From: a virus
Direction: 5' to 3' (one strand)
DNA length: 43,823 nucleotides
IMG/VR virus record: IMGVR_UViG_3300017743_000025
Location: 1-43,823 of that record
The translations under genes and the position numbers were made by a program. Position 1 is the stretch's first letter. Each line of letters starts with the position of its first letter. A model generated the notes under the pieces. That model was given only the letters and a program-made list of their open reading frames with translations. It was not told where the DNA came from and ran no database searches. Shown piece after piece: positions 1-43,823 of this stretch.

Positions 1-123
1 CTCTGTAGACGTAATGGTGTCCAGACTATCGGGCAGTTCCACGACGAAATCATTGCACTTGTAGCAGATGGGCGACAAGAGCAGACAAAGCTGCTGATGG
101 AGAAAGCTATTGCAACTCTTAAC
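1..123. repeat. Terminal direct repeat, copy 1 (copy 2 at 43701-43823)
   Basis: Bases 1-123 are identical to the last 123 bases of the window, and both copies lie in the same codon frame of the DNA polymerase gene. An overlap inside a coding gene is what an assembler leaves when it closes a circular or circularly permuted molecule. It is less likely to be a physical phage end. The unique genome is therefore about 43,700 bp and complete. Confidence 0.95.
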
Positions 124-195
124 GACAAGCTAAAACTCAACGTGCCATTGGGTGTAGATGCACAATTCGGCACAAACTACGCAGAAATCCACTAG
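1..195 (+). CDS. DNA polymerase family A, C-terminal part (continues from 43823)
   Basis: This is the C-terminal end of the polymerase that starts at 42054; the gene is cut only by the opening of the contig. Reading from base 1 gives 64 codons and a TAG stop at 193-195. They include the motif C signature F-H-D-E (HDE at bases 40-48), which carries a metal-binding aspartate of the palm domain. Joined across the repeat the whole protein is 613 residues, shorter than T7 gp5 (about 700) but within the range of phage T7-type polymerases. The stop is followed at once by a C-run and the conserved promoter element that drives the SSB operon. Confidence 0.93.
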   Translation, partial: LCRRNGVQTIGQFHDEIIALVADGRQEQTKLLMEKAIATLNDKLKLNVPLGVDAQFGTNYAEIH

Positions 196-202
196 CCCCC
201 AC

Positions 203-230
203 TTTACTTTAGGCTCACTTAGGGCTTATA
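203..230 (+). promoter_or_regulatory. Conserved phage promoter element, copy 1 (SSB operon)
   Basis: TTTAC (203-207), 11 bases, then TTAGGGCTTATA (219-230). The same element with the same 11-base gap occurs at 39602-39629 (+) and 35177-35204 (-), each time in a gene-free gap before a major operon. Read as a promoter it has a -35-like TTTACT and a -10-like TATATA 18 bases later, with a conserved TTAGGGCT in the spacer. A C-run (GCCCCC) lies just upstream, as at the 39.6-kb copy. Recognition by the phage sigma-like protein is an inference. Confidence 0.75.
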
Positions 231-262
231 TATAGGTACAGCCAGAATAAGGAGACCCGACT

Positions 263-766
263 ATGGCTAAGACAAAGAACATCACTGCGGAAGGTACTGT
301 AGAGTACGCTCGCATCTTCTCTGACAACTTTGATGACAACATGGAATACCATGAAGCCACCCGTGGTCAGTACAACATGAACTTCTACCCTGACAATATC
401 GAGGAGTTCATCAACCAAGGTTTCCCAGAAGCTAAGGGCCAATGGAAAACCATCAAGGAAGGCAACCCAAGCTACGGCTCTGGCAAGTATGTCAAGCTGA
501 AGCGTCCAGTCTACAACCCAAACCTGCCCAATGAAGATGGTAGCAAGGGCGTAGAGATGGGTCCACCGAAGGTGCTTAACCGTACCACAGACCCTAATGG
601 TGCCTCTGAGTGGTCATTCACTGAGGATGGTGCTTTGGGTAATGGCACCCGTGTCAAGGCGTTGGTAAAGGTCTACGAAGGCCGTGCAGTCATCGACACT
701 CTTGAGAAGGTTGCTATTCTCGAACATGAGCCTTACGAGGTTGGTGTCAGCGGGGACAACTTCTGA
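263..766 (+). CDS. Single-stranded DNA-binding protein, T7 gp2.5-like
   Basis: The 167-residue product looks like a replication SSB of the T7 gp2.5 type. It has an OB-fold-sized body, a segment near residues 130-155 (TRVKALVKVYEGR...) typical of phage SSBs, and a tail ending in Asp-Asn-Phe. In gp2.5-type SSBs the acidic tail and terminal Phe contact polymerase and helicase. A good Shine-Dalgarno (AAGGAGA) precedes the ATG. It is the first gene behind the 203-230 promoter and follows the polymerase gene, as in many T7-like replication modules. It probably coats ssDNA at the fork. Assignment rests on pattern and context. Confidence 0.8.
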   Translation: MAKTKNITAEGTVEYARIFSDNFDDNMEYHEATRGQYNMNFYPDNIEEFINQGFPEAKGQWKTIKEGNPSYGSGKYVKLKRPVYNPNLPNEDGSKGVEMGPPKVLNRTTDPNGASEWSFTEDGALGNGTRVKALVKVYEGRAVIDTLEKVAILEHEPYEVGVSGDNF

Positions 767-975
767 TGCAACTCAAAGTCACAGTCACCCGTGACCTTGA
801 GGAAGATGGTGTCGATCAGGTTCTTACCCTAGAGCAGAGCGACATCGGAGAATATGTCCACGACACTCTCCGCTTCTTCCTTGAGGCAATGCAAGCAATG
901 GGCTTCAGCTACCTTGAAGCCCTTCAAGCCACAGCAGGTAGTGGCAACTCTTATTCCTCCGATGACTCCCGGTAG
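766..975 (+). CDS. Small acidic phage protein of unknown function
   Basis: The 69-residue product starts at an ATG that overlaps the SSB stop (TGATG), so the two are likely translationally coupled. It is acidic, with a helical stretch around residues 25-55 (DTLRFFLEAMQAMGF) and a Ser/Asp-rich end. I recognise no catalytic motif. Its position between the SSB and the exonuclease suggests a replication or recombination accessory role, but that is context only. Confidence 0.7.
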   Translation: MQLKVTVTRDLEEDGVDQVLTLEQSDIGEYVHDTLRFFLEAMQAMGFSYLEALQATAGSGNSYSSDDSR

Positions 976-1684
976 GAATATCTCGAAGACCTTTATCGAC
1001 GGCGATATAGTTGCGTATCGCATGGCAGCATCAGCAGACTCTAGGGGTTACGACTTCCAGACTGCTGCTGCCAACGTCGATGGGATGATCGAAGACATCA
1101 TCCATACCGCAATGGATTTTCCCGGCCCCGGATGTTTCAAGGTCTACTTGACGGGTCGGGGAAACTTCCGATACGATATTGCAAAAGCTGCGCCATATAA
1201 AGCCAACAGATCAGGCAAGCCAAAACCTGTTTTACTGCCGGAACTACGGCTGCATATGGAAGATAGGTGGAATGCAATCGTATCGGAAGGGGAAGAGGCA
1301 GACGACTTAATCTCAATGGCTGTTACACAGGAAGGCCCTACCTCTTGTGTGGCATCAATCGACAAGGACATGCTACAGTTGAACTGTTGGCATTACAACT
1401 TCGTTAAACGTCAGTGGAAGTTTGTCGAAGAGTTTGAGGGTCTGCACTTCTTCTACCAGCAAATCTTGATGGGCGATAATGCTGACAACATCAAGGGTAT
1501 TGATGGCATAGGTCCACAGAGGGCCGAAGTCATTCTTAAAGGGTGCGAGAGCGAGCAAGACCTCTACGAACGCTGCCTAGAAGCCTACTATGGCGACCGG
1601 GATAGGGTAGTAGAGAACGGAAGACTTCTCTGGCTAAGGCGACAGCCAGAGGAACTATGGGAGCCGCCAGATGGCAAACGCTAG
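962..1684 (+). CDS. 5'-3' exonuclease, T7 gp6 / FEN-like
   Basis: The 240-residue product carries the acidic clusters of the FEN-type 5' nuclease family. These are FIDGDIVAYR at the N-terminus, YKANR (a helical-arch lysine motif), EGEEADDL, SIDKDM, and a C-terminal helix-hairpin-helix region (GDNADNIKGIDGIGPQRA). It would remove RNA primers and degrade host DNA. The start at 962 is chosen because it lies just before the first catalytic Asp and overlaps the previous gene by 14 bases. The open frame extends upstream to an ATG at 854, but that would mean a 122-base overlap with no recognisable added domain. No strong ribosome site precedes 962, so the exact start is uncertain. Confidence 0.85.
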   Translation: MTPGRNISKTFIDGDIVAYRMAASADSRGYDFQTAAANVDGMIEDIIHTAMDFPGPGCFKVYLTGRGNFRYDIAKAAPYKANRSGKPKPVLLPELRLHMEDRWNAIVSEGEEADDLISMAVTQEGPTSCVASIDKDMLQLNCWHYNFVKRQWKFVEEFEGLHFFYQQILMGDNADNIKGIDGIGPQRAEVILKGCESEQDLYERCLEAYYGDRDRVVENGRLLWLRRQPEELWEPPDGKR

Positions 1685-2012
1685 GTCTTCCAAGGCCAAG
1701 GGACGGCTAGGACAACAAGAAGTCCGAGATGCTATCCTTAAGACCTTTCCCCACTTAGAGCCTGATGATGTCAGGTCCACAGCTATGGGACAGAACGGGG
1801 AGGACATTCAGTTGTCCCCCCTAGCCCGTAAGAGTTTACCAATATCGGTAGAAGTCAAGAGACGAAAAGACTTCGCAACACTTTATAACTACGTTGACCA
1901 AGCCAAGCAGGACGGCAAGCATGAACCTGTAGTCTTCCTTCGGGGAGATAGAAAGCCTTGGTTGGCGGTTATCAGCATGGAGCATTACCTAGAGCTATGT
2001 CAGAAGAAATGA
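1671..2012 (+). CDS. Putative PD-(D/E)XK endonuclease
   Basis: The 113-residue basic protein has the core layout of a PD-(D/E)XK nuclease: a helix, then GEDI (Asp45), then a beta strand ending in E61-V-K63 (SVEVKRR), then a helix and strand (PVVFLRGDRKPWLAVI). It overlaps the exonuclease by 14 bases. Its place between the 5' exonuclease and nucleotide genes suits a recombination or host-DNA degradation nuclease, functionally like T7 endonuclease I or a VRR-NUC protein. The subfamily is uncertain. Confidence 0.7.
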   Translation: MANARSSKAKGRLGQQEVRDAILKTFPHLEPDDVRSTAMGQNGEDIQLSPLARKSLPISVEVKRRKDFATLYNYVDQAKQDGKHEPVVFLRGDRKPWLAVISMEHYLELCQKK

Positions 2013-2227
2013 TTTACTTCGTCTACGGACGAATGGATGAAGAATCCGCTGGCGGCTGGGTAGAACTCTGGGGTGGTAGTTATGGAGACTGTGTGGATTA
2101 CGTCAATTCGCCACAAGCCCGTCTTGACATTGACATGGGGGTTTACATATCCCACGTTATTTTGGACGAGGATTACGTCGATGCGATTATGGAGGCGGCA
2201 GGAGCGGATGGACAAACAATACATTAG
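2009..2227 (+). CDS. Small acidic hypothetical protein
   Basis: The 72-residue product is acidic and rich in aromatic residues, and starts at the ATG of an ATGA overlap with the nuclease stop, preceded by AGAAG. An in-frame ATG at 1997 (76 residues) is an alternative. No known domain is recognised. It belongs to the tightly packed run of small genes between the nuclease and MazG. Confidence 0.6.
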   Translation: MIYFVYGRMDEESAGGWVELWGGSYGDCVDYVNSPQARLDIDMGVYISHVILDEDYVDAIMEAAGADGQTIH

Positions 2228-2366
2228 TAAGCTGCTAAGTCAGTACGGATTAAGACAGATTTTAGCAGACAGCAGTATTACCATTGTTGAGGCTCTAGAG
2301 GTTCTAGAGGAGCTTGGCTTTATCGACTTGGAGCAATATGGGGATGAGCATGGAGCAGATGATTAA
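2208..2366 (+). CDS. Small hypothetical protein
   Basis: The 52-residue product (MDKQYISKLL...) starts at 2208 behind a strong ribosome site (GGAGGCGGCAGGAGCGG), overlapping the previous gene by 20 bases. The frame is open further upstream, but this start has by far the best ribosome site. The sequence is helical and acidic at the C-terminus. No function is recognised. Confidence 0.6.
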   Translation: MDKQYISKLLSQYGLRQILADSSITIVEALEVLEELGFIDLEQYGDEHGADD

Positions 2367-2514
2367 CATGGCGGTGTTGGTGGGCCTTATGTCCCCCTTC
2401 ATTATCGTAGGTACTGGTGTGGTTTTAGGATTGACCATTGCTATCTCTAACCTTATGCTGGGTCTGGTGATTGGCCTTATGTCAATCTTTGGAGCAGAAC
2501 AGGAAGACGAATGA
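2338..2514 (+). CDS. Small membrane protein with two predicted segments
   Basis: The 58-residue product consists almost entirely of two hydrophobic stretches (MAVLVGLMSPFIIVGTGVV and a second of similar length), followed by a short acidic tail (GAEQEDE). The start at 2338 follows GGAGCAAT; ATGs at 2344 and 2350 are also possible. It overlaps its neighbours by a few bases on both sides, including ATGA with mazG. It could be an inner-membrane protein acting on host physiology or superinfection. It is far from the lysis genes, so a holin role is not favoured. Confidence 0.6.
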   Translation: MGMSMEQMINMAVLVGLMSPFIIVGTGVVLGLTIAISNLMLGLVIGLMSIFGAEQEDE

Positions 2515-2894
2515 TTAAACACGTCACCAAGCAGGAGCTTGTGTCAGCCTTTACTAAGGCTATGGATCAAGTCTACGATCAAGAGCCAGACGTAGAGACG
2601 GCCATGCTACGACAAAGCCTTATTATGGAAGAGGCCAAAGAGGTCACACAAGAGCTACTACGGCCTGTCATCAACAAAGTAGCACTCACCAAAGAGTTAG
2701 CTGACCTGCTGTATGTAGTGCATGGAACAGCAGTAGCCTTTGGTCTGCCACTAGATGTAGCCTTCAACCGAGTGCATGACAGTAACATGTCTAAGCTGGG
2801 GCCTGATGGAAAACCTCTTTACAGGGACGATGGCAAAGTGCTAAAAGGCCCTAACTACCAACCACCAAAGCTGGATGATTTGTTCGATGAGTAA
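2511..2894 (+). CDS. mazG: MazG-like nucleotide pyrophosphohydrolase
   Basis: The 127-residue all-helical protein carries the MazG / PRA-PH pattern: L-I-M-E-E-A-K-E-V-T near residue 38 and KELADLLYVVHGTA near residue 61, supplying the acidic metal ligands. It ends in the segment DGKPLYRDDGKVLKGPNY, which I know from phage MazG proteins. This family hydrolyses (d)NTPs or alarmones to monophosphates. It is placed directly before nrdJ, consistent with nucleotide-pool management. It starts in an ATGA overlap with the previous gene. Confidence 0.8.
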   Translation: MIKHVTKQELVSAFTKAMDQVYDQEPDVETAMLRQSLIMEEAKEVTQELLRPVINKVALTKELADLLYVVHGTAVAFGLPLDVAFNRVHDSNMSKLGPDGKPLYRDDGKVLKGPNYQPPKLDDLFDE

Positions 2895-4788
2895 TCAACT
2901 ACCCACCCCCTACCAACAGTTTATTGCCAAGTCTCGCTATGCTCGTTGGCTTGAGTCTGAGAACCGTCGTGAAGATTGGTCTGAGACTGTAGACCGCTAC
3001 ATGGAGAATGTTGTAGGCCTGAGTGTCGGAGAAGAGGAAGCAAGCAAACTCTCCTCTGCTATCTTAGGTCTGGAAGTCATGCCGTCTATGCGTGCTATGA
3101 TGACTGCTGGTCCTGCCTTGCACCGTGACAACACCTCTGGTTACAACTGTAGCTATCTCCCGGTAGACGATCCTAAGAGCTTCGATGAGGCTATGTTCAT
3201 CCTGCTCTGTGGCACTGGTGTAGGCTTCTCTGTGGAGCGTCAGTACATCTCCAAGCTGCCAGAGGTTCCAGATACCCTGTTCGACAGCGAGACTACCGTA
3301 GTAGTCAAGGACAGCAAAGAGGGTTGGGCCAAGTCCCTGCGTCAGGTACTGTCACTGCTATGGGCTGGTGAAATCCCCAAGTGGGATACCTCTAAGGTAC
3401 GTCCTGCTGGTGCTAGACTCAAGACCTTTGGTGGACGTGCCAGTGGTCCTGCACCTTTGATCGACCTGTTTAACTTCGCTGTTGCTATCTTCAAGAAGGC
3501 ACAGGGCCGTAAGCTGACTTCCCTTGAGTGTCACGATTTGATGTGTAAGATTGGTCAGGTTGTAGTGGTAGGCGGTGTACGTCGCTCTGCTATGATTAGC
3601 CTGTCTAACCTGTCTGATGATCGTATGCGCAATGCTAAGTCTGGCAACTGGTGGGACAATGAAGGTCAACGTGCCTTGGCTAACAATTCTGTGGCTTACA
3701 CTGAGAAGCCAGATGTAGAGTTGTTTATGAAGGAGTGGGCTTCCCTTATCGAGTCCAAGTCCGGTGAGCGTGGCATCTTCAACCGTGTGGCTTCTAAGGA
3801 GCAAGCAGCTAAGAATGGCCGTCGAGACCCAGAGTGGGAATTTGGCACCAATCCATGCTCAGAGATCATCTTGCGCCCGTATCAGTTCTGTAACCTCACA
3901 GAGGTTGTGGTACGAGCCACAGATAACATCGACACCCTCTCTGAGAAGGTACGTCTGGCTACGATCCTTGGCACCATCCAAGCCACCTACACTGAGTTCC
4001 CATACCTTCGTAAGGTCTGGAAGGACAACACAGAAGCAGAGCGTTTGCTTGGTGTTTCCCTCACGGGAATTATGGATAACCCTTTGATGACCAGTGAGAA
4101 TGCTGGCTTGGAGAAGACCCTTGAACATCTACGAAGTGTCGCTGTTAGCACTAACGCAGAGTGGGCCGACCGTCTTGGTATCCCTCAGTCAGCAGCCATC
4201 ACCTGTGTTAAACCGTCTGGGACGGTGTCTCAGTTGGTTGATTCTGCCAGCGGTATCCATGCTCGGCATTCTGAATACTACATCCGTACTGTAAGGGGCG
4301 ACATCAAAGACCCTCTGACTGACTTTATGAAGGCCCAAGGTATCCCCTGTGAGCCTTGTGTGATGAAGCCAGACAGCACTGTAGTCTTCAGCTTCCCGGT
4401 ACAGGCCCCTGATAACTGTGTTACTCGCAACGTAATGACAGCCGTAGAGCAGCTAGAGACTTGGTTGATGTACCAACGTCACTGGTGTGAGCATAAGCCT
4501 TCTGTGACCATCACAGTTCGTGATGAGGAATGGCTAGAGGTTGGTGCATTCGTCTACAAGTATTTTGACGAAATGTCTGGTGTGTCTTTCTTACCACACT
4601 CTGACCACACTTACCAGCAAGCTCCTTATCAAGAGTGTAGCCAAGAAGAGTACGAAGAACTTGCAGAAAAGATGCCAAAGTCTATTGACTGGTCTGGCCT
4701 AGCCCTGTACGAACTAGAGGATAATACTTCTGGAATGCAGACTATGGCTTGTTCAGCAGATAGCTGCGAGATTGTGGACATTACATGA
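2887..4788 (+). CDS. nrdJ: Adenosylcobalamin-dependent ribonucleotide reductase (class II, monomeric type)
   Basis: The 633-residue product reduces ribonucleotides to deoxyribonucleotides using coenzyme B12. Visible signatures are the first redox Cys (SGYNCSY, C88), GGVRRSAMIS near 229-238, NPCSEI with thiyl Cys324 and Glu326, CVKPSGTVS, and a C-terminal redox pair C622-x4-C627 (CSADSC). Length and order fit the Lactobacillus-type monomeric triphosphate reductase. The start at 2887 overlaps the MazG stop; the frame extends 12 bases further upstream. Glutaredoxin and ThyX lie just downstream in the same operon, giving a compact dNTP pathway. The host must make or import cobalamin. Confidence 0.93.
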   Translation: MSNQLPTPYQQFIAKSRYARWLESENRREDWSETVDRYMENVVGLSVGEEEASKLSSAILGLEVMPSMRAMMTAGPALHRDNTSGYNCSYLPVDDPKSFDEAMFILLCGTGVGFSVERQYISKLPEVPDTLFDSETTVVVKDSKEGWAKSLRQVLSLLWAGEIPKWDTSKVRPAGARLKTFGGRASGPAPLIDLFNFAVAIFKKAQGRKLTSLECHDLMCKIGQVVVVGGVRRSAMISLSNLSDDRMRNAKSGNWWDNEGQRALANNSVAYTEKPDVELFMKEWASLIESKSGERGIFNRVASKEQAAKNGRRDPEWEFGTNPCSEIILRPYQFCNLTEVVVRATDNIDTLSEKVRLATILGTIQATYTEFPYLRKVWKDNTEAERLLGVSLTGIMDNPLMTSENAGLEKTLEHLRSVAVSTNAEWADRLGIPQSAAITCVKPSGTVSQLVDSASGIHARHSEYYIRTVRGDIKDPLTDFMKAQGIPCEPCVMKPDSTVVFSFPVQAPDNCVTRNVMTAVEQLETWLMYQRHWCEHKPSVTITVRDEEWLEVGAFVYKYFDEMSGVSFLPHSDHTYQQAPYQECSQEEYEELAEKMPKSIDWSGLALYELEDNTSGMQTMACSADSCEIVDIT

Positions 4789-5504
4789 GACACTTAGATT
4801 TGTGTTCAGGCATAGGGGGCTTCTCTCTTGCCTTTGAGAGTGAGGGATTTGAAACAGTGGGGTTTGCGGAAGTGGACCCTTACTGTTCTCAGGTCTTGAA
4901 GAAGAACTGGCCTAGTGTCCCTAATTACGGTGATGTAAAGGAGATAGCAAATGACACAACAACTCTCCCTGAGTTTGACATCCTCACAGCAGGATACCCT
5001 TGCCAGCCCTTCTCTACGTCCGGTGAAAAGCGAGGTGAAGCTGACCCCCGGCATATTTGGCCCGACATCCGGGAAATCGTCCAGTCAAGAAAGCCCTCTT
5101 GGTGCGTGTTCGAGAATGTTGTTGGACACATCAATTTGGGGATCGACACGGTGCTGTCTAACTTGGAAGAAGACGGCTACGAAACAAGGCCGTTTGTTAT
5201 TCCGGCTGTCGCCGTCGATGCTCCCCACAAGAGACTTCGGGTCTGGATTCTGGCCTACACCTCAAGCGGGGGACAACATAAGCAGGGGACACTTGGGAAA
5301 TCCTTGCGTCCAGAGGCGTATCAAGATAGGAAAACAAGTAAACCTGTCGATGGTGGTTTCAGACAAGTCTGGAAAACTGAACCCAACGTGGGTAGAGTGG
5401 CTGATGGGATACCCGACCAATCACACCGAATTAAAGCCCTTGGAAACGCAGTAGTCCCTCAAGTAGCTCGTCGGATTGCCCACTGTATTAGGTTAGCAGC
5501 ATGA
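4785..5504 (+). CDS. DNA (cytosine-5) methyltransferase, short form
   Basis: The 239-residue product has the conserved m5C methyltransferase motifs in canonical order: I (DLCSGIGGFSLAF, 5-17), IV (GYPCQPFS, catalytic C73), VI (F-E110-N-V), VIII (HKRLRVWIL, 148-156) and X (GNAVVPQVA, 220-228). Only about 40 residues separate motif VIII from the TEPNVGRVADG segment, so the target recognition domain is very small. It would methylate phage DNA against host restriction. No cognate restriction gene is nearby. It overlaps nrdJ by 4 bases and thyX by 4 bases. A second long frame (4951-5454) lies inside it. Confidence 0.9.
   Translation: MRHLDLCSGIGGFSLAFESEGFETVGFAEVDPYCSQVLKKNWPSVPNYGDVKEIANDTTTLPEFDILTAGYPCQPFSTSGEKRGEADPRHIWPDIREIVQSRKPSWCVFENVVGHINLGIDTVLSNLEEDGYETRPFVIPAVAVDAPHKRLRVWILAYTSSGGQHKQGTLGKSLRPEAYQDRKTSKPVDGGFRQVWKTEPNVGRVADGIPDQSHRIKALGNAVVPQVARRIAHCIRLAA
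4951..5454 (+). CDS. Candidate overprinted gene inside the methyltransferase (+1 frame)
   Basis: This 167-residue frame is shifted +1 relative to the methyltransferase and starts at an ATG (MTQQLSLSLTSS). It looks protein-like. It contains STRCCLTWKKTAT...LLFRLSPS, GFWPTPQAGDN and LNPTWVEWLMGYP, patterns I recall from phage ORFs encoded beside cytosine methylases. The same DNA near 5360-5450 reads as LNPTWVEWLMGYP in this frame and as TEPNVGRVADGIP in the methylase frame. Both are familiar motifs. No clear ribosome site is visible, so expression may need re-initiation or it may be a relic of a methylase-fusion arrangement. Treat as a candidate. Confidence 0.5.
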   Translation: MTQQLSLSLTSSQQDTLASPSLRPVKSEVKLTPGIFGPTSGKSSSQESPLGACSRMLLDTSIWGSTRCCLTWKKTATKQGRLLFRLSPSMLPTRDFGSGFWPTPQAGDNISRGHLGNPCVQRRIKIGKQVNLSMVVSDKSGKLNPTWVEWLMGYPTNHTELKPLETQ

Positions 5505-6139
5505 TTAACGTAGTTCTAAAGCATCACTGTGGCAGTGATTTGACGACGGTAAACTCGGCTCGGGTCTCCTTTTCTAAGGAGTCCGACGCCCTTTCTGCCA
5601 AAGACGAAAAGCTGATCCACTACCTAGCAGAGCATGAGCATACGTCTCCCTTCGGTCATGCCTTTGTGACCTTCAAGGTGGATGCTCCTGTCTTTGTAGC
5701 CCGACAACTGGTTAAGCATAAGTTCCTACGCTGGAACGAGGTGAGCCGTAGGTACGTTGATGAAGAGCCTGACATCTACAGCCCTGACTTCTGGCGTACT
5801 CGACCAGACAATAAGAAGCAGGGTTCTGGTCAGGCTTTTGAGCGGGATCATCAGCAGTTCCTACAACAGCAGTATGTAGAAATCATGGATCGTGTGCTGC
5901 ATATGTATGAGTACATGACCGCCTATGGCGTAGCACCAGAGCAAGCTCGTATGATGTTGCCACAGTCCATGATGACAAGCTGGTGGTGGTCTGGTAGCCT
6001 TGATGCCTTTGCTGATATGTGTAAGCTACGACTTGGACCTGACAGTCAGTCAGAGACCCGTGAGGTAGCAATACAGATTGCAGAGTATATGACTGACCTG
6101 TTTCCTATCTCTTGGAAAGCACTTATGGAGAACGACTAA
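5501..6139 (+). CDS. thyX: Flavin-dependent thymidylate synthase
   Basis: The 212-residue product makes dTMP from dUMP with FAD and methylene-tetrahydrofolate. The ThyX signature RHR-x7-S appears here as K72-H-K74 ... S82, within KHKFLRWNEVSRRY. The spacing is exact but both arginines are lysines. Upstream HTSPFGHAFVTF and downstream QARMMLPQSM also fit the family. It overlaps the methylase by 4 bases and is followed immediately by glutaredoxin (TAATG). Together with nrdJ it provides dTTP independent of host ThyA. Confidence 0.9.
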   Translation: MINVVLKHHCGSDLTTVNSARVSFSKESDALSAKDEKLIHYLAEHEHTSPFGHAFVTFKVDAPVFVARQLVKHKFLRWNEVSRRYVDEEPDIYSPDFWRTRPDNKKQGSGQAFERDHQQFLQQQYVEIMDRVLHMYEYMTAYGVAPEQARMMLPQSMMTSWWWSGSLDAFADMCKLRLGPDSQSETREVAIQIAEYMTDLFPISWKALMEND

Positions 6140-6375
6140 TGCCCTACACTATCATCACTCAGCCCAACTGTCCTGCCTGTCAGAACGCTAAGAAAGAGCT
6201 TACGCTTTCTGCTAAGACCTATCTAGAGGTGGACATTACCCGGTATGAGAACCAGTATATTAAGAACCTGATGAAGTGGTCGGGGCTTGACACAGTACCT
6301 CAGATATGGAACCATGAGGGAGATTATATAGGCGGCTATAAGGAGCTACAAGAGTATGACAAAGAACTACGCTAA
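6139..6375 (+). CDS. Glutaredoxin
   Basis: The 78-residue product has a thioredoxin-fold layout with an N-terminal redox site CPAC (residues 11-14), the cis-Pro segment TVPQIW, and GDYIGGYKEL near the C-terminus as in glutaredoxins. It probably re-reduces the C-terminal Cys pair of the phage NrdJ. The start at 6139 shares one base with the ThyX stop (TAATG). An in-frame upstream ATG at 6112 would add 9 residues with no family support. Confidence 0.88.
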   Translation: MPYTIITQPNCPACQNAKKELTLSAKTYLEVDITRYENQYIKNLMKWSGLDTVPQIWNHEGDYIGGYKELQEYDKELR

Positions 6376-6946
6376 GTTCGATAAAGAACGCTACGACAAG
6401 TTTGATGGCCAAGCCAAGGATGCTCTGGTAGACTACCTTGAGCAAGAGGGCCATCATATCAAGCGGGTAAAGGAAGACTACCTTGCTGATGTAGTATCAA
6501 CTAAGGATGGGGAGACCTTCTACAGTGAAGCAGAGATTAAAACCGCTTGGAAAGAGAGTTGGCCAGCGGACTGGAAAGACCTCCGCATTCCGGGGCGGAA
6601 GGCACGGCTCCTACAGAAGCACGCAACGATCACGTTCTTCGTATTTCGTAGTGACGTGCAAGAGTGCTGGATCGTCCGAGGGAAGCAACTGACCTTAGAC
6701 CAACTCAAAGAAGCCTATGGCCCTAAGATTAGCAAGGGCGAAATGTTCTTTCATATTCCTGTTAAAGAAGCGAAGCTAATTCGACATGACGAAAACGGTT
6801 GGACGGAAGTCATCCAAGAAGAACCATCAGCCTCAACTGCCAAAAAGACCACCACTGGAACCAAAGACGGAACGGCAAAAGCTGTACCTAAACGCACTAA
6901 AGACCAGTCCACAGACGATAGTGCTGGGACCAGCGGGGACGGGTAA
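6356..6946 (+). CDS. Putative PD-(D/E)XK nuclease with low-complexity tail
   Basis: In the 196-residue product the first 110 residues fit a PD-(D/E)XK nuclease: a helix (AKDALVDYLEQEG), ADVVSTKDG (Asp45), SEAEIKTAW (E60-x-K62), then a strand ATITFFVFRSD. The last 55 residues are Ser/Thr/Lys-rich (STAKKTTTGTKDG...) and are encoded by DNA that also encodes the start of PhoH in another frame. That tail looks like a by-product of overlap. The role could be host-DNA degradation or recombination. It starts 20 bases before the glutaredoxin stop. Confidence 0.68.
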   Translation: MTKNYAKFDKERYDKFDGQAKDALVDYLEQEGHHIKRVKEDYLADVVSTKDGETFYSEAEIKTAWKESWPADWKDLRIPGRKARLLQKHATITFFVFRSDVQECWIVRGKQLTLDQLKEAYGPKISKGEMFFHIPVKEAKLIRHDENGWTEVIQEEPSASTAKKTTTGTKDGTAKAVPKRTKDQSTDDSAGTSGDG

Positions 6947-7478
6947 GACCTACATAGCGGCCAGTTATGCCTCTCAGATGTATCTTGACAAGAGCATCGA
7001 AAAGATTGTCATCACTAGGCCGCATGTCTCTGTAGGCAAGGAAATAGGGTTCCTCCCCGGCAACGTACTAGAGAAGGCTACCCCTTGGGCTATGCCAACT
7101 CTAGACGTTCTGGAACAGTGGATGGGGAAGGGTGTTGTCGAAACCTCGTTAAAGAACGGGAATATCGAGATAGCCCCCCTAGCCCTGATGAGGGGTCGTA
7201 GCTTTGAGGATAGCTTTATCATTGTAGATGAGGCTCAAAACATCACCACCCATGAGATTAAGATGTTGTTGACTCGGGTGGCAGAAGGGTCTAAGATCGT
7301 TCTTAATGGTGACGTTCAGCAGTCTGATCTGAAGGACGCCAATGGTCTAGCAAAGATCGTTGAGCTAAGTCAGAGATACGCTGTGAACGTACCAGTTATT
7401 GAGTTTACGATTGACGACGTAGTTAGGAGTGAAGTATGCAAGCAGTGGATTTCGATATTCATGCAGGAAAAAATCTAG
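6786..7478 (+). CDS. phoH: PhoH-like P-loop ATPase
   Basis: The 230-residue product contains the PhoH hallmarks: KTERQKLYLNAL (residues 27-38), Walker A GPAGTGKT (48-55), VITRPHVSVGKEIGFLPG, Walker B FIIVDEAQN and NGDVQQSD. PhoH proteins are common auxiliary genes of marine phages; the cellular role is unsettled, with RNA-linked functions proposed. The N-terminal conserved part lies inside the 161-base overlap with the upstream nuclease, so the start cannot be moved downstream without losing it. The next gene overlaps its end by 43 bases. Confidence 0.88.
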   Translation: MTKTVGRKSSKKNHQPQLPKRPPLEPKTERQKLYLNALKTSPQTIVLGPAGTGKTYIAASYASQMYLDKSIEKIVITRPHVSVGKEIGFLPGNVLEKATPWAMPTLDVLEQWMGKGVVETSLKNGNIEIAPLALMRGRSFEDSFIIVDEAQNITTHEIKMLLTRVAEGSKIVLNGDVQQSDLKDANGLAKIVELSQRYAVNVPVIEFTIDDVVRSEVCKQWISIFMQEKI

Positions 7479-7723
7479 ACCTTGGCGATGATGTAGTAGT
7501 AAAACCTAGCCACTACACGCAGTACAAGATAGAACCTATTACATTTATCATGGAGAACAGGCTGTCCTTTGAGGTTGGGAATATGGTCAAGTACGCCTGT
7601 CGAGCAGGGCATAAGATGTACCCGGATCAGGACTACACTCAGTCCCGTATCACTGACCTACGCAAGGTTATGCGGTATGCAGAGATGGAAATTAACAGGT
7701 TAGAGGGTAAGGAAGTCTTATGA
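7436..7723 (+). CDS. DUF3310 protein (T7 gp1.7-like nucleotide kinase relative)
   Basis: The 95-residue product contains the DUF3310 pattern KPSHYTQYKIEPITFIMEN, then FEVGNMVKYACRAGHK and DLRKVMRYAEMEINRLEG. In phage T7, gp1.7 with this domain is a nucleotide kinase. The fit with the NrdJ/ThyX/MazG operon supports a nucleotide-metabolism role. It overlaps phoH by 43 bases and the next gene by 4 (ATGA type). Confidence 0.82.
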   Translation: MQAVDFDIHAGKNLDLGDDVVVKPSHYTQYKIEPITFIMENRLSFEVGNMVKYACRAGHKMYPDQDYTQSRITDLRKVMRYAEMEINRLEGKEVL

Positions 7724-8103
7724 GGATCGTAGCCACACTTATTGGGTTGTTGTTTAGCACCGTAGCTGTAGCAGACCCAACAGAGAAAGCTATCGCAGAT
7801 ATTCGTGACATAGCTTCTATCATTGCAGCAGACTACAATAAGTGTGGTGTGGTCCAGATGGAAAAGGCCATCGACTACCTTGGGGCCATGTCCTCTATCG
7901 TCACCAGTGAGAACCCTGTAGTTTCTCCTAGTGACCTTGAGATGGCACAACTGATGTTCTTTGAAGAGGCATTCATCATAGCAGACAACTTTGCTAAGAC
8001 GGAAGGCTGCGACAGGCTGAACCTCTTGATTGATGCCTTTAGGTATGGTATGAACTACAACAAAGATGTGTACGAGTTCTACACTGAGTTAGGAGTGTTA
8101 TGA
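7720..8103 (+). CDS. Secreted or periplasmic hypothetical protein
   Basis: The 127-residue product has a typical Sec signal peptide (MRIVATLIGLLFSTVAVA-DP, likely cut after residue 18). The rest is a soluble, mainly helical acidic domain with two cysteines (C42 and C98) that could form a disulfide. No known family is recognised. Export suggests an effect on the host envelope, perhaps superinfection exclusion (inference). It is coupled by short overlaps to the genes on both sides. Confidence 0.7.
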   Translation: MRIVATLIGLLFSTVAVADPTEKAIADIRDIASIIAADYNKCGVVQMEKAIDYLGAMSSIVTSENPVVSPSDLEMAQLMFFEEAFIIADNFAKTEGCDRLNLLIDAFRYGMNYNKDVYEFYTELGVL

Positions 8104-8327
8104 AGGCATACAAGCTAAAGAAGTTTACTAAGCTCGTAGAAGATGCTGATATGGTGTATGGCACAGTAAGCCTTAACGCTGCTGTGAGGGTGCCTGTCAG
8201 GGTTCGTAAGAAGACCCTGCTGAAGTACCTATCAGAGATTACCCCCGGCACTTGGTCTAATGAGCTTGTGATATACGCAGAAACAGGGACCAGCCCAAAG
8301 GGACATAAAACCTTGAAGCTGGTCTAG
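8100..8327 (+). CDS. Small basic hypothetical protein
   Basis: The 75-residue product is Lys/Arg-rich, with alternating strand-like segments (GTVSLNAAVRVPVRVRKKTLLKYL), so a small beta-rich nucleic-acid-binding fold is possible but not shown. It starts in an ATGA overlap with the secreted protein. It is the last protein gene before the tmRNA, which begins within a few bases of its stop. Confidence 0.62.
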   Translation: MKAYKLKKFTKLVEDADMVYGTVSLNAAVRVPVRVRKKTLLKYLSEITPGTWSNELVIYAETGTSPKGHKTLKLV

Positions 8328-8330
8328 TCG

Positions 8331-8585
8331 TTCGCCGTTGATTTGTAGAAGACAGTAAGCAGGACCGGGGGGCAGTACCCCGCACCTCCACCAACTTCCT
8401 ATGGGGGTGAACTAGGATCGACTGGTGCTAGATGCTACAATGAGGCAACCGAGTGGTTCCGTAAGAACCAACCTTGATAAGTGCTAACAACTATGTTGCA
8501 CCTTCCCTCGCCGTAGCAGCGTAAGGGACGGGCCTCTGGGGGGCCTTGGAACAGAAGGGAGCTTCGGCTCCTACCCACTCTCCCA
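8331..8585 (+). ncRNA. ssrA: Circularly permuted (two-piece) tmRNA
   Basis: The acceptor piece comes first. A T-arm-like hairpin (8366-8370 with 8378-8382) is followed by CACCTCC (8383-8389) and an encoded A-CCA ending at 8393. After a 9-base spacer the coding piece begins with GGGGGTG (8403-8409), which pairs with CACCTCC over 7 bp with one G-U. Next comes GAACTAGGATCGACTGG, close to the tmRNA D-loop consensus (GGATTCGACGG). CTACAA (8435-8440) pairs with TTGTAG (8343-8348), and TGCT (8426-8429) with AGCA (8358-8361), as expected for helix P2. The tag frame, from GCT at 8483 to TAA at 8522-8524, reads ANNYVAPSLAVAA, with the hydrophobic end typical of ClpXP-directed tags. A GGAGC-TTCG-GCTCC hairpin (8558-8571) closes the region. 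Odd point: the T-loop reads GGCAGTA. Both outer ends are approximate. Confidence 0.88.
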
Positions 8586-8606
8586 TAAAAATAATAAGAG
8601 GAATAT

Positions 8607-9173
8607 ATGAAGAATCTCCTGATTGCCGTCTCTGTCATGGCTGCTGGTGCAGCAACCGCACAAGAGGCCCCGATGTCTGTAGGAAACACCTACGTCGAAT
8701 TGGGTACTAACTTTGAAGAAGAGACTACCTTGACTGTTGGTACAGGGGTAGGCTCTGGTGCTTTGTCAGCCTATGGCGAGCTTTCTGGCTCTACTGATGG
8801 CAACTTTCAAGCACGGGCTTACACAGACGTAGAGTTTGGCAAGTTTGTCGTCACTCCCGGCCTTAACTACGGTTGGGGAGAAGACGGTGGAGACCTTGTA
8901 GGCTTTGGTGATAACAACGAATGGGGCGATGTCACAGGTGACCTTGAGGTCGCACTCAAGCCGGGTATCATTGGCGGTGAGTACGTCTTTGCCAATACTG
9001 GTGTAGGGGTCGATGGCTGGTCTCTAGAGTGGGATGGTGGCGAAGTAGGCGCTGGCTACAAGCTAGACCTTGCTGAGAATGTCTACCTAGATGGTCGTGT
9101 AAGCTGGGGCTATGATGACCAGTTTGAAAGCACTGAGCGTCGTATCACTGCTGGATTCGGCCTTAAGTTCTAG
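8607..9173 (+). CDS. Outer-membrane beta-barrel-like protein with signal peptide
   Basis: The 188-residue product has a Sec signal peptide (MKNLLIAVSVMAAGAATAQ, cut before EAP). It then shows many short alternating strands rich in Gly, Tyr and Trp, and ends in F (GFGLKF), the C-terminal aromatic that outer-membrane barrels use for assembly. The length would suit an 8-strand barrel of the OmpW/Lom size class. A ribosome site AAGAGG precedes the ATG. It is the last rightward gene before the terminator. A role in modifying the infected cell surface, for instance blocking other phages as suggested for lambda Lom, is an inference. Confidence 0.78.
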   Translation: MKNLLIAVSVMAAGAATAQEAPMSVGNTYVELGTNFEEETTLTVGTGVGSGALSAYGELSGSTDGNFQARAYTDVEFGKFVVTPGLNYGWGEDGGDLVGFGDNNEWGDVTGDLEVALKPGIIGGEYVFANTGVGVDGWSLEWDGGEVGAGYKLDLAENVYLDGRVSWGYDDQFESTERRITAGFGLKF

Positions 9174-9198
9174 ATACTCCAAAATCTAGGCATAAAAG

Positions 9199-9230
9199 AA
9201 CCCCCGTAGGAATCAACCTGCGGGGGTTTT
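9199..9230. terminator. Bidirectional intrinsic terminator
   Basis: The inverted repeat CCCCCGTAGG (9201-9210) / CCTGCGGGGG (9217-9226), with one G-U pair and a 6-base loop, is flanked by TTTT on the plus side and by AAAAGAA upstream (T-rich on the minus strand). It lies exactly where the rightward early/middle operon and the leftward structural/lysis operon converge, so it probably ends both transcripts. Confidence 0.9.
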
Positions 9231-9248
9231 AGTTTGTCTGGACTAACC

Positions 9249-9572
9249 TTATTTCTTAGTTAGGAGTGTTTTGATTAGCCATCCTATCGGGTTAAAGATG
9301 GTCCTTAGTATCTCACCGGGAGATGGAAGTATCCAACCCAAGATCAACAGGCCAAGCATAACCCAATTCGTATTAGTGATGTTTATGATACCAGCTAGGG
9401 GTACTGCGTCTCCTGCTACCTCTGTGAGTATTTCTGTAGCCTGTTCAATCTGAGCGTTACCAGTAGCATCAGCCAAGAGCGTAGCGCCCTTTGTGGCTAA
9501 GCCTATTCCGGTACAGGCGGTCAGAGAGAACAGGACTACGAACAGGGCTGCAAGGATTCTAGTTGTTATCAT
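9249..9572 (-). CDS. Predicted lipoprotein with membrane segment; lysis cassette (o-spanin candidate)
   Basis: The 107-residue product has an N-terminal lipoprotein signal with lipobox L17-T-A-C20, so mature lipidation at Cys20 is likely. A second hydrophobic segment follows (WVMLGLLILGWIL), then a basic end (LIKTLLTKK). It overlaps the coiled-coil membrane protein upstream by 14 bases. The order endolysin, membrane coiled-coil, lipoprotein matches Rz/Rz1 spanin pairs. The extra hydrophobic segment and lack of a Pro-rich linker are unusual for an o-spanin, so a holin-related role is also possible. Confidence 0.62.
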   Translation of the reverse strand: MITTRILAALFVVLFSLTACTGIGLATKGATLLADATGNAQIEQATEILTEVAGDAVPLAGIINITNTNWVMLGLLILGWILPSPGEILRTIFNPIGWLIKTLLTKK

Positions 9573-9858
9573 AGGGCTGTCTCCGAAGAAGCTCTTGTAA
9601 GTGCAAGATCGTTGTCTTGGCTTCTGCTAAGGCTTCACGGAGTTCGCCAATTTCTCGGAGTAGTGATTCTTTCTGGTAGTTCAACTTCCCTACTTGTTCG
9701 GATAGGGTATCAATCTGGTCCTGCAATGTCCTACGGAACTCCGATCTACGTTCATGCTCTTGTTCGGTCCTCGCTTGAAAGAAGCGCCAGATACCAGCCG
9801 AAGATAGAAGTGCAACAATGATTGGCACCCCTACCATGCTCAAGAACTCAATGACCAT
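9559..9858 (-). CDS. Membrane-anchored coiled-coil protein (i-spanin / Rz-like candidate)
   Basis: The 99-residue product has one N-terminal transmembrane segment (LSMVGVPIIVALLSSAGIWRFF). It is followed by about 65 residues of heptad-rich, charged coiled coil (LQDQIDTLSEQVGKLNYQKESL...), the layout of inner-membrane spanins. It overlaps the endolysin by 11 bases and the lipoprotein gene by 14. Together they would fuse inner and outer membranes in the last step of lysis. Assignment is from topology and gene order. Confidence 0.65.
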   Translation of the reverse strand: MVIEFLSMVGVPIIVALLSSAGIWRFFQARTEQEHERRSEFRRTLQDQIDTLSEQVGKLNYQKESLLREIGELREALAEAKTTILHLQELLRRQPYDNN

Positions 9859-10330
9859 CAGGTCTCTCCTTTAACTCGAAATGGGGGTAGTCCTTGAAGG
9901 TACGCCAGTCACCTCCCCAGACTATCGGAATGTCAAGTATGTCGGATGCCTCTTTCATAGCCTCTGCAATCGGCAGGAAGGCTTCTTTATCCCATGTCAC
10001 AGGGATTGGTACTACATCAACTGCATGGCCTGTCAGATGCTTAGAGTTCATCGTCTGGCTCTTGCCTGTCTCGTAGTAGTATCTTTGTTCTTCTATTGTT
10101 CTCATGCCATCAGTGATCTCAAATGGAACCTCTGATAGAAGTCTAGCAAGGAAAACAACTTCATACAAATCTATATGAATTTCTGCTAAATGCTGCTCAG
10201 ATCGCTTTGAGAAACCCCCACCGTGGGAAACAGACCCCCCATCGTGGGAAAGTGAGTCTGTCACCCAGAAGAGGCTGAAGAGGGCTACCCAGAAGGCTGC
10301 GACGAAAGTTACGAGGGTGGCACGGGCCAT
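9848..10330 (-). CDS. M15-family peptidase endolysin with N-terminal signal-anchor
   Basis: The 160-residue product has a C-terminal Zn peptidase domain of the M15 (D-Ala-D-Ala carboxypeptidase / L-Ala-D-Glu endopeptidase) type. Its motifs are SKHLTGHAVD (ligands H98 and D105), VWGGDW near 138-142 and the third ligand H150 in PHFEL. Residues 4-24 are a moderately hydrophobic membrane segment, suggesting a signal-anchor-release or Sec-exported endolysin. The linker DGGSVSHGGG (30-39) is encoded on the complement of two iteron-like repeats. It cuts peptidoglycan cross-links at lysis. Confidence 0.85.
   Translation of the reverse strand: MARATLVTFVAAFWVALFSLFWVTDSLSHDGGSVSHGGGFSKRSEQHLAEIHIDLYEVVFLARLLSEVPFEITDGMRTIEEQRYYYETGKSQTMNSKHLTGHAVDVVPIPVTWDKEAFLPIAEAMKEASDILDIPIVWGGDWRTFKDYPHFELKERPDGH
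10221..10255 (+). repeat. Two copies of the GTGGGAAA iteron motif inside the endolysin gene
   Basis: CCGTGGGAAACAGA (10221-10234) and TCGTGGGAAAGTGA (10242-10255), each preceded by a C-run, are 21 bases apart. They match the six-copy array at 38671-38789 in sequence and spacing, and lie on the same strand. They sit in the part of the endolysin that encodes the flexible linker after the membrane segment, where sequence is least constrained. Confidence 0.75.
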
Positions 10331-10689
10331 TCTACAGTCCTTGGGTCTGTGGTGTTAGCTGGTAGATCACGAAGCTGTTGACGATACACTGCCCAAGCTG
10401 CGCTGTCAACTGGTGCGTCTGGCACTTGAGTCCAGTCAGAGTTATTTAGCAGTCTGCGCCTAGAAAGTCTAAGCTCCCTCCAAGCCTTTTTAATAGCTTC
10501 CGCAACTAACTGATCTTCGGGTATATCAGTAAGAACTCCTTCTGAAACCATTTTCCCGGTAATGTCGCCTTCCTTGACAAGAGCAGCCTCGTTATCTTCC
10601 AAACTGCCTTCTACCTCATCTTCAAAACAAGACATTATTCTTGTGATTTTGCCTGTAGTCTTCTCGTATATGCAATATGTAAGCTTCAC
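10309..10689 (-). CDS. Tail-fibre/tail assembly chaperone-like protein
   Basis: The 126-residue product has a C-terminal module LLNNSDWTQVPDAP...WAVYRQQLRDLP...VEWPVPP. This is the recurrent W-x-Y-R-x-x-L-R-D-L/I-P pattern of small tail-fibre assembly chaperones (Phage_tail_APC-like). The start is GTG at 10689 in a GTGA overlap with the tail-tip gene stop, with GGAGG upstream. It may help fold the glycine-rich or fibre proteins of the same operon. Confidence 0.72.
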   Translation of the reverse strand: MKLTYCIYEKTTGKITRIMSCFEDEVEGSLEDNEAALVKEGDITGKMVSEGVLTDIPEDQLVAEAIKKAWRELRLSRRRLLNNSDWTQVPDAPVDSAAWAVYRQQLRDLPANTTDPRTVEWPVPPS

Positions 10690-12929
10690 CTTTTTACCTC
10701 CGTTGCAGAAATATGAGCGGCCTCTGCTGTCATATCACCGCTACCGGAGGTTTGACACTCGGCTACTAGCTCGTACCTAACAGAACCAGCATTGCAATCT
10801 TCGTCTAGGTAGCTGCCAGAATAAGTTTCTCTAAGGGCTACAACCACGTTATTAAAGGTCTGAAGCGTATCGTTGTTACCAGATTGCGATCTTTTTAGAT
10901 CAAACCTTATTCTTGGATCACCACTAAAAGTTTCAGATATTAACGCATCCCAAGACACTAGCACGTTTTCTCCGGTAGCAGTAAACTGAGCAGTCTGTGC
11001 TATTGTAGTGGTGGCGAAAGGTCCAGCAATGTTTGTGTTAGACGACAATTCACCTGATTGAGAGTTTGTAATGGCGTTGTTAATAACGTCAGCAGTATCA
11101 GAGCGTTTAGAAGTAGCACTAATAAAGCCTGAAGAAGGGAACATAGTTCCTAGATCAGCAGGAGTACCCGCATTGTCGTAGGCTTGAGCCAGAAGGTAGT
11201 AAGTGACATTGGGATTGACGCTAAAAGAATGTGACTCTCCTACTACATCTACATACTGTCCTATATTCCAAGAAGCAGAGGTGTTGTAGTAGATTCTAGT
11301 AAATCCATAGCTGTCGTTTACTGGATTGGTCCAAGTGGCATTAATAGTGCGGATACCACCCTCTGCTGTCAAACCAGTAACGTCATCAGTACCAGTAACA
11401 CCCCCACCTACAACAACCTCACCCAAGGCCCCCGGTAGGTTAGTGTTGTCAGACTCAAAGCCTGTAGTGTTCAGTTCCTCATCATAGGTCGTAGTGGTGG
11501 TCTCACGAAGCACTAGGTTGACACTTAGCTGGTAGTCCTCAAGACTAAGGCTCCATGCTACAACCTCAAACAGCTTGTCAGTCCAGCCAAAGCGAGTGTT
11601 AGTAATGTTTACGTTGTCACCCACCTGTAGTCCAAAGGCTCCAAGCCCGAAGCTACCAGTGATAGTAATCTGACTGCGGTTCTTCTCTAGGGCAATAGTG
11701 GCCAGTCTCTGAGCCTCTTCGGGAGTATCAGTGAAGGGCAGTGCCAAGTCCATAGTGCTTTCTAAGCCACCATCAATAGTGACAAAGTTAGTAGCAGTGA
11801 CCGTAGGGTAGTCAGTGAACTGGTAGTTGGTCTTAGGCCCTTTGAAGGTGCCTCGTACAGCATTAAAGTTGTCTCGACGGGAGTGCCGTGTTGCTACAGA
11901 CAAAGGAGACCGTAGGTCATCCTCAGTCAGCGTTATTGTAGGTGCTACATACTTGCCAGCTTTAAGACGCCACTTGCCCTGTGCATACCACAGGTATCCA
12001 GCACAAGAGGTCATAAGCTGTGCAATAACGTCTACAGGAGGCTGAGAGGTAGTCCAAGCGCCATTACAGGTGTATCTCTTAGGCGCACTTGTGTCCCAGT
12101 CAACAGCCTCACAGATACCAGCAGCAGTGCCTACAAGAGTGTCATCAATGTTAGAGGCAGACTCACCAAGGCCATAGACACTGTTAGTCAGGAAGTCTCT
12201 GACGATAAGTGCGGGGTTGTCTGACCAAGCTGTAGTGCTAGTGCGAGGATCGAGGACTTTCTTGCCCTTGATAAGAGCAGTGACTTCTGGTAGACCCTCT
12301 TCCCATACGTCATCAGCGTAAGTAAAGATGATAGCTAAGTGGGCAATTCCTAACAGTTTGTGGTTAGAAGTCCACTCAGAGCTAAAACCAGTGAAGGAAC
12401 CGTTAAGGCTGGTAGTGTGTCCACCAGTCACTTGTCGGACTTTGATGTAGCTGTTAAACTTGTTGGTAGCACTGCCTACTGCATTGCCATTCTCATCAAT
12501 CTCTTGAGCAGATGTTACGCTATCCCCGCTAAGGGTAAGTTCGTACCTGCCCATGTAGATTTTCTCGAACGAGTTAATCTCATGTCCAGCGTAGGCAATA
12601 ATACGGCTAAGGTTTGCGTTGTTAGTCCCGTGAGCATCATCAAATACTACAACACCACCAATCTTAGTCTGACCATAGACCACTTGGTGATGTAGTGCTG
12701 CACCTCTGCGGTTGACGTTATAGCCACCAAACTTAGGCTCTGCGGCACTAGGCCCCATAGCACTAGAGAGAGCATCTGCTGTGGCTTGCTTGGCAAGGTA
12801 GCTGCTGGCAAACCCACCAACAAATCCTACGGCACCAAGAGCCAATGCACCAGCAGGGCCACCAGAGATAAATCCTTGGATAGCACCGCCAGCGCCACCA
12901 AGAAGACCTCCTACAAGGCTCTGACCCAT
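10686..12929 (-). CDS. Tail tip / central hub protein (lambda J-like)
   Basis: The 747-residue product starts with a Gly/Ala-rich hydrophobic region (residues 1-60), typical of tip proteins that insert into membranes. A hub-like part follows (RRGAALHHQVVYGQTKIGGVVVF... IAYAGHEINSFEKIYM... GWTDKLFEV). A fibronectin-III-like domain lies around 515-605 (VTGLTAEGGIRTINATWTNP...), then a beta-rich end. It forms the distal end of the tail and may bind the host or hold fibres. Its size and its place after the tape measure and fibre genes support the assignment. J homologues are often longer (about 1,100). Confidence 0.78.
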   Translation of the reverse strand: MGQSLVGGLLGGAGGAIQGFISGGPAGALALGAVGFVGGFASSYLAKQATADALSSAMGPSAAEPKFGGYNVNRRGAALHHQVVYGQTKIGGVVVFDDAHGTNNANLSRIIAYAGHEINSFEKIYMGRYELTLSGDSVTSAQEIDENGNAVGSATNKFNSYIKVRQVTGGHTTSLNGSFTGFSSEWTSNHKLLGIAHLAIIFTYADDVWEEGLPEVTALIKGKKVLDPRTSTTAWSDNPALIVRDFLTNSVYGLGESASNIDDTLVGTAAGICEAVDWDTSAPKRYTCNGAWTTSQPPVDVIAQLMTSCAGYLWYAQGKWRLKAGKYVAPTITLTEDDLRSPLSVATRHSRRDNFNAVRGTFKGPKTNYQFTDYPTVTATNFVTIDGGLESTMDLALPFTDTPEEAQRLATIALEKNRSQITITGSFGLGAFGLQVGDNVNITNTRFGWTDKLFEVVAWSLSLEDYQLSVNLVLRETTTTTYDEELNTTGFESDNTNLPGALGEVVVGGGVTGTDDVTGLTAEGGIRTINATWTNPVNDSYGFTRIYYNTSASWNIGQYVDVVGESHSFSVNPNVTYYLLAQAYDNAGTPADLGTMFPSSGFISATSKRSDTADVINNAITNSQSGELSSNTNIAGPFATTTIAQTAQFTATGENVLVSWDALISETFSGDPRIRFDLKRSQSGNNDTLQTFNNVVVALRETYSGSYLDEDCNAGSVRYELVAECQTSGSGDMTAEAAHISATEVKR

Positions 12930-12930
12930 A

Positions 12931-13383
12931 TCAGTCTCCTATATATTTAGAGTAGATGCGCTCAACTAAACTGAACTTTAGGAACTGCATCAGATTATCG
13001 AAAGGCTTGTGGACCTTTGTATTAATAGCCAAGACTGAGACACCATCTTCTTTGAGACACTTCTCTGCAAACTGGATCAACTTAATGCCAGTGCGACCTT
13101 TCCTGTAGTCAGGATGCAGGAAAATAATGTCGTTAGAAGCGAACAGGTGGTCCTTGTAGTGCATGTTGTATTGGATGATGACTACAAAGTACCCTACCAA
13201 TAAGTCACCTTCTCTAGCTGTAAATATCTTTAGTACACCAGCTTGTTCTAAGGTGTGGTAGGCATCCCAGTCTGGGTTCAGCTTGATCTTGTCTTTGTTA
13301 AGGGCTATGTCTTCCCAATGCTTTTGTATCAGTGGTCGGATGTCGTCCTCAACCGTAGCTAAGAACTCTTGTTGATACTTCAT
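12931..13383 (-). CDS. GNAT-family N-acetyltransferase-like protein
   Basis: The 150-residue product has a GNAT layout: a central strand (LLVGYFVVIIQY), a segment before the acetyl-CoA loop (DIIFLHPDYRKGRTGIKLIQFAEKCLK) with the R-x-G-x-x-G/A-type loop as RKGRTGI, and a late strand VLAINTKVHK. The start at 13383 forms an ATGA overlap with the upstream tail gene; ATG at 13401 would give 156 residues. Small acetyltransferases in tail modules occur in several phages. The substrate is unknown; a virion protein or host surface component is possible. Confidence 0.72.
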   Translation of the reverse strand: MKYQQEFLATVEDDIRPLIQKHWEDIALNKDKIKLNPDWDAYHTLEQAGVLKIFTAREGDLLVGYFVVIIQYNMHYKDHLFASNDIIFLHPDYRKGRTGIKLIQFAEKCLKEDGVSVLAINTKVHKPFDNLMQFLKFSLVERIYSKYIGD

Positions 13384-13961
13384 TCGGGAATAGCCCCCCA
13401 TATGATCTTCTTGGTCTGTAGTCCTGCTACAAAGTCTAAGCCCTTATCCCCGGCGTGTGCTTCCTTCTGGTAAGCAGAAGTGTAGCGAGTACCAGCAGGA
13501 CGCTCTAAGGCTACCAGCTTGTTCTCCACAGTCAGGGTAATAGTGCTGGTGTCAGGGCCTTCATCAATGTTCATCTGGTCCATATAGCCAGAGAATATCT
13601 CGATGTAGTCTGTGGGGTTGTCCATCACACCAAAGTAAATCTTGCAGACCCGCCCTTGGTATGGTGTAGCAAGAGCCTGTACGAACAAAGAGTTCTCGGA
13701 TTTGTCAATACCACTGAGGGAAATAGTAGCTCCCCTAGCGGAAATATCTCCGGTCTCTTCAATAGGCTCGATCTGTAAGAACTCCCCTGCACCAGCGTAG
13801 TCTTTGCTGTCAATGGTACGAGTACCAATACCATTCCACAAATAGATTGGCTCAGTTTCTAACGCTAGGTCAGTGTCAAACAGAAGATCAATAGCAAAGA
13901 ACGGCTGAATAACATCAGCCGCCAATGCCGTAGTGATTGTCGAGTTTAGAGACCTGCTCAT
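13380..13961 (-). CDS. Tail tip-associated protein
   Basis: The 193-residue beta-rich protein begins with helical SRSLNSTITTALAADVIQPFFAIDLLFDT. It ends with ERPAGTRYTSAYQKEAHAGDKGLDF and QTKKIIWG, a C-terminal pattern I associate with conserved tail-tip proteins of siphoviruses acting where lambda L/K-type proteins act. It lies between the fibre array and the tail hub gene. The exact family is not certain. It overlaps the holin-like gene by 4 bases. Confidence 0.65.
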   Translation of the reverse strand: MSRSLNSTITTALAADVIQPFFAIDLLFDTDLALETEPIYLWNGIGTRTIDSKDYAGAGEFLQIEPIEETGDISARGATISLSGIDKSENSLFVQALATPYQGRVCKIYFGVMDNPTDYIEIFSGYMDQMNIDEGPDTSTITLTVENKLVALERPAGTRYTSAYQKEAHAGDKGLDFVAGLQTKKIIWGAIPE

Positions 13962-14164
13962 TTGATTTCAGCTTTAGCCGTTACTCGACCATAGACAGCC
14001 AATGCACCACCAGCTACTGTGATACCCTGCATGATAAGGTCTACGATTTGTTGTTGAGAAGCTGCATCTAGCTCAATGCCAAAACTAGCAAGTGCAGTAG
14101 AAGCAAGCATAAGCATTACCCCCCACACAGTCTTGGACATGAACCACTTCTTTTGGTCTAACAT
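13958..14164 (-). CDS. Small membrane protein, holin candidate
   Basis: The 68-residue product starts KKWFMSKTVWGVMLMLASTALASFGI and has a second hydrophobic stretch (ITVAGGALAVYGRVTA). The KxWxxSKTxWG start and YGR end recur in small phage membrane proteins often annotated as holins. Two membrane segments fit a class II holin. It lies among tail genes about 3.6 kb upstream of the endolysin but in the same transcript. The holin call is an inference. Confidence 0.6.
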   Translation of the reverse strand: MLDQKKWFMSKTVWGVMLMLASTALASFGIELDAASQQQIVDLIMQGITVAGGALAVYGRVTAKAEIK

Positions 14165-14177
14165 AATAGTCTCCTGT

Positions 14178-15164
14178 TTAAGCTAAATAAAAGACAACAG
14201 CGCCATCACCGCCGTCGTTGTTGGATTCTGCGCCAGCCCCAGCACCAGTGGGTCGTCTGGAATCTGTGGATAGGCCGGGGGCTGTGGTGGAACCTGAGTA
14301 CATTGCCCCACTGCTAAAATAGCTACTGTCGTAGCGCCCTGAGCCACCACCACCGGGAGTATAGGCACCGGTGTCGCCATCCCTGCCGCCGCCGCCACCG
14401 TAGTAGCCGCCGCCACCACCGCTGCCAGAGCCCCAGCCGTCAGCGTCACCACCTCCGCCACCGTAACCAGCACCACCGGGGTCGCCTGCTGCGGCTCCAC
14501 TACCACCGCCAGCACCGCCTGCTGACTGTGTGCCGCCGCCCCCTGCCTTAATGTATGTAGAACGGTATGAGCCGCCTGTGGACCCTCCGCCAAAAGCCTC
14601 ACGACCAGCATCTTGCCCAAAAAATCCTCCACCACCGCCGCCAGCGGCTAGGATGGTATTGCTGATAGTTGTATAGCTGGTTCCTGACAGAATTGCGGAA
14701 GCGCCTCCGCCGCCGCCAGCAGGCTCCGTCCCAAGAGTGCCATTAGCGCCAATACCGCCTGTGCCGTAAGGACTTCCTTGTTGACCATTTGTAGAAGCGC
14801 CGACGCCGCCCCCACCGCCGCCGCCGCCATAGCCACCGTCACCGCCGTCGCCAGATTGAGGTGCGTGCTTACCCCCACCAGCTACGACAATTCGGTAAGT
14901 CCCAGCAATTAGGCCAGTTCCTTGTGCCGACCCTGCATGACCACCTAGACCGCCACTGACGTTGGAAGAACCACCGCCACCAGCCCACATAACCACAACT
15001 AAGTTGCTGACAATATCTTCTGGGACAACCAGAGTTCTTCGTCCCGGCGTAGACAATACGAGGTCGGCTGTGGCTAGGTCATAGTCAACGCCACCAACAG
15101 TGATGATTGTTGAACCACCAGCAGCAGAAATTGCCGGGAGGACACCCCCCAAAAGAATACTCAT
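14178..15164 (-). CDS. Glycine-rich fibre/adhesin protein
   Basis: The 328-residue product has a short N-terminal beta region (1-60), then about 250 residues dominated by Gly runs (GGGGGGGGVGA, AGGGGGGGFFG, SGGGGGYYGGGGGRDGD), and ends YLA. Such sequences form polyglycine-II bundles in phage adhesins (T4 gp38-type and Gly-rich domain proteins), where exposed loops bind the host. It is probably the receptor-binding tip of a fibre. The G+C-rich codons create spurious open frames in the other registers. Confidence 0.72.
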   Translation of the reverse strand: MSILLGGVLPAISAAGGSTIITVGGVDYDLATADLVLSTPGRRTLVVPEDIVSNLVVVMWAGGGGSSNVSGGLGGHAGSAQGTGLIAGTYRIVVAGGGKHAPQSGDGGDGGYGGGGGGGGVGASTNGQQGSPYGTGGIGANGTLGTEPAGGGGGASAILSGTSYTTISNTILAAGGGGGGFFGQDAGREAFGGGSTGGSYRSTYIKAGGGGTQSAGGAGGGSGAAAGDPGGAGYGGGGGDADGWGSGSGGGGGYYGGGGGRDGDTGAYTPGGGGSGRYDSSYFSSGAMYSGSTTAPGLSTDSRRPTGAGAGAESNNDGGDGAVVFYLA

Positions 15165-15580
15165 GGGGCAGAAACTCCGGCACCAGCAATAATAGCCTTA
15201 GTGCTGCTAAGAACAATCACAGTGGCCATGCTTGCAGCAGCTAGGTTTACCGACTCTCGGTCTGTAGTCTCTCCGTCAATGTAGAAGTCAGTAAAGTCCC
15301 CATCTTGAATAGAGACTGGTACAGTGTGTTGATTGTAAAGGACCACAATATCCCCGGCTACAAGCTCAGTGGAAAGCGTCCCAAAAGTAATTGTGTGAGC
15401 GTCAGTGATTGTATAAACACCAGACTCTGTGATTTCCAAGTTCCCTGATGTACTTGCGTGCTTAGGGCTACGAACATTCTTGTTCAGACTGTCCGCAATC
15501 GTCCCGTCAACGTCGAGGCCGTCACTTGTATTTACGGAGATTGAGCGAGGTAGTTTTGCGTTTTCAAGCTGGTTCGTCAT
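15161..15580 (-). CDS. Beta-rich fibre-associated protein
   Basis: The 139-residue product is rich in Thr, Ser, Ile and Val, with strands such as YTITDAHTITFG and a C-terminal TKAIIAGAGVSAP. That last part resembles the ends of the neighbouring fibre proteins (IAIITGSGI at 16307, FVIAGAGLS at 20690). The shared GDIVVLYNQ / GDVVTVYNN pattern suggests a common small domain used in several genes of the array. It is probably a virion fibre component; the function is not otherwise known. Confidence 0.6.
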   Translation of the reverse strand: MTNQLENAKLPRSISVNTSDGLDVDGTIADSLNKNVRSPKHASTSGNLEITESGVYTITDAHTITFGTLSTELVAGDIVVLYNQHTVPVSIQDGDFTDFYIDGETTDRESVNLAAASMATVIVLSSTKAIIAGAGVSAP

Positions 15581-15599
15581 ATCTTACTCATTGCCTCAC

Positions 15600-16307
15600 T
15601 TATACTGCATTAATAATAAAGAAATGCTGGCCTTGTCTACCTTCGTCGGTTGCGGTAATAGTTGTAGACACAAATGCGTCACCAGCCGATGCTAATTTGT
15701 AAGCATAGTCCATGTAGTCCTCTGATGCTAGAGGCTCACCATCCACATGTGTCCACCCAGTGCTTGGTGTGAATGAAGGTGCAGGGTTTTGAATGGAGCT
15801 GTTTACTGGGCGTCCAGTCAGGAAGTACATGTAAATTCTACCACCTACTGCTGGGTCATCTGCTACAGAAGTAATACTGTTAGACAGAGCAGATGGTCCT
15901 TCAGATGATTGGAACTGTTCGGTTGTAACAGTTGTAATTGGACTGTCAGGTCTAAATGCTACCACTATTCCAGCACCAGTATCAGCAACATCCCATGTAA
16001 GAGTCCAAGACGATGTTGTTCCATCATATATGATATAATAAGAACCACCAGCAGGATATTCAGCCAGATTGTCATTATCTCCAATTAGAGTCCATCCAGC
16101 AGGCGCTCCTGTAATAACGTCATCATCATCAGTAAAGCTAGTGAGAATTAAAAGATCACCAGCAATAGCACCAGAGGGGGGTGTAAATGTTCTTACGGCT
16201 TGGCTAGTAGTATTTCTTTGATAGGAAGCAGCAACGTGTGTAAATGCCGTCACGTCACCGCCGCCAACCGTAGCCGTGAGGCTCATCATACTTGCGACTG
16301 CACCCAT
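15600..16307 (-). CDS. Fibre module protein A, paralogue of the gene at 19995
   Basis: The 235-residue beta-rich protein shares ordered landmarks with the 231-residue product at 19995-20690: P-S-x-A-x-x-x-D-L-L near residue 45, Y-x-I-Y-D-G-x-x-T-S, AFRP-x-x-P-I, G-R-P, GWT-x-V and Y-A-Y-x-x-x-S-G/A. The two probably arose by duplication. It is likely a carbohydrate-binding or structural fibre domain. No catalytic motif is visible. It overlaps the upstream fibre gene by one base. Confidence 0.6.
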   Translation of the reverse strand: MGAVASMMSLTATVGGGDVTAFTHVAASYQRNTTSQAVRTFTPPSGAIAGDLLILTSFTDDDDVITGAPAGWTLIGDNDNLAEYPAGGSYYIIYDGTTSSWTLTWDVADTGAGIVVAFRPDSPITTVTTEQFQSSEGPSALSNSITSVADDPAVGGRIYMYFLTGRPVNSSIQNPAPSFTPSTGWTHVDGEPLASEDYMDYAYKLASAGDAFVSTTITATDEGRQGQHFFIINAV

Positions 16308-17251
16308 TAGATGCCACTCCCCGTGATGATTGCCACAGTGTCAGAGATCATTGTGATGGTCGCTACAGTATGCTGCTCGATGGCTACAGAGGTTTCACTT
16401 GATCCTGTGATGTCATTGCCATCTTTGAACAGGGATGTACTTGCACCGGGGACTACAGCAACACTAGCTGCGGCGGCATAGACTGTAACAATATCGCCTT
16501 CGTTTAGGTTGGCACAGCTATATGTTGCAGCAGAACCAGCGTTATAGAGACTAGCACCCCCAACAAGCGTGTGTGTGCCTGTATCCGTGCGAACATCTGC
16601 TTTACGAACACTTACTGAGTTTGACCCGTTGGTCGAAGTAATATCGCCAGTAGAAGTAACAGTTCCCGAGACACTAACATTGCCGCTGCTGTCTTCAGAC
16701 AAGCTGGCAGGGACGTAGGCAGAGCCATTGTACTTAATAAGAGTGTTTGAGGCTTGACTGCCAACGGAAGTATCAGTAAGGTTAGCAAAAGTGCCAGAGA
16801 TAGTAAACGTGGAGGCGCTTTCTAAGGATACAACACAGACTACATCGCCAGACTGAAGGTTCTCAGAGAAGGTAAGAGTAGTGCCACTAACTGTATAGTC
16901 GTAACTAGCACCACTACGCAGCTTAACGCCGTTAAGATACACCTCTATGTGCGTCAGGGCGTAAGACTGGCTCATGGTTACGTTGGCAGAGCCATTAGTA
17001 ACAGTGGGAAACTCTTCAGACTGAATGCTACTGCTACCACCAGACTGCCCTACAAAGCTAAGTTGCCCAGAACCGTCTGTTTTGAGGACGTGATTTGCGG
17101 AGCCGTCAGCAGTAGGCCAGTTAAGGCCGTCCAGTACAAGCTGGCCAGTACCGCTTGGGGTTACTGTAATATCGGTGTCGGTGGTGCTAGTAATGTCACC
17201 AGCACCAACAACCAAACCGTTCTTTACTTTGAAGTCTTTATCGTTTGCCAT
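16307..17251 (-). CDS. Tail fibre protein
   Basis: The 314-residue product begins MANDKDFKVKNGLVVG, the same N-terminal pattern as the 550-residue neighbour (MADKKFVVKNGLQSEG). This suggests a shared attachment domain. The middle is strand- and repeat-rich (TSTGDITSTNGSNSVSV), and the C-terminal 80 residues contain GDIVTVYAAAASVAVV and end IAIITGSGI, like other small fibre proteins in the array. It is probably a trimeric side fibre or fibre adaptor. Confidence 0.65.
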   Translation of the reverse strand: MANDKDFKVKNGLVVGAGDITSTTDTDITVTPSGTGQLVLDGLNWPTADGSANHVLKTDGSGQLSFVGQSGGSSSIQSEEFPTVTNGSANVTMSQSYALTHIEVYLNGVKLRSGASYDYTVSGTTLTFSENLQSGDVVCVVSLESASTFTISGTFANLTDTSVGSQASNTLIKYNGSAYVPASLSEDSSGNVSVSGTVTSTGDITSTNGSNSVSVRKADVRTDTGTHTLVGGASLYNAGSAATYSCANLNEGDIVTVYAAAASVAVVPGASTSLFKDGNDITGSSETSVAIEQHTVATITMISDTVAIITGSGI

Positions 17252-17277
17252 AGGTTCACTATCCCCCTAGTTAGGCG

Positions 17278-18930
17278 TTAGTTCTTGGAAAAGACCAGAG
17301 CGGTCTGAAACTTGGTGGAAGTGGTCGAAGCTGGTGTTACCAGAATGCGCACGTTTCCAGCGTTAATGTCTACATCGTAGGTGGCCAGAGCAGAACCCGT
17401 CAGAACCTCACCGAACTCCGTAGCATAGGCGTTAGTGCCATCATGCGTAACAAGGAGCTTGGTCAGGTGACGGTTACTGCCTTGAATTGCTACAACATTG
17501 ACTTCAGCAGATGCGTAAGTTGTAGCAGAAAAGTTCGTTACCAGAGAGGTCTGCGTAGTTGATGTAGTGGTAAGAGTTTCACTGAGGTGAACATGCTGCC
17601 CTTGACGAAGCTCATCAGATACGGTCAAATGCTGACCAATGGTTACATCGTCTGGCAGAGCAAAAGTGACAGTGTTGTCAGAGATAGCGGTAGAAATCTC
17701 ATTGGCTGTACCAGTAAAGTTGAGGGTCTGACCACCAGCAACACTGTCGTCAGAACCACTATCACCACTAATAGTAAAACTGGTAGCAATAGCAGAGGTC
17801 GTAACATTAGTAAGGCGACCTTTAGCATCTACAGTGATGACTGGAACAGCAGTCGTACTGCCATAGGTGGCCGCAGTTACAGCAGTGTCAGCAAGAGAGT
17901 ATGTTACAGTACCGGAGCTTTCAGCTACAGTCAGTTGGCCAGAGGTTGCAGCAAAAGTTGCAGTATCACCAGAAGTGAGGTTAGTAGTGTTAGAACCGTC
18001 CGAAACCGTAAACAGGGTGTCATTGGCGTTCAGAAGGCTGTAGAAGTTAGTTCCATCTTCCGTAACTTGCCACTTGTCACTTGTTTCATTCCAAATAAAC
18101 TGCACGTCAGTAGACGAACCACGCTCAACCAAAAGGCCAGCGTTCTGAGTGGGTGCTGCGTCAGAGGCAAGGTCGGAGTTAAGGCGAATGATGTTGTCGC
18201 CAATGTCAATCTCGTTCGAGTTGATGGTCGTGGTAGTGCCTTGTACAGTCAGACTACCTTGAATAATCACTGTACCCGAAGTGTCGTTATCACCAGCCGG
18301 GTCAATGTAGAAAGTGGTTGGGCCTTTGATTTTACCCGTACCACCGATGGTCAGGTCGTTGGCAATGGTGACATCGTTGGGAAGCCCAATAGTCAGGGTG
18401 TCAGTTGCAGATACAGCAACGTCTACCTCATTGCTTGTGCCGCTTACAGTGAGGGTATCACCAGAGGCAATGGCCTGAGTGGTGCTGCCATCACCGATGG
18501 TCCAAGACGTGTAGAGGTCAGAGTTGCTGTCTACATAGTCCTTAACCGCAGCACTCGTAGGAAAGTTATTGTCGGAGTCGTTGTTGGCAATGCCCTCAGA
18601 CTCGATGGTTACGGCACCAGCAGCAAAGTCACCAACCTCAAGGTCAGGGAGCCTAGCGCTGGCCAGAGTACCTGCGTTGATGTTATCTGCGCTTTGGTAG
18701 TAGGAACCCTCTTGACCGTCAAGGAGGTCTGCATTAAGGTTCTGTACTACAGTAGCACTGGCTACAGTAAACGGCGCAGTGCCAGAAGAGACTGTTGACT
18801 TAACCTGTCCGGTGACTTGAATAGTGCCGTCAATCTGAACATTGTCTGTGTTGTTGTCAGTGGTCTTGTTTACTAGAACCCGGCCCTCTGACTGTAGTCC
18901 ATTCTTGACTACGAATTTTTTATCTGCCAT
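17278..18930 (-). CDS. Long tail fibre protein
   Basis: This 550-residue product is the longest fibre gene. The N-terminus is MADKKFVVKNGL; a segment NADLLDGQEGSYY...NAGTLASARLP (about 68-97) is common in phage fibres. Then come many Thr/Ser/Asp-rich strand repeats. The C-terminal 100 residues (from SETLTTTSTTQTSL) parallel the C-terminus of the gene at 18945: TT-Q-T-S, KLLVTHDGT, TEFGEVLTGS-LATYDVDI-G-V, then TP-STTSTKF. That C-domain is probably a trimerisation or receptor-binding module. Confidence 0.72.
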   Translation of the reverse strand: MADKKFVVKNGLQSEGRVLVNKTTDNNTDNVQIDGTIQVTGQVKSTVSSGTAPFTVASATVVQNLNADLLDGQEGSYYQSADNINAGTLASARLPDLEVGDFAAGAVTIESEGIANNDSDNNFPTSAAVKDYVDSNSDLYTSWTIGDGSTTQAIASGDTLTVSGTSNEVDVAVSATDTLTIGLPNDVTIANDLTIGGTGKIKGPTTFYIDPAGDNDTSGTVIIQGSLTVQGTTTTINSNEIDIGDNIIRLNSDLASDAAPTQNAGLLVERGSSTDVQFIWNETSDKWQVTEDGTNFYSLLNANDTLFTVSDGSNTTNLTSGDTATFAATSGQLTVAESSGTVTYSLADTAVTAATYGSTTAVPVITVDAKGRLTNVTTSAIATSFTISGDSGSDDSVAGGQTLNFTGTANEISTAISDNTVTFALPDDVTIGQHLTVSDELRQGQHVHLSETLTTTSTTQTSLVTNFSATTYASAEVNVVAIQGSNRHLTKLLVTHDGTNAYATEFGEVLTGSALATYDVDINAGNVRILVTPASTTSTKFQTALVFSKN

Positions 18931-18944
18931 TAGATTGTCCTCGT

Positions 18945-19643
18945 TTAAGGCTTAATAAGTGTCTTTAAGACTTTGAAGTTTGTAGAGTTTGTAGAGGTGG
19001 GAGTAGCATCAATATGGACAGTGCCTGATCGAATGTCTGCCTCAAAGGTTGCTAACGGGTTGGAGCCAGTAAACAAGTTACTGTATTCGGTTGTGTGGGC
19101 TACAGAAGTGTTGTGAACCACACTAAGCTGACTGACTTGAATTTCACTTGTCACGTTATCCTTAACTTGGATAATCAGCTTACCAGACCGAAAGTTGGAT
19201 GCACTGAAACTCGCAACAGAAGTAGCAGAGGTTGTGGTGAGAGTGCTTTGTTCAGCAGAGGTCTGCTGGATGTTGTTCACCTCAAGAGAGTCTACAACGG
19301 TGTCATCTGCCGTCAGGTTCCCGACAGTGATGTTATTGGTGGTTGTGCTGCCACGGCCAGTAACATCATCAAGGTTGTCAGATACACCAGAGACATTGAC
19401 AAAGCTGAAGGTATTGTCCCCATCGGCTGAGAGAAGTCGGCCTGTGGTTGCGTTGGTTGTGTCTACATCGCTAAGGCCAGACAGCAGGGTAGTCCCCGCA
19501 GGACCAGTTGGGCCAGTGTTACCTTGGGGGCCTGTCTCACCCCTTGGGCCTACAACGTCCAGCACAGATAGGGTCACTGGACCCTCTGGCGTTACGTCTA
19601 GGTTAGCGTTCTCAACTGTGAGAGAGAGTTCGTACTTTGCCAT
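18945..19643 (-). CDS. Collagen-like fibre protein 1
   Basis: In the 232-residue product, residues 1-30 are a small beta domain. A collagen-like Gly-X-Y stretch follows at about 33-50 (GPRGETGPQGNTGPTGPAG), then strand repeats, and a C-terminal 100-residue domain shared with the 550-residue fibre. The collagen segment implies a trimer. It starts one base from the KGDT-domain gene upstream, and the pair recurs at 21636-20690, showing module duplication. Confidence 0.68.
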   Translation of the reverse strand: MAKYELSLTVENANLDVTPEGPVTLSVLDVVGPRGETGPQGNTGPTGPAGTTLLSGLSDVDTTNATTGRLLSADGDNTFSFVNVSGVSDNLDDVTGRGSTTTNNITVGNLTADDTVVDSLEVNNIQQTSAEQSTLTTTSATSVASFSASNFRSGKLIIQVKDNVTSEIQVSQLSVVHNTSVAHTTEYSNLFTGSNPLATFEADIRSGTVHIDATPTSTNSTNFKVLKTLIKP

Positions 19644-19981
19644 CAGACCCTCGTAATATCTTTGATTACATTAATCTTGAACGTCTCAGAAGAACTGGTC
19701 TCACTGTCGCCATCAATAAGTTGTACGTCGCAATCATACTTACGGGTATCCCACTCTGATGTAGCAGTAGCGGAAGCAGCTAACTGGAATTGACCAGCGG
19801 AAGCATCAATCAGAGTAAAGGTAAGACTGCCGTTAAAGTTGTTGGTAGTCAGGAGAGCATCTGTGGAGTCTCTCAACTGACTGGTGATTGTGTAGTTGGT
19901 GATGTCCACAGCCGTACCATCCCTCTTTAGCTGGAAGGTAAGCTCTAGTGTGTCACCCTTCTTATGAGTGATGGTTGTCAT
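19643..19981 (-). CDS. BppU-like small fibre-attachment domain, copy 2
   Basis: The 112-residue beta-sandwich-like protein starts THKKGDTLELTFQLKRDGTAVDITNYTI. This pattern resembles the N-terminal domain of baseplate upper (BppU-type) proteins that anchor fibres. It is a clear paralogue of the product at 21256-21636 (NHKRGDTFQLDFTLEANDVAVDITNFNI), with matching ends SSSETFKINVIKDITR / SSSETFTITVLEDVTR. It probably docks the collagen-like fibre encoded next to it. Confidence 0.62.
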   Translation of the reverse strand: MTTITHKKGDTLELTFQLKRDGTAVDITNYTITSQLRDSTDALLTTNNFNGSLTFTLIDASAGQFQLAASATATSEWDTRKYDCDVQLIDGDSETSSSETFKINVIKDITRV

Positions 19982-19994
19982 TTATTTATTCCTA

Positions 19995-20690
19995 CTAAGT
20001 TAGGTCTAAGGCTGCTAAGGACAGGGTATTACGAATGCCACCATCGTCCACTTCAGCCGTGGTGTTTGTATAAACTGTGCCACCAGACTCAATAAGGTAC
20101 GCATAGTTAGGCTCGTCAGAGTTGTTCACCACTGTCCAACCAGAAGCACCTGCTGAAATGCTAAGAGTACAGTCGTTGTAAGTGCTGTGTTCAGGTCTTC
20201 CAGACCCTGCTGCCCAATTTAGCCTCATGCCGTTAGAAGGGACGTTAGACAGACCTGATAGGCTAAGGGAGATGGCGGAAGTGGAACTCTCGGAACTAGA
20301 GCTAACTGAAATGTTAGATATTGGCGCAGAAGGTCTGAAGGCAGTACAGCGACCAGAGTTTGTATGCGATGAACCCCCAAAGGTAACAGTTACAGAAGTA
20401 GCACTGCCATCATAAATCAAGTAGGAGTAACAAGCGTTAGGGTTTATCTGTTGAGCAGTCTCATATACTGTAGCAGCGTTACTGTTGCTATCCACCACTG
20501 TGACGCTTGGGAAAGTTGATCTAATAACACCCTCAATCATCAGCAAGTCGTTAAGCTGTGCTGAGGAGGGAATACCGATTGTAACAGAATTCGATTGTGT
20601 TGTGTTGTATACCGTCTCTGTTGCTACATAACTTAAAGAGTCAATAGTTGGTACTTTATACCCCATCATCAGTGCTTGTGCTAAGGCCAT
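19995..20690 (-). CDS. Fibre module protein B, paralogue of the gene at 15600
   Basis: The 231-residue beta-rich product shares ordered landmarks with the protein at 15600-16307 (IPSSAQLNDLL, CYSYLIYDGSATS, CTAFRPSAPI, GSGRPEHS, GWTVV, NYAYLIESGG). It contains several Cys residues, unlike most proteins in the array. It is probably a fibre or decoration domain of the tail. No enzymatic motif is seen. Confidence 0.6.
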   Translation of the reverse strand: MALAQALMMGYKVPTIDSLSYVATETVYNTTQSNSVTIGIPSSAQLNDLLMIEGVIRSTFPSVTVVDSNSNAATVYETAQQINPNACYSYLIYDGSATSVTVTFGGSSHTNSGRCTAFRPSAPISNISVSSSSESSTSAISLSLSGLSNVPSNGMRLNWAAGSGRPEHSTYNDCTLSISAGASGWTVVNNSDEPNYAYLIESGGTVYTNTTAEVDDGGIRNTLSLAALDLT

Positions 20691-21253
20691 TAGCTAAGTC
20701 CCGCACCGGCAATAACAAACACGTCAGCGTCCGCTACATCAGCTACACACATGATGCTACAGACACCATACTGAGCCAGAGTGCGGTTTCCTGTGTTGGA
20801 AGTAGCAGCCTGTCGAAGCGTTACGTTAGTGCCTTGAGTTATGGTCAGATTGCTTGTGGAGTTGTTGTAAACGGTGACTACATCGCCTACAGCAAATACG
20901 TTAGCAGGGACAGTAACACCAGTGCCAGTGGGACTAGAGATAGAAATATGGTCACCAGCGTCATTGATGTCTAGGGTGACAGTACCTGTGTCAGTGTTCT
21001 GTGGTATATTGCGGCCACCGTCAGCACCATCAGCACCATCGGCTCCGTCAGCACCATCGTTACCAGCAAGGCCTTGGATGCCTTGAATACCCTGATCTCC
21101 TTGGGGACCAGTAGCCCCCGCAGGGCCAGTGGGTCCAGCAGGACCAGTTGCCCCTGCGCCATTTAAGACGCCTACAGTAAAGCCCTGTTCCCCTGCTAGG
21201 GTGGTTCCTGCAAGGGACGTATTAACTGTAGCAGTAAGATTAAACTTAGCCAT
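20690..21253 (-). CDS. Collagen-like fibre protein 2
   Basis: The 187-residue product starts AKFNLTATVNTSLAGT, comparable to the AKYELSLTVENANLDV start of the collagen-like gene at 18945. Residues 33-79 are Gly-X-Y repeats, including GATGPAGPTGPAGATGPQG and several GAD units. The C-terminal domain has GDVVTVYNNSTSNLTI and ends FVIAGAGLS, as in other small fibre proteins here. It is probably a trimeric fibre. It shares one base with the gene at 19995. Confidence 0.68.
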   Translation of the reverse strand: MAKFNLTATVNTSLAGTTLAGEQGFTVGVLNGAGATGPAGPTGPAGATGPQGDQGIQGIQGLAGNDGADGADGADGADGGRNIPQNTDTGTVTLDINDAGDHISISSPTGTGVTVPANVFAVGDVVTVYNNSTSNLTITQGTNVTLRQAATSNTGNRTLAQYGVCSIMCVADVADADVFVIAGAGLS

Positions 21254-21255
21254 TG

Positions 21256-21636
21256 TTATTCTTCGTCCCTCGTAACATCTTCAAGAACAGTGATGGTAAA
21301 GGTCTCAGAAGAGCTTACCGAGTCTGGTGTAGCAGAAGTGTCAGTAAACTCTACGTCTACGTTCATCACACCAAGAGGCCAAGACTCTGTTGCCAACCTA
21401 CCATCTGCAGGAGTGGGGGAGTAGGTAGCTTCACTTTTGAAGTGGAACAAGCCACCTGTGGCATTGGTCTTCACCATACTGCCGTTAGTAGCATCCCAAT
21501 AAAGGATAAGAGTACCAGCAGCATTTCTAGCTTGCGCTCGGATATTGAAGTTAGTGATGTCTACAGCTACATCGTTTGCTTCAAGTGTGAAGTCTAGCTG
21601 GAAGGTATCACCACGTTTATGATTAATGTTAGCCAT
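21256..21636 (-). CDS. BppU-like small fibre-attachment domain, copy 1
   Basis: The 126-residue product starts ANINHKRGDTFQLDFTLEANDVAVDITNF and ends ETFTITVLEDVTRDEE. It is paralogous to the 112-residue protein at 19643. The fold is probably a beta sandwich that anchors a fibre to the baseplate. It is followed immediately by a collagen-like fibre gene, just as its paralogue is. It overlaps the upstream tail gene by one base. Confidence 0.62.
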   Translation of the reverse strand: MANINHKRGDTFQLDFTLEANDVAVDITNFNIRAQARNAAGTLILYWDATNGSMVKTNATGGLFHFKSEATYSPTPADGRLATESWPLGVMNVDVEFTDTSATPDSVSSSETFTITVLEDVTRDEE

Positions 21637-22268
21637 TATATTACCTCAACAGCATCAAATGAAATGCCATAAGTGCTGGCATTATTAATAGACCAAGAAG
21701 TCAGGCCAGATGTCAGCCTAAACTTCCCTGTAGTAGATTGATGGACTACGGAAGTACCAGAAGCCACAGTGCCTCGAATATGAGGCCAAATGTCAGCAGT
21801 ACCGTCACCATTAGCGTCCCAGTCTACGGTGTTAAGAACCTTGTGCAGAGTTCTGCTTGAGTCTGTCCCAATTTGGATGTAGTCGCCGGGGAGAAAGACG
21901 TTGCTTTTAGCAGGACCAGCGCTCTTAGTCAGGGCTACAGTCTCATCCCCAGCAGAAGCAGCAGAGTCTAGGGTTACAGTGGTCCCAGACAGGATAGTTC
22001 CCCTCGGGGTAGCCATATTAGGGTCTCCCAGATAGAAAGTGCCGACAGGCCCCTTGAGGGAAATAAGGAAGGCAATCCACTCTTCAGCAAGGTCTTTACG
22101 GACAGGAGGGATGCTTACTGATGCTTCCCAACGCTGACCCTGATGCTGGACTACCTGTTGCTTGTAGGTAAAGGGGGACTGGCTTACACCAACTACGTTG
22201 TTAGCTCGTAGCTCAATCTCACCGATACCGATTGTAGTGGGAAGGGATAAGGGGTAGGTAATAGCCAT
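21636..22268 (-). CDS. Minor tail / distal tail-region protein
   Basis: The 210-residue product contains the pattern YKQQVVQHQGQRWEASVSIPPV...EEWIAFLISLKGPVGTFYLGDP, known to me from conserved minor tail proteins encoded right after the tape measure in siphoviruses of Gram-negative hosts. A beta-rich C-terminus ends SFDAVEVI. It probably forms part of the distal tail or baseplate ring that starts tail assembly. It shares one base with the tape measure gene. Confidence 0.65.
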   Translation of the reverse strand: MAITYPLSLPTTIGIGEIELRANNVVGVSQSPFTYKQQVVQHQGQRWEASVSIPPVRKDLAEEWIAFLISLKGPVGTFYLGDPNMATPRGTILSGTTVTLDSAASAGDETVALTKSAGPAKSNVFLPGDYIQIGTDSSRTLHKVLNTVDWDANGDGTADIWPHIRGTVASGTSVVHQSTTGKFRLTSGLTSWSINNASTYGISFDAVEVI

Positions 22269-24682
22269 TAGCCAAAGGCCCTTCGCATCTGACCGCCTCG
22301 TTGACGGGAATTAATAATCTTCGCCTCAGTCATCTGGGCGATCTTAGGTGCAGCTTGTGCAATAATCTTCTTGACAGACTCATCACCGTTAGCAGAGAAG
22401 TTGAAGGTCTGGTGTACTGTTACATTGCCACCGCCTTCTACACCCAGCTTACCATCAGAGCCTCGCTTCAGTGGCATGATAGCCTCTGGACCGGCCTCGC
22501 CCATGAGACCAGTACGACCACCGGACATACCGAAGTAAGTAGGAGAGCCTACAACACCACCGTTAGCGAACGGTATTATGTTACCGGAACTAAATGCCCC
22601 ACCTTTCTGGAACCCGAAGATAGAGCTTACGATGCCTCCTAAAGCACCTCCACCAGACTGAGCGCCAGAGATAGAGCCAGAGATAGACTTAGTTAGGCTA
22701 TCAATCAATGGTTGCCAGATAAGGATGTCCATGATCTGTTGGATGATGTTCAGTGCCATATCTCGGAAGGCTTCAGAAGCAGTCTTAGTGCCGTTTACAA
22801 TACTCTTCAGTGCGCCTACAGTCTCACTGGCAAGGCTCTTAGACACTGCTTGTACTTTCTTCTCAGCCTCTTCTAGCTTCTTAGTAGCCGCTGCTTGCTC
22901 TTCCGTCTTCTTAATGTACTCTTCTTTAAGGGCAATGATGGTGTCGTACTGAGCAGCTTGCTCTTCACTGAGGTCTGCTCTGGTAGCGCCCATCTGCTTC
23001 TCAAGCTCATAGATAAACTTTGTAAGCTCTGCCTCTTCTTTAGACAGACCGATAAGGGAGATTTCATGTCGAAGTTGCTGTTCGGTAGAGTCAAGAACTT
23101 TTTCGATGTTCTCTTGATACTTCTTCCAAGCCTCTACCTGTTCGTCAAGCTGCTCTGTAGTGTCTCCGGTAGCTTCCCCTGCTTCCTTCATAGCCTTCAT
23201 AAGGGCTTGGATACTAAAGGTTCCGGTAGAACCTACTTCAGCAAGAACAGTCTTGAGCTTCTGATAAGCTGCCATCCCCTTTGATGAGAATGGGCCAGTC
23301 TCCGTCGTTAGTTGGTCAGCAGCGCTGTCTGCCCGTCCCGCTGATCTACGAATGCCAGCAGCAATTTTACTGGATCCTCTGCGGTCGTAGACCTCTTGCT
23401 GGATAGAGCGATTGCTGGTGACATCCATCGCCAAAAGGTCAGCCTGATAGCCAGAGCCAGCGAGGTTTGTCCCGGTTAAGCCTAACTGGTCAGCAAGAGG
23501 TAGATTAGAAATCTTACTAAAGAGGTCATCAACACCTCTATAGATGGTCATCAGAACACCGTTAAATGCTTGGATAATGCCATTAAGAGCAGCTACACCA
23601 GCGTTCTTTACGCCCTTCCAGAAGATAGCAAAGCCAGCTTCAGCACCTGATTGCCAGTCATGCAGAGCATCAAACATATTAGCTAGGCCACTCTTGAAGT
23701 CAGCCTCTACTCGTAAGATAGCTGCTGTTAGAGAGTTTCCAACCCCCTCAAAGACAAACCTAATGTCTTCTCCAAAACCGTTGGCGACATTTCCAAGCAA
23801 GGCAAATGCCTCTGCAAAAGAGCCTGTAGCCTCCCTTAGCTGTAGCATCTTATCCAGAACAAAGCCAAGGCCAACAGCCAAAGCACCGATACCTGTGGTA
23901 ATAAGTGCCGACCTGATTATCTTAAAAGCGTTAGCGCCTACAGTCCCGAAGGTTGCCATAGCAAAGGTAGCCGCCTTAATCCCGTAGACAATCCCCAGTC
24001 TACCAAGCCACACAGCAGCAAAAGCCGTTGCGTATGCTATAATCTTTTGTAGGTTATTGGCGAGAAGGTTAACAGCAGACATGGCCACGCCAGAAATAGC
24101 GCTGAATAATTGTCTCATAAGAGTGGCTATAGGCTCAAGCTCACCCTTGAGCTTTGCCATCTCATCAGCCGCAGCGCCAGTACCAGTCTCCATCTGAGAC
24201 AGTGGAGCAGCAAAGGCTGTAAAGATCGCCAACACAGCACCAGCAATAGCACCCATAGGGCCAAAGATACCGAGAAGCTGTGAACCCTGCTGACCAAAGG
24301 CTACGAAGGCATTAGTGCCACCTTGAAGCTGTACTGCAAAGTCACCAACCTGATAACCTACTTGCTGTAGTCCAACAGAACCAAAGCGCTTAAAGCTACG
24401 AGTACCCTGCACAAGAGCAAGGTTCATACGTTGTACTTGCTTGGTAGTGTAGCCGTATTGAACCCCCAACGATTTAAGAGCCGCATTTGCTTGACGTTGG
24501 CTGGCTACACCAAGGCGTACTGCATCGTTCACTTGCTTCAGCGCTCTATGAAACTCTCGCTCCTTGCGGATAAGCGGGGCAAGGTCTTTAGCCAGTCTGT
24601 CGTTGGCAGACGACAAACTCTCAACTTGCTGCTCTGCTCGTTTTAACTCTGAAGAGTCTACGGTGATCTTAATATCAGCCAT
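22268..24682 (-). CDS. Tail tape measure protein
   Basis: The 804-residue product has an N-terminal coiled coil (1-70) and a long hydrophobic, Ala/Gly-rich centre with several membrane-like stretches (about 130-290). A charged coiled coil follows around 510-620 (EEQAAQYDTIIALKEEYIKKTEEQAAATKKLEEAEKK). The end is typical of tape measures (GGVVGSPTYFGMSGGRTGLM, then PEAIMPLKRG). At roughly 1.5 A per residue a tail near 120 nm is expected. It starts 8 bases before the end of the frameshifted chaperone frame. Confidence 0.92.
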   Translation of the reverse strand: MADIKITVDSSELKRAEQQVESLSSANDRLAKDLAPLIRKEREFHRALKQVNDAVRLGVASQRQANAALKSLGVQYGYTTKQVQRMNLALVQGTRSFKRFGSVGLQQVGYQVGDFAVQLQGGTNAFVAFGQQGSQLLGIFGPMGAIAGAVLAIFTAFAAPLSQMETGTGAAADEMAKLKGELEPIATLMRQLFSAISGVAMSAVNLLANNLQKIIAYATAFAAVWLGRLGIVYGIKAATFAMATFGTVGANAFKIIRSALITTGIGALAVGLGFVLDKMLQLREATGSFAEAFALLGNVANGFGEDIRFVFEGVGNSLTAAILRVEADFKSGLANMFDALHDWQSGAEAGFAIFWKGVKNAGVAALNGIIQAFNGVLMTIYRGVDDLFSKISNLPLADQLGLTGTNLAGSGYQADLLAMDVTSNRSIQQEVYDRRGSSKIAAGIRRSAGRADSAADQLTTETGPFSSKGMAAYQKLKTVLAEVGSTGTFSIQALMKAMKEAGEATGDTTEQLDEQVEAWKKYQENIEKVLDSTEQQLRHEISLIGLSKEEAELTKFIYELEKQMGATRADLSEEQAAQYDTIIALKEEYIKKTEEQAAATKKLEEAEKKVQAVSKSLASETVGALKSIVNGTKTASEAFRDMALNIIQQIMDILIWQPLIDSLTKSISGSISGAQSGGGALGGIVSSIFGFQKGGAFSSGNIIPFANGGVVGSPTYFGMSGGRTGLMGEAGPEAIMPLKRGSDGKLGVEGGGNVTVHQTFNFSANGDESVKKIIAQAAPKIAQMTEAKIINSRQRGGQMRRAFG

Positions 24683-25414
24683 TCATAACCCTCATGTAAA
24701 CTAAGTCAAGCCGCTTTACTGCTTCTACTTCTCTGGCAGATAGGGGCGTCTGAGTTAGTTCCTTCCATGCTTTGATTTCTTGGTATGTTATCGGGTTAGG
24801 GCCACTGAAGCCTGATGTCCTTGCAGACGATAAAGAGAAAAAGGCAGACCAGAGATACTCTAGGGAAATAGGGAAGTCGGGGCCTTCTAATTCCTTTGGA
24901 GTACGTCCTGTCTGCCTTTCTACTTGCTCTAAGTGTTCTAGTTTTGAAGCGCCGTCTTGACTCTTGGATAGGTCGAAGCTCCATTCAGCATACTCGACCA
25001 GTTCGTCAATTAGGCTTGCGTAAAATCCAGAGTTTCATTAATCGCCTCTTCAAGCTGGTCTTTAATCCAGAAATACTCGGTGTAGATTTCCTTAGCCTTG
25101 ACTACAGAGAGCTTAGGGCTTTCACCATCGTAGGTGATGTCCCATTCCTTTGTAGCCTTAGCTAGTACGTCGATAGACGACTTCTCTAGGTCAGCAGCAG
25201 AGATTTGTACTTTCTTGCTCTTCTGCATCTGTGCTAGTCGCTTATCGGTCTGCTCATGCACCAGCTTCTTGTACTCCTTGGAGTGTGGTGCATGGAGAGT
25301 GATACTCATCTCACGCTTCTTAGTGCCTTCATTCATCAGAGGCTCTAGGGTATTTGGATGTACCAGAATAACTTCGATTGTGTCGGAAGTTGGGGTGAGG
25401 TTCTTCAAATCCAT
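24675..25414 (-). CDS. Tail assembly chaperone GT fusion made by -1 frameshift
   Basis: The 134-residue G-type frame stops at 25010-25012. The -1 frame is then open for 117 codons from GGA at 25028 to a TGA at 24675-24677, without any good start codon of its own. Its product (YASLIDELVEYAEWSFDL...LEYLWSAFFSLSSARTSGFSGPNPITYQEI...) has the W-x-A-F-x-x-L-S-x-x-R-x-x-G-F pattern of T-type chaperone extensions. The in-frame stop TGA in the -1 frame, just upstream (in AATGAA), confines the slip to GAAACTCTGGATTTTACG. Slippage on TTTT gives a 246-residue fusion. Lambda G/GT is the model: both forms load the tape measure and tail tube. Confidence 0.83.
25010..25414 (-). CDS. Tail assembly chaperone, G-like (unshifted form)
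   Basis: The 134-residue charged protein begins MDLKNLTPTSDTIEVILVHPNTLEPL and ends LDFTQA. It lies between the tail tube and tape measure genes, the invariant place of G-type tail chaperones. It binds the tape measure N-terminus during tail assembly by analogy with lambda. The C-terminal part extends in another frame (separate entry). Confidence 0.82.
   Translation of the reverse strand: MDLKNLTPTSDTIEVILVHPNTLEPLMNEGTKKREMSITLHAPHSKEYKKLVHEQTDKRLAQMQKSKKVQISAADLEKSSIDVLAKATKEWDITYDGESPKLSVVKAKEIYTEYFWIKDQLEEAINETLDFTQA
25019..25028 (-). promoter_or_regulatory. Candidate -1 frameshift site GGATTTTACG
   Basis: The only homopolymer in the window where the shift can occur is TTTT, read as GAT-TTT-ACG in frame 0 and GGA-TTT-TAC in the -1 frame. 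A TTT-decoding tRNA re-pairs perfectly after slipping one base. It is not a canonical X-XXY-YYZ heptamer, since GGA replaces XXX. The zero-frame stop follows after three sense codons. Confidence 0.6.
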
Positions 25415-25454
25415 TGTCGGGTTCCTTTGGGTTAGTTCGGGTTACTAAATGAAT

Positions 25455-25489
25455 GAGAGAGGGAGCCACCCGACAAGCTCACCTCTCTC
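25455..25489 (-). terminator. Strong hairpin between tail tube and chaperone genes
   Basis: GAGAGAGGGAGC (25455-25466) and GCTC-A-CCTCTCTC (25477-25489) form a 12-bp stem with one bulged A and a 10-base loop. No T-run follows on the minus strand, so this is more likely a partial terminator, mRNA-processing or stability element. It would lower expression downstream of the abundant tail tube gene. Function inferred from position. Confidence 0.5.
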
Positions 25490-25507
25490 CCCTCGGCCAA
25501 GGGATTC

Positions 25508-26407
25508 TTATGTCGTAGTGATCTTAAAGAGAGTATCGTTGACTGCACTCTCGTAGAGTCCTACGAAGGAAAGGTTAATGATACGGGAGTTAGGGCCGTC
25601 TACCGGAATGTCACCAGAATTAAACTTAACCCGTGGGATAAGGAACGTCATGGTGTTAGTGCCATCACCAACCTGTGCAGAAATAGAGCTTTCTACTTCG
25701 CTAACAAACAGGTTCTCAAGTGTGGTCAAGTCCTCAACATAGGCGGTCAGAGTGCCTTCCAGAACTGCTTTACCAAACTCAAGCTGAGGTGCAGAGTCAC
25801 TGCCTACTACAAAGGTAGGAGCAAAGGAGTTGGTCAAGGTAAAGTCAAGACTGGTTACGATGGAAACGGCAGAACCGCCAACAGAGATAGTACCACTGTA
25901 GGAATCATAAGGGACTGGCTCCGAGTCATCAACAGCTACAGCAGTAGCAGCGGTCTCAAGAGACATATCCTTGCCTACCATACCAAAGGTAGTTGTTACC
26001 ATCTGGTTAGGTGCAATAGACACCCCCATAGTAGAAACAGTCATACCCGTAAACTTACGAGCTTTGTCAATGTCCTTGAACTGGTCTTCAATGGTGAAGT
26101 AAGAAGGAGTGGTGCCGATACTAGCACCACCCGACAGTGCGTCACTGGTCATCAGAGCGGACTGGATCAGAGAGTCGTAGGTGCTGTTACGAAGGTCTAC
26201 AGAGATGTCACCAGCTACCGTCTTGTTGCCGTGACGGTCAACTCGGTCCATGCGGTCTGGCTGAATTTCATTGCCCTGTACACGGTCCTTAGACAGGTTT
26301 AGAGAGTGGCTGTTAAATGGGAGATTGGTGTCTACTGTAACTGCTGTGCCAAAAGCACTTTGAGCGCCGAGAGCAAGCTGTGAACGAGAACCTTGTGCGA
26401 AAGCCAT
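25508..26407 (-). CDS. Major tail tube protein
   Basis: The 299-residue beta-rich protein begins FAQGSRSQLALGAQSAFGTAV, a start shared by tail tube proteins of this type. It contains NEIQPDRMDRVDRHGNKTVAGDISVDL, and a C-terminal immunoglobulin-like part (about 180-299). Its place between the terminator and chaperone genes and its size support the call. Hexameric rings of it build the tail tube. AAGGAGG-like bases (TAAGGAGGAAGC) before the ATG predict high expression. Confidence 0.85.
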   Translation of the reverse strand: MAFAQGSRSQLALGAQSAFGTAVTVDTNLPFNSHSLNLSKDRVQGNEIQPDRMDRVDRHGNKTVAGDISVDLRNSTYDSLIQSALMTSDALSGGASIGTTPSYFTIEDQFKDIDKARKFTGMTVSTMGVSIAPNQMVTTTFGMVGKDMSLETAATAVAVDDSEPVPYDSYSGTISVGGSAVSIVTSLDFTLTNSFAPTFVVGSDSAPQLEFGKAVLEGTLTAYVEDLTTLENLFVSEVESSISAQVGDGTNTMTFLIPRVKFNSGDIPVDGPNSRIINLSFVGLYESAVNDTLFKITTT

Positions 26408-26418
26408 TTGCTTCCTCC

Positions 26419-26841
26419 TTAGTTATAAATGTAGAACCCGATGTTCACCGGGACATAATAAAACGGAGTGTCTAACCCGCCACCTTCTCGTTCGGCATAG
26501 TCGATAGACACAAGAATAGTCTCAGTATCACTGTTAGTGTAAGAGACATCTGTGGTCGCTTCAAAGGCATTAAGCACCTTGTCCGCAATCTCATCTGCTG
26601 CACCGGGACCATTGCCCTCTGCGGCGTAACAGACTACGGTGAATACTCCACCATAGCGTTGCTGGGGATTTAAGCCTCGTACAGCGGGTCTACGAGATTG
26701 AGGCACAAAGAACGTCTCAACATAGGAAGTGCCGTTGGTGCGGTCAAAGGAGACGTTCTCATGGGAAATAGCTGGGATACCGGATACGGCGGCTAGTTTA
26801 GTCTCTAGGGCTGCACGAATGTCTCTGTATATACTAGCCAT
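26419..26841 (-). CDS. Tail terminator-like protein
   Basis: The 140-residue product matches the alpha/beta pattern of tail terminators: IYRDIRAALETKLAAVSG at the N-terminus, a strand with RYGGVFTVVCYAAEGNG near the middle, a helix AADEIADKVLNAFEA, and strands at the end with TPFYYVPVNIGFYIYN. The position directly before the tail tube gene is that of lambda gpU. It caps the tail tube and joins it to the head. Confidence 0.72.
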   Translation of the reverse strand: MASIYRDIRAALETKLAAVSGIPAISHENVSFDRTNGTSYVETFFVPQSRRPAVRGLNPQQRYGGVFTVVCYAAEGNGPGAADEIADKVLNAFEATTDVSYTNSDTETILVSIDYAEREGGGLDTPFYYVPVNIGFYIYN

Positions 26842-26843
26842 GC

Positions 26844-27275
26844 TTACCTACCGTGTTGCCGAATAATCTTGTCTACGATCTGCTTCTTCCGCTCAACCTC
26901 AATAGCATGAGGCGCACGGTTGATGAAGTAGTAGTTACCAGCTTGAAGGGCAATACCCTCTCTAACTGAACCGCCGGGGCTACCCACCTCTACGGTCTTC
27001 TTGATGTCGTTCACTAGGCTGTTGAGGCCCTTGCCTCGTTCAGCGCCTTTGTCACGACCTCTTGGCCTATTGTCGGAAGACTTGCTACGGCCTCCACCAA
27101 GGTTGTCCTTGAAGGACCAAGAGTTGACGAATGCACCTGTATCTACAGGAGAGGCCAGAACAACCGTCCTAGCCACGTCAGTCATCTTGCGCTCTACAGC
27201 GTCTTCGAGCATCTCATCAATCTCTGCCAGCTTAGCCTTAAGAGAGGGGGAGACTTTTAGCTTGGGAACTGCCAT
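26844..27275 (-). CDS. HK97 gp10-like tail completion protein
   Basis: The 143-residue basic protein has the gp10/neck motif SPVDTGAFVNSW (about residues 41-52), then a Gly/Arg/Ser-rich linker, and AGNYYFINRAPHAIEVE near the C-terminus. Proteins with this pattern lie between head-closure and tail terminator genes and are needed to finish the head-tail joint. It overlaps the upstream gene by one base. Confidence 0.75.
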   Translation of the reverse strand: MAVPKLKVSPSLKAKLAEIDEMLEDAVERKMTDVARTVVLASPVDTGAFVNSWSFKDNLGGGRSKSSDNRPRGRDKGAERGKGLNSLVNDIKKTVEVGSPGGSVREGIALQAGNYYFINRAPHAIEVERKKQIVDKIIRQHGR

Positions 27276-27631
27276 TACTCGAAGGTCTCACAAAGGTAAC
27301 AGACAGCCTGACCACCACTAAAGATGGTACGAACGGTAGTAATATTTACCGTATCTCCATTCCCTAAAATCTGGTCTTCGTCATCAGGGGTAGCTGAAAG
27401 ACCTTTAGCGGGAATGACACAGGCTCGTCTGCCTTTCCTAGTCTGATTGAGGTCAGAAATACCCTCTGCTAGGTTATAAAAGTATCCAGTAAAGGAATAG
27501 TCCGTAGTCGCACTTCCACTAACAGTACCAGTGGAAGCATTGTAAGTGCCTCCGGTGGTGACCTTGCGGAGTGTAAGAGTTTCGCCAAAGTCTTGGACCA
27601 ACTTCAAAAGGTCACTTGCATTAAACGACAT
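27275..27631 (-). CDS. Head-tail stopper / head closure-like protein
   Basis: The 118-residue small beta-barrel-like protein (FGETLTLRKVTTGGTYN...TTDYSFTGYFYNL...RRACVIPAKGL...DTVNITTVRTI) sits between the connector and gp10-like genes. Size, strand richness and position fit SPP1 gp16-type stoppers. The assignment rests mainly on synteny. Confidence 0.6.
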   Translation of the reverse strand: MSFNASDLLKLVQDFGETLTLRKVTTGGTYNASTGTVSGSATTDYSFTGYFYNLAEGISDLNQTRKGRRACVIPAKGLSATPDDEDQILGNGDTVNITTVRTIFSGGQAVCYLCETFE

Positions 27632-27641
27632 GGACTATTCC

Positions 27642-28100
27642 TCACTCGTAATCCGCAGAACCGTTGTAGTTCGGTGGGTTGCGGAAACGATCCCTGCGGA
27701 AAGATGGGGTGACACGATCAGTGTCTTGTCTTACCACAGAGATAGTTGCCTTACTGAGGCCCCCAGCTTTGACGCCGAGACCGGACTGTCTTTTGGACTC
27801 AGACTCAAGAGTTTCCGCAAGGGCCATGTAATGGGTGTGAAGATCAGAGTAACTAGCGCTAAGAGCGCCATCAAGCTCAGTGTCAACACGGCGGCTATAC
27901 TTAGCTGCAATAGCTCGGCAGCAATAAGCACCAGCCTCATAAACATTATTACTGGACTCAGTAAGAACAAAAGCAATTTCATCGTCTTGTACCTGTACGT
28001 CAAGTGGATCAGTGTCACCTACGAGAAAACGTACTGCATTGCGACGGCCTGTCGCAGTGGTGGTATTAAGATCGTCAATATCGTAGGTAAAGTCTGACAC
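27642..28100 (-). CDS. Head-tail connector / adaptor protein
   Basis: The 152-residue product contains NAVRFLVGDTDPLDVQVQDDEIAFVL and a helix YEAGAYCCRAIAAKYSRRVD, a pattern I know from conserved connector proteins of phages and gene transfer agent-like elements. The start is taken as GTG at 28098-28100, which overlaps the previous stop by one base (TAGTG) and has GGGAG upstream. A TTG at 28124 is less likely. It would sit below the portal ring. Confidence 0.68.
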   Translation of the reverse strand: MSDFTYDIDDLNTTTATGRRNAVRFLVGDTDPLDVQVQDDEIAFVLTESSNNVYEAGAYCCRAIAAKYSRRVDTELDGALSASYSDLHTHYMALAETLESESKRQSGLGVKAGGLSKATISVVRQDTDRVTPSFRRDRFRNPPNYNGSADYE

Positions 28101-28507
28101 TATGCTTGCTCCCAATCTGACCAAGGGCTGTTACGCCAAGTACGGATATGACCACGTTGTTTCTTCGTGACCGTAGAAGCCTTACACTTCTTTGTGTTGT
28201 ATTCACGTTCTGTCTTGGTGAACAGCTTGACCTTAGTGTTAATGCTATCTACAATAACCTTAAGTTCATCGGGGCCTAGTTCATCGAGACCGTCTCCTAC
28301 TACAACCTTCTGGTTGGATTCAGTCGGAGCCTCCTGCATGAGGAGACCCCGGTTGAATAGAGACATAACGTCTTGCCAAGGGATGCTTCGCTGTTGCCAG
28401 TCAAAGACATCCCCTCGCTTCCATTCGGTTCCATACCCCTTAAACTCTTGTTTAACGAGTTGGACCCAGTTGAGTTGGAAAGGAAGAAGAGAGTAGTCGG
28501 GTGTCAT
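28100..28507 (-). CDS. Head-module protein of unknown function
   Basis: The 135-residue product has an N-terminal hydrophobic/aromatic part (DYSLLPFQLNWVQLVKQEFK) and a basic C-terminus (KKCKASTVTKKQRGHIRTWRNSPWSDW). It lies between major capsid and connector genes. A small head or neck protein is likely, possibly DNA- or protein-binding given the basic end. No family is recognised. Confidence 0.62.
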   Translation of the reverse strand: MTPDYSLLPFQLNWVQLVKQEFKGYGTEWKRGDVFDWQQRSIPWQDVMSLFNRGLLMQEAPTESNQKVVVGDGLDELGPDELKVIVDSINTKVKLFTKTEREYNTKKCKASTVTKKQRGHIRTWRNSPWSDWEQA

Positions 28508-28518
28508 ACTCTAGTCCC

Positions 28519-29502
28519 TTATGCTACACAGTCAGCCCAGAAGTAGCCAAGCTCAGAGCCAACCATCTTCATCTGGTAGGACATCTTCACTTGAATCATC
28601 TCAGCAATCTGCTGACGCTTGAGAGCGTCGTCAGAGAAGGACTCAACGGTGATACCAAGGTTGTTAGCACCCGGAATGCTGTTCCATGCGAAGGTCAGAC
28701 CAGCCGCAGGAGACATCAGACCAGCAGAAGAAGGGGTGTAACAAAGCATTGCAGAGTCACCACCGATGAAGGAGGTAGATTCAGCGGCACCTTCAGCAGC
28801 AGTGTTCTGGACAGACTCCATGACGTAGTAGTTTTCTACCTCAAAGATTTCAGCCAGCTTCGCCTTGGTTACGAGTGCTGTGTTAGCAACAGTAGCACCA
28901 CCGCTCAAACGAGCGATAATGTCTGCGTTGTTTACCAGAGCATCGTGCGTCTCACGACCTACAACCAGAGTGTTCGGACGGAAACCGCCAGAAGCAAGCT
29001 GGATAGTACGAGAAGCAAGGGTTACGTCCTTAATCGGAGTAGAACCTGCGTTGTCCCACTGATTGGAGCCGGACAGAGTGCGGTCAGTACCCCAAACACC
29101 AGTCGTAAAGAAGGTGTCAGCGAACTGCTTCTCACGGTGGATCATCAGACGCATAGCCAGCGTTTGAGCGCCAGCAGAACGAATGTCCAAAGCAGCATCT
29201 TCGTTAGCAAGAGTTTGCTCATCGAAATCCATACCGAGACCGTACACGTCAGCAAAGTAGCTGTCGCTGGAAACCGACATGCCGATACGCTCTACTTCGG
29301 TACGAGGTGCGAGCTTCTTGACATCGCCAGTACGGTTCATGTCAGCACGGCTGTAAATGTAGTATTTGTCAGACTGCTTGTCTACGCCTACAGTAGGGAA
29401 GACTTTATCTGCAATGAAGTTTTCCTGAGACTGAGCGTAAGCCAGCGTCAGGTTGGACAATGGTGCATCAATATGCACGCTAGATGGGGTCAGCAAAGGC
29501 AT
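28519..29502 (-). CDS. Major capsid protein
   Basis: The 327-residue product begins LLTPSSVHIDAPLSNLTLAYAQSQENFIADKVFPTV, a start known from major capsid proteins of this phage group. It contains TLVVGRETHDALVNNADIIARL, and ends QMKMVGSELGYFWADCVA. Position after decoration and scaffold genes, size, and a good ribosome site (CAGGAGAAA) fit. It probably has an HK97-type fold without a long N-terminal delta domain, since scaffold is a separate gene. Confidence 0.88.
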   Translation of the reverse strand: MPLLTPSSVHIDAPLSNLTLAYAQSQENFIADKVFPTVGVDKQSDKYYIYSRADMNRTGDVKKLAPRTEVERIGMSVSSDSYFADVYGLGMDFDEQTLANEDAALDIRSAGAQTLAMRLMIHREKQFADTFFTTGVWGTDRTLSGSNQWDNAGSTPIKDVTLASRTIQLASGGFRPNTLVVGRETHDALVNNADIIARLSGGATVANTALVTKAKLAEIFEVENYYVMESVQNTAAEGAAESTSFIGGDSAMLCYTPSSAGLMSPAAGLTFAWNSIPGANNLGITVESFSDDALKRQQIAEMIQVKMSYQMKMVGSELGYFWADCVA

Positions 29503-29528
29503 TTTTATTTCTCCTGTTTGCTATTCAA

Positions 29529-29900
29529 TTACGCAGCATCTGCGCCAGCAGGCTTCAGAAGTACCGAGATGATTTCGCCAGCACCACCAGCAGCCTCAAG
29601 AGCGTAACCCAAACGGGCTTCGCCAGAAGCGGCAGGGATTGCTTCGCCAGCATCATCGGTGCTTACAGCAGCACCAGCGGTAATAGCTTCGTTGGCTTTT
29701 ACCATTGCGATACCGTCAACTTGTACGGTAACCATTTTGCCAGCAGCAGCAGCACCGTAGGTAACGCCAATAGCGTCGTCACCAACAGTGGCTACATAAG
29801 CAGCCTGAGCATCGTTAGAAAGGGTCACAAAAGTGTGGGCCGTCAAGGTCTCGTCTGCGACAAGAGAAATAGTGTTAAAGCGGCCAGCATTCGTCGCCAT
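29529..29900 (-). CDS. Capsid decoration protein (DUF2190-like)
   Basis: The 123-residue Ala/Gly/Val-rich beta protein (AGRFNTISLVADETLTAHTFVTL... DAIGVTYGAAAAGKMVTVQVDGIAMVKAN... LGYALEAAGGAGEIISVLL) matches the pattern of DUF2190-type capsid cement proteins, which bind the capsid surface as trimers. It lies directly before the major capsid gene in the transcript. Confidence 0.75.
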   Translation of the reverse strand: MATNAGRFNTISLVADETLTAHTFVTLSNDAQAAYVATVGDDAIGVTYGAAAAGKMVTVQVDGIAMVKANEAITAGAAVSTDDAGEAIPAASGEARLGYALEAAGGAGEIISVLLKPAGADAA

Positions 29901-29903
29901 GAT

Positions 29904-30749
29904 TTACTCTCCTTTGTAGAGCTTGGAAATGAGCGCCTTGCCTTCGTCGGTCTTGGCTACAGCAGCGTATGCTTTAGCGTAGCCAGACTTGGCAATAGCG
30001 TTTTCGTCCATGTAGGACTTTACCATAGAGTCCAGTTTGTCCTGTGGGGAAGCCATATCAGCTTCTACAGAGGCTTCACCGATCTCTTGCATTGAAGCAC
30101 CCATAGCAGCATCAGCAGCTTTGAGGGCCTCTACGATTGCGTCGTCTTTAGCTACATGAGCCAAGAGCGTGGCCGCAATTTCGTTGTCGAAGTTAGGCAG
30201 GATTTCGTCAGCTTGCTTCTTAAGCTCGATATGACGCTTAGCAATCTCTGCTTCTTCGAGAGCTTTGAGGACGGGGGCCGGGATGTCAGACTTGACAACC
30301 TTCTCACCGTCAAATTCTACATACTCAGGCTCTTCAGCCTTCGTAACTTCTTCTTCGGAAACAACATAACCGTTGTCTTCGAGGGCCTTGGAGAGGCGGG
30401 AGACTTCTGCCTTAAGAGCGTCAACTTCAGCCAAGAACAGTTCGGACTGATCTACAGCGTCTTCTGTTACTTCAGCTTCATCAGCTTTGTTAAGGCGAGC
30501 CATAAGCTCCTTCTTCTCTTCAGCGGACATCTTTTCGAGTTCTTCCTTAGCCTTCTTCATGGCTTCGTCTTCACCCATGCCCTTACCCATGTAGTACGAC
30601 TTACGCTCATCGAGGTAAGAGTCGTACCCTTTTTCCATGTCTTCCATGCTTTCGTCCCTTTTAATAAGACAGATTGTAGCGGCTTGATTAGCAGGACGGT
30701 CAACAAGTGACAATTCGTCCAACTCCAAGTCGAGTAGGATGTTAGTCAT
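29904..30749 (-). CDS. Capsid scaffolding-like protein
   Basis: The 281-residue product starts with DLELDELSLVDRPANQAATICLIKR, the ELSLVDRPAN pattern usual in phage prohead protease/scaffold regions. It then becomes highly charged and helical (EKGYDSYLDERKSYYM, KEELEKMSAEEKKELMARL, EVDALKAEVSRLSKALEDNG), as expected for scaffold. It overlaps the protease-like gene by 8 bases. It is probably cleaved or expelled during capsid maturation. Confidence 0.75.
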   Translation of the reverse strand: MTNILLDLELDELSLVDRPANQAATICLIKRDESMEDMEKGYDSYLDERKSYYMGKGMGEDEAMKKAKEELEKMSAEEKKELMARLNKADEAEVTEDAVDQSELFLAEVDALKAEVSRLSKALEDNGYVVSEEEVTKAEEPEYVEFDGEKVVKSDIPAPVLKALEEAEIAKRHIELKKQADEILPNFDNEIAATLLAHVAKDDAIVEALKAADAAMGASMQEIGEASVEADMASPQDKLDSMVKSYMDENAIAKSGYAKAYAAVAKTDEGKALISKLYKGE

Positions 30750-31842
30750 TTACTTCCTTCCTCTTAGCTTTGCCGCCGATAGAAAAGGCCGTAAGTTGGC
30801 CAGATTTTACCAGAGACCAGACCTCATCATCGAATACCTTCAATGCTACGATCCAACCTTCACGGCTACTGGAAATGCCCAAGGACTCACCAATCTCATT
30901 AGTGAGAGGCATCGAGTGGACAACTTGACCCACCTGATCCCCCTTGTGCATCATCTTACCAACACGAATATGCTCCATGAATTTATTCACGGCCTTAACC
31001 ATAGTGTCGGCTTCAATTACATCACCTTGGCGGTCTACCAGAGGCTTACCGTCTTCAGTGATGACCGAGGCCCAACCGTAGACAAGACGTTGTTCGTCGT
31101 CTGTCTTAAGGATTTGACCCTCTAGGTTCGTTTGCTCGGAATCGTCTTTAGCGAGCATATCGCTCACAGAAGAACCAGACTCCCACATTTTACAGGACCA
31201 ATAACCAGCAGTGGTCTTATCAGTCTTGCTGTCGCAGTTGTGTCTAGCCCGGAAGTTAGCACGGGCCTTTGGGTCGTCACGACGGATTTCCATAGTGGGG
31301 CTACCAAAGGTAACCTTCTTCACTTTGTCACCGGACTTGACGTACACACCAAACTTCTTAGCAGAGCCTTTAGGCAGACGGAATGGCTTGTCTAGGGAGA
31401 CCTTCTCACCACGAAACTCAGCCTTCTCTGTGCGGCCCGGCAACAAATCCTTATCATGGCTTACAGCCTTCTGGCCAGCAGCAATCTTAAGGAAGCTGTT
31501 TACACGGGCCATTGCCCACTGCTCTTTAGATGTTACGTTAGGGCGTACAGAGCCGGGGTTGGTCTTGTATGCACCGATACCACGGTCATAGACTGCTCTA
31601 AGGGTCTTAGCACTGATGTTGCCCTTCTTAGCACCATGACGTGCGTTCCAGTTCTTAGCCTTCTCTGCCAAGGTGGAAGTCTTTACCTTCTCTACTGAAG
31701 ACCAAGCAGCACGAAAGGCACGTTGCTCAGAGCCAGTGTCTTCCATGACAGAGTTGAACACCTGACGGAACTTACCTTGGTTCTCTTCTGGGACAGTCTG
31801 TCGTACTGCTTTGGGGAGGTCTGCATTAGTAGAGAAAGGCAT
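30742..31842 (-). CDS. ChaB-XkdF-type prohead protease-like protein
   Basis: The 366-residue multidomain product has three parts. The N-terminal 50 residues form a ChaB-like domain (DLPKAVRQTVPEENQGKFRQVFN...RAAWSSVE). The middle has ARANFRARHNCDSKTDK and AGYWSCKMW (two Cys, possible metal site). The C-terminal 120 residues are an XkdF-like domain (DRQGDVIEADTMVKAVNKFM, VGKMMHKGDQVGQVVHS, WSLVKSGQLTAFSIGGKAKR). XkdF domains occur in prohead protease/scaffold genes. It lies between portal and scaffold genes, so capsid maturation is the likely role. Confidence 0.78.
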   Translation of the reverse strand: MPFSTNADLPKAVRQTVPEENQGKFRQVFNSVMEDTGSEQRAFRAAWSSVEKVKTSTLAEKAKNWNARHGAKKGNISAKTLRAVYDRGIGAYKTNPGSVRPNVTSKEQWAMARVNSFLKIAAGQKAVSHDKDLLPGRTEKAEFRGEKVSLDKPFRLPKGSAKKFGVYVKSGDKVKKVTFGSPTMEIRRDDPKARANFRARHNCDSKTDKTTAGYWSCKMWESGSSVSDMLAKDDSEQTNLEGQILKTDDEQRLVYGWASVITEDGKPLVDRQGDVIEADTMVKAVNKFMEHIRVGKMMHKGDQVGQVVHSMPLTNEIGESLGISSSREGWIVALKVFDDEVWSLVKSGQLTAFSIGGKAKRKEVND

Positions 31843-31979
31843 TACTTCTTTCCTTTGTAGAAGGCATCCCGAATAGAACCACGGGAAAGACCAATATCGT
31901 TAAGCTCTCGGTCTGTCATCGAATAGAGGGTGTGAAGATCACTCTTCATCTGGGCTTTCTGTTTCATCCGGTTGTACAT
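31842..31979 (-). CDS. Small DUF1127-like protein
   Basis: The ~45-residue basic protein contains LYSMTDRELNDIGLSRGSIRDAF, the DUF1127 pattern common in Alphaproteobacteria, where some members bind RNA or regulate phosphate and stress responses. It starts inside the 3' end of the portal gene in another frame. The frame is open to 32078, ATGs at 31997, 31979, 31961 and 31952 are possible, and none has a strong ribosome site. Location in a head operon is odd; it may be a host-derived regulator. Confidence 0.6.
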   Translation of the reverse strand: MYNRMKQKAQMKSDLHTLYSMTDRELNDIGLSRGSIRDAFYKGKK

Positions 31980-33303
31980 CTCGCCGGGGAGCTTCATTAG
32001 GTTCATAGCTGAGTTCCGCAATGTCCATGAGGTCTTGAATAACTTCTGGATGGTCAGAGACGTTAATATCTGCACCATTCAGATTACGAAGGAAGGCTGC
32101 AATCTCACGAAGATCGTGCGGTGCTACATCACCAGCCTTGATGTACGGCATAGTATCGTAGGAAAGCCCGTTGAGTTGCCACAGGCGCTCTACGAGTTGC
32201 TTGTTGAGTACATCAGTGATGGCACTAATGTAGCTCTCCAAGGCACGAAGAAAGAGGTCGGTCTTAGATTTAGATAACGCATACGAGCCACCGGAGCTGT
32301 GTGCGCCGAGTAGAAGAAACTCAGAGAGAACACTACGAGCAATATCGTGCTGATAACGGCTAACGATGGGGTCGATTTGGATATTGCGTGAACCACTAGA
32401 GGACATCAATTCTATGTCCATCAGGCGGACGTTGGTTGGGCTACCATCTTTATCAGGGTAGGTATCACTCGGAAGGATGATGTAGCCTTGTTCGTTGAAC
32501 TTTACATCTCGGAGGATTTGCTGTAGGTCTGAGCGGATAGCCGACTGAGAGGCTGTAGCATCACTAGAGAGGTACTCCGAGGGAATACGGGCTACTGGGA
32601 TACCAGCAAGCTCTCGTTCCACTGCAATAGCCTCAATGGACTGTAAGTTGTTCAGATACTCATAAGAGGTATAAGCATTACGAAGAATGCTACGACCACT
32701 AGGGTCGCCGTTAATTGCAGTGGTCTTGTAGTATAGAGACTTATTAGCTGGGATATAATGGCTTTTACCAAACTGTGAGCCTTCCTGATAGAGACCTAAG
32801 ACATCACCGGACTTCTGGTCTACATCAAACTTAGAAACCGTCCAAGGCGCTCTAGAGGCCAGCTTACGGATACCGATACGGCCATCATCGTACTTGGAAT
32901 ACTTCTTGTAGCTACGGAACTGTGGGCCACTACGACGCTTATATACTACCTCAAACCAAGCAAAGCCATACGACAAAGAAGACAAAGCCTCTGCAATATG
33001 GTCGTCAAGAGTGTGGTCCATGTCATCTAAGACAGACTCAACAAACTCTGCTTCCTTCTTAGCCTCTGGTGTATCATTGCAGGGTACAACCTTCAACTCT
33101 ACATCACGAAGCACTTGCTCAGTGGCGTACATAACTGCACCGATGGTGCTGTCGTTGTCACGCATCTCACGGTACTTGCGGATGGCCTTCTTGCCACGAA
33201 GCTCCGGTAGGAACTCATCCGCTCGAATCTGACCGTTATGGGTGTTGTCACCAGCTACACCAAGAATCTTCTTGGCTTCTGTCTCCGATAGCTTCTTGGG
33301 CAT
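31939..33303 (-). CDS. Portal protein (Mu gp29 / DUF935-like)
   Basis: The 454-residue product has portal-type landmarks: IRKYREMRDNDSTIGAVMYATEQVLRDVELKV near the N-terminus, ALSSLSYGFAWFEVVYKRR, NAYTSYEYLNNLQSIEAIAVERELAGIPVARIP, and a C-terminal helix region (DLFLRALESYISAITDVLNKQLVERLWQLNG). The pattern resembles DUF935-type portals. It starts one base from the end of terL. It forms the dodecameric DNA gate at the capsid vertex. Confidence 0.87.
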   Translation of the reverse strand: MPKKLSETEAKKILGVAGDNTHNGQIRADEFLPELRGKKAIRKYREMRDNDSTIGAVMYATEQVLRDVELKVVPCNDTPEAKKEAEFVESVLDDMDHTLDDHIAEALSSLSYGFAWFEVVYKRRSGPQFRSYKKYSKYDDGRIGIRKLASRAPWTVSKFDVDQKSGDVLGLYQEGSQFGKSHYIPANKSLYYKTTAINGDPSGRSILRNAYTSYEYLNNLQSIEAIAVERELAGIPVARIPSEYLSSDATASQSAIRSDLQQILRDVKFNEQGYIILPSDTYPDKDGSPTNVRLMDIELMSSSGSRNIQIDPIVSRYQHDIARSVLSEFLLLGAHSSGGSYALSKSKTDLFLRALESYISAITDVLNKQLVERLWQLNGLSYDTMPYIKAGDVAPHDLREIAAFLRNLNGADINVSDHPEVIQDLMDIAELSYEPNEAPRRDVQPDETESPDEE

Positions 33304-34658
33304 TATCTAAGTCCTTTCGCAGAGCTATACGCCAGCTTTAATTGGGGCTTGGCATAGCCCTGTAGAGATAGGTCCGTAATAGCCCATACAAGGGCGTCAA
33401 GGCGATCTGGTGATCCTACGGAGCCTAGTGGCTCCCAAGTGACCATCTGGTCCTCAAGGTCGTTGAGACCCTTTACATGACGTACCTTGTCTTGTTCATA
33501 CAGGGCGGAGACCGGCTCAGCACGGGCCATCTTGCCTCGACTAGCATGGACTAGCTTGACAGGGACCGTCTCAGACTCTGTGTGGAGAGTGTGGCGAACC
33601 ATATCTCCGCCCTGATTACGTTCGGCGACAATCCGGTCAGCTTGATACTCTTCAAAGAGTGACACTGCCCTCGCAGCCCATTGCTGGGGTGTGTAGCGAC
33701 CTGTGTGGTCAGCCAGAACGTAAGCGATACCATTTACGTCAACCCCTGCTACAACAATACCAGTCATATCTGACTCTTTGTTGCTTGTAATGGCAGGGTC
33801 AATAGATACTACAATACGGTTTAAGTCAGGTACTTTATCTGCTTCAATCTCTACCTGTGCAAGTCCTGCTCGACTCCACAAGGCCCCAGAGGCTTCATCA
33901 AGGATTTCAGCGTAAAGCTCTTGTCTACCAAGTCTAGTGCCTTCATACGTCTTCCTAACTGCATCAAGGAACGTAGAGGCTAGGTTAGCAGAGTTGTCAT
34001 AGGTGGAGCCTGTAGACGTTACCGTCTTCTCATCACCTAATATCGTCCTCAGTAGCTTGGTGGTCTTAGGGGTTGTAGTGATAAACACTTGAGGGTGTCT
34101 ACCTAGACGTAACCCAAACTGCAACATATCCCAAGTCTCTTGGGCATTCCGCCAAGCACACAACTCATCACACCATGCAGAGTAAGCCTGTGGACCACGA
34201 AGACGCTCTGGGTCTTCTGCGGAAAAGAATACAGCCTTAGCCCCATTCTCCCAAGTCATTGTGTTGTTAGTAGGAGACCATTCTGGGTAGCCAACATGCT
34301 TACCACGGTAGGTCTTATCACCCTTCCAACATACATTAAGAAGACCACTATCGCCTTCTACCATGACCTTCCGTACATCACCTTTTGTCGGTGCTACACA
34401 ATGTACGATCTTGTCGCCTTTGCGGATACGGTGTCTTACCCACTCTGCTCCGGCTCTGGTCTTACCCCAGCCTCGTCCTGCTAATGCTACCCAAATATCC
34501 CAGTGGTTGCCTGTAGGCTCCATCTGGTTGGGTCTAGCCCAGAACTCCCAAGTGTGTTGTAACTCTTCCGCTTTAGCTGGCCCTAGCTGGGCCATGATGG
34601 ATGCTACTTCTTCATCAGGTAGTTGTCGTAGGTCATTCGCTGTTATCGGAAGGGTCAC
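33303..34658 (-). CDS. terL: Terminase large subunit
   Basis: The 451-residue product shows the packaging ATPase and nuclease: Walker A G61-R-G-W-G-K-T67, Walker B with D163-E164 (AYSAWCDE), the coupling segment TTTPKTTKLL, then the RNase H-like nuclease with D286 (VVSIDPA), E345 (RIVAERNQGG) and D420 (GSPDRLDALVWA). The GRGWGKT form is typical of phages and gene transfer agents of Alphaproteobacteria. The start is GTG at 34656-34658, overlapping terS by 26 bases. Packaging is probably headful, which agrees with a circularly closing contig (inference). Confidence 0.93.
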   Translation of the reverse strand: MTLPITANDLRQLPDEEVASIMAQLGPAKAEELQHTWEFWARPNQMEPTGNHWDIWVALAGRGWGKTRAGAEWVRHRIRKGDKIVHCVAPTKGDVRKVMVEGDSGLLNVCWKGDKTYRGKHVGYPEWSPTNNTMTWENGAKAVFFSAEDPERLRGPQAYSAWCDELCAWRNAQETWDMLQFGLRLGRHPQVFITTTPKTTKLLRTILGDEKTVTSTGSTYDNSANLASTFLDAVRKTYEGTRLGRQELYAEILDEASGALWSRAGLAQVEIEADKVPDLNRIVVSIDPAITSNKESDMTGIVVAGVDVNGIAYVLADHTGRYTPQQWAARAVSLFEEYQADRIVAERNQGGDMVRHTLHTESETVPVKLVHASRGKMARAEPVSALYEQDKVRHVKGLNDLEDQMVTWEPLGSVGSPDRLDALVWAITDLSLQGYAKPQLKLAYSSAKGLR

Positions 34659-35025
34659 GGGATTTGCCTAAGAGAGTCATAAGGGCGTCAATAGCAGACT
34701 CATCAGTGTCAGCATCAGTCTCTTGCTCATTCTCATTAAGAGTGGAGTTAGGGGACCAACCACCCTTACTACGAAGAAAGAGTTCCTGAGACTTGAAGTC
34801 ACCATCTAGTGCTTGCTGCACTACTACATTCCCTACTTGACCTACAATATCAGAACGCTCTTGTGCGATGTCCTGACCATAAGTCTTGTAGAAGGTAGCA
34901 AAAGAGCTAGGTGCATCCTGTAGCTCTTGAATGGATACCATGATGTCTTTCATGGCTACGCCATCTCGAATCATCTTGCGGATTCGATTGGCAATCGCTT
35001 TCTTATAAGGAAGTGCCGCTGGCAT
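34633..35025 (-). CDS. terS: Terminase small subunit
   Basis: The 130-residue product has an N-terminal basic helix-turn-helix-like part (KKAIANRIRKMIRDGVAMKDIMVSIQEL), central helices, and VVQQALDGDFKSQELFLRSKGGWSPNST, a pattern frequent in phage small terminases. An acidic tail follows. It recognises the packaging start site and hands DNA to TerL. It is the first gene of the leftward virion operon, about 150 bases from the 35177-35204 promoter. Confidence 0.8.
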   Translation of the reverse strand: MPAALPYKKAIANRIRKMIRDGVAMKDIMVSIQELQDAPSSFATFYKTYGQDIAQERSDIVGQVGNVVVQQALDGDFKSQELFLRSKGGWSPNSTLNENEQETDADTDESAIDALMTLLGKSRDPSDNSE

Positions 35026-35086
35026 ACTACAGACCTACTACAGAATTAAGATACATCTAGGGATTTAGAAAATCACATACTATAGA

Positions 35087-35170
35087 ATGTCTATAGCCTT
35101 TATCGAGATCATAACCAAATTGGTAATTAAACCTGATATGAATTATGTCTATAGCTAATCTATAGCCTTA
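35087..35170 (-). repeat. Leader repeats GCTATAGA between late promoter and terS
   Basis: On the minus strand GCTATAGA occurs three times (35090-35097, 35148-35155, 35159-35166). Two copies extend to GCTATAGACAT. They lie in the transcribed leader between the promoter element and terS. They could be regulator- or antiterminator-binding sites, or the packaging site recognised by TerS. Nothing else coding is visible in 35026-35176. Confidence 0.5.
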
Positions 35171-35176
35171 CTATAG

Positions 35177-35204
35177 TATAAGCCCTAAGTTGAGCAAAAG
35201 TAAA
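35177..35204 (-). promoter_or_regulatory. Conserved phage promoter element, copy 3 (structural operon)
   Basis: On the minus strand this reads TTTAC (35204-35200), 11 bases, TTAGGGCTTATA (35188-35177), with the same spacing as the two plus-strand copies. It continues into CTATAG, giving a good -10 (TATACT) 18 bases after TTTACT. A CCCC run precedes it. It faces terS and should drive the 26-kb leftward virion and lysis operon. Confidence 0.8.
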
Positions 35205-35625
35205 GGGGTCTCAGAGAATATTCTTTGTTGTTTTATAAAAATATTGTTGTAGTGTGATATTAATGCCACAGTATGCCCCCTGCCTACTAAGGTAGTGCTG
35301 CTGAGTGCCGCCCCTAATGGGGGTCAAAGGTTTTGACTTATGTTGTAGACCAAGGTGCATACCAACGGACACTCATACAATTTGAGATAAATATAAGGGT
35401 CCCATTTGTGTGACATTTGCGCAACACTCAAGGATAATCGCACTAGATGTGTCGTTTATGCCACAGTTCTTAATACGTGTGTAACTTTTGCTTGACACTC
35501 GCTGAGCGGGAGGGCATACCATATCTAGTGTTTAATTCAAACTTTAGATACTACATATAGTGCAAGCCCTTGCGAGACAGATGTATCACAAAGGCTTGAC
35601 CTGATTTAGATAAGATTTGTCCTAG
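35205..35625. other. Gene-free region right of the structural promoter
   Basis: About 420 bases without a convincing open frame. The part near 35220-35270 is AT-rich. Short hairpins are present (CCCC-TAAT-GGGG near 35311-35322; CTAC-TAAG-GTAG near 35285-35296), but without T-runs. A TTGACA at 35492-35497 (+) has no clear -10. It separates the structural promoter from the accessory cluster and may hold a packaging or regulatory site. Confidence 0.5.
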
Positions 35626-35841
35626 TTATGACCGGTCGAGCAGGTAATCTGATACGAATTTTACATAATTATAATACACTCTATCTCGGCATGGGATCCC
35701 TATTTCGCTTTCTGCCTCCGGGTTTTCTGCCTCAAACTGTTCTGCTTGTTGTTTCCAAAGCATCCGTTCTTCGATCAATCGACCAGCGACAAAAGCGAAA
35801 GCTGCTTTCTGTTCTTCGAGTGCTGCTTTAGTGCGTGACAT
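35626..35841 (-). CDS. Small coiled-coil hypothetical protein
   Basis: The 71-residue product is mostly helical and charged (RTKAALEEQKAAFAFVAGRLIEERMLWKQQAEQFEAENPEAE cited in part: residues 3-22 and 23-44 are continuous helix). It ends VKFVSDYLLDRS. The ATG follows AAGGGATTGG at a fair ribosome-site distance, and a consensus-like TTGACA promoter lies just upstream. It is the last gene of the leftward accessory cluster. Function unknown. Confidence 0.6.
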   Translation of the reverse strand: MSRTKAALEEQKAAFAFVAGRLIEERMLWKQQAEQFEAENPEAESEIGIPCRDRVYYNYVKFVSDYLLDRS

Positions 35842-35879
35842 GTTTCCAATCCCTTGGCTGCTGTTGTTTTGTTAAATAC

Positions 35880-35907
35880 ACATTATCACAGCAGCAGCCC
35901 TTGTCAA
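35880..35907 (-). promoter_or_regulatory. Candidate sigma70 promoter for the 35626-35841 gene
   Basis: On the minus strand a perfect -35 TTGACA (35907-35902) is followed after 16 bases by TAATGT (35885-35880). It lies about 40 bases before the start codon. It has no resemblance to the TTTAC-N11-TTAGGGCTTATA element, so early expression by host polymerase is likely. Confidence 0.5.
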
Positions 35908-36057
35908 TAGCAAAAACGCAATGCTGCTATTCCCGTTTTGCATGTCTAGGATTGCTGAAATCTAACACGTAAGAGCTGCTAATTTTCGTTGGCTTGGTTG
36001 CTGTTACTGTTGCGGCTATGCGGTTGGCCGTTAGCGCTTGCCTTGTCACCTGTTGCA

Positions 36058-36258
36058 TCACCATTCTTTGAACCACCCAAGCGCTTCATTATCCTGCCAA
36101 CCTGCCTTGTACGCTTCTAGGTCGCTTGCTGACAGGCTTTCAACCTTTTCGCTTGTCATCGTACCAGCGACGTATTTGTGTGGATTGTATGGGCGTCTGT
36201 AGTAACTGTCTGCACTACCACGGTCCCATGCGCCACCGTGCCTTTTGTCATATGTCAT
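36058..36258 (-). CDS. Small conserved phage protein (YDKRHGG type)
   Basis: The 66-residue product begins TYDKRHGGAWDRGSADSYYRRPYNPHKY, a pattern I recognise from small phage proteins of unknown function. It ends with a helical ALEAYKAGWQDNE-like segment (residues 46-60). Its start overlaps the upstream 46-residue gene (ATGA). It may be a host-takeover or DNA-binding peptide. No experimental function is known to me. Confidence 0.68.
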   Translation of the reverse strand: MTYDKRHGGAWDRGSADSYYRRPYNPHKYVAGTMTSEKVESLSASDLEAYKAGWQDNEALGWFKEW

Positions 36259-36395
36259 GGTCTAATTCTTTCGATGCGGAATAAACGAGTGCTAGAACCT
36301 GATAGAGCGGCTTCCACACATTCTTGGTAGGATGCAGTTAGAACCACTGCACCGCCTACCCATAGCCGCCAAAATGGGCTTTCTGTCTGTTTCAT
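36255..36395 (-). CDS. Small hypothetical protein with hydrophobic centre
   Basis: The 46-residue product (MKQTESPFWRLWVGGAVVLT...) has a short hydrophobic stretch WRLWVGGAVVLTA and a basic C-terminus (TRLFRIERIRP). It is joined to both neighbours by ATGA stop/start overlaps, which supports real translation despite its size. A weak ribosome site (AAAGGG) lies upstream. It may be membrane-associated; no function is assigned. Confidence 0.55.
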   Translation of the reverse strand: MKQTESPFWRLWVGGAVVLTASYQECVEAALSGSSTRLFRIERIRP

Positions 36396-36490
36396 GCGCC
36401 TAACCCTTTCCCGGCGTACTGATAAGCCAAGAACGCCACGAACAACGCTCCCACGATAAGAGTAAAGAAAAATTCAGTCCAAGTGAGCAT
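36392..36490 (-). CDS. 32-residue single-span membrane peptide
   Basis: MLTWTEFFFTLIVGALFVAF, then LAYQYAGKGLGA: one transmembrane segment and a short polar tail. The ATG follows the stop of the glycosylase-like gene by one base (TGAAATG), and its own stop overlaps the next start (ATGA), so it is probably translationally coupled. The frame is open upstream to 36634, but that part lies antiparallel in register to the glycosylase gene and is not protein-like. Confidence 0.55.
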   Translation of the reverse strand: MLTWTEFFFTLIVGALFVAFLAYQYAGKGLGA

Positions 36491-36491
36491 T

Positions 36492-37088
36492 TCAATAATC
36501 CCCGAAAATTGCTGTTTGGTGTAGTGTAGACACAGCTTCGCCGTCTGTCCAATGCTTTGGGTGATAGGCCGCAACGTGGTCGCACCAACCGTTCCATAGG
36601 CTTTCGCAACCCCCTGCATTCCTGCATGCGTCAAGATACGCCAGAGCCTTCTTGCGCTTATTGGCGTCGCTTTGTTCTGGTCGCAGTTTAAAGGCTTTCT
36701 CGCTAAGCCCGAAACGCTGCATATTGTGCGTGTCGATGCAACCAGCAGAACCCGTCACAAGCTGCAACACAAAGCCCGCCTTGACTAAGCCTAGCCCTTT
36801 GATGCTGGCAATCTGTAGCAGCGCTTCAACATCGCCATAGCCAGCAGGAACGGCTTTCAGCGTATCACGCAGGGTTGAAGCATTAGCACGCACAAAAGCC
36901 AAGCCTTCACGCTTCCAGCCAAACAGGAATGGGCTTTCTAGTCCCTTCTCGTCTACATCCTGCATTTGATCGAGCATGCGATGGAACGGTTGGCGGATAG
37001 ACAGGAAGACAAGCCGGAAGGTGCGCTCTAGTCCTACGTTAGAGCTTAAGGCAAATTCTGCTATGGCTCTTTGGTGCGTGCTAAACAT
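36492..37088 (-). CDS. HhH-GPD DNA glycosylase-like protein
   Basis: The 198-residue helical protein has the endonuclease III / HhH-GPD core: a hairpin ASIKGLGLVKAGFVLQL (94-110) with K103 at the place of the catalytic lysine, then GCIDTHNMQRFG (116-127) with D119 at the place of the catalytic aspartate (V-D-T-H). No C-terminal four-Cys iron-sulfur cluster is evident. It could excise damaged or modified bases in phage or host DNA, or act on bases made by an anti-phage defence. It sits in a leftward early-type cluster. Confidence 0.68.
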   Translation of the reverse strand: MFSTHQRAIAEFALSSNVGLERTFRLVFLSIRQPFHRMLDQMQDVDEKGLESPFLFGWKREGLAFVRANASTLRDTLKAVPAGYGDVEALLQIASIKGLGLVKAGFVLQLVTGSAGCIDTHNMQRFGLSEKAFKLRPEQSDANKRKKALAYLDACRNAGGCESLWNGWCDHVAAYHPKHWTDGEAVSTLHQTAIFGDY

Positions 37089-37094
37089 TGGCCC

Positions 37095-37367
37095 TTAATC
37101 CTTCACAAAGTCACGCAGCAGGGTCACCGGGTAAACCGTATTTGCGCCCTTTTTACCGGTCTTTACGCCTTGAGAACGTGCTAGACGGTTGAGCATATGG
37201 CCCAAATGGGTCCGGGTTCCGTTGTCAGGGTTCCAGCCGATTAAGGTAAGGTATTGCGCAAGGGTCAGGCCGGTACGTGTATACTTGCGCTTGGCAGGCT
37301 TAGGCGTAAGAGAAGCGCCAAGCGCTTGAATCTGGTCTGTCGTCAATTCAATATTAATTTTAGTCAT
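37095..37367 (-). CDS. Small basic hypothetical protein
   Basis: In the 90-residue product the N-terminus has a helix (TTDQIQALGASL), followed by a basic stretch KPAKRKYTRTGLTLAQYLTLIGW and GTRTHLGHMLNRLARSQG, which could be a helix-turn-helix. It ends VYPVTLLRDFVKD. It may be a DNA-binding regulator of the accessory cluster. It is 6 bases from the glycosylase-like gene and probably in the same transcript. Confidence 0.58.
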   Translation of the reverse strand: MTKINIELTTDQIQALGASLTPKPAKRKYTRTGLTLAQYLTLIGWNPDNGTRTHLGHMLNRLARSQGVKTGKKGANTVYPVTLLRDFVKD

Positions 37368-37471
37368 TGTTTCTAATCCTTGTTTTGGTAGCCAAGCAAT
37401 GCGCTTGCAGAGACCGACACCCTGAGTTTGCCTTGGGAGAAGAGAGGCAAGAGAGGGGCCGGCCTATGTAA

Positions 37472-37492
37472 GCGCACCGGGTTAAGGTGCGC
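37472..37492 (-). other. Perfect 7-bp hairpin between accessory genes
   Basis: GCGCACC (37472-37478) / GGTGCGC (37486-37492) with a 7-base loop lies in the 131-base gap between two leftward genes. No T-run follows on the minus strand, so it may modulate mRNA stability or cause partial termination. The rest of the gap (37368-37471) holds nothing I can name. Confidence 0.45.
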
Positions 37493-37498
37493 AATGGG

Positions 37499-37717
37499 TT
37501 AGGGATTAAACGCCATGACTTTATGGCGCATGGCAGAAACTGCCTTTTCAAGTCTGTCTAACTCTTCTAGTGCGTCTTCCTTAACGTCTTGCCTAATTCG
37601 TGGGGTCACAAGGTGCTTTGCATGTTGCATGTGGAAAGTCACACAATCAGCAGACAAAACGGCTTGAGACAAGTCAGCATCATAATCAGCGATAAATTTT
37701 CCGTAGTCGTAAGTCAT
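37499..37717 (-). CDS. Small helical hypothetical protein
   Basis: The 72-residue product (MTYDYGKFIADYDADLSQ...) has a C-terminal coiled-coil-like half (QDVKEDALEELDRLEKAVSAM). It is the first gene of the leftward accessory cluster, facing away from the early rightward operon. The region upstream has an AT-rich TATACTATAAA (minus strand, near 37836-37846) that could serve as its promoter -10. Function unknown. Confidence 0.58.
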   Translation of the reverse strand: MTYDYGKFIADYDADLSQAVLSADCVTFHMQHAKHLVTPRIRQDVKEDALEELDRLEKAVSAMRHKVMAFNP

Positions 37718-38450
37718 TTGTCTTTTCCCGTTGGCTTGTTTGTTTCGATGGTTAGAGATTGCCAGACGGCCAAAATTTTGTCACCAGTCAATTTTGCATA
37801 GCTTGCATGCACTCAGGTTATAGCTTGGACTCTTTATAGTATAGAGCAAGGCATGAGAACAAGCCTAGAACAAGCATAGAACGAACGTGAACGGCGTTTT
37901 CTATGGGGTAACATGCCCGAAAAGGGTCAAAGCCCCTCAGTGAGCGTTTAAACCGGCCTAGCGTGGATTTCTACTATGGGTAGTATTTGCCCAGGCATTT
38001 TCCCGCCCTGGTTGCAGGGGCGGTGCAACCTTAGATAGGAAGACTTAATTTGACACACTTCACAAGCTATGCAAGTCTGCATGAGACCCATGCAATAAGA
38101 TCATGGCTCCGGGGCTATACATCAAATTTTAGATAGGGTAGGGTTAAGCATAATTTGAAAGCGGCTATTTTCCGGGCATCGCCTTTGAGCGATAGAGTCA
38201 GAAACCAAAGCAACAAACAAACTTGCGCCTGTCTAGTTGTCACTGTCTAGACAACCTAAGACTTAAACACCTATCTAAACACTCGTTATCGAGCTATGCA
38301 AAAGTATTCCTTGACATGCACCAGACGCATAGCTAACCTATGCACTCAGGACATATCTAATATCGTCATAGGAGCTATGCAAAAATGGTTGTCAAGGAAT
38401 CTTTTCTATTGACATGCAATTTCGGAATACTTGCCATGCAAAATTGTGTG
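37718..38450. other. Non-coding control region with GCTATGCAA repeats (candidate origin)
   Basis: More than 700 bases lack a credible gene. GCTATGCAA occurs four times: 37794-37802 (inverted), 38066-38074, 38293-38301 and 38374-38382. The last two are part of a 13-base repeat GAGCTATGCAAAA. Also present are a hairpin GGTTGCA/TGCAACC (38010-38016/38024-38030), the inverted repeat GCATAG-CTAAC-CTATGC (38327-38343), and ATTCCTTGACA/TGTCAAGGAAT (near 38306/38390). TTGACATGCA is repeated near 38311 and 38409. The mix of AT-rich DNA, short repeats and divergent operons is what origins and early control regions look like; function is inferred. Confidence 0.55.
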
Positions 38451-38480
38451 TTGACAGAGCTGGGGGTTTTGTGGCATAAT
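38451..38480 (+). promoter_or_regulatory. Candidate strong sigma70 promoter (rightward early)
   Basis: TTGACA (38451-38456), an 18-base spacer and CATAAT (38475-38480) give 11 of 12 consensus bases. It points toward the sigma-like gene, with a leader of about 360 bases containing two sets of repeats. Host RNA polymerase should recognise it directly after infection. Confidence 0.62.
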
Positions 38481-38487
38481 TATGGGC

Positions 38488-38660
38488 CACTCAAAACTGT
38501 ATCAAATTTGTACTAAATACTTTGGGTATTTTACTCAAATACTCATGCACTCAAAACCTAAAGTATTTTAGCTAAATTTGTATGTACTTTATGCGTGCAT
38601 CAGATTTACATCAAATTCGTACTAACTTTTAGACAAATACTTAAGGTATTCGAAATAAAT
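38488..38660. repeat. Degenerate AT-rich repeats downstream of the early promoter
   Basis: CACTCAAAAC occurs at 38488-38497 and 38548-38557. ATCAAATTTGTACTAA (38501-38516) recurs with one change at 38610-38625. Near-palindromes AAATACTTTGGGTATTT (38515-38531) and AAATACTTAAGGTATTC (38635-38651) share AAATACTT-x-x-GGTATT. Palindromes next to a promoter suggest operator sites for a dimeric regulator, or AT-rich unwinding repeats of an origin. Confidence 0.55.
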
Positions 38661-38670
38661 GTGACCTCCC

Positions 38671-38789
38671 CCGTGGGAAAATGACCCCCTCGTGGGAAAA
38701 TGAGCCTTAGACCCCCGTGGGAAATTGAGGCCCCCGTGGGAAAATGAGAGACCCCCGAGGGAAATTGACTGACCACCGTGGGAAAATGA
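38671..38789 (+). repeat. Six-copy iteron array, consensus CCGTGGGAAAATGA
   Basis: Cores start at 38671, 38690, 38715, 38734, 38755 and 38776, that is 19-25 bases apart (close to two helix turns). Each is preceded by a C-run. Copies 3 and 5 read AAATTGA and copy 5 has GAGGG. The array ends one base before a TTGACA box. The same motif occurs twice in the endolysin gene. It is probably a binding array for a phage or host protein (origin iterons or an activator/repressor site). Confidence 0.8.
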
Positions 38790-38790
38790 C

Positions 38791-38818
38791 TTGACACCTC
38801 TGACTGAGCTGTTACTCT
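38791..38818 (+). promoter_or_regulatory. Candidate promoter abutting the iteron array
   Basis: TTGACA (38791-38796) starts right after the last iteron. A weak -10 (TACTCT, 38813-38818) follows after 16 bases, about 28 bases before the start codon of the first early gene. A perfect -35 with a poor -10 beside an operator array is typical of a regulated promoter. Confidence 0.5.
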
Positions 38819-38845
38819 GTTGTGGTCTTAACCAAGGAGATAGAC

Positions 38846-39019
38846 ATGGACGAGATTGAACACGTACTCAAAGACATCATCGACGATGCTATGGCAATGC
38901 TTGATGACTGTAAGAGCCGGACACACCCAAGCCCAGATGCTGCGGGTCGTATCCATATGTCTTCTAGTGAGCTTTGCGACTATGTAGACGGATTCCTAGA
39001 GAGCCGAGTGAATGTATGA
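38846..39019 (+). CDS. Small acidic hypothetical protein, first early gene
   Basis: The 57-residue acidic helical protein (MDEIEHVLKDIIDDAMAMLDD...) starts behind a strong AAGGAG site. Its stop overlaps the start of the sigma-like gene (ATGA), so they are coupled. It might bind or modulate the sigma-like protein or host polymerase, but only the context suggests this. Confidence 0.68.
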   Translation: MDEIEHVLKDIIDDAMAMLDDCKSRTHPSPDAAGRIHMSSSELCDYVDGFLESRVNV

Positions 39020-39591
39020 ACACCCAAGATAAGATGGACCTGTGCCGGAGGTTAGCTTCTAGCTTCCGGCGTTACGAGTTGTACGATGACCTTGTGCAGG
39101 AGGGGATGGTAGCCCTCCTAGAGGCCGATGCCCGTGGATATATAGCCCCCGGTGATTTTGTGATGGTAGCCCGGAAGCGGATGCAGGACTTTATATCCCT
39201 TCGCCAAGGCCCCCTGAGCATACCCCCCTCCTCTGAAACTAGGGAGAACGCTAAGGCTATCAGGAACGGCTCTGAAGCCCCGGTGACAGAGTACATGACC
39301 AGTGATACCTACGATAGCCTTAAAGTCGCTCTGGGAGCTTCTACAGCCCTTCTAGAGGGTGATGAGGTTTTGTACGAGGGTCACACAGAGGGTTATCTGT
39401 GGGTACAGCAAGTACAAGGCTTGATGAAGGATACCCTATCAGAGCGGGACTACGAGATATTCCTTTTAAAGTATGGCCCTGATGAGTGGTCTCTGGTGGA
39501 TATTGGCAAGAGGTACGACATTACCAAACAGAGAGTGTTGCAGATTGACAACAGGATCAGGGAAAAACTAAAAAGTGTAGTGGAATCGTAG
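39016..39591 (+). CDS. RNA polymerase sigma-factor-like protein
   Basis: The 191-residue product has a sigma70 region 2-like segment (residues 12-62; YDDLVQEGMVALLEADARG, then FVMVARKRMQDFI) and a linker PLSIPPSSE at the place of region 3.0. A region 4-like helix-turn-helix follows at 137-186 (LSERDYEIFLLKY, SLVDIGKRYDITKQRVLQID). The length is that of ECF or phage sigma factors. The start at 39016 uses the ATGA overlap; the open frame extends 14 codons upstream. The gene lies 10 bases from the first copy of the conserved promoter element, which it may recognise. Confidence 0.78.
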   Translation: MNTQDKMDLCRRLASSFRRYELYDDLVQEGMVALLEADARGYIAPGDFVMVARKRMQDFISLRQGPLSIPPSSETRENAKAIRNGSEAPVTEYMTSDTYDSLKVALGASTALLEGDEVLYEGHTEGYLWVQQVQGLMKDTLSERDYEIFLLKYGPDEWSLVDIGKRYDITKQRVLQIDNRIREKLKSVVES

Positions 39592-39601
39592 ATAGCCCCC
39601 C

Positions 39602-39629
39602 TTTACCTTCGTTTGATTTAGGGCTTATA
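39602..39629 (+). promoter_or_regulatory. Conserved phage promoter element, copy 2 (replication operon)
   Basis: TTTAC (39602-39606), 11 bases, TTAGGGCTTATA (39618-39629), preceded by GCCCCCC as at copy 1. It occupies the only gap between the sigma-like gene and the primase-helicase gene. With -35 TTTACC and -10 TATAAC 18 bases apart, transcription would start near 39637 and give a short leader. Confidence 0.78.
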
Positions 39630-39660
39630 ACAAACTACAGAATGACTAGAGGATAAGATA

Positions 39661-41244
39661 ATGACTGAGATACCACACCAACCTTGCCCACACTGTGATA
39701 GCTCTGATGCTTTCAGCTACAACACACAGAAGATGGTTGGAAACTGCTTTAGTTGTCACGAAGCATACCCAGCTAAAGGAAAGCATTACTCAGCAGAAGT
39801 GCTTGCTAAGTATCCACTCAAAGATAAGGAAAACAACATGAACTACGTCCCTAAGAACATTCGACCAGCTACTAGTCTACAAGTTGGTAGTGGGAACTTT
39901 GTAGCAGATCGTGGTATTGCCACACAGACTATGGAGTTCTACGGGGTAAAGACTTACTCAGATGCTGATGGTCCAGTGAAGCAAGAGTATGTCTACCCCT
40001 CTGGTGGTAAGAAGATCAGGTACTACCCAAAGGCATTCAGTGCAGAGGGCTTACGAGCAGATGAGTTGTTCGGCATGAACCTGTGGAATGCTGGCTCTGC
40101 TCGTTACGTTACTGTGACTGAGGGTGAGGTAGATGCTATGTCTGCCTATCAGATGCTCAAGGGCAACTACACTAATCCTGTAGTATCCCTGCCTTCTGCC
40201 ACCCCTTCTAAGGCTTTGTGGGAGAAGTGTGGCTCTTGGTTGGACAGCTTCGAGAAGATCATCCTGTCTGTAGACAATGACGAAGCTGGCAATGCTATCG
40301 CTGCTAAGATGGCAAACCTGTTCCCCAACAAGGTGTATCGTGTACCACACGACAAGTACAAGGACGCCAATGAGTTCCTTGAGGCACGTCAGGGACAGGC
40401 ATTCAAGTCTGCTTGGTACTCTGCAAAGAAGTTTGTACCAGAGAACATCCTCAACACCAGTGAGCAGTTCTTGAGCCTGTACCGTGACACACCAGAACAC
40501 CAGTATGTCCCTACTGGCATCCAAGCTCTTGACGACAAGATCATGGGTCTGATGCAGGGTCACTTCACTGTCATCAAGGCACCAACAGGTGTTGGTAAGA
40601 CCGAGGTGATGCGCTACCTTGAATACAATTTGTTGCAGCAGAAGGTTCCCTTTGCGACTTGGCACCTTGAGGAAACCAAGCTACGTAGTCTGCTAGGGTT
40701 GGTGTCGTATCATATGGGTGGCAACGTAACCCGTAGAGACTTGATTGATGAGGATACAGGCCCCCTAGTCGAAGAGGCTATCATCGAACTCACCAAGGAT
40801 GAGAACTTCTACCAGTTCTACCTTCCTGATGGTCAGGGTGCTGATGACCTTATCGAGCAAATCCGTTTCTTCCGTGAGGCTTGTGGTTGTCGCTTCATCT
40901 TCTTTGAGCCTATCCAAGATGTTGTAGCTGGCCTCACTGAGGACGGCAAAGAGCAAATCCTTGCTGACCTGTCTGTACGCCTCTCTAAGCTGGCAGCAGA
41001 GCTTAACGTAGGGATTGTGACTATTGCTCACACCAACGACAATGGCGACCCTAAGTATTGTAAGATGATTGCACAGCGTGCCTCTGTCATCGTCAACCTT
41101 AGCCGTAACAAAGAGTCGGATGATGAGGATGACCGCAATACAACTTTCTTGGCCGTAGAGAAGAATAGACCTTGCGCTGAGATTGGACATGGTGGTAGAA
41201 TGCGTTTCGATCCAAAGACATTTATCCTTAAGGAGCTTGCGTGA
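39661..41244 (+). CDS. Primase-helicase, T7 gp4-like
   Basis: The 527-residue bifunctional replication protein has an N-terminal zinc finger with C9-x2-C12 and C29-x2-C32. A TOPRIM-type primase core follows with E154 (VTEGEVDAM) and D205-N-D207 (SVDNDEAG). The C-terminal RecA-like DnaB helicase has Walker A APTGVGKT (307-314), FFEPIQDV (Walker B region) and a late VNLSRNK segment. It unwinds the fork and primes the lagging strand with the family A polymerase encoded downstream. AGAGGATAAG precedes the ATG. Confidence 0.92.
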   Translation: MTEIPHQPCPHCDSSDAFSYNTQKMVGNCFSCHEAYPAKGKHYSAEVLAKYPLKDKENNMNYVPKNIRPATSLQVGSGNFVADRGIATQTMEFYGVKTYSDADGPVKQEYVYPSGGKKIRYYPKAFSAEGLRADELFGMNLWNAGSARYVTVTEGEVDAMSAYQMLKGNYTNPVVSLPSATPSKALWEKCGSWLDSFEKIILSVDNDEAGNAIAAKMANLFPNKVYRVPHDKYKDANEFLEARQGQAFKSAWYSAKKFVPENILNTSEQFLSLYRDTPEHQYVPTGIQALDDKIMGLMQGHFTVIKAPTGVGKTEVMRYLEYNLLQQKVPFATWHLEETKLRSLLGLVSYHMGGNVTRRDLIDEDTGPLVEEAIIELTKDENFYQFYLPDGQGADDLIEQIRFFREACGCRFIFFEPIQDVVAGLTEDGKEQILADLSVRLSKLAAELNVGIVTIAHTNDNGDPKYCKMIAQRASVIVNLSRNKESDDEDDRNTTFLAVEKNRPCAEIGHGGRMRFDPKTFILKELA

Positions 41245-41642
41245 TGACTGTTTGGCCTGAGATTATTTCCGACGACCCAGAGATGATGGCAGATTGGGAA
41301 AGCCTTTCTGCTACGGAGAAGGCAACCATCGAAGAGACCCAAGGGCTAGTTGATGCCTTTGTAGAGGAGTACAACAACTTTGATGAAGATGAGTTGCTAG
41401 AGTTCTTGGAGCAAACTAACTACAATGAGTGTCGCCTATCACCTGCCTCTAAGCCCTACGGCTTAACCTTCGGTGTAAAGCTGGGCAATGGATTAGTAGC
41501 GTCGGTAGATACAGATAACCAAGCTCTCTTTGTGAACATAGGGGACGTGGTTGTCTTCACAGTTATGAACTCCGATCTCTACAACGAACACTTGGAGTTC
41601 TGGCTCGGCTTCTGGTATGACATTGAGCAGGATGCAGCGTGA
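41244..41642 (+). CDS. Acidic hypothetical protein
   Basis: The 132-residue very acidic product (TVWPEIISDDPEMMADWESL... FVEEYNNFDEDELLEFLEQ) has a beta-rich C-terminal half (YGLTFGVKLGNGLVASV...FVNIGDVVVFTVM). The start at 41244 overlaps the primase stop (TGATG) with AAGGAG upstream. Because of its acidity and place in the replication operon it could be a DNA-mimic or replisome accessory, but no family is recognised. Confidence 0.62.
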   Translation: MTVWPEIISDDPEMMADWESLSATEKATIEETQGLVDAFVEEYNNFDEDELLEFLEQTNYNECRLSPASKPYGLTFGVKLGNGLVASVDTDNQALFVNIGDVVVFTVMNSDLYNEHLEFWLGFWYDIEQDAA

Positions 41643-42067
41643 TGCCTTACAAGGACCGTGAGAAACAGAGGGCCTACCAGAAGAGGTGGGACTCTGAGAA
41701 GTACGCTAGGGTTGGGGATCAGCTTAGAGCCTACAGCAATCTCTGGAAGGACATGAACCCCGAGAAGACTATGCTATATGCTGCTAAGTGCCGATCTAAC
41801 GACCGAGGCATTCCCTTCGACATAGAGCTTAGTGATATAGTGATCCCAGAGTTTTGCCCTATCCTTGGCCTTAAGCTAGAGAAAAGTCGAGGTCAGCCGG
41901 GGGCAGGTAGTCCCTCTCTAGATCGAATAGTGCCAGAAAAAGGCTATACAAAAGGCAACGTACAGGTTATATCTCACAGGGCTAACTCCCTCAAGGGAAA
42001 TGCCACAGCAGATGAGCTTATGGCTGTAGCCAAGTATTGCAAGGAGCAGGAAGATGACAGTATTTGA
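41642..42067 (+). CDS. HNH-like endonuclease
   Basis: The 141-residue basic protein has a central FCPILGLKLE and a C-terminal PSLDRIVPEKGYTKGNVQVISHRANSLKGNAT. This pattern (S-L-D-R-I...Y...N-V-x-x-x-x-x-x-x-N) is that of recombination-endonuclease/HNH-type phage nucleases, though a full set of zinc cysteines is not seen. The start at 41642 overlaps the previous stop (TGATG). It overlaps the polymerase start by 14 bases. It may resolve DNA branches or act as a free-standing homing-type nuclease next to the polymerase gene. Confidence 0.65.
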   Translation: MPYKDREKQRAYQKRWDSEKYARVGDQLRAYSNLWKDMNPEKTMLYAAKCRSNDRGIPFDIELSDIVIPEFCPILGLKLEKSRGQPGAGSPSLDRIVPEKGYTKGNVQVISHRANSLKGNATADELMAVAKYCKEQEDDSI

Positions 42068-43823
42068 CATAGAGACTGACGGACTATTGGAAGAGGCTAC
42101 CAAAATCCATGTACTCTCTTGGATGGATGAGAATGGTGTAGTCCAGCATACGCATGACCAGTTCAACATGGCTGTGTTCTTCACTCAGGCAAAGACCTTG
42201 GTGGGTCACAACATCATCCGCTTTGACATCCCCGTAGTGGAAAAGCTGCTGGGTATCAAGGTAGAGGCAAAGCTGGTGGATACACTGGCTCTGTCTTGGT
42301 ATCTTAACCATGACCGCCCACGCCACGGGCTTGAGGGTTATGGGGAAGACTACGGTGTACCCAAGCCCAAGATCACTGACTGGAACAACCTGACCCCAGA
42401 GGAGTATGCACACCGATGCAACGAAGACGTGAAGATCAACGCAAAACTCTACAAAGACTTGTCGGCCCAGTTAGAGTGGCTGTATCAGGACCAGACGGAG
42501 CGAGAAAATTTCGTTCAATACTTGTCATTCAAGATGGACTGCGCTCGACAGCAGGAAGCTCTGGGATGGAAGTTGGACGTGGCAAAGGCTCAGTCTCACT
42601 ACGAAGAGCTTCAGTCGCTCAAAGAAGAGAAAATCGAGCAACTCGCAGAAGCTATGCCGAAGAATATGATCTACAAGAAGGTGGAGAAGCCCTCTCGTAT
42701 GACCAAGGCCGATGGTAGCCTTACAGTCTATGGAGAGCGGTGGCACGCCCTCCTACGGGCTGGTGGCCACCCTTCTACCACAGTAGGCCCCATACAGGTT
42801 CTGGACAAGGAAGAGCGTGCTAACCCTAACAGCAACAATCAGGTCAAGGAGTGGCTTAACTCTCTTGGCTGGCAACCTGCTACGTTCAAGTACCACAGGA
42901 ACCCTGATGGCTCTGAGCGTACTGTAGAGCAGGTCAGGGACGGCTCTGAGCTTTGTGAGAGCGTAAAGCTGCTGATTGACAAGAACCCCTCAGTGGGAAT
43001 TTTGGATGGTCTGTCGGTTATCAACCACCGCCTTGGTGTGTTCAAGGGCTTCTTGGACTGCCACAAAGATGGTTGGCTTAAGGCAGAGATTGCAGGGTTT
43101 ACCAACACTCTGAGGTTCAAGCACTACAAGCCATTGGTCAACCTTCCCGGTGTGGACAAGCCTTGGGGTTCAGAAATTCGTGGTTGTCTCACTGCACCAG
43201 AGGGGTTTGTGTTGTGTGGTGCTGATATGACCAGCCTTGAGGATACCACCAAGCGGCACTACATGCAGCCTCTGGACCCTGATTATGTTGCAGAGATGTC
43301 CCGTGAGGGCTTTGATCCACACCTTGACTTGGCTAAACATGCGGGAGCTATCACTCAGGCGGACATAGACAAGCACAACTTGGGCGAGATAAGTCTCAAG
43401 GCACTGCGTAAGAACTACAAGGTGGTGAACTACTCTGCTACCTACGGTGTAGGGGCTACTAAGCTCAGTCGCACCACAGGTCTGTCAGTCAAAGAGTCTA
43501 AGAAGCTGCTGGAAGCCTTCTGGGATCGCAACTGGGCTATCCCTAAGTTGGCGGACAGCATGTACCCGAGGGAAAAGAACGGTAAGAAGTGGCTCAAGAA
43601 CCCTGTCAGTGGGTACTACCACAGTCTTCGTAGTGACAAGGACAAGTTCTCTACCCTCAACCAATCCACCGGGGTGTTCTGCTTCGATAATTGGGTAGCA
43701 CTCTGTAGACGTAATGGTGTCCAGACTATCGGGCAGTTCCACGACGAAATCATTGCACTTGTAGCAGATGGGCGACAAGAGCAGACAAAGCTGCTGATGG
43801 AGAAAGCTATTGCAACTCTTAAC
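42054..43823 (+). CDS. DNA polymerase family A (T7-type), N-terminal 590 codons
   Basis: This is the replicative polymerase. The N-terminal proofreading domain has Exo I D5-I-E7 (VFDIETDG), Exo II GHNIIRFD (D58) and Exo III around D125 (YAHRCNED). The polymerase part has motif A D391 in CGADMTSLE, a motif B-like RKNYKVVNYSATYGVG, and motif C FHDE (H563-D564-E565) within the repeated end. It runs off the window but continues at base 1 and stops at 195, giving 613 residues. The start at 42054 lies four codons before the first catalytic Asp. Confidence 0.93.
   Translation, partial: MTVFDIETDGLLEEATKIHVLSWMDENGVVQHTHDQFNMAVFFTQAKTLVGHNIIRFDIPVVEKLLGIKVEAKLVDTLALSWYLNHDRPRHGLEGYGEDYGVPKPKITDWNNLTPEEYAHRCNEDVKINAKLYKDLSAQLEWLYQDQTERENFVQYLSFKMDCARQQEALGWKLDVAKAQSHYEELQSLKEEKIEQLAEAMPKNMIYKKVEKPSRMTKADGSLTVYGERWHALLRAGGHPSTTVGPIQVLDKEERANPNSNNQVKEWLNSLGWQPATFKYHRNPDGSERTVEQVRDGSELCESVKLLIDKNPSVGILDGLSVINHRLGVFKGFLDCHKDGWLKAEIAGFTNTLRFKHYKPLVNLPGVDKPWGSEIRGCLTAPEGFVLCGADMTSLEDTTKRHYMQPLDPDYVAEMSREGFDPHLDLAKHAGAITQADIDKHNLGEISLKALRKNYKVVNYSATYGVGATKLSRTTGLSVKESKKLLEAFWDRNWAIPKLADSMYPREKNGKKWLKNPVSGYYHSLRSDKDKFSTLNQSTGVFCFDNWVALCRRNGVQTIGQFHDEIIALVADGRQEQTKLLMEKAIATLN
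43701..43823. repeat. Terminal direct repeat, copy 2
   Basis: Identical to bases 1-123 and in the same reading frame (codon 550 of the polymerase starts at 43701). This closes the circle. Confidence 0.95.

Follow-up and report, generated by a model that had tools for sequence, protein, structure and literature searches.

A circularly permuted tmRNA gene with a conserved tag in a marine phage related to Roseobacter phage CRP-6

The stretch of DNA analysed here, referred to as the window, is a 43,823-base IMG/VR record. Its first and last 123 bases are identical, which suggests that the genome is complete. The leftward genes encode structural proteins (TerL, portal, major head protein, tape measure and minor tail protein), and facing this block are rightward replication and nucleotide genes (primase/helicase, exonuclease, ribonucleotide reductase, ThyX and PhoH). 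An ORF at 38974-39591 matched phage sigma factors weakly (PHROG 351, E 9e-9). No integrase was found among the ORFs scanned in the phage record, and the record contained no SmpB. Among cultured phages, Roseobacter phage CRP-6 (MK613348) is the closest, with identities of 80.6% for TerL and 62.7% for primase. CRP-6 infects the RCA roseobacter strain FZCC0042 (PMC6918029), and, to judge only from CRP-6, the window phage may find its host in the same group.

A tmRNA releases stalled ribosomes and labels incomplete proteins for degradation. ARAGORN returned one RNA gene in the 43,823-base window, a permuted tmRNA at 8300-8615 (+) with the tag ANNYVAPSLAVAA and a stop. In Rfam 15, the tmRNA_permuted model (RF04321) matched 8330-8524 over its full length at 97.3 bits (cut-off 47, E 7.8e-18), and the alpha_tmRNA model (RF01849) matched with 71.9 bits against a cut-off of 50. 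An earlier note, made from the sequence, had read a permuted tmRNA with a tag at this place and had named ARAGORN and covariance models as checks; ARAGORN and both Rfam models agree with it, and all of its coordinates hold (the 7-pair acceptor stem at 8383-8389/8403-8409, the CCA at 8391-8393 and the tag frame at 8483-8524). The order of the parts is permuted, with the acceptor piece located 5′ of the coding piece and the two joined by the acceptor stem and by P2-type pairing. The acceptor stem pairs CACCTCC with GGGGGTG and includes G3.U70, and it is followed by the discriminator A8390 and the encoded CCA, so that both the alanine identity pair and the CCA end are present. G3.U70 is the pair that is read by AlaRS. 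The gene starts at approximately 8329-8330, 1-2 bases past the TAG (8325-8327) that ends the upstream ORF. The features of the locus are:

6786..7478, + strand: PhoH-like gene, the query for collecting relatives
8100..8327, + strand: upstream ORF of 75 aa with no assigned function, ending 1-2 bases 5′ of the tmRNA
8330..8393, + strand: acceptor piece, including the T arm, the 3′ half of the acceptor stem, A8390 and CCA (RF04321 match from model position 1; relatives' alignment; pair counts)
8330-8336, 8343-8348 and 8354-8362, + strand: 5′ strands of the P2-type helices, within the acceptor piece
8366..8382, + strand: T arm, CGGGG-GGCAGTA-CCCCG, whose two outer pairs show both-side changes among relatives
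8394..8402, + strand: intervening segment (ITS) ACTTCCTAT, 9 bases, between the acceptor and coding pieces
8403..8579, + strand: coding piece, 3′ end approximate (model match; relatives' alignment; pair counts), made up of GGGGGTG (5′ half of the acceptor stem), the D-loop-like GGATCGACTGG, a helix at 8454-8470, the tag frame, a helix at 8531-8545 and a hairpin at 8557-8572
8483..8524, + strand: tag reading frame, codons 8483-8521 and TAA stop 8522-8524
8504..8528, + strand: tag helix UCCCU/AGGGA, inside and after the tag (relatives' alignment; pair counts)
8607..9173, + strand: downstream ORF of 188 aa with a signal-peptide-like start, conserved behind the tmRNA in relatives
9197..9230, + strand: terminator-like hairpin of 14 pairs that closes the rightward gene run

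The locus is a phage-encoded, circularly permuted tmRNA gene that is expected to yield two pieces (predicted sizes about 64 and 175 nt), with the ITS presumably excised by processing. A search immediately 5′ of the tmRNA returned no sigma-70-like promoter. Given this result, the gap of only 1-2 bases to the upstream ORF and the strong terminator-like hairpin, the tmRNA is probably cut from a long rightward transcript, and the same anatomy suggests that the upstream ORF and the tmRNA share one transcript. The 188-aa ORF had no Pfam or PHROG match; it resembles an outer-membrane barrel.

Relatives were collected through the PhoH-like gene. Of the clade contigs, 25 span the site, and every one of them has the acceptor piece, the coding piece and the tag in the same position; beyond these 25, eight contigs stop too early and one, L085, switches in the middle of the gene. 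The tmRNA is thus a constant feature of at least the clade of the window phage, and G3.U70 was present in 34/34 clade loci parsed. Distant PhoH relatives (approximately 54-63% identity) gave no match to the tmRNA gene of the clade. ARAGORN, run on distant PhoH relatives up to L141, returned tRNA genes in some and no tmRNA; it also missed several clade members, and a diverged tmRNA in these distant relatives is possible. CRP-6 also gave no tmRNA match, and since it lives without the gene, the wider group can dispense with it. In L085 (2003-2330), the acceptor piece of the clade leads into a coding piece with the tag ANDNFAIEDYRLAA and other downstream genes. This contig looks like two phages joined, by recombination or in assembly.

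A 55-pair structure was paired in 100% of cells on 11 distinct sequences. This percentage is partly built in, since the model and these same sequences guided the manual drawing of the structure and the rows share ancestry; this does not apply to the double changes. Both-side changes were observed at 6 pairs (17 cells), as compared with 0-1 pairs for slid partners, and the covariation score was 0.111 versus 0.006-0.028 for partners slid by 1-3 columns. The T stem, the helix at 8454-8470, the tag helix and the 3′ hairpin contain the double-change sites. The tag helix is the clearest case: the window has UCCCU/AGGGA, the L115 group UCUGU/ACAGA and L099 UCCGU/ACGGA, and the encoded residues shift only between Leu and Val. 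The spacer insert of L086 was shortened before alignment, which affected no counted pair. The minimum free energy of the gene is no evidence, as 110 of 200 shuffles fold equally well, and it was left out of the argument. With the covariance-model E-values, the 25/25 spanning relatives and the compensatory changes taken together, the gene is far beyond chance.

None of the 18 distinct alleles breaks the tag frame; 14 encode ANNYVAPSLAVAA, two ANNYVAPSVALAA and two ANNYVAPSVAIAA. Five codons vary silently and two swap aliphatic residues (Val/Leu/Ile), while positions 1-8 are fixed in 18/18 and the end is always [VLI]AA; by this pattern of codon changes, the frame and its stop are under clear purifying selection. 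The earlier note had called for a comparison with the host ssrA tag. The tags of Rhodobacteraceae (ANDNRAPVALAA, ANDNRAPVAVAA, ANDDYAPVAVAA and similar) follow the plan ANDNRAPVA[LV]AA, with AVAA ends in some, and the phage tag shares this plan and differs only in the middle (NNYV, S versus ANDNRAPV). A search of bacterial genomes for an ANNY-type tag start found none.

Two claims of that note did not survive. It had taken the T-loop GGCAGTA to be aberrant in a way that may affect how EF-Tu or AlaRS handles the RNA, and this idea was dropped: GGCAGTA is the usual alphaproteobacterial form, found in 90/116 alphaproteobacterial loci (a set dominated by SAR11 and retrieved with a pattern that avoids the T-loop) and in 41/104 other viral loci; the consensus of the alpha_tmRNA model reads GGCgGUA, and G3.U70 is intact. 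The T-loop was GGCGGTA in 26/26 Rhodobacteraceae loci parsed. The note had also called a permuted tmRNA unusual in such a phage. A survey of phage tmRNAs contradicts this, counting 53 two-piece cases (50 marine or aquatic) among 133 structures (PMC9004378), as do the matches of four viral-contig scans, whose listed matches are a lower bound; on these two sources, permuted tmRNAs are common in marine phages. What stands of its interpretation is a permuted gene of the two-piece type in a phage with no integrase among the scanned ORFs.

Foreign DNA in the relatives lies at the 5′ edge of the tmRNA or in the spacer between its pieces. The ITS spacer is 5, 7 or 9 nt in most relatives, and in L086, L097 and L098 it reaches approximately 93-150 nt with strong structure. 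All three inserts are much more stably folded than their shuffles (z -3.3 to -5.3, acceptor stem included). The long spacers are probably not unusual in length, as indicated by long-spacer scans of viral contigs, whose listed matches are a lower bound and were not each confirmed as full tmRNAs. The inserts, which lie between CCA and GGGGGTG, are unrelated to one another, and their complementary ends extend the acceptor stem as a long hairpin; in L098, the insert allows a Trp-rich reading frame of approximately 47 residues. The T arm of L086 has the T-loop TGCAAAT and the stem AGGGG/CCCCT, as if swapped in from another tmRNA. In L099, a hairpin is inserted immediately 3′ of the tag stop. In L084 (7606-7960), the 5′ edge is occupied by an HNH endonuclease gene that includes a resolvase-type helix-turn-helix; the gene is identical in L090 (3143-3497), and a similar ORF occurs in L104, L106 and L109. 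This HNH gene sits exactly between the upstream ORF and the tmRNA, resembling a homing gene beside its target. A manA RNA motif (RF01745, 60.8 bits), a candidate riboswitch, lies a few bases 5′ of the tmRNA in L114 (4337-4509) and L113 (G008:C1:2671-2843, -). A general link between manA RNA and tmRNA was rejected, as among 50 viral records the two were adjacent only in the L113/L114 lineage. The pattern of insertions outlines the two tmRNA pieces.

A permuted tmRNA scored over the cut-off in 281/296 Rhodobacteraceae genomes, and host machinery therefore fits this form of the gene. In the same set, no match to a permuted tmRNA came from 12/296 genomes, and several had two. The only DNA match in 395 Rhodobacteraceae genomes was a 38-base T-arm piece in one genome, which argues against recent capture from a sampled host, and a 551-base region had no match in a DNA similarity search of phage records. 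In a tree of 216 core segments, which are short and join the two pieces, the clade groups with other viral tmRNAs, and the branches are long; outer nodes have weak support (0.47), and the nearest tip is L085, the contig that looks like two phages joined.

It is very probable that this CRP-6-related marine phage lineage carries its own working permuted ssrA, with extra ribosome rescue during infection as its likeliest use. The gene would probably be transcribed with the rightward run of early and replication genes, and processing of the precursor would leave an acceptor piece and a coding piece still joined by base pairing. Since the phage has no SmpB of its own, the SmpB, AlaRS, EF-Tu and proteases of the host must serve the tmRNA: host AlaRS would charge it with alanine, and host SmpB and EF-Tu would bring it to stalled ribosomes. 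There ANNYVAPSLAVAA would be added, and the tagged peptides would end in NNYVAPSLAVAA. Ends of the form [VLI]AA are the usual signal for proteases. The benefit would most likely be added ribosome rescue as broken mRNAs build up and host transcription stops.

The earlier note had offered two roles, and sustained trans-translation appears to fit better than retagging. If the phage used ANNYVAPSLAVAA to route proteins to another adaptor or protease, or to mark host or phage proteins unlike the host tag, the distinctive middle of the tag and its eight fixed first positions would be accounted for; however, the C-terminal signal is ordinary and is shared with some host tags (AVAA), and the first tag residues vary widely across bacteria and phages, so retagging is unlikely. 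Retargeting by the fixed ANNYVAPS segment combined with control by the manA-type candidate riboswitch in L113/L114 would make for metabolite-controlled viral ribosome rescue, which we consider distinctly improbable. Mycobacteriophage DS6A has a tagless tmRNA-like RNA (PMC11915505), and a decoy that blocks trans-translation by competing with host tmRNA for SmpB or ribosomes would likewise retain the tRNA-like domain. Such a decoy needs no tag, whereas the frame and stop here are clearly selected and, in contrast to the DS6A type, the tag coding region is conserved; a decoy is thus very unlikely. Phages acquire pieces of ssrA on excision (discussed in PMC9004378), and this, like the lack of the gene in CRP-6, would suit a passenger, either a functionless ssrA taken from a host or the remains of an attachment site. 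Yet the gene is full length with compensatory changes, shows no decay in 25/25 spanning contigs, and belongs to a phage with no integrase among the scanned ORFs; together with the lack of a close match in the 395 genomes save the 38-base piece, this leaves a passenger a very slight chance.

In summary, the tmRNA gene, as judged by sequence comparison, is real, conserved and probably functional, and it is one more case of a known type. In this compact marine phage lineage, a phage-borne ribosome-rescue RNA is maintained under clear selection, whereas CRP-6, the cultured relative, has none. With this contrast and a cultivable host group, the gain of a phage from a tmRNA becomes directly testable. 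Taken alone, the gene is one further entry among known phage tmRNAs, well supported and ordinary; a 2025 tmRNA database holds 79 phage sequences (PMC11915505).

CRP-6 has a gene layout similar to that of the window phage but no tmRNA match. Compared with the alphaproteobacterial permuted tmRNAs (RF01849, RF04321), the phage gene has the same order of acceptor, spacer and coding parts, the T-loop GGC[AG]GTA, G3.U70, CCA and the [VLI]AA end. It differs in its spacer (5-9 nt in most of the clade versus 12-26 nt in the Rhodobacteraceae loci parsed), in its model score (97 bits versus approximately 145-158 bits for the listed Rhodobacteraceae genes) and in having its own tag. The Methylophilales phage Melnitz is also a marine phage with a complete permuted ssrA; unlike the 44-kb window phage of the CRP-6 kind, it is a myophage with a glutamine riboswitch beside the gene (PMC9004378). 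Sphingobium phage Lacusarx and Bacteriophage DSS3_MAL1, which are alphaproteobacterial phages, have an annotated ssrA whose T-arm segment is 91% identical over 32 bases, and Phaeobacter phage MD18 also gave a match, at a place with no annotated feature. All three have larger genomes of 130-150 kb, and in Lacusarx (PMC5648845) and DSS3_MAL1 the ssrA is accompanied by tRNA genes.
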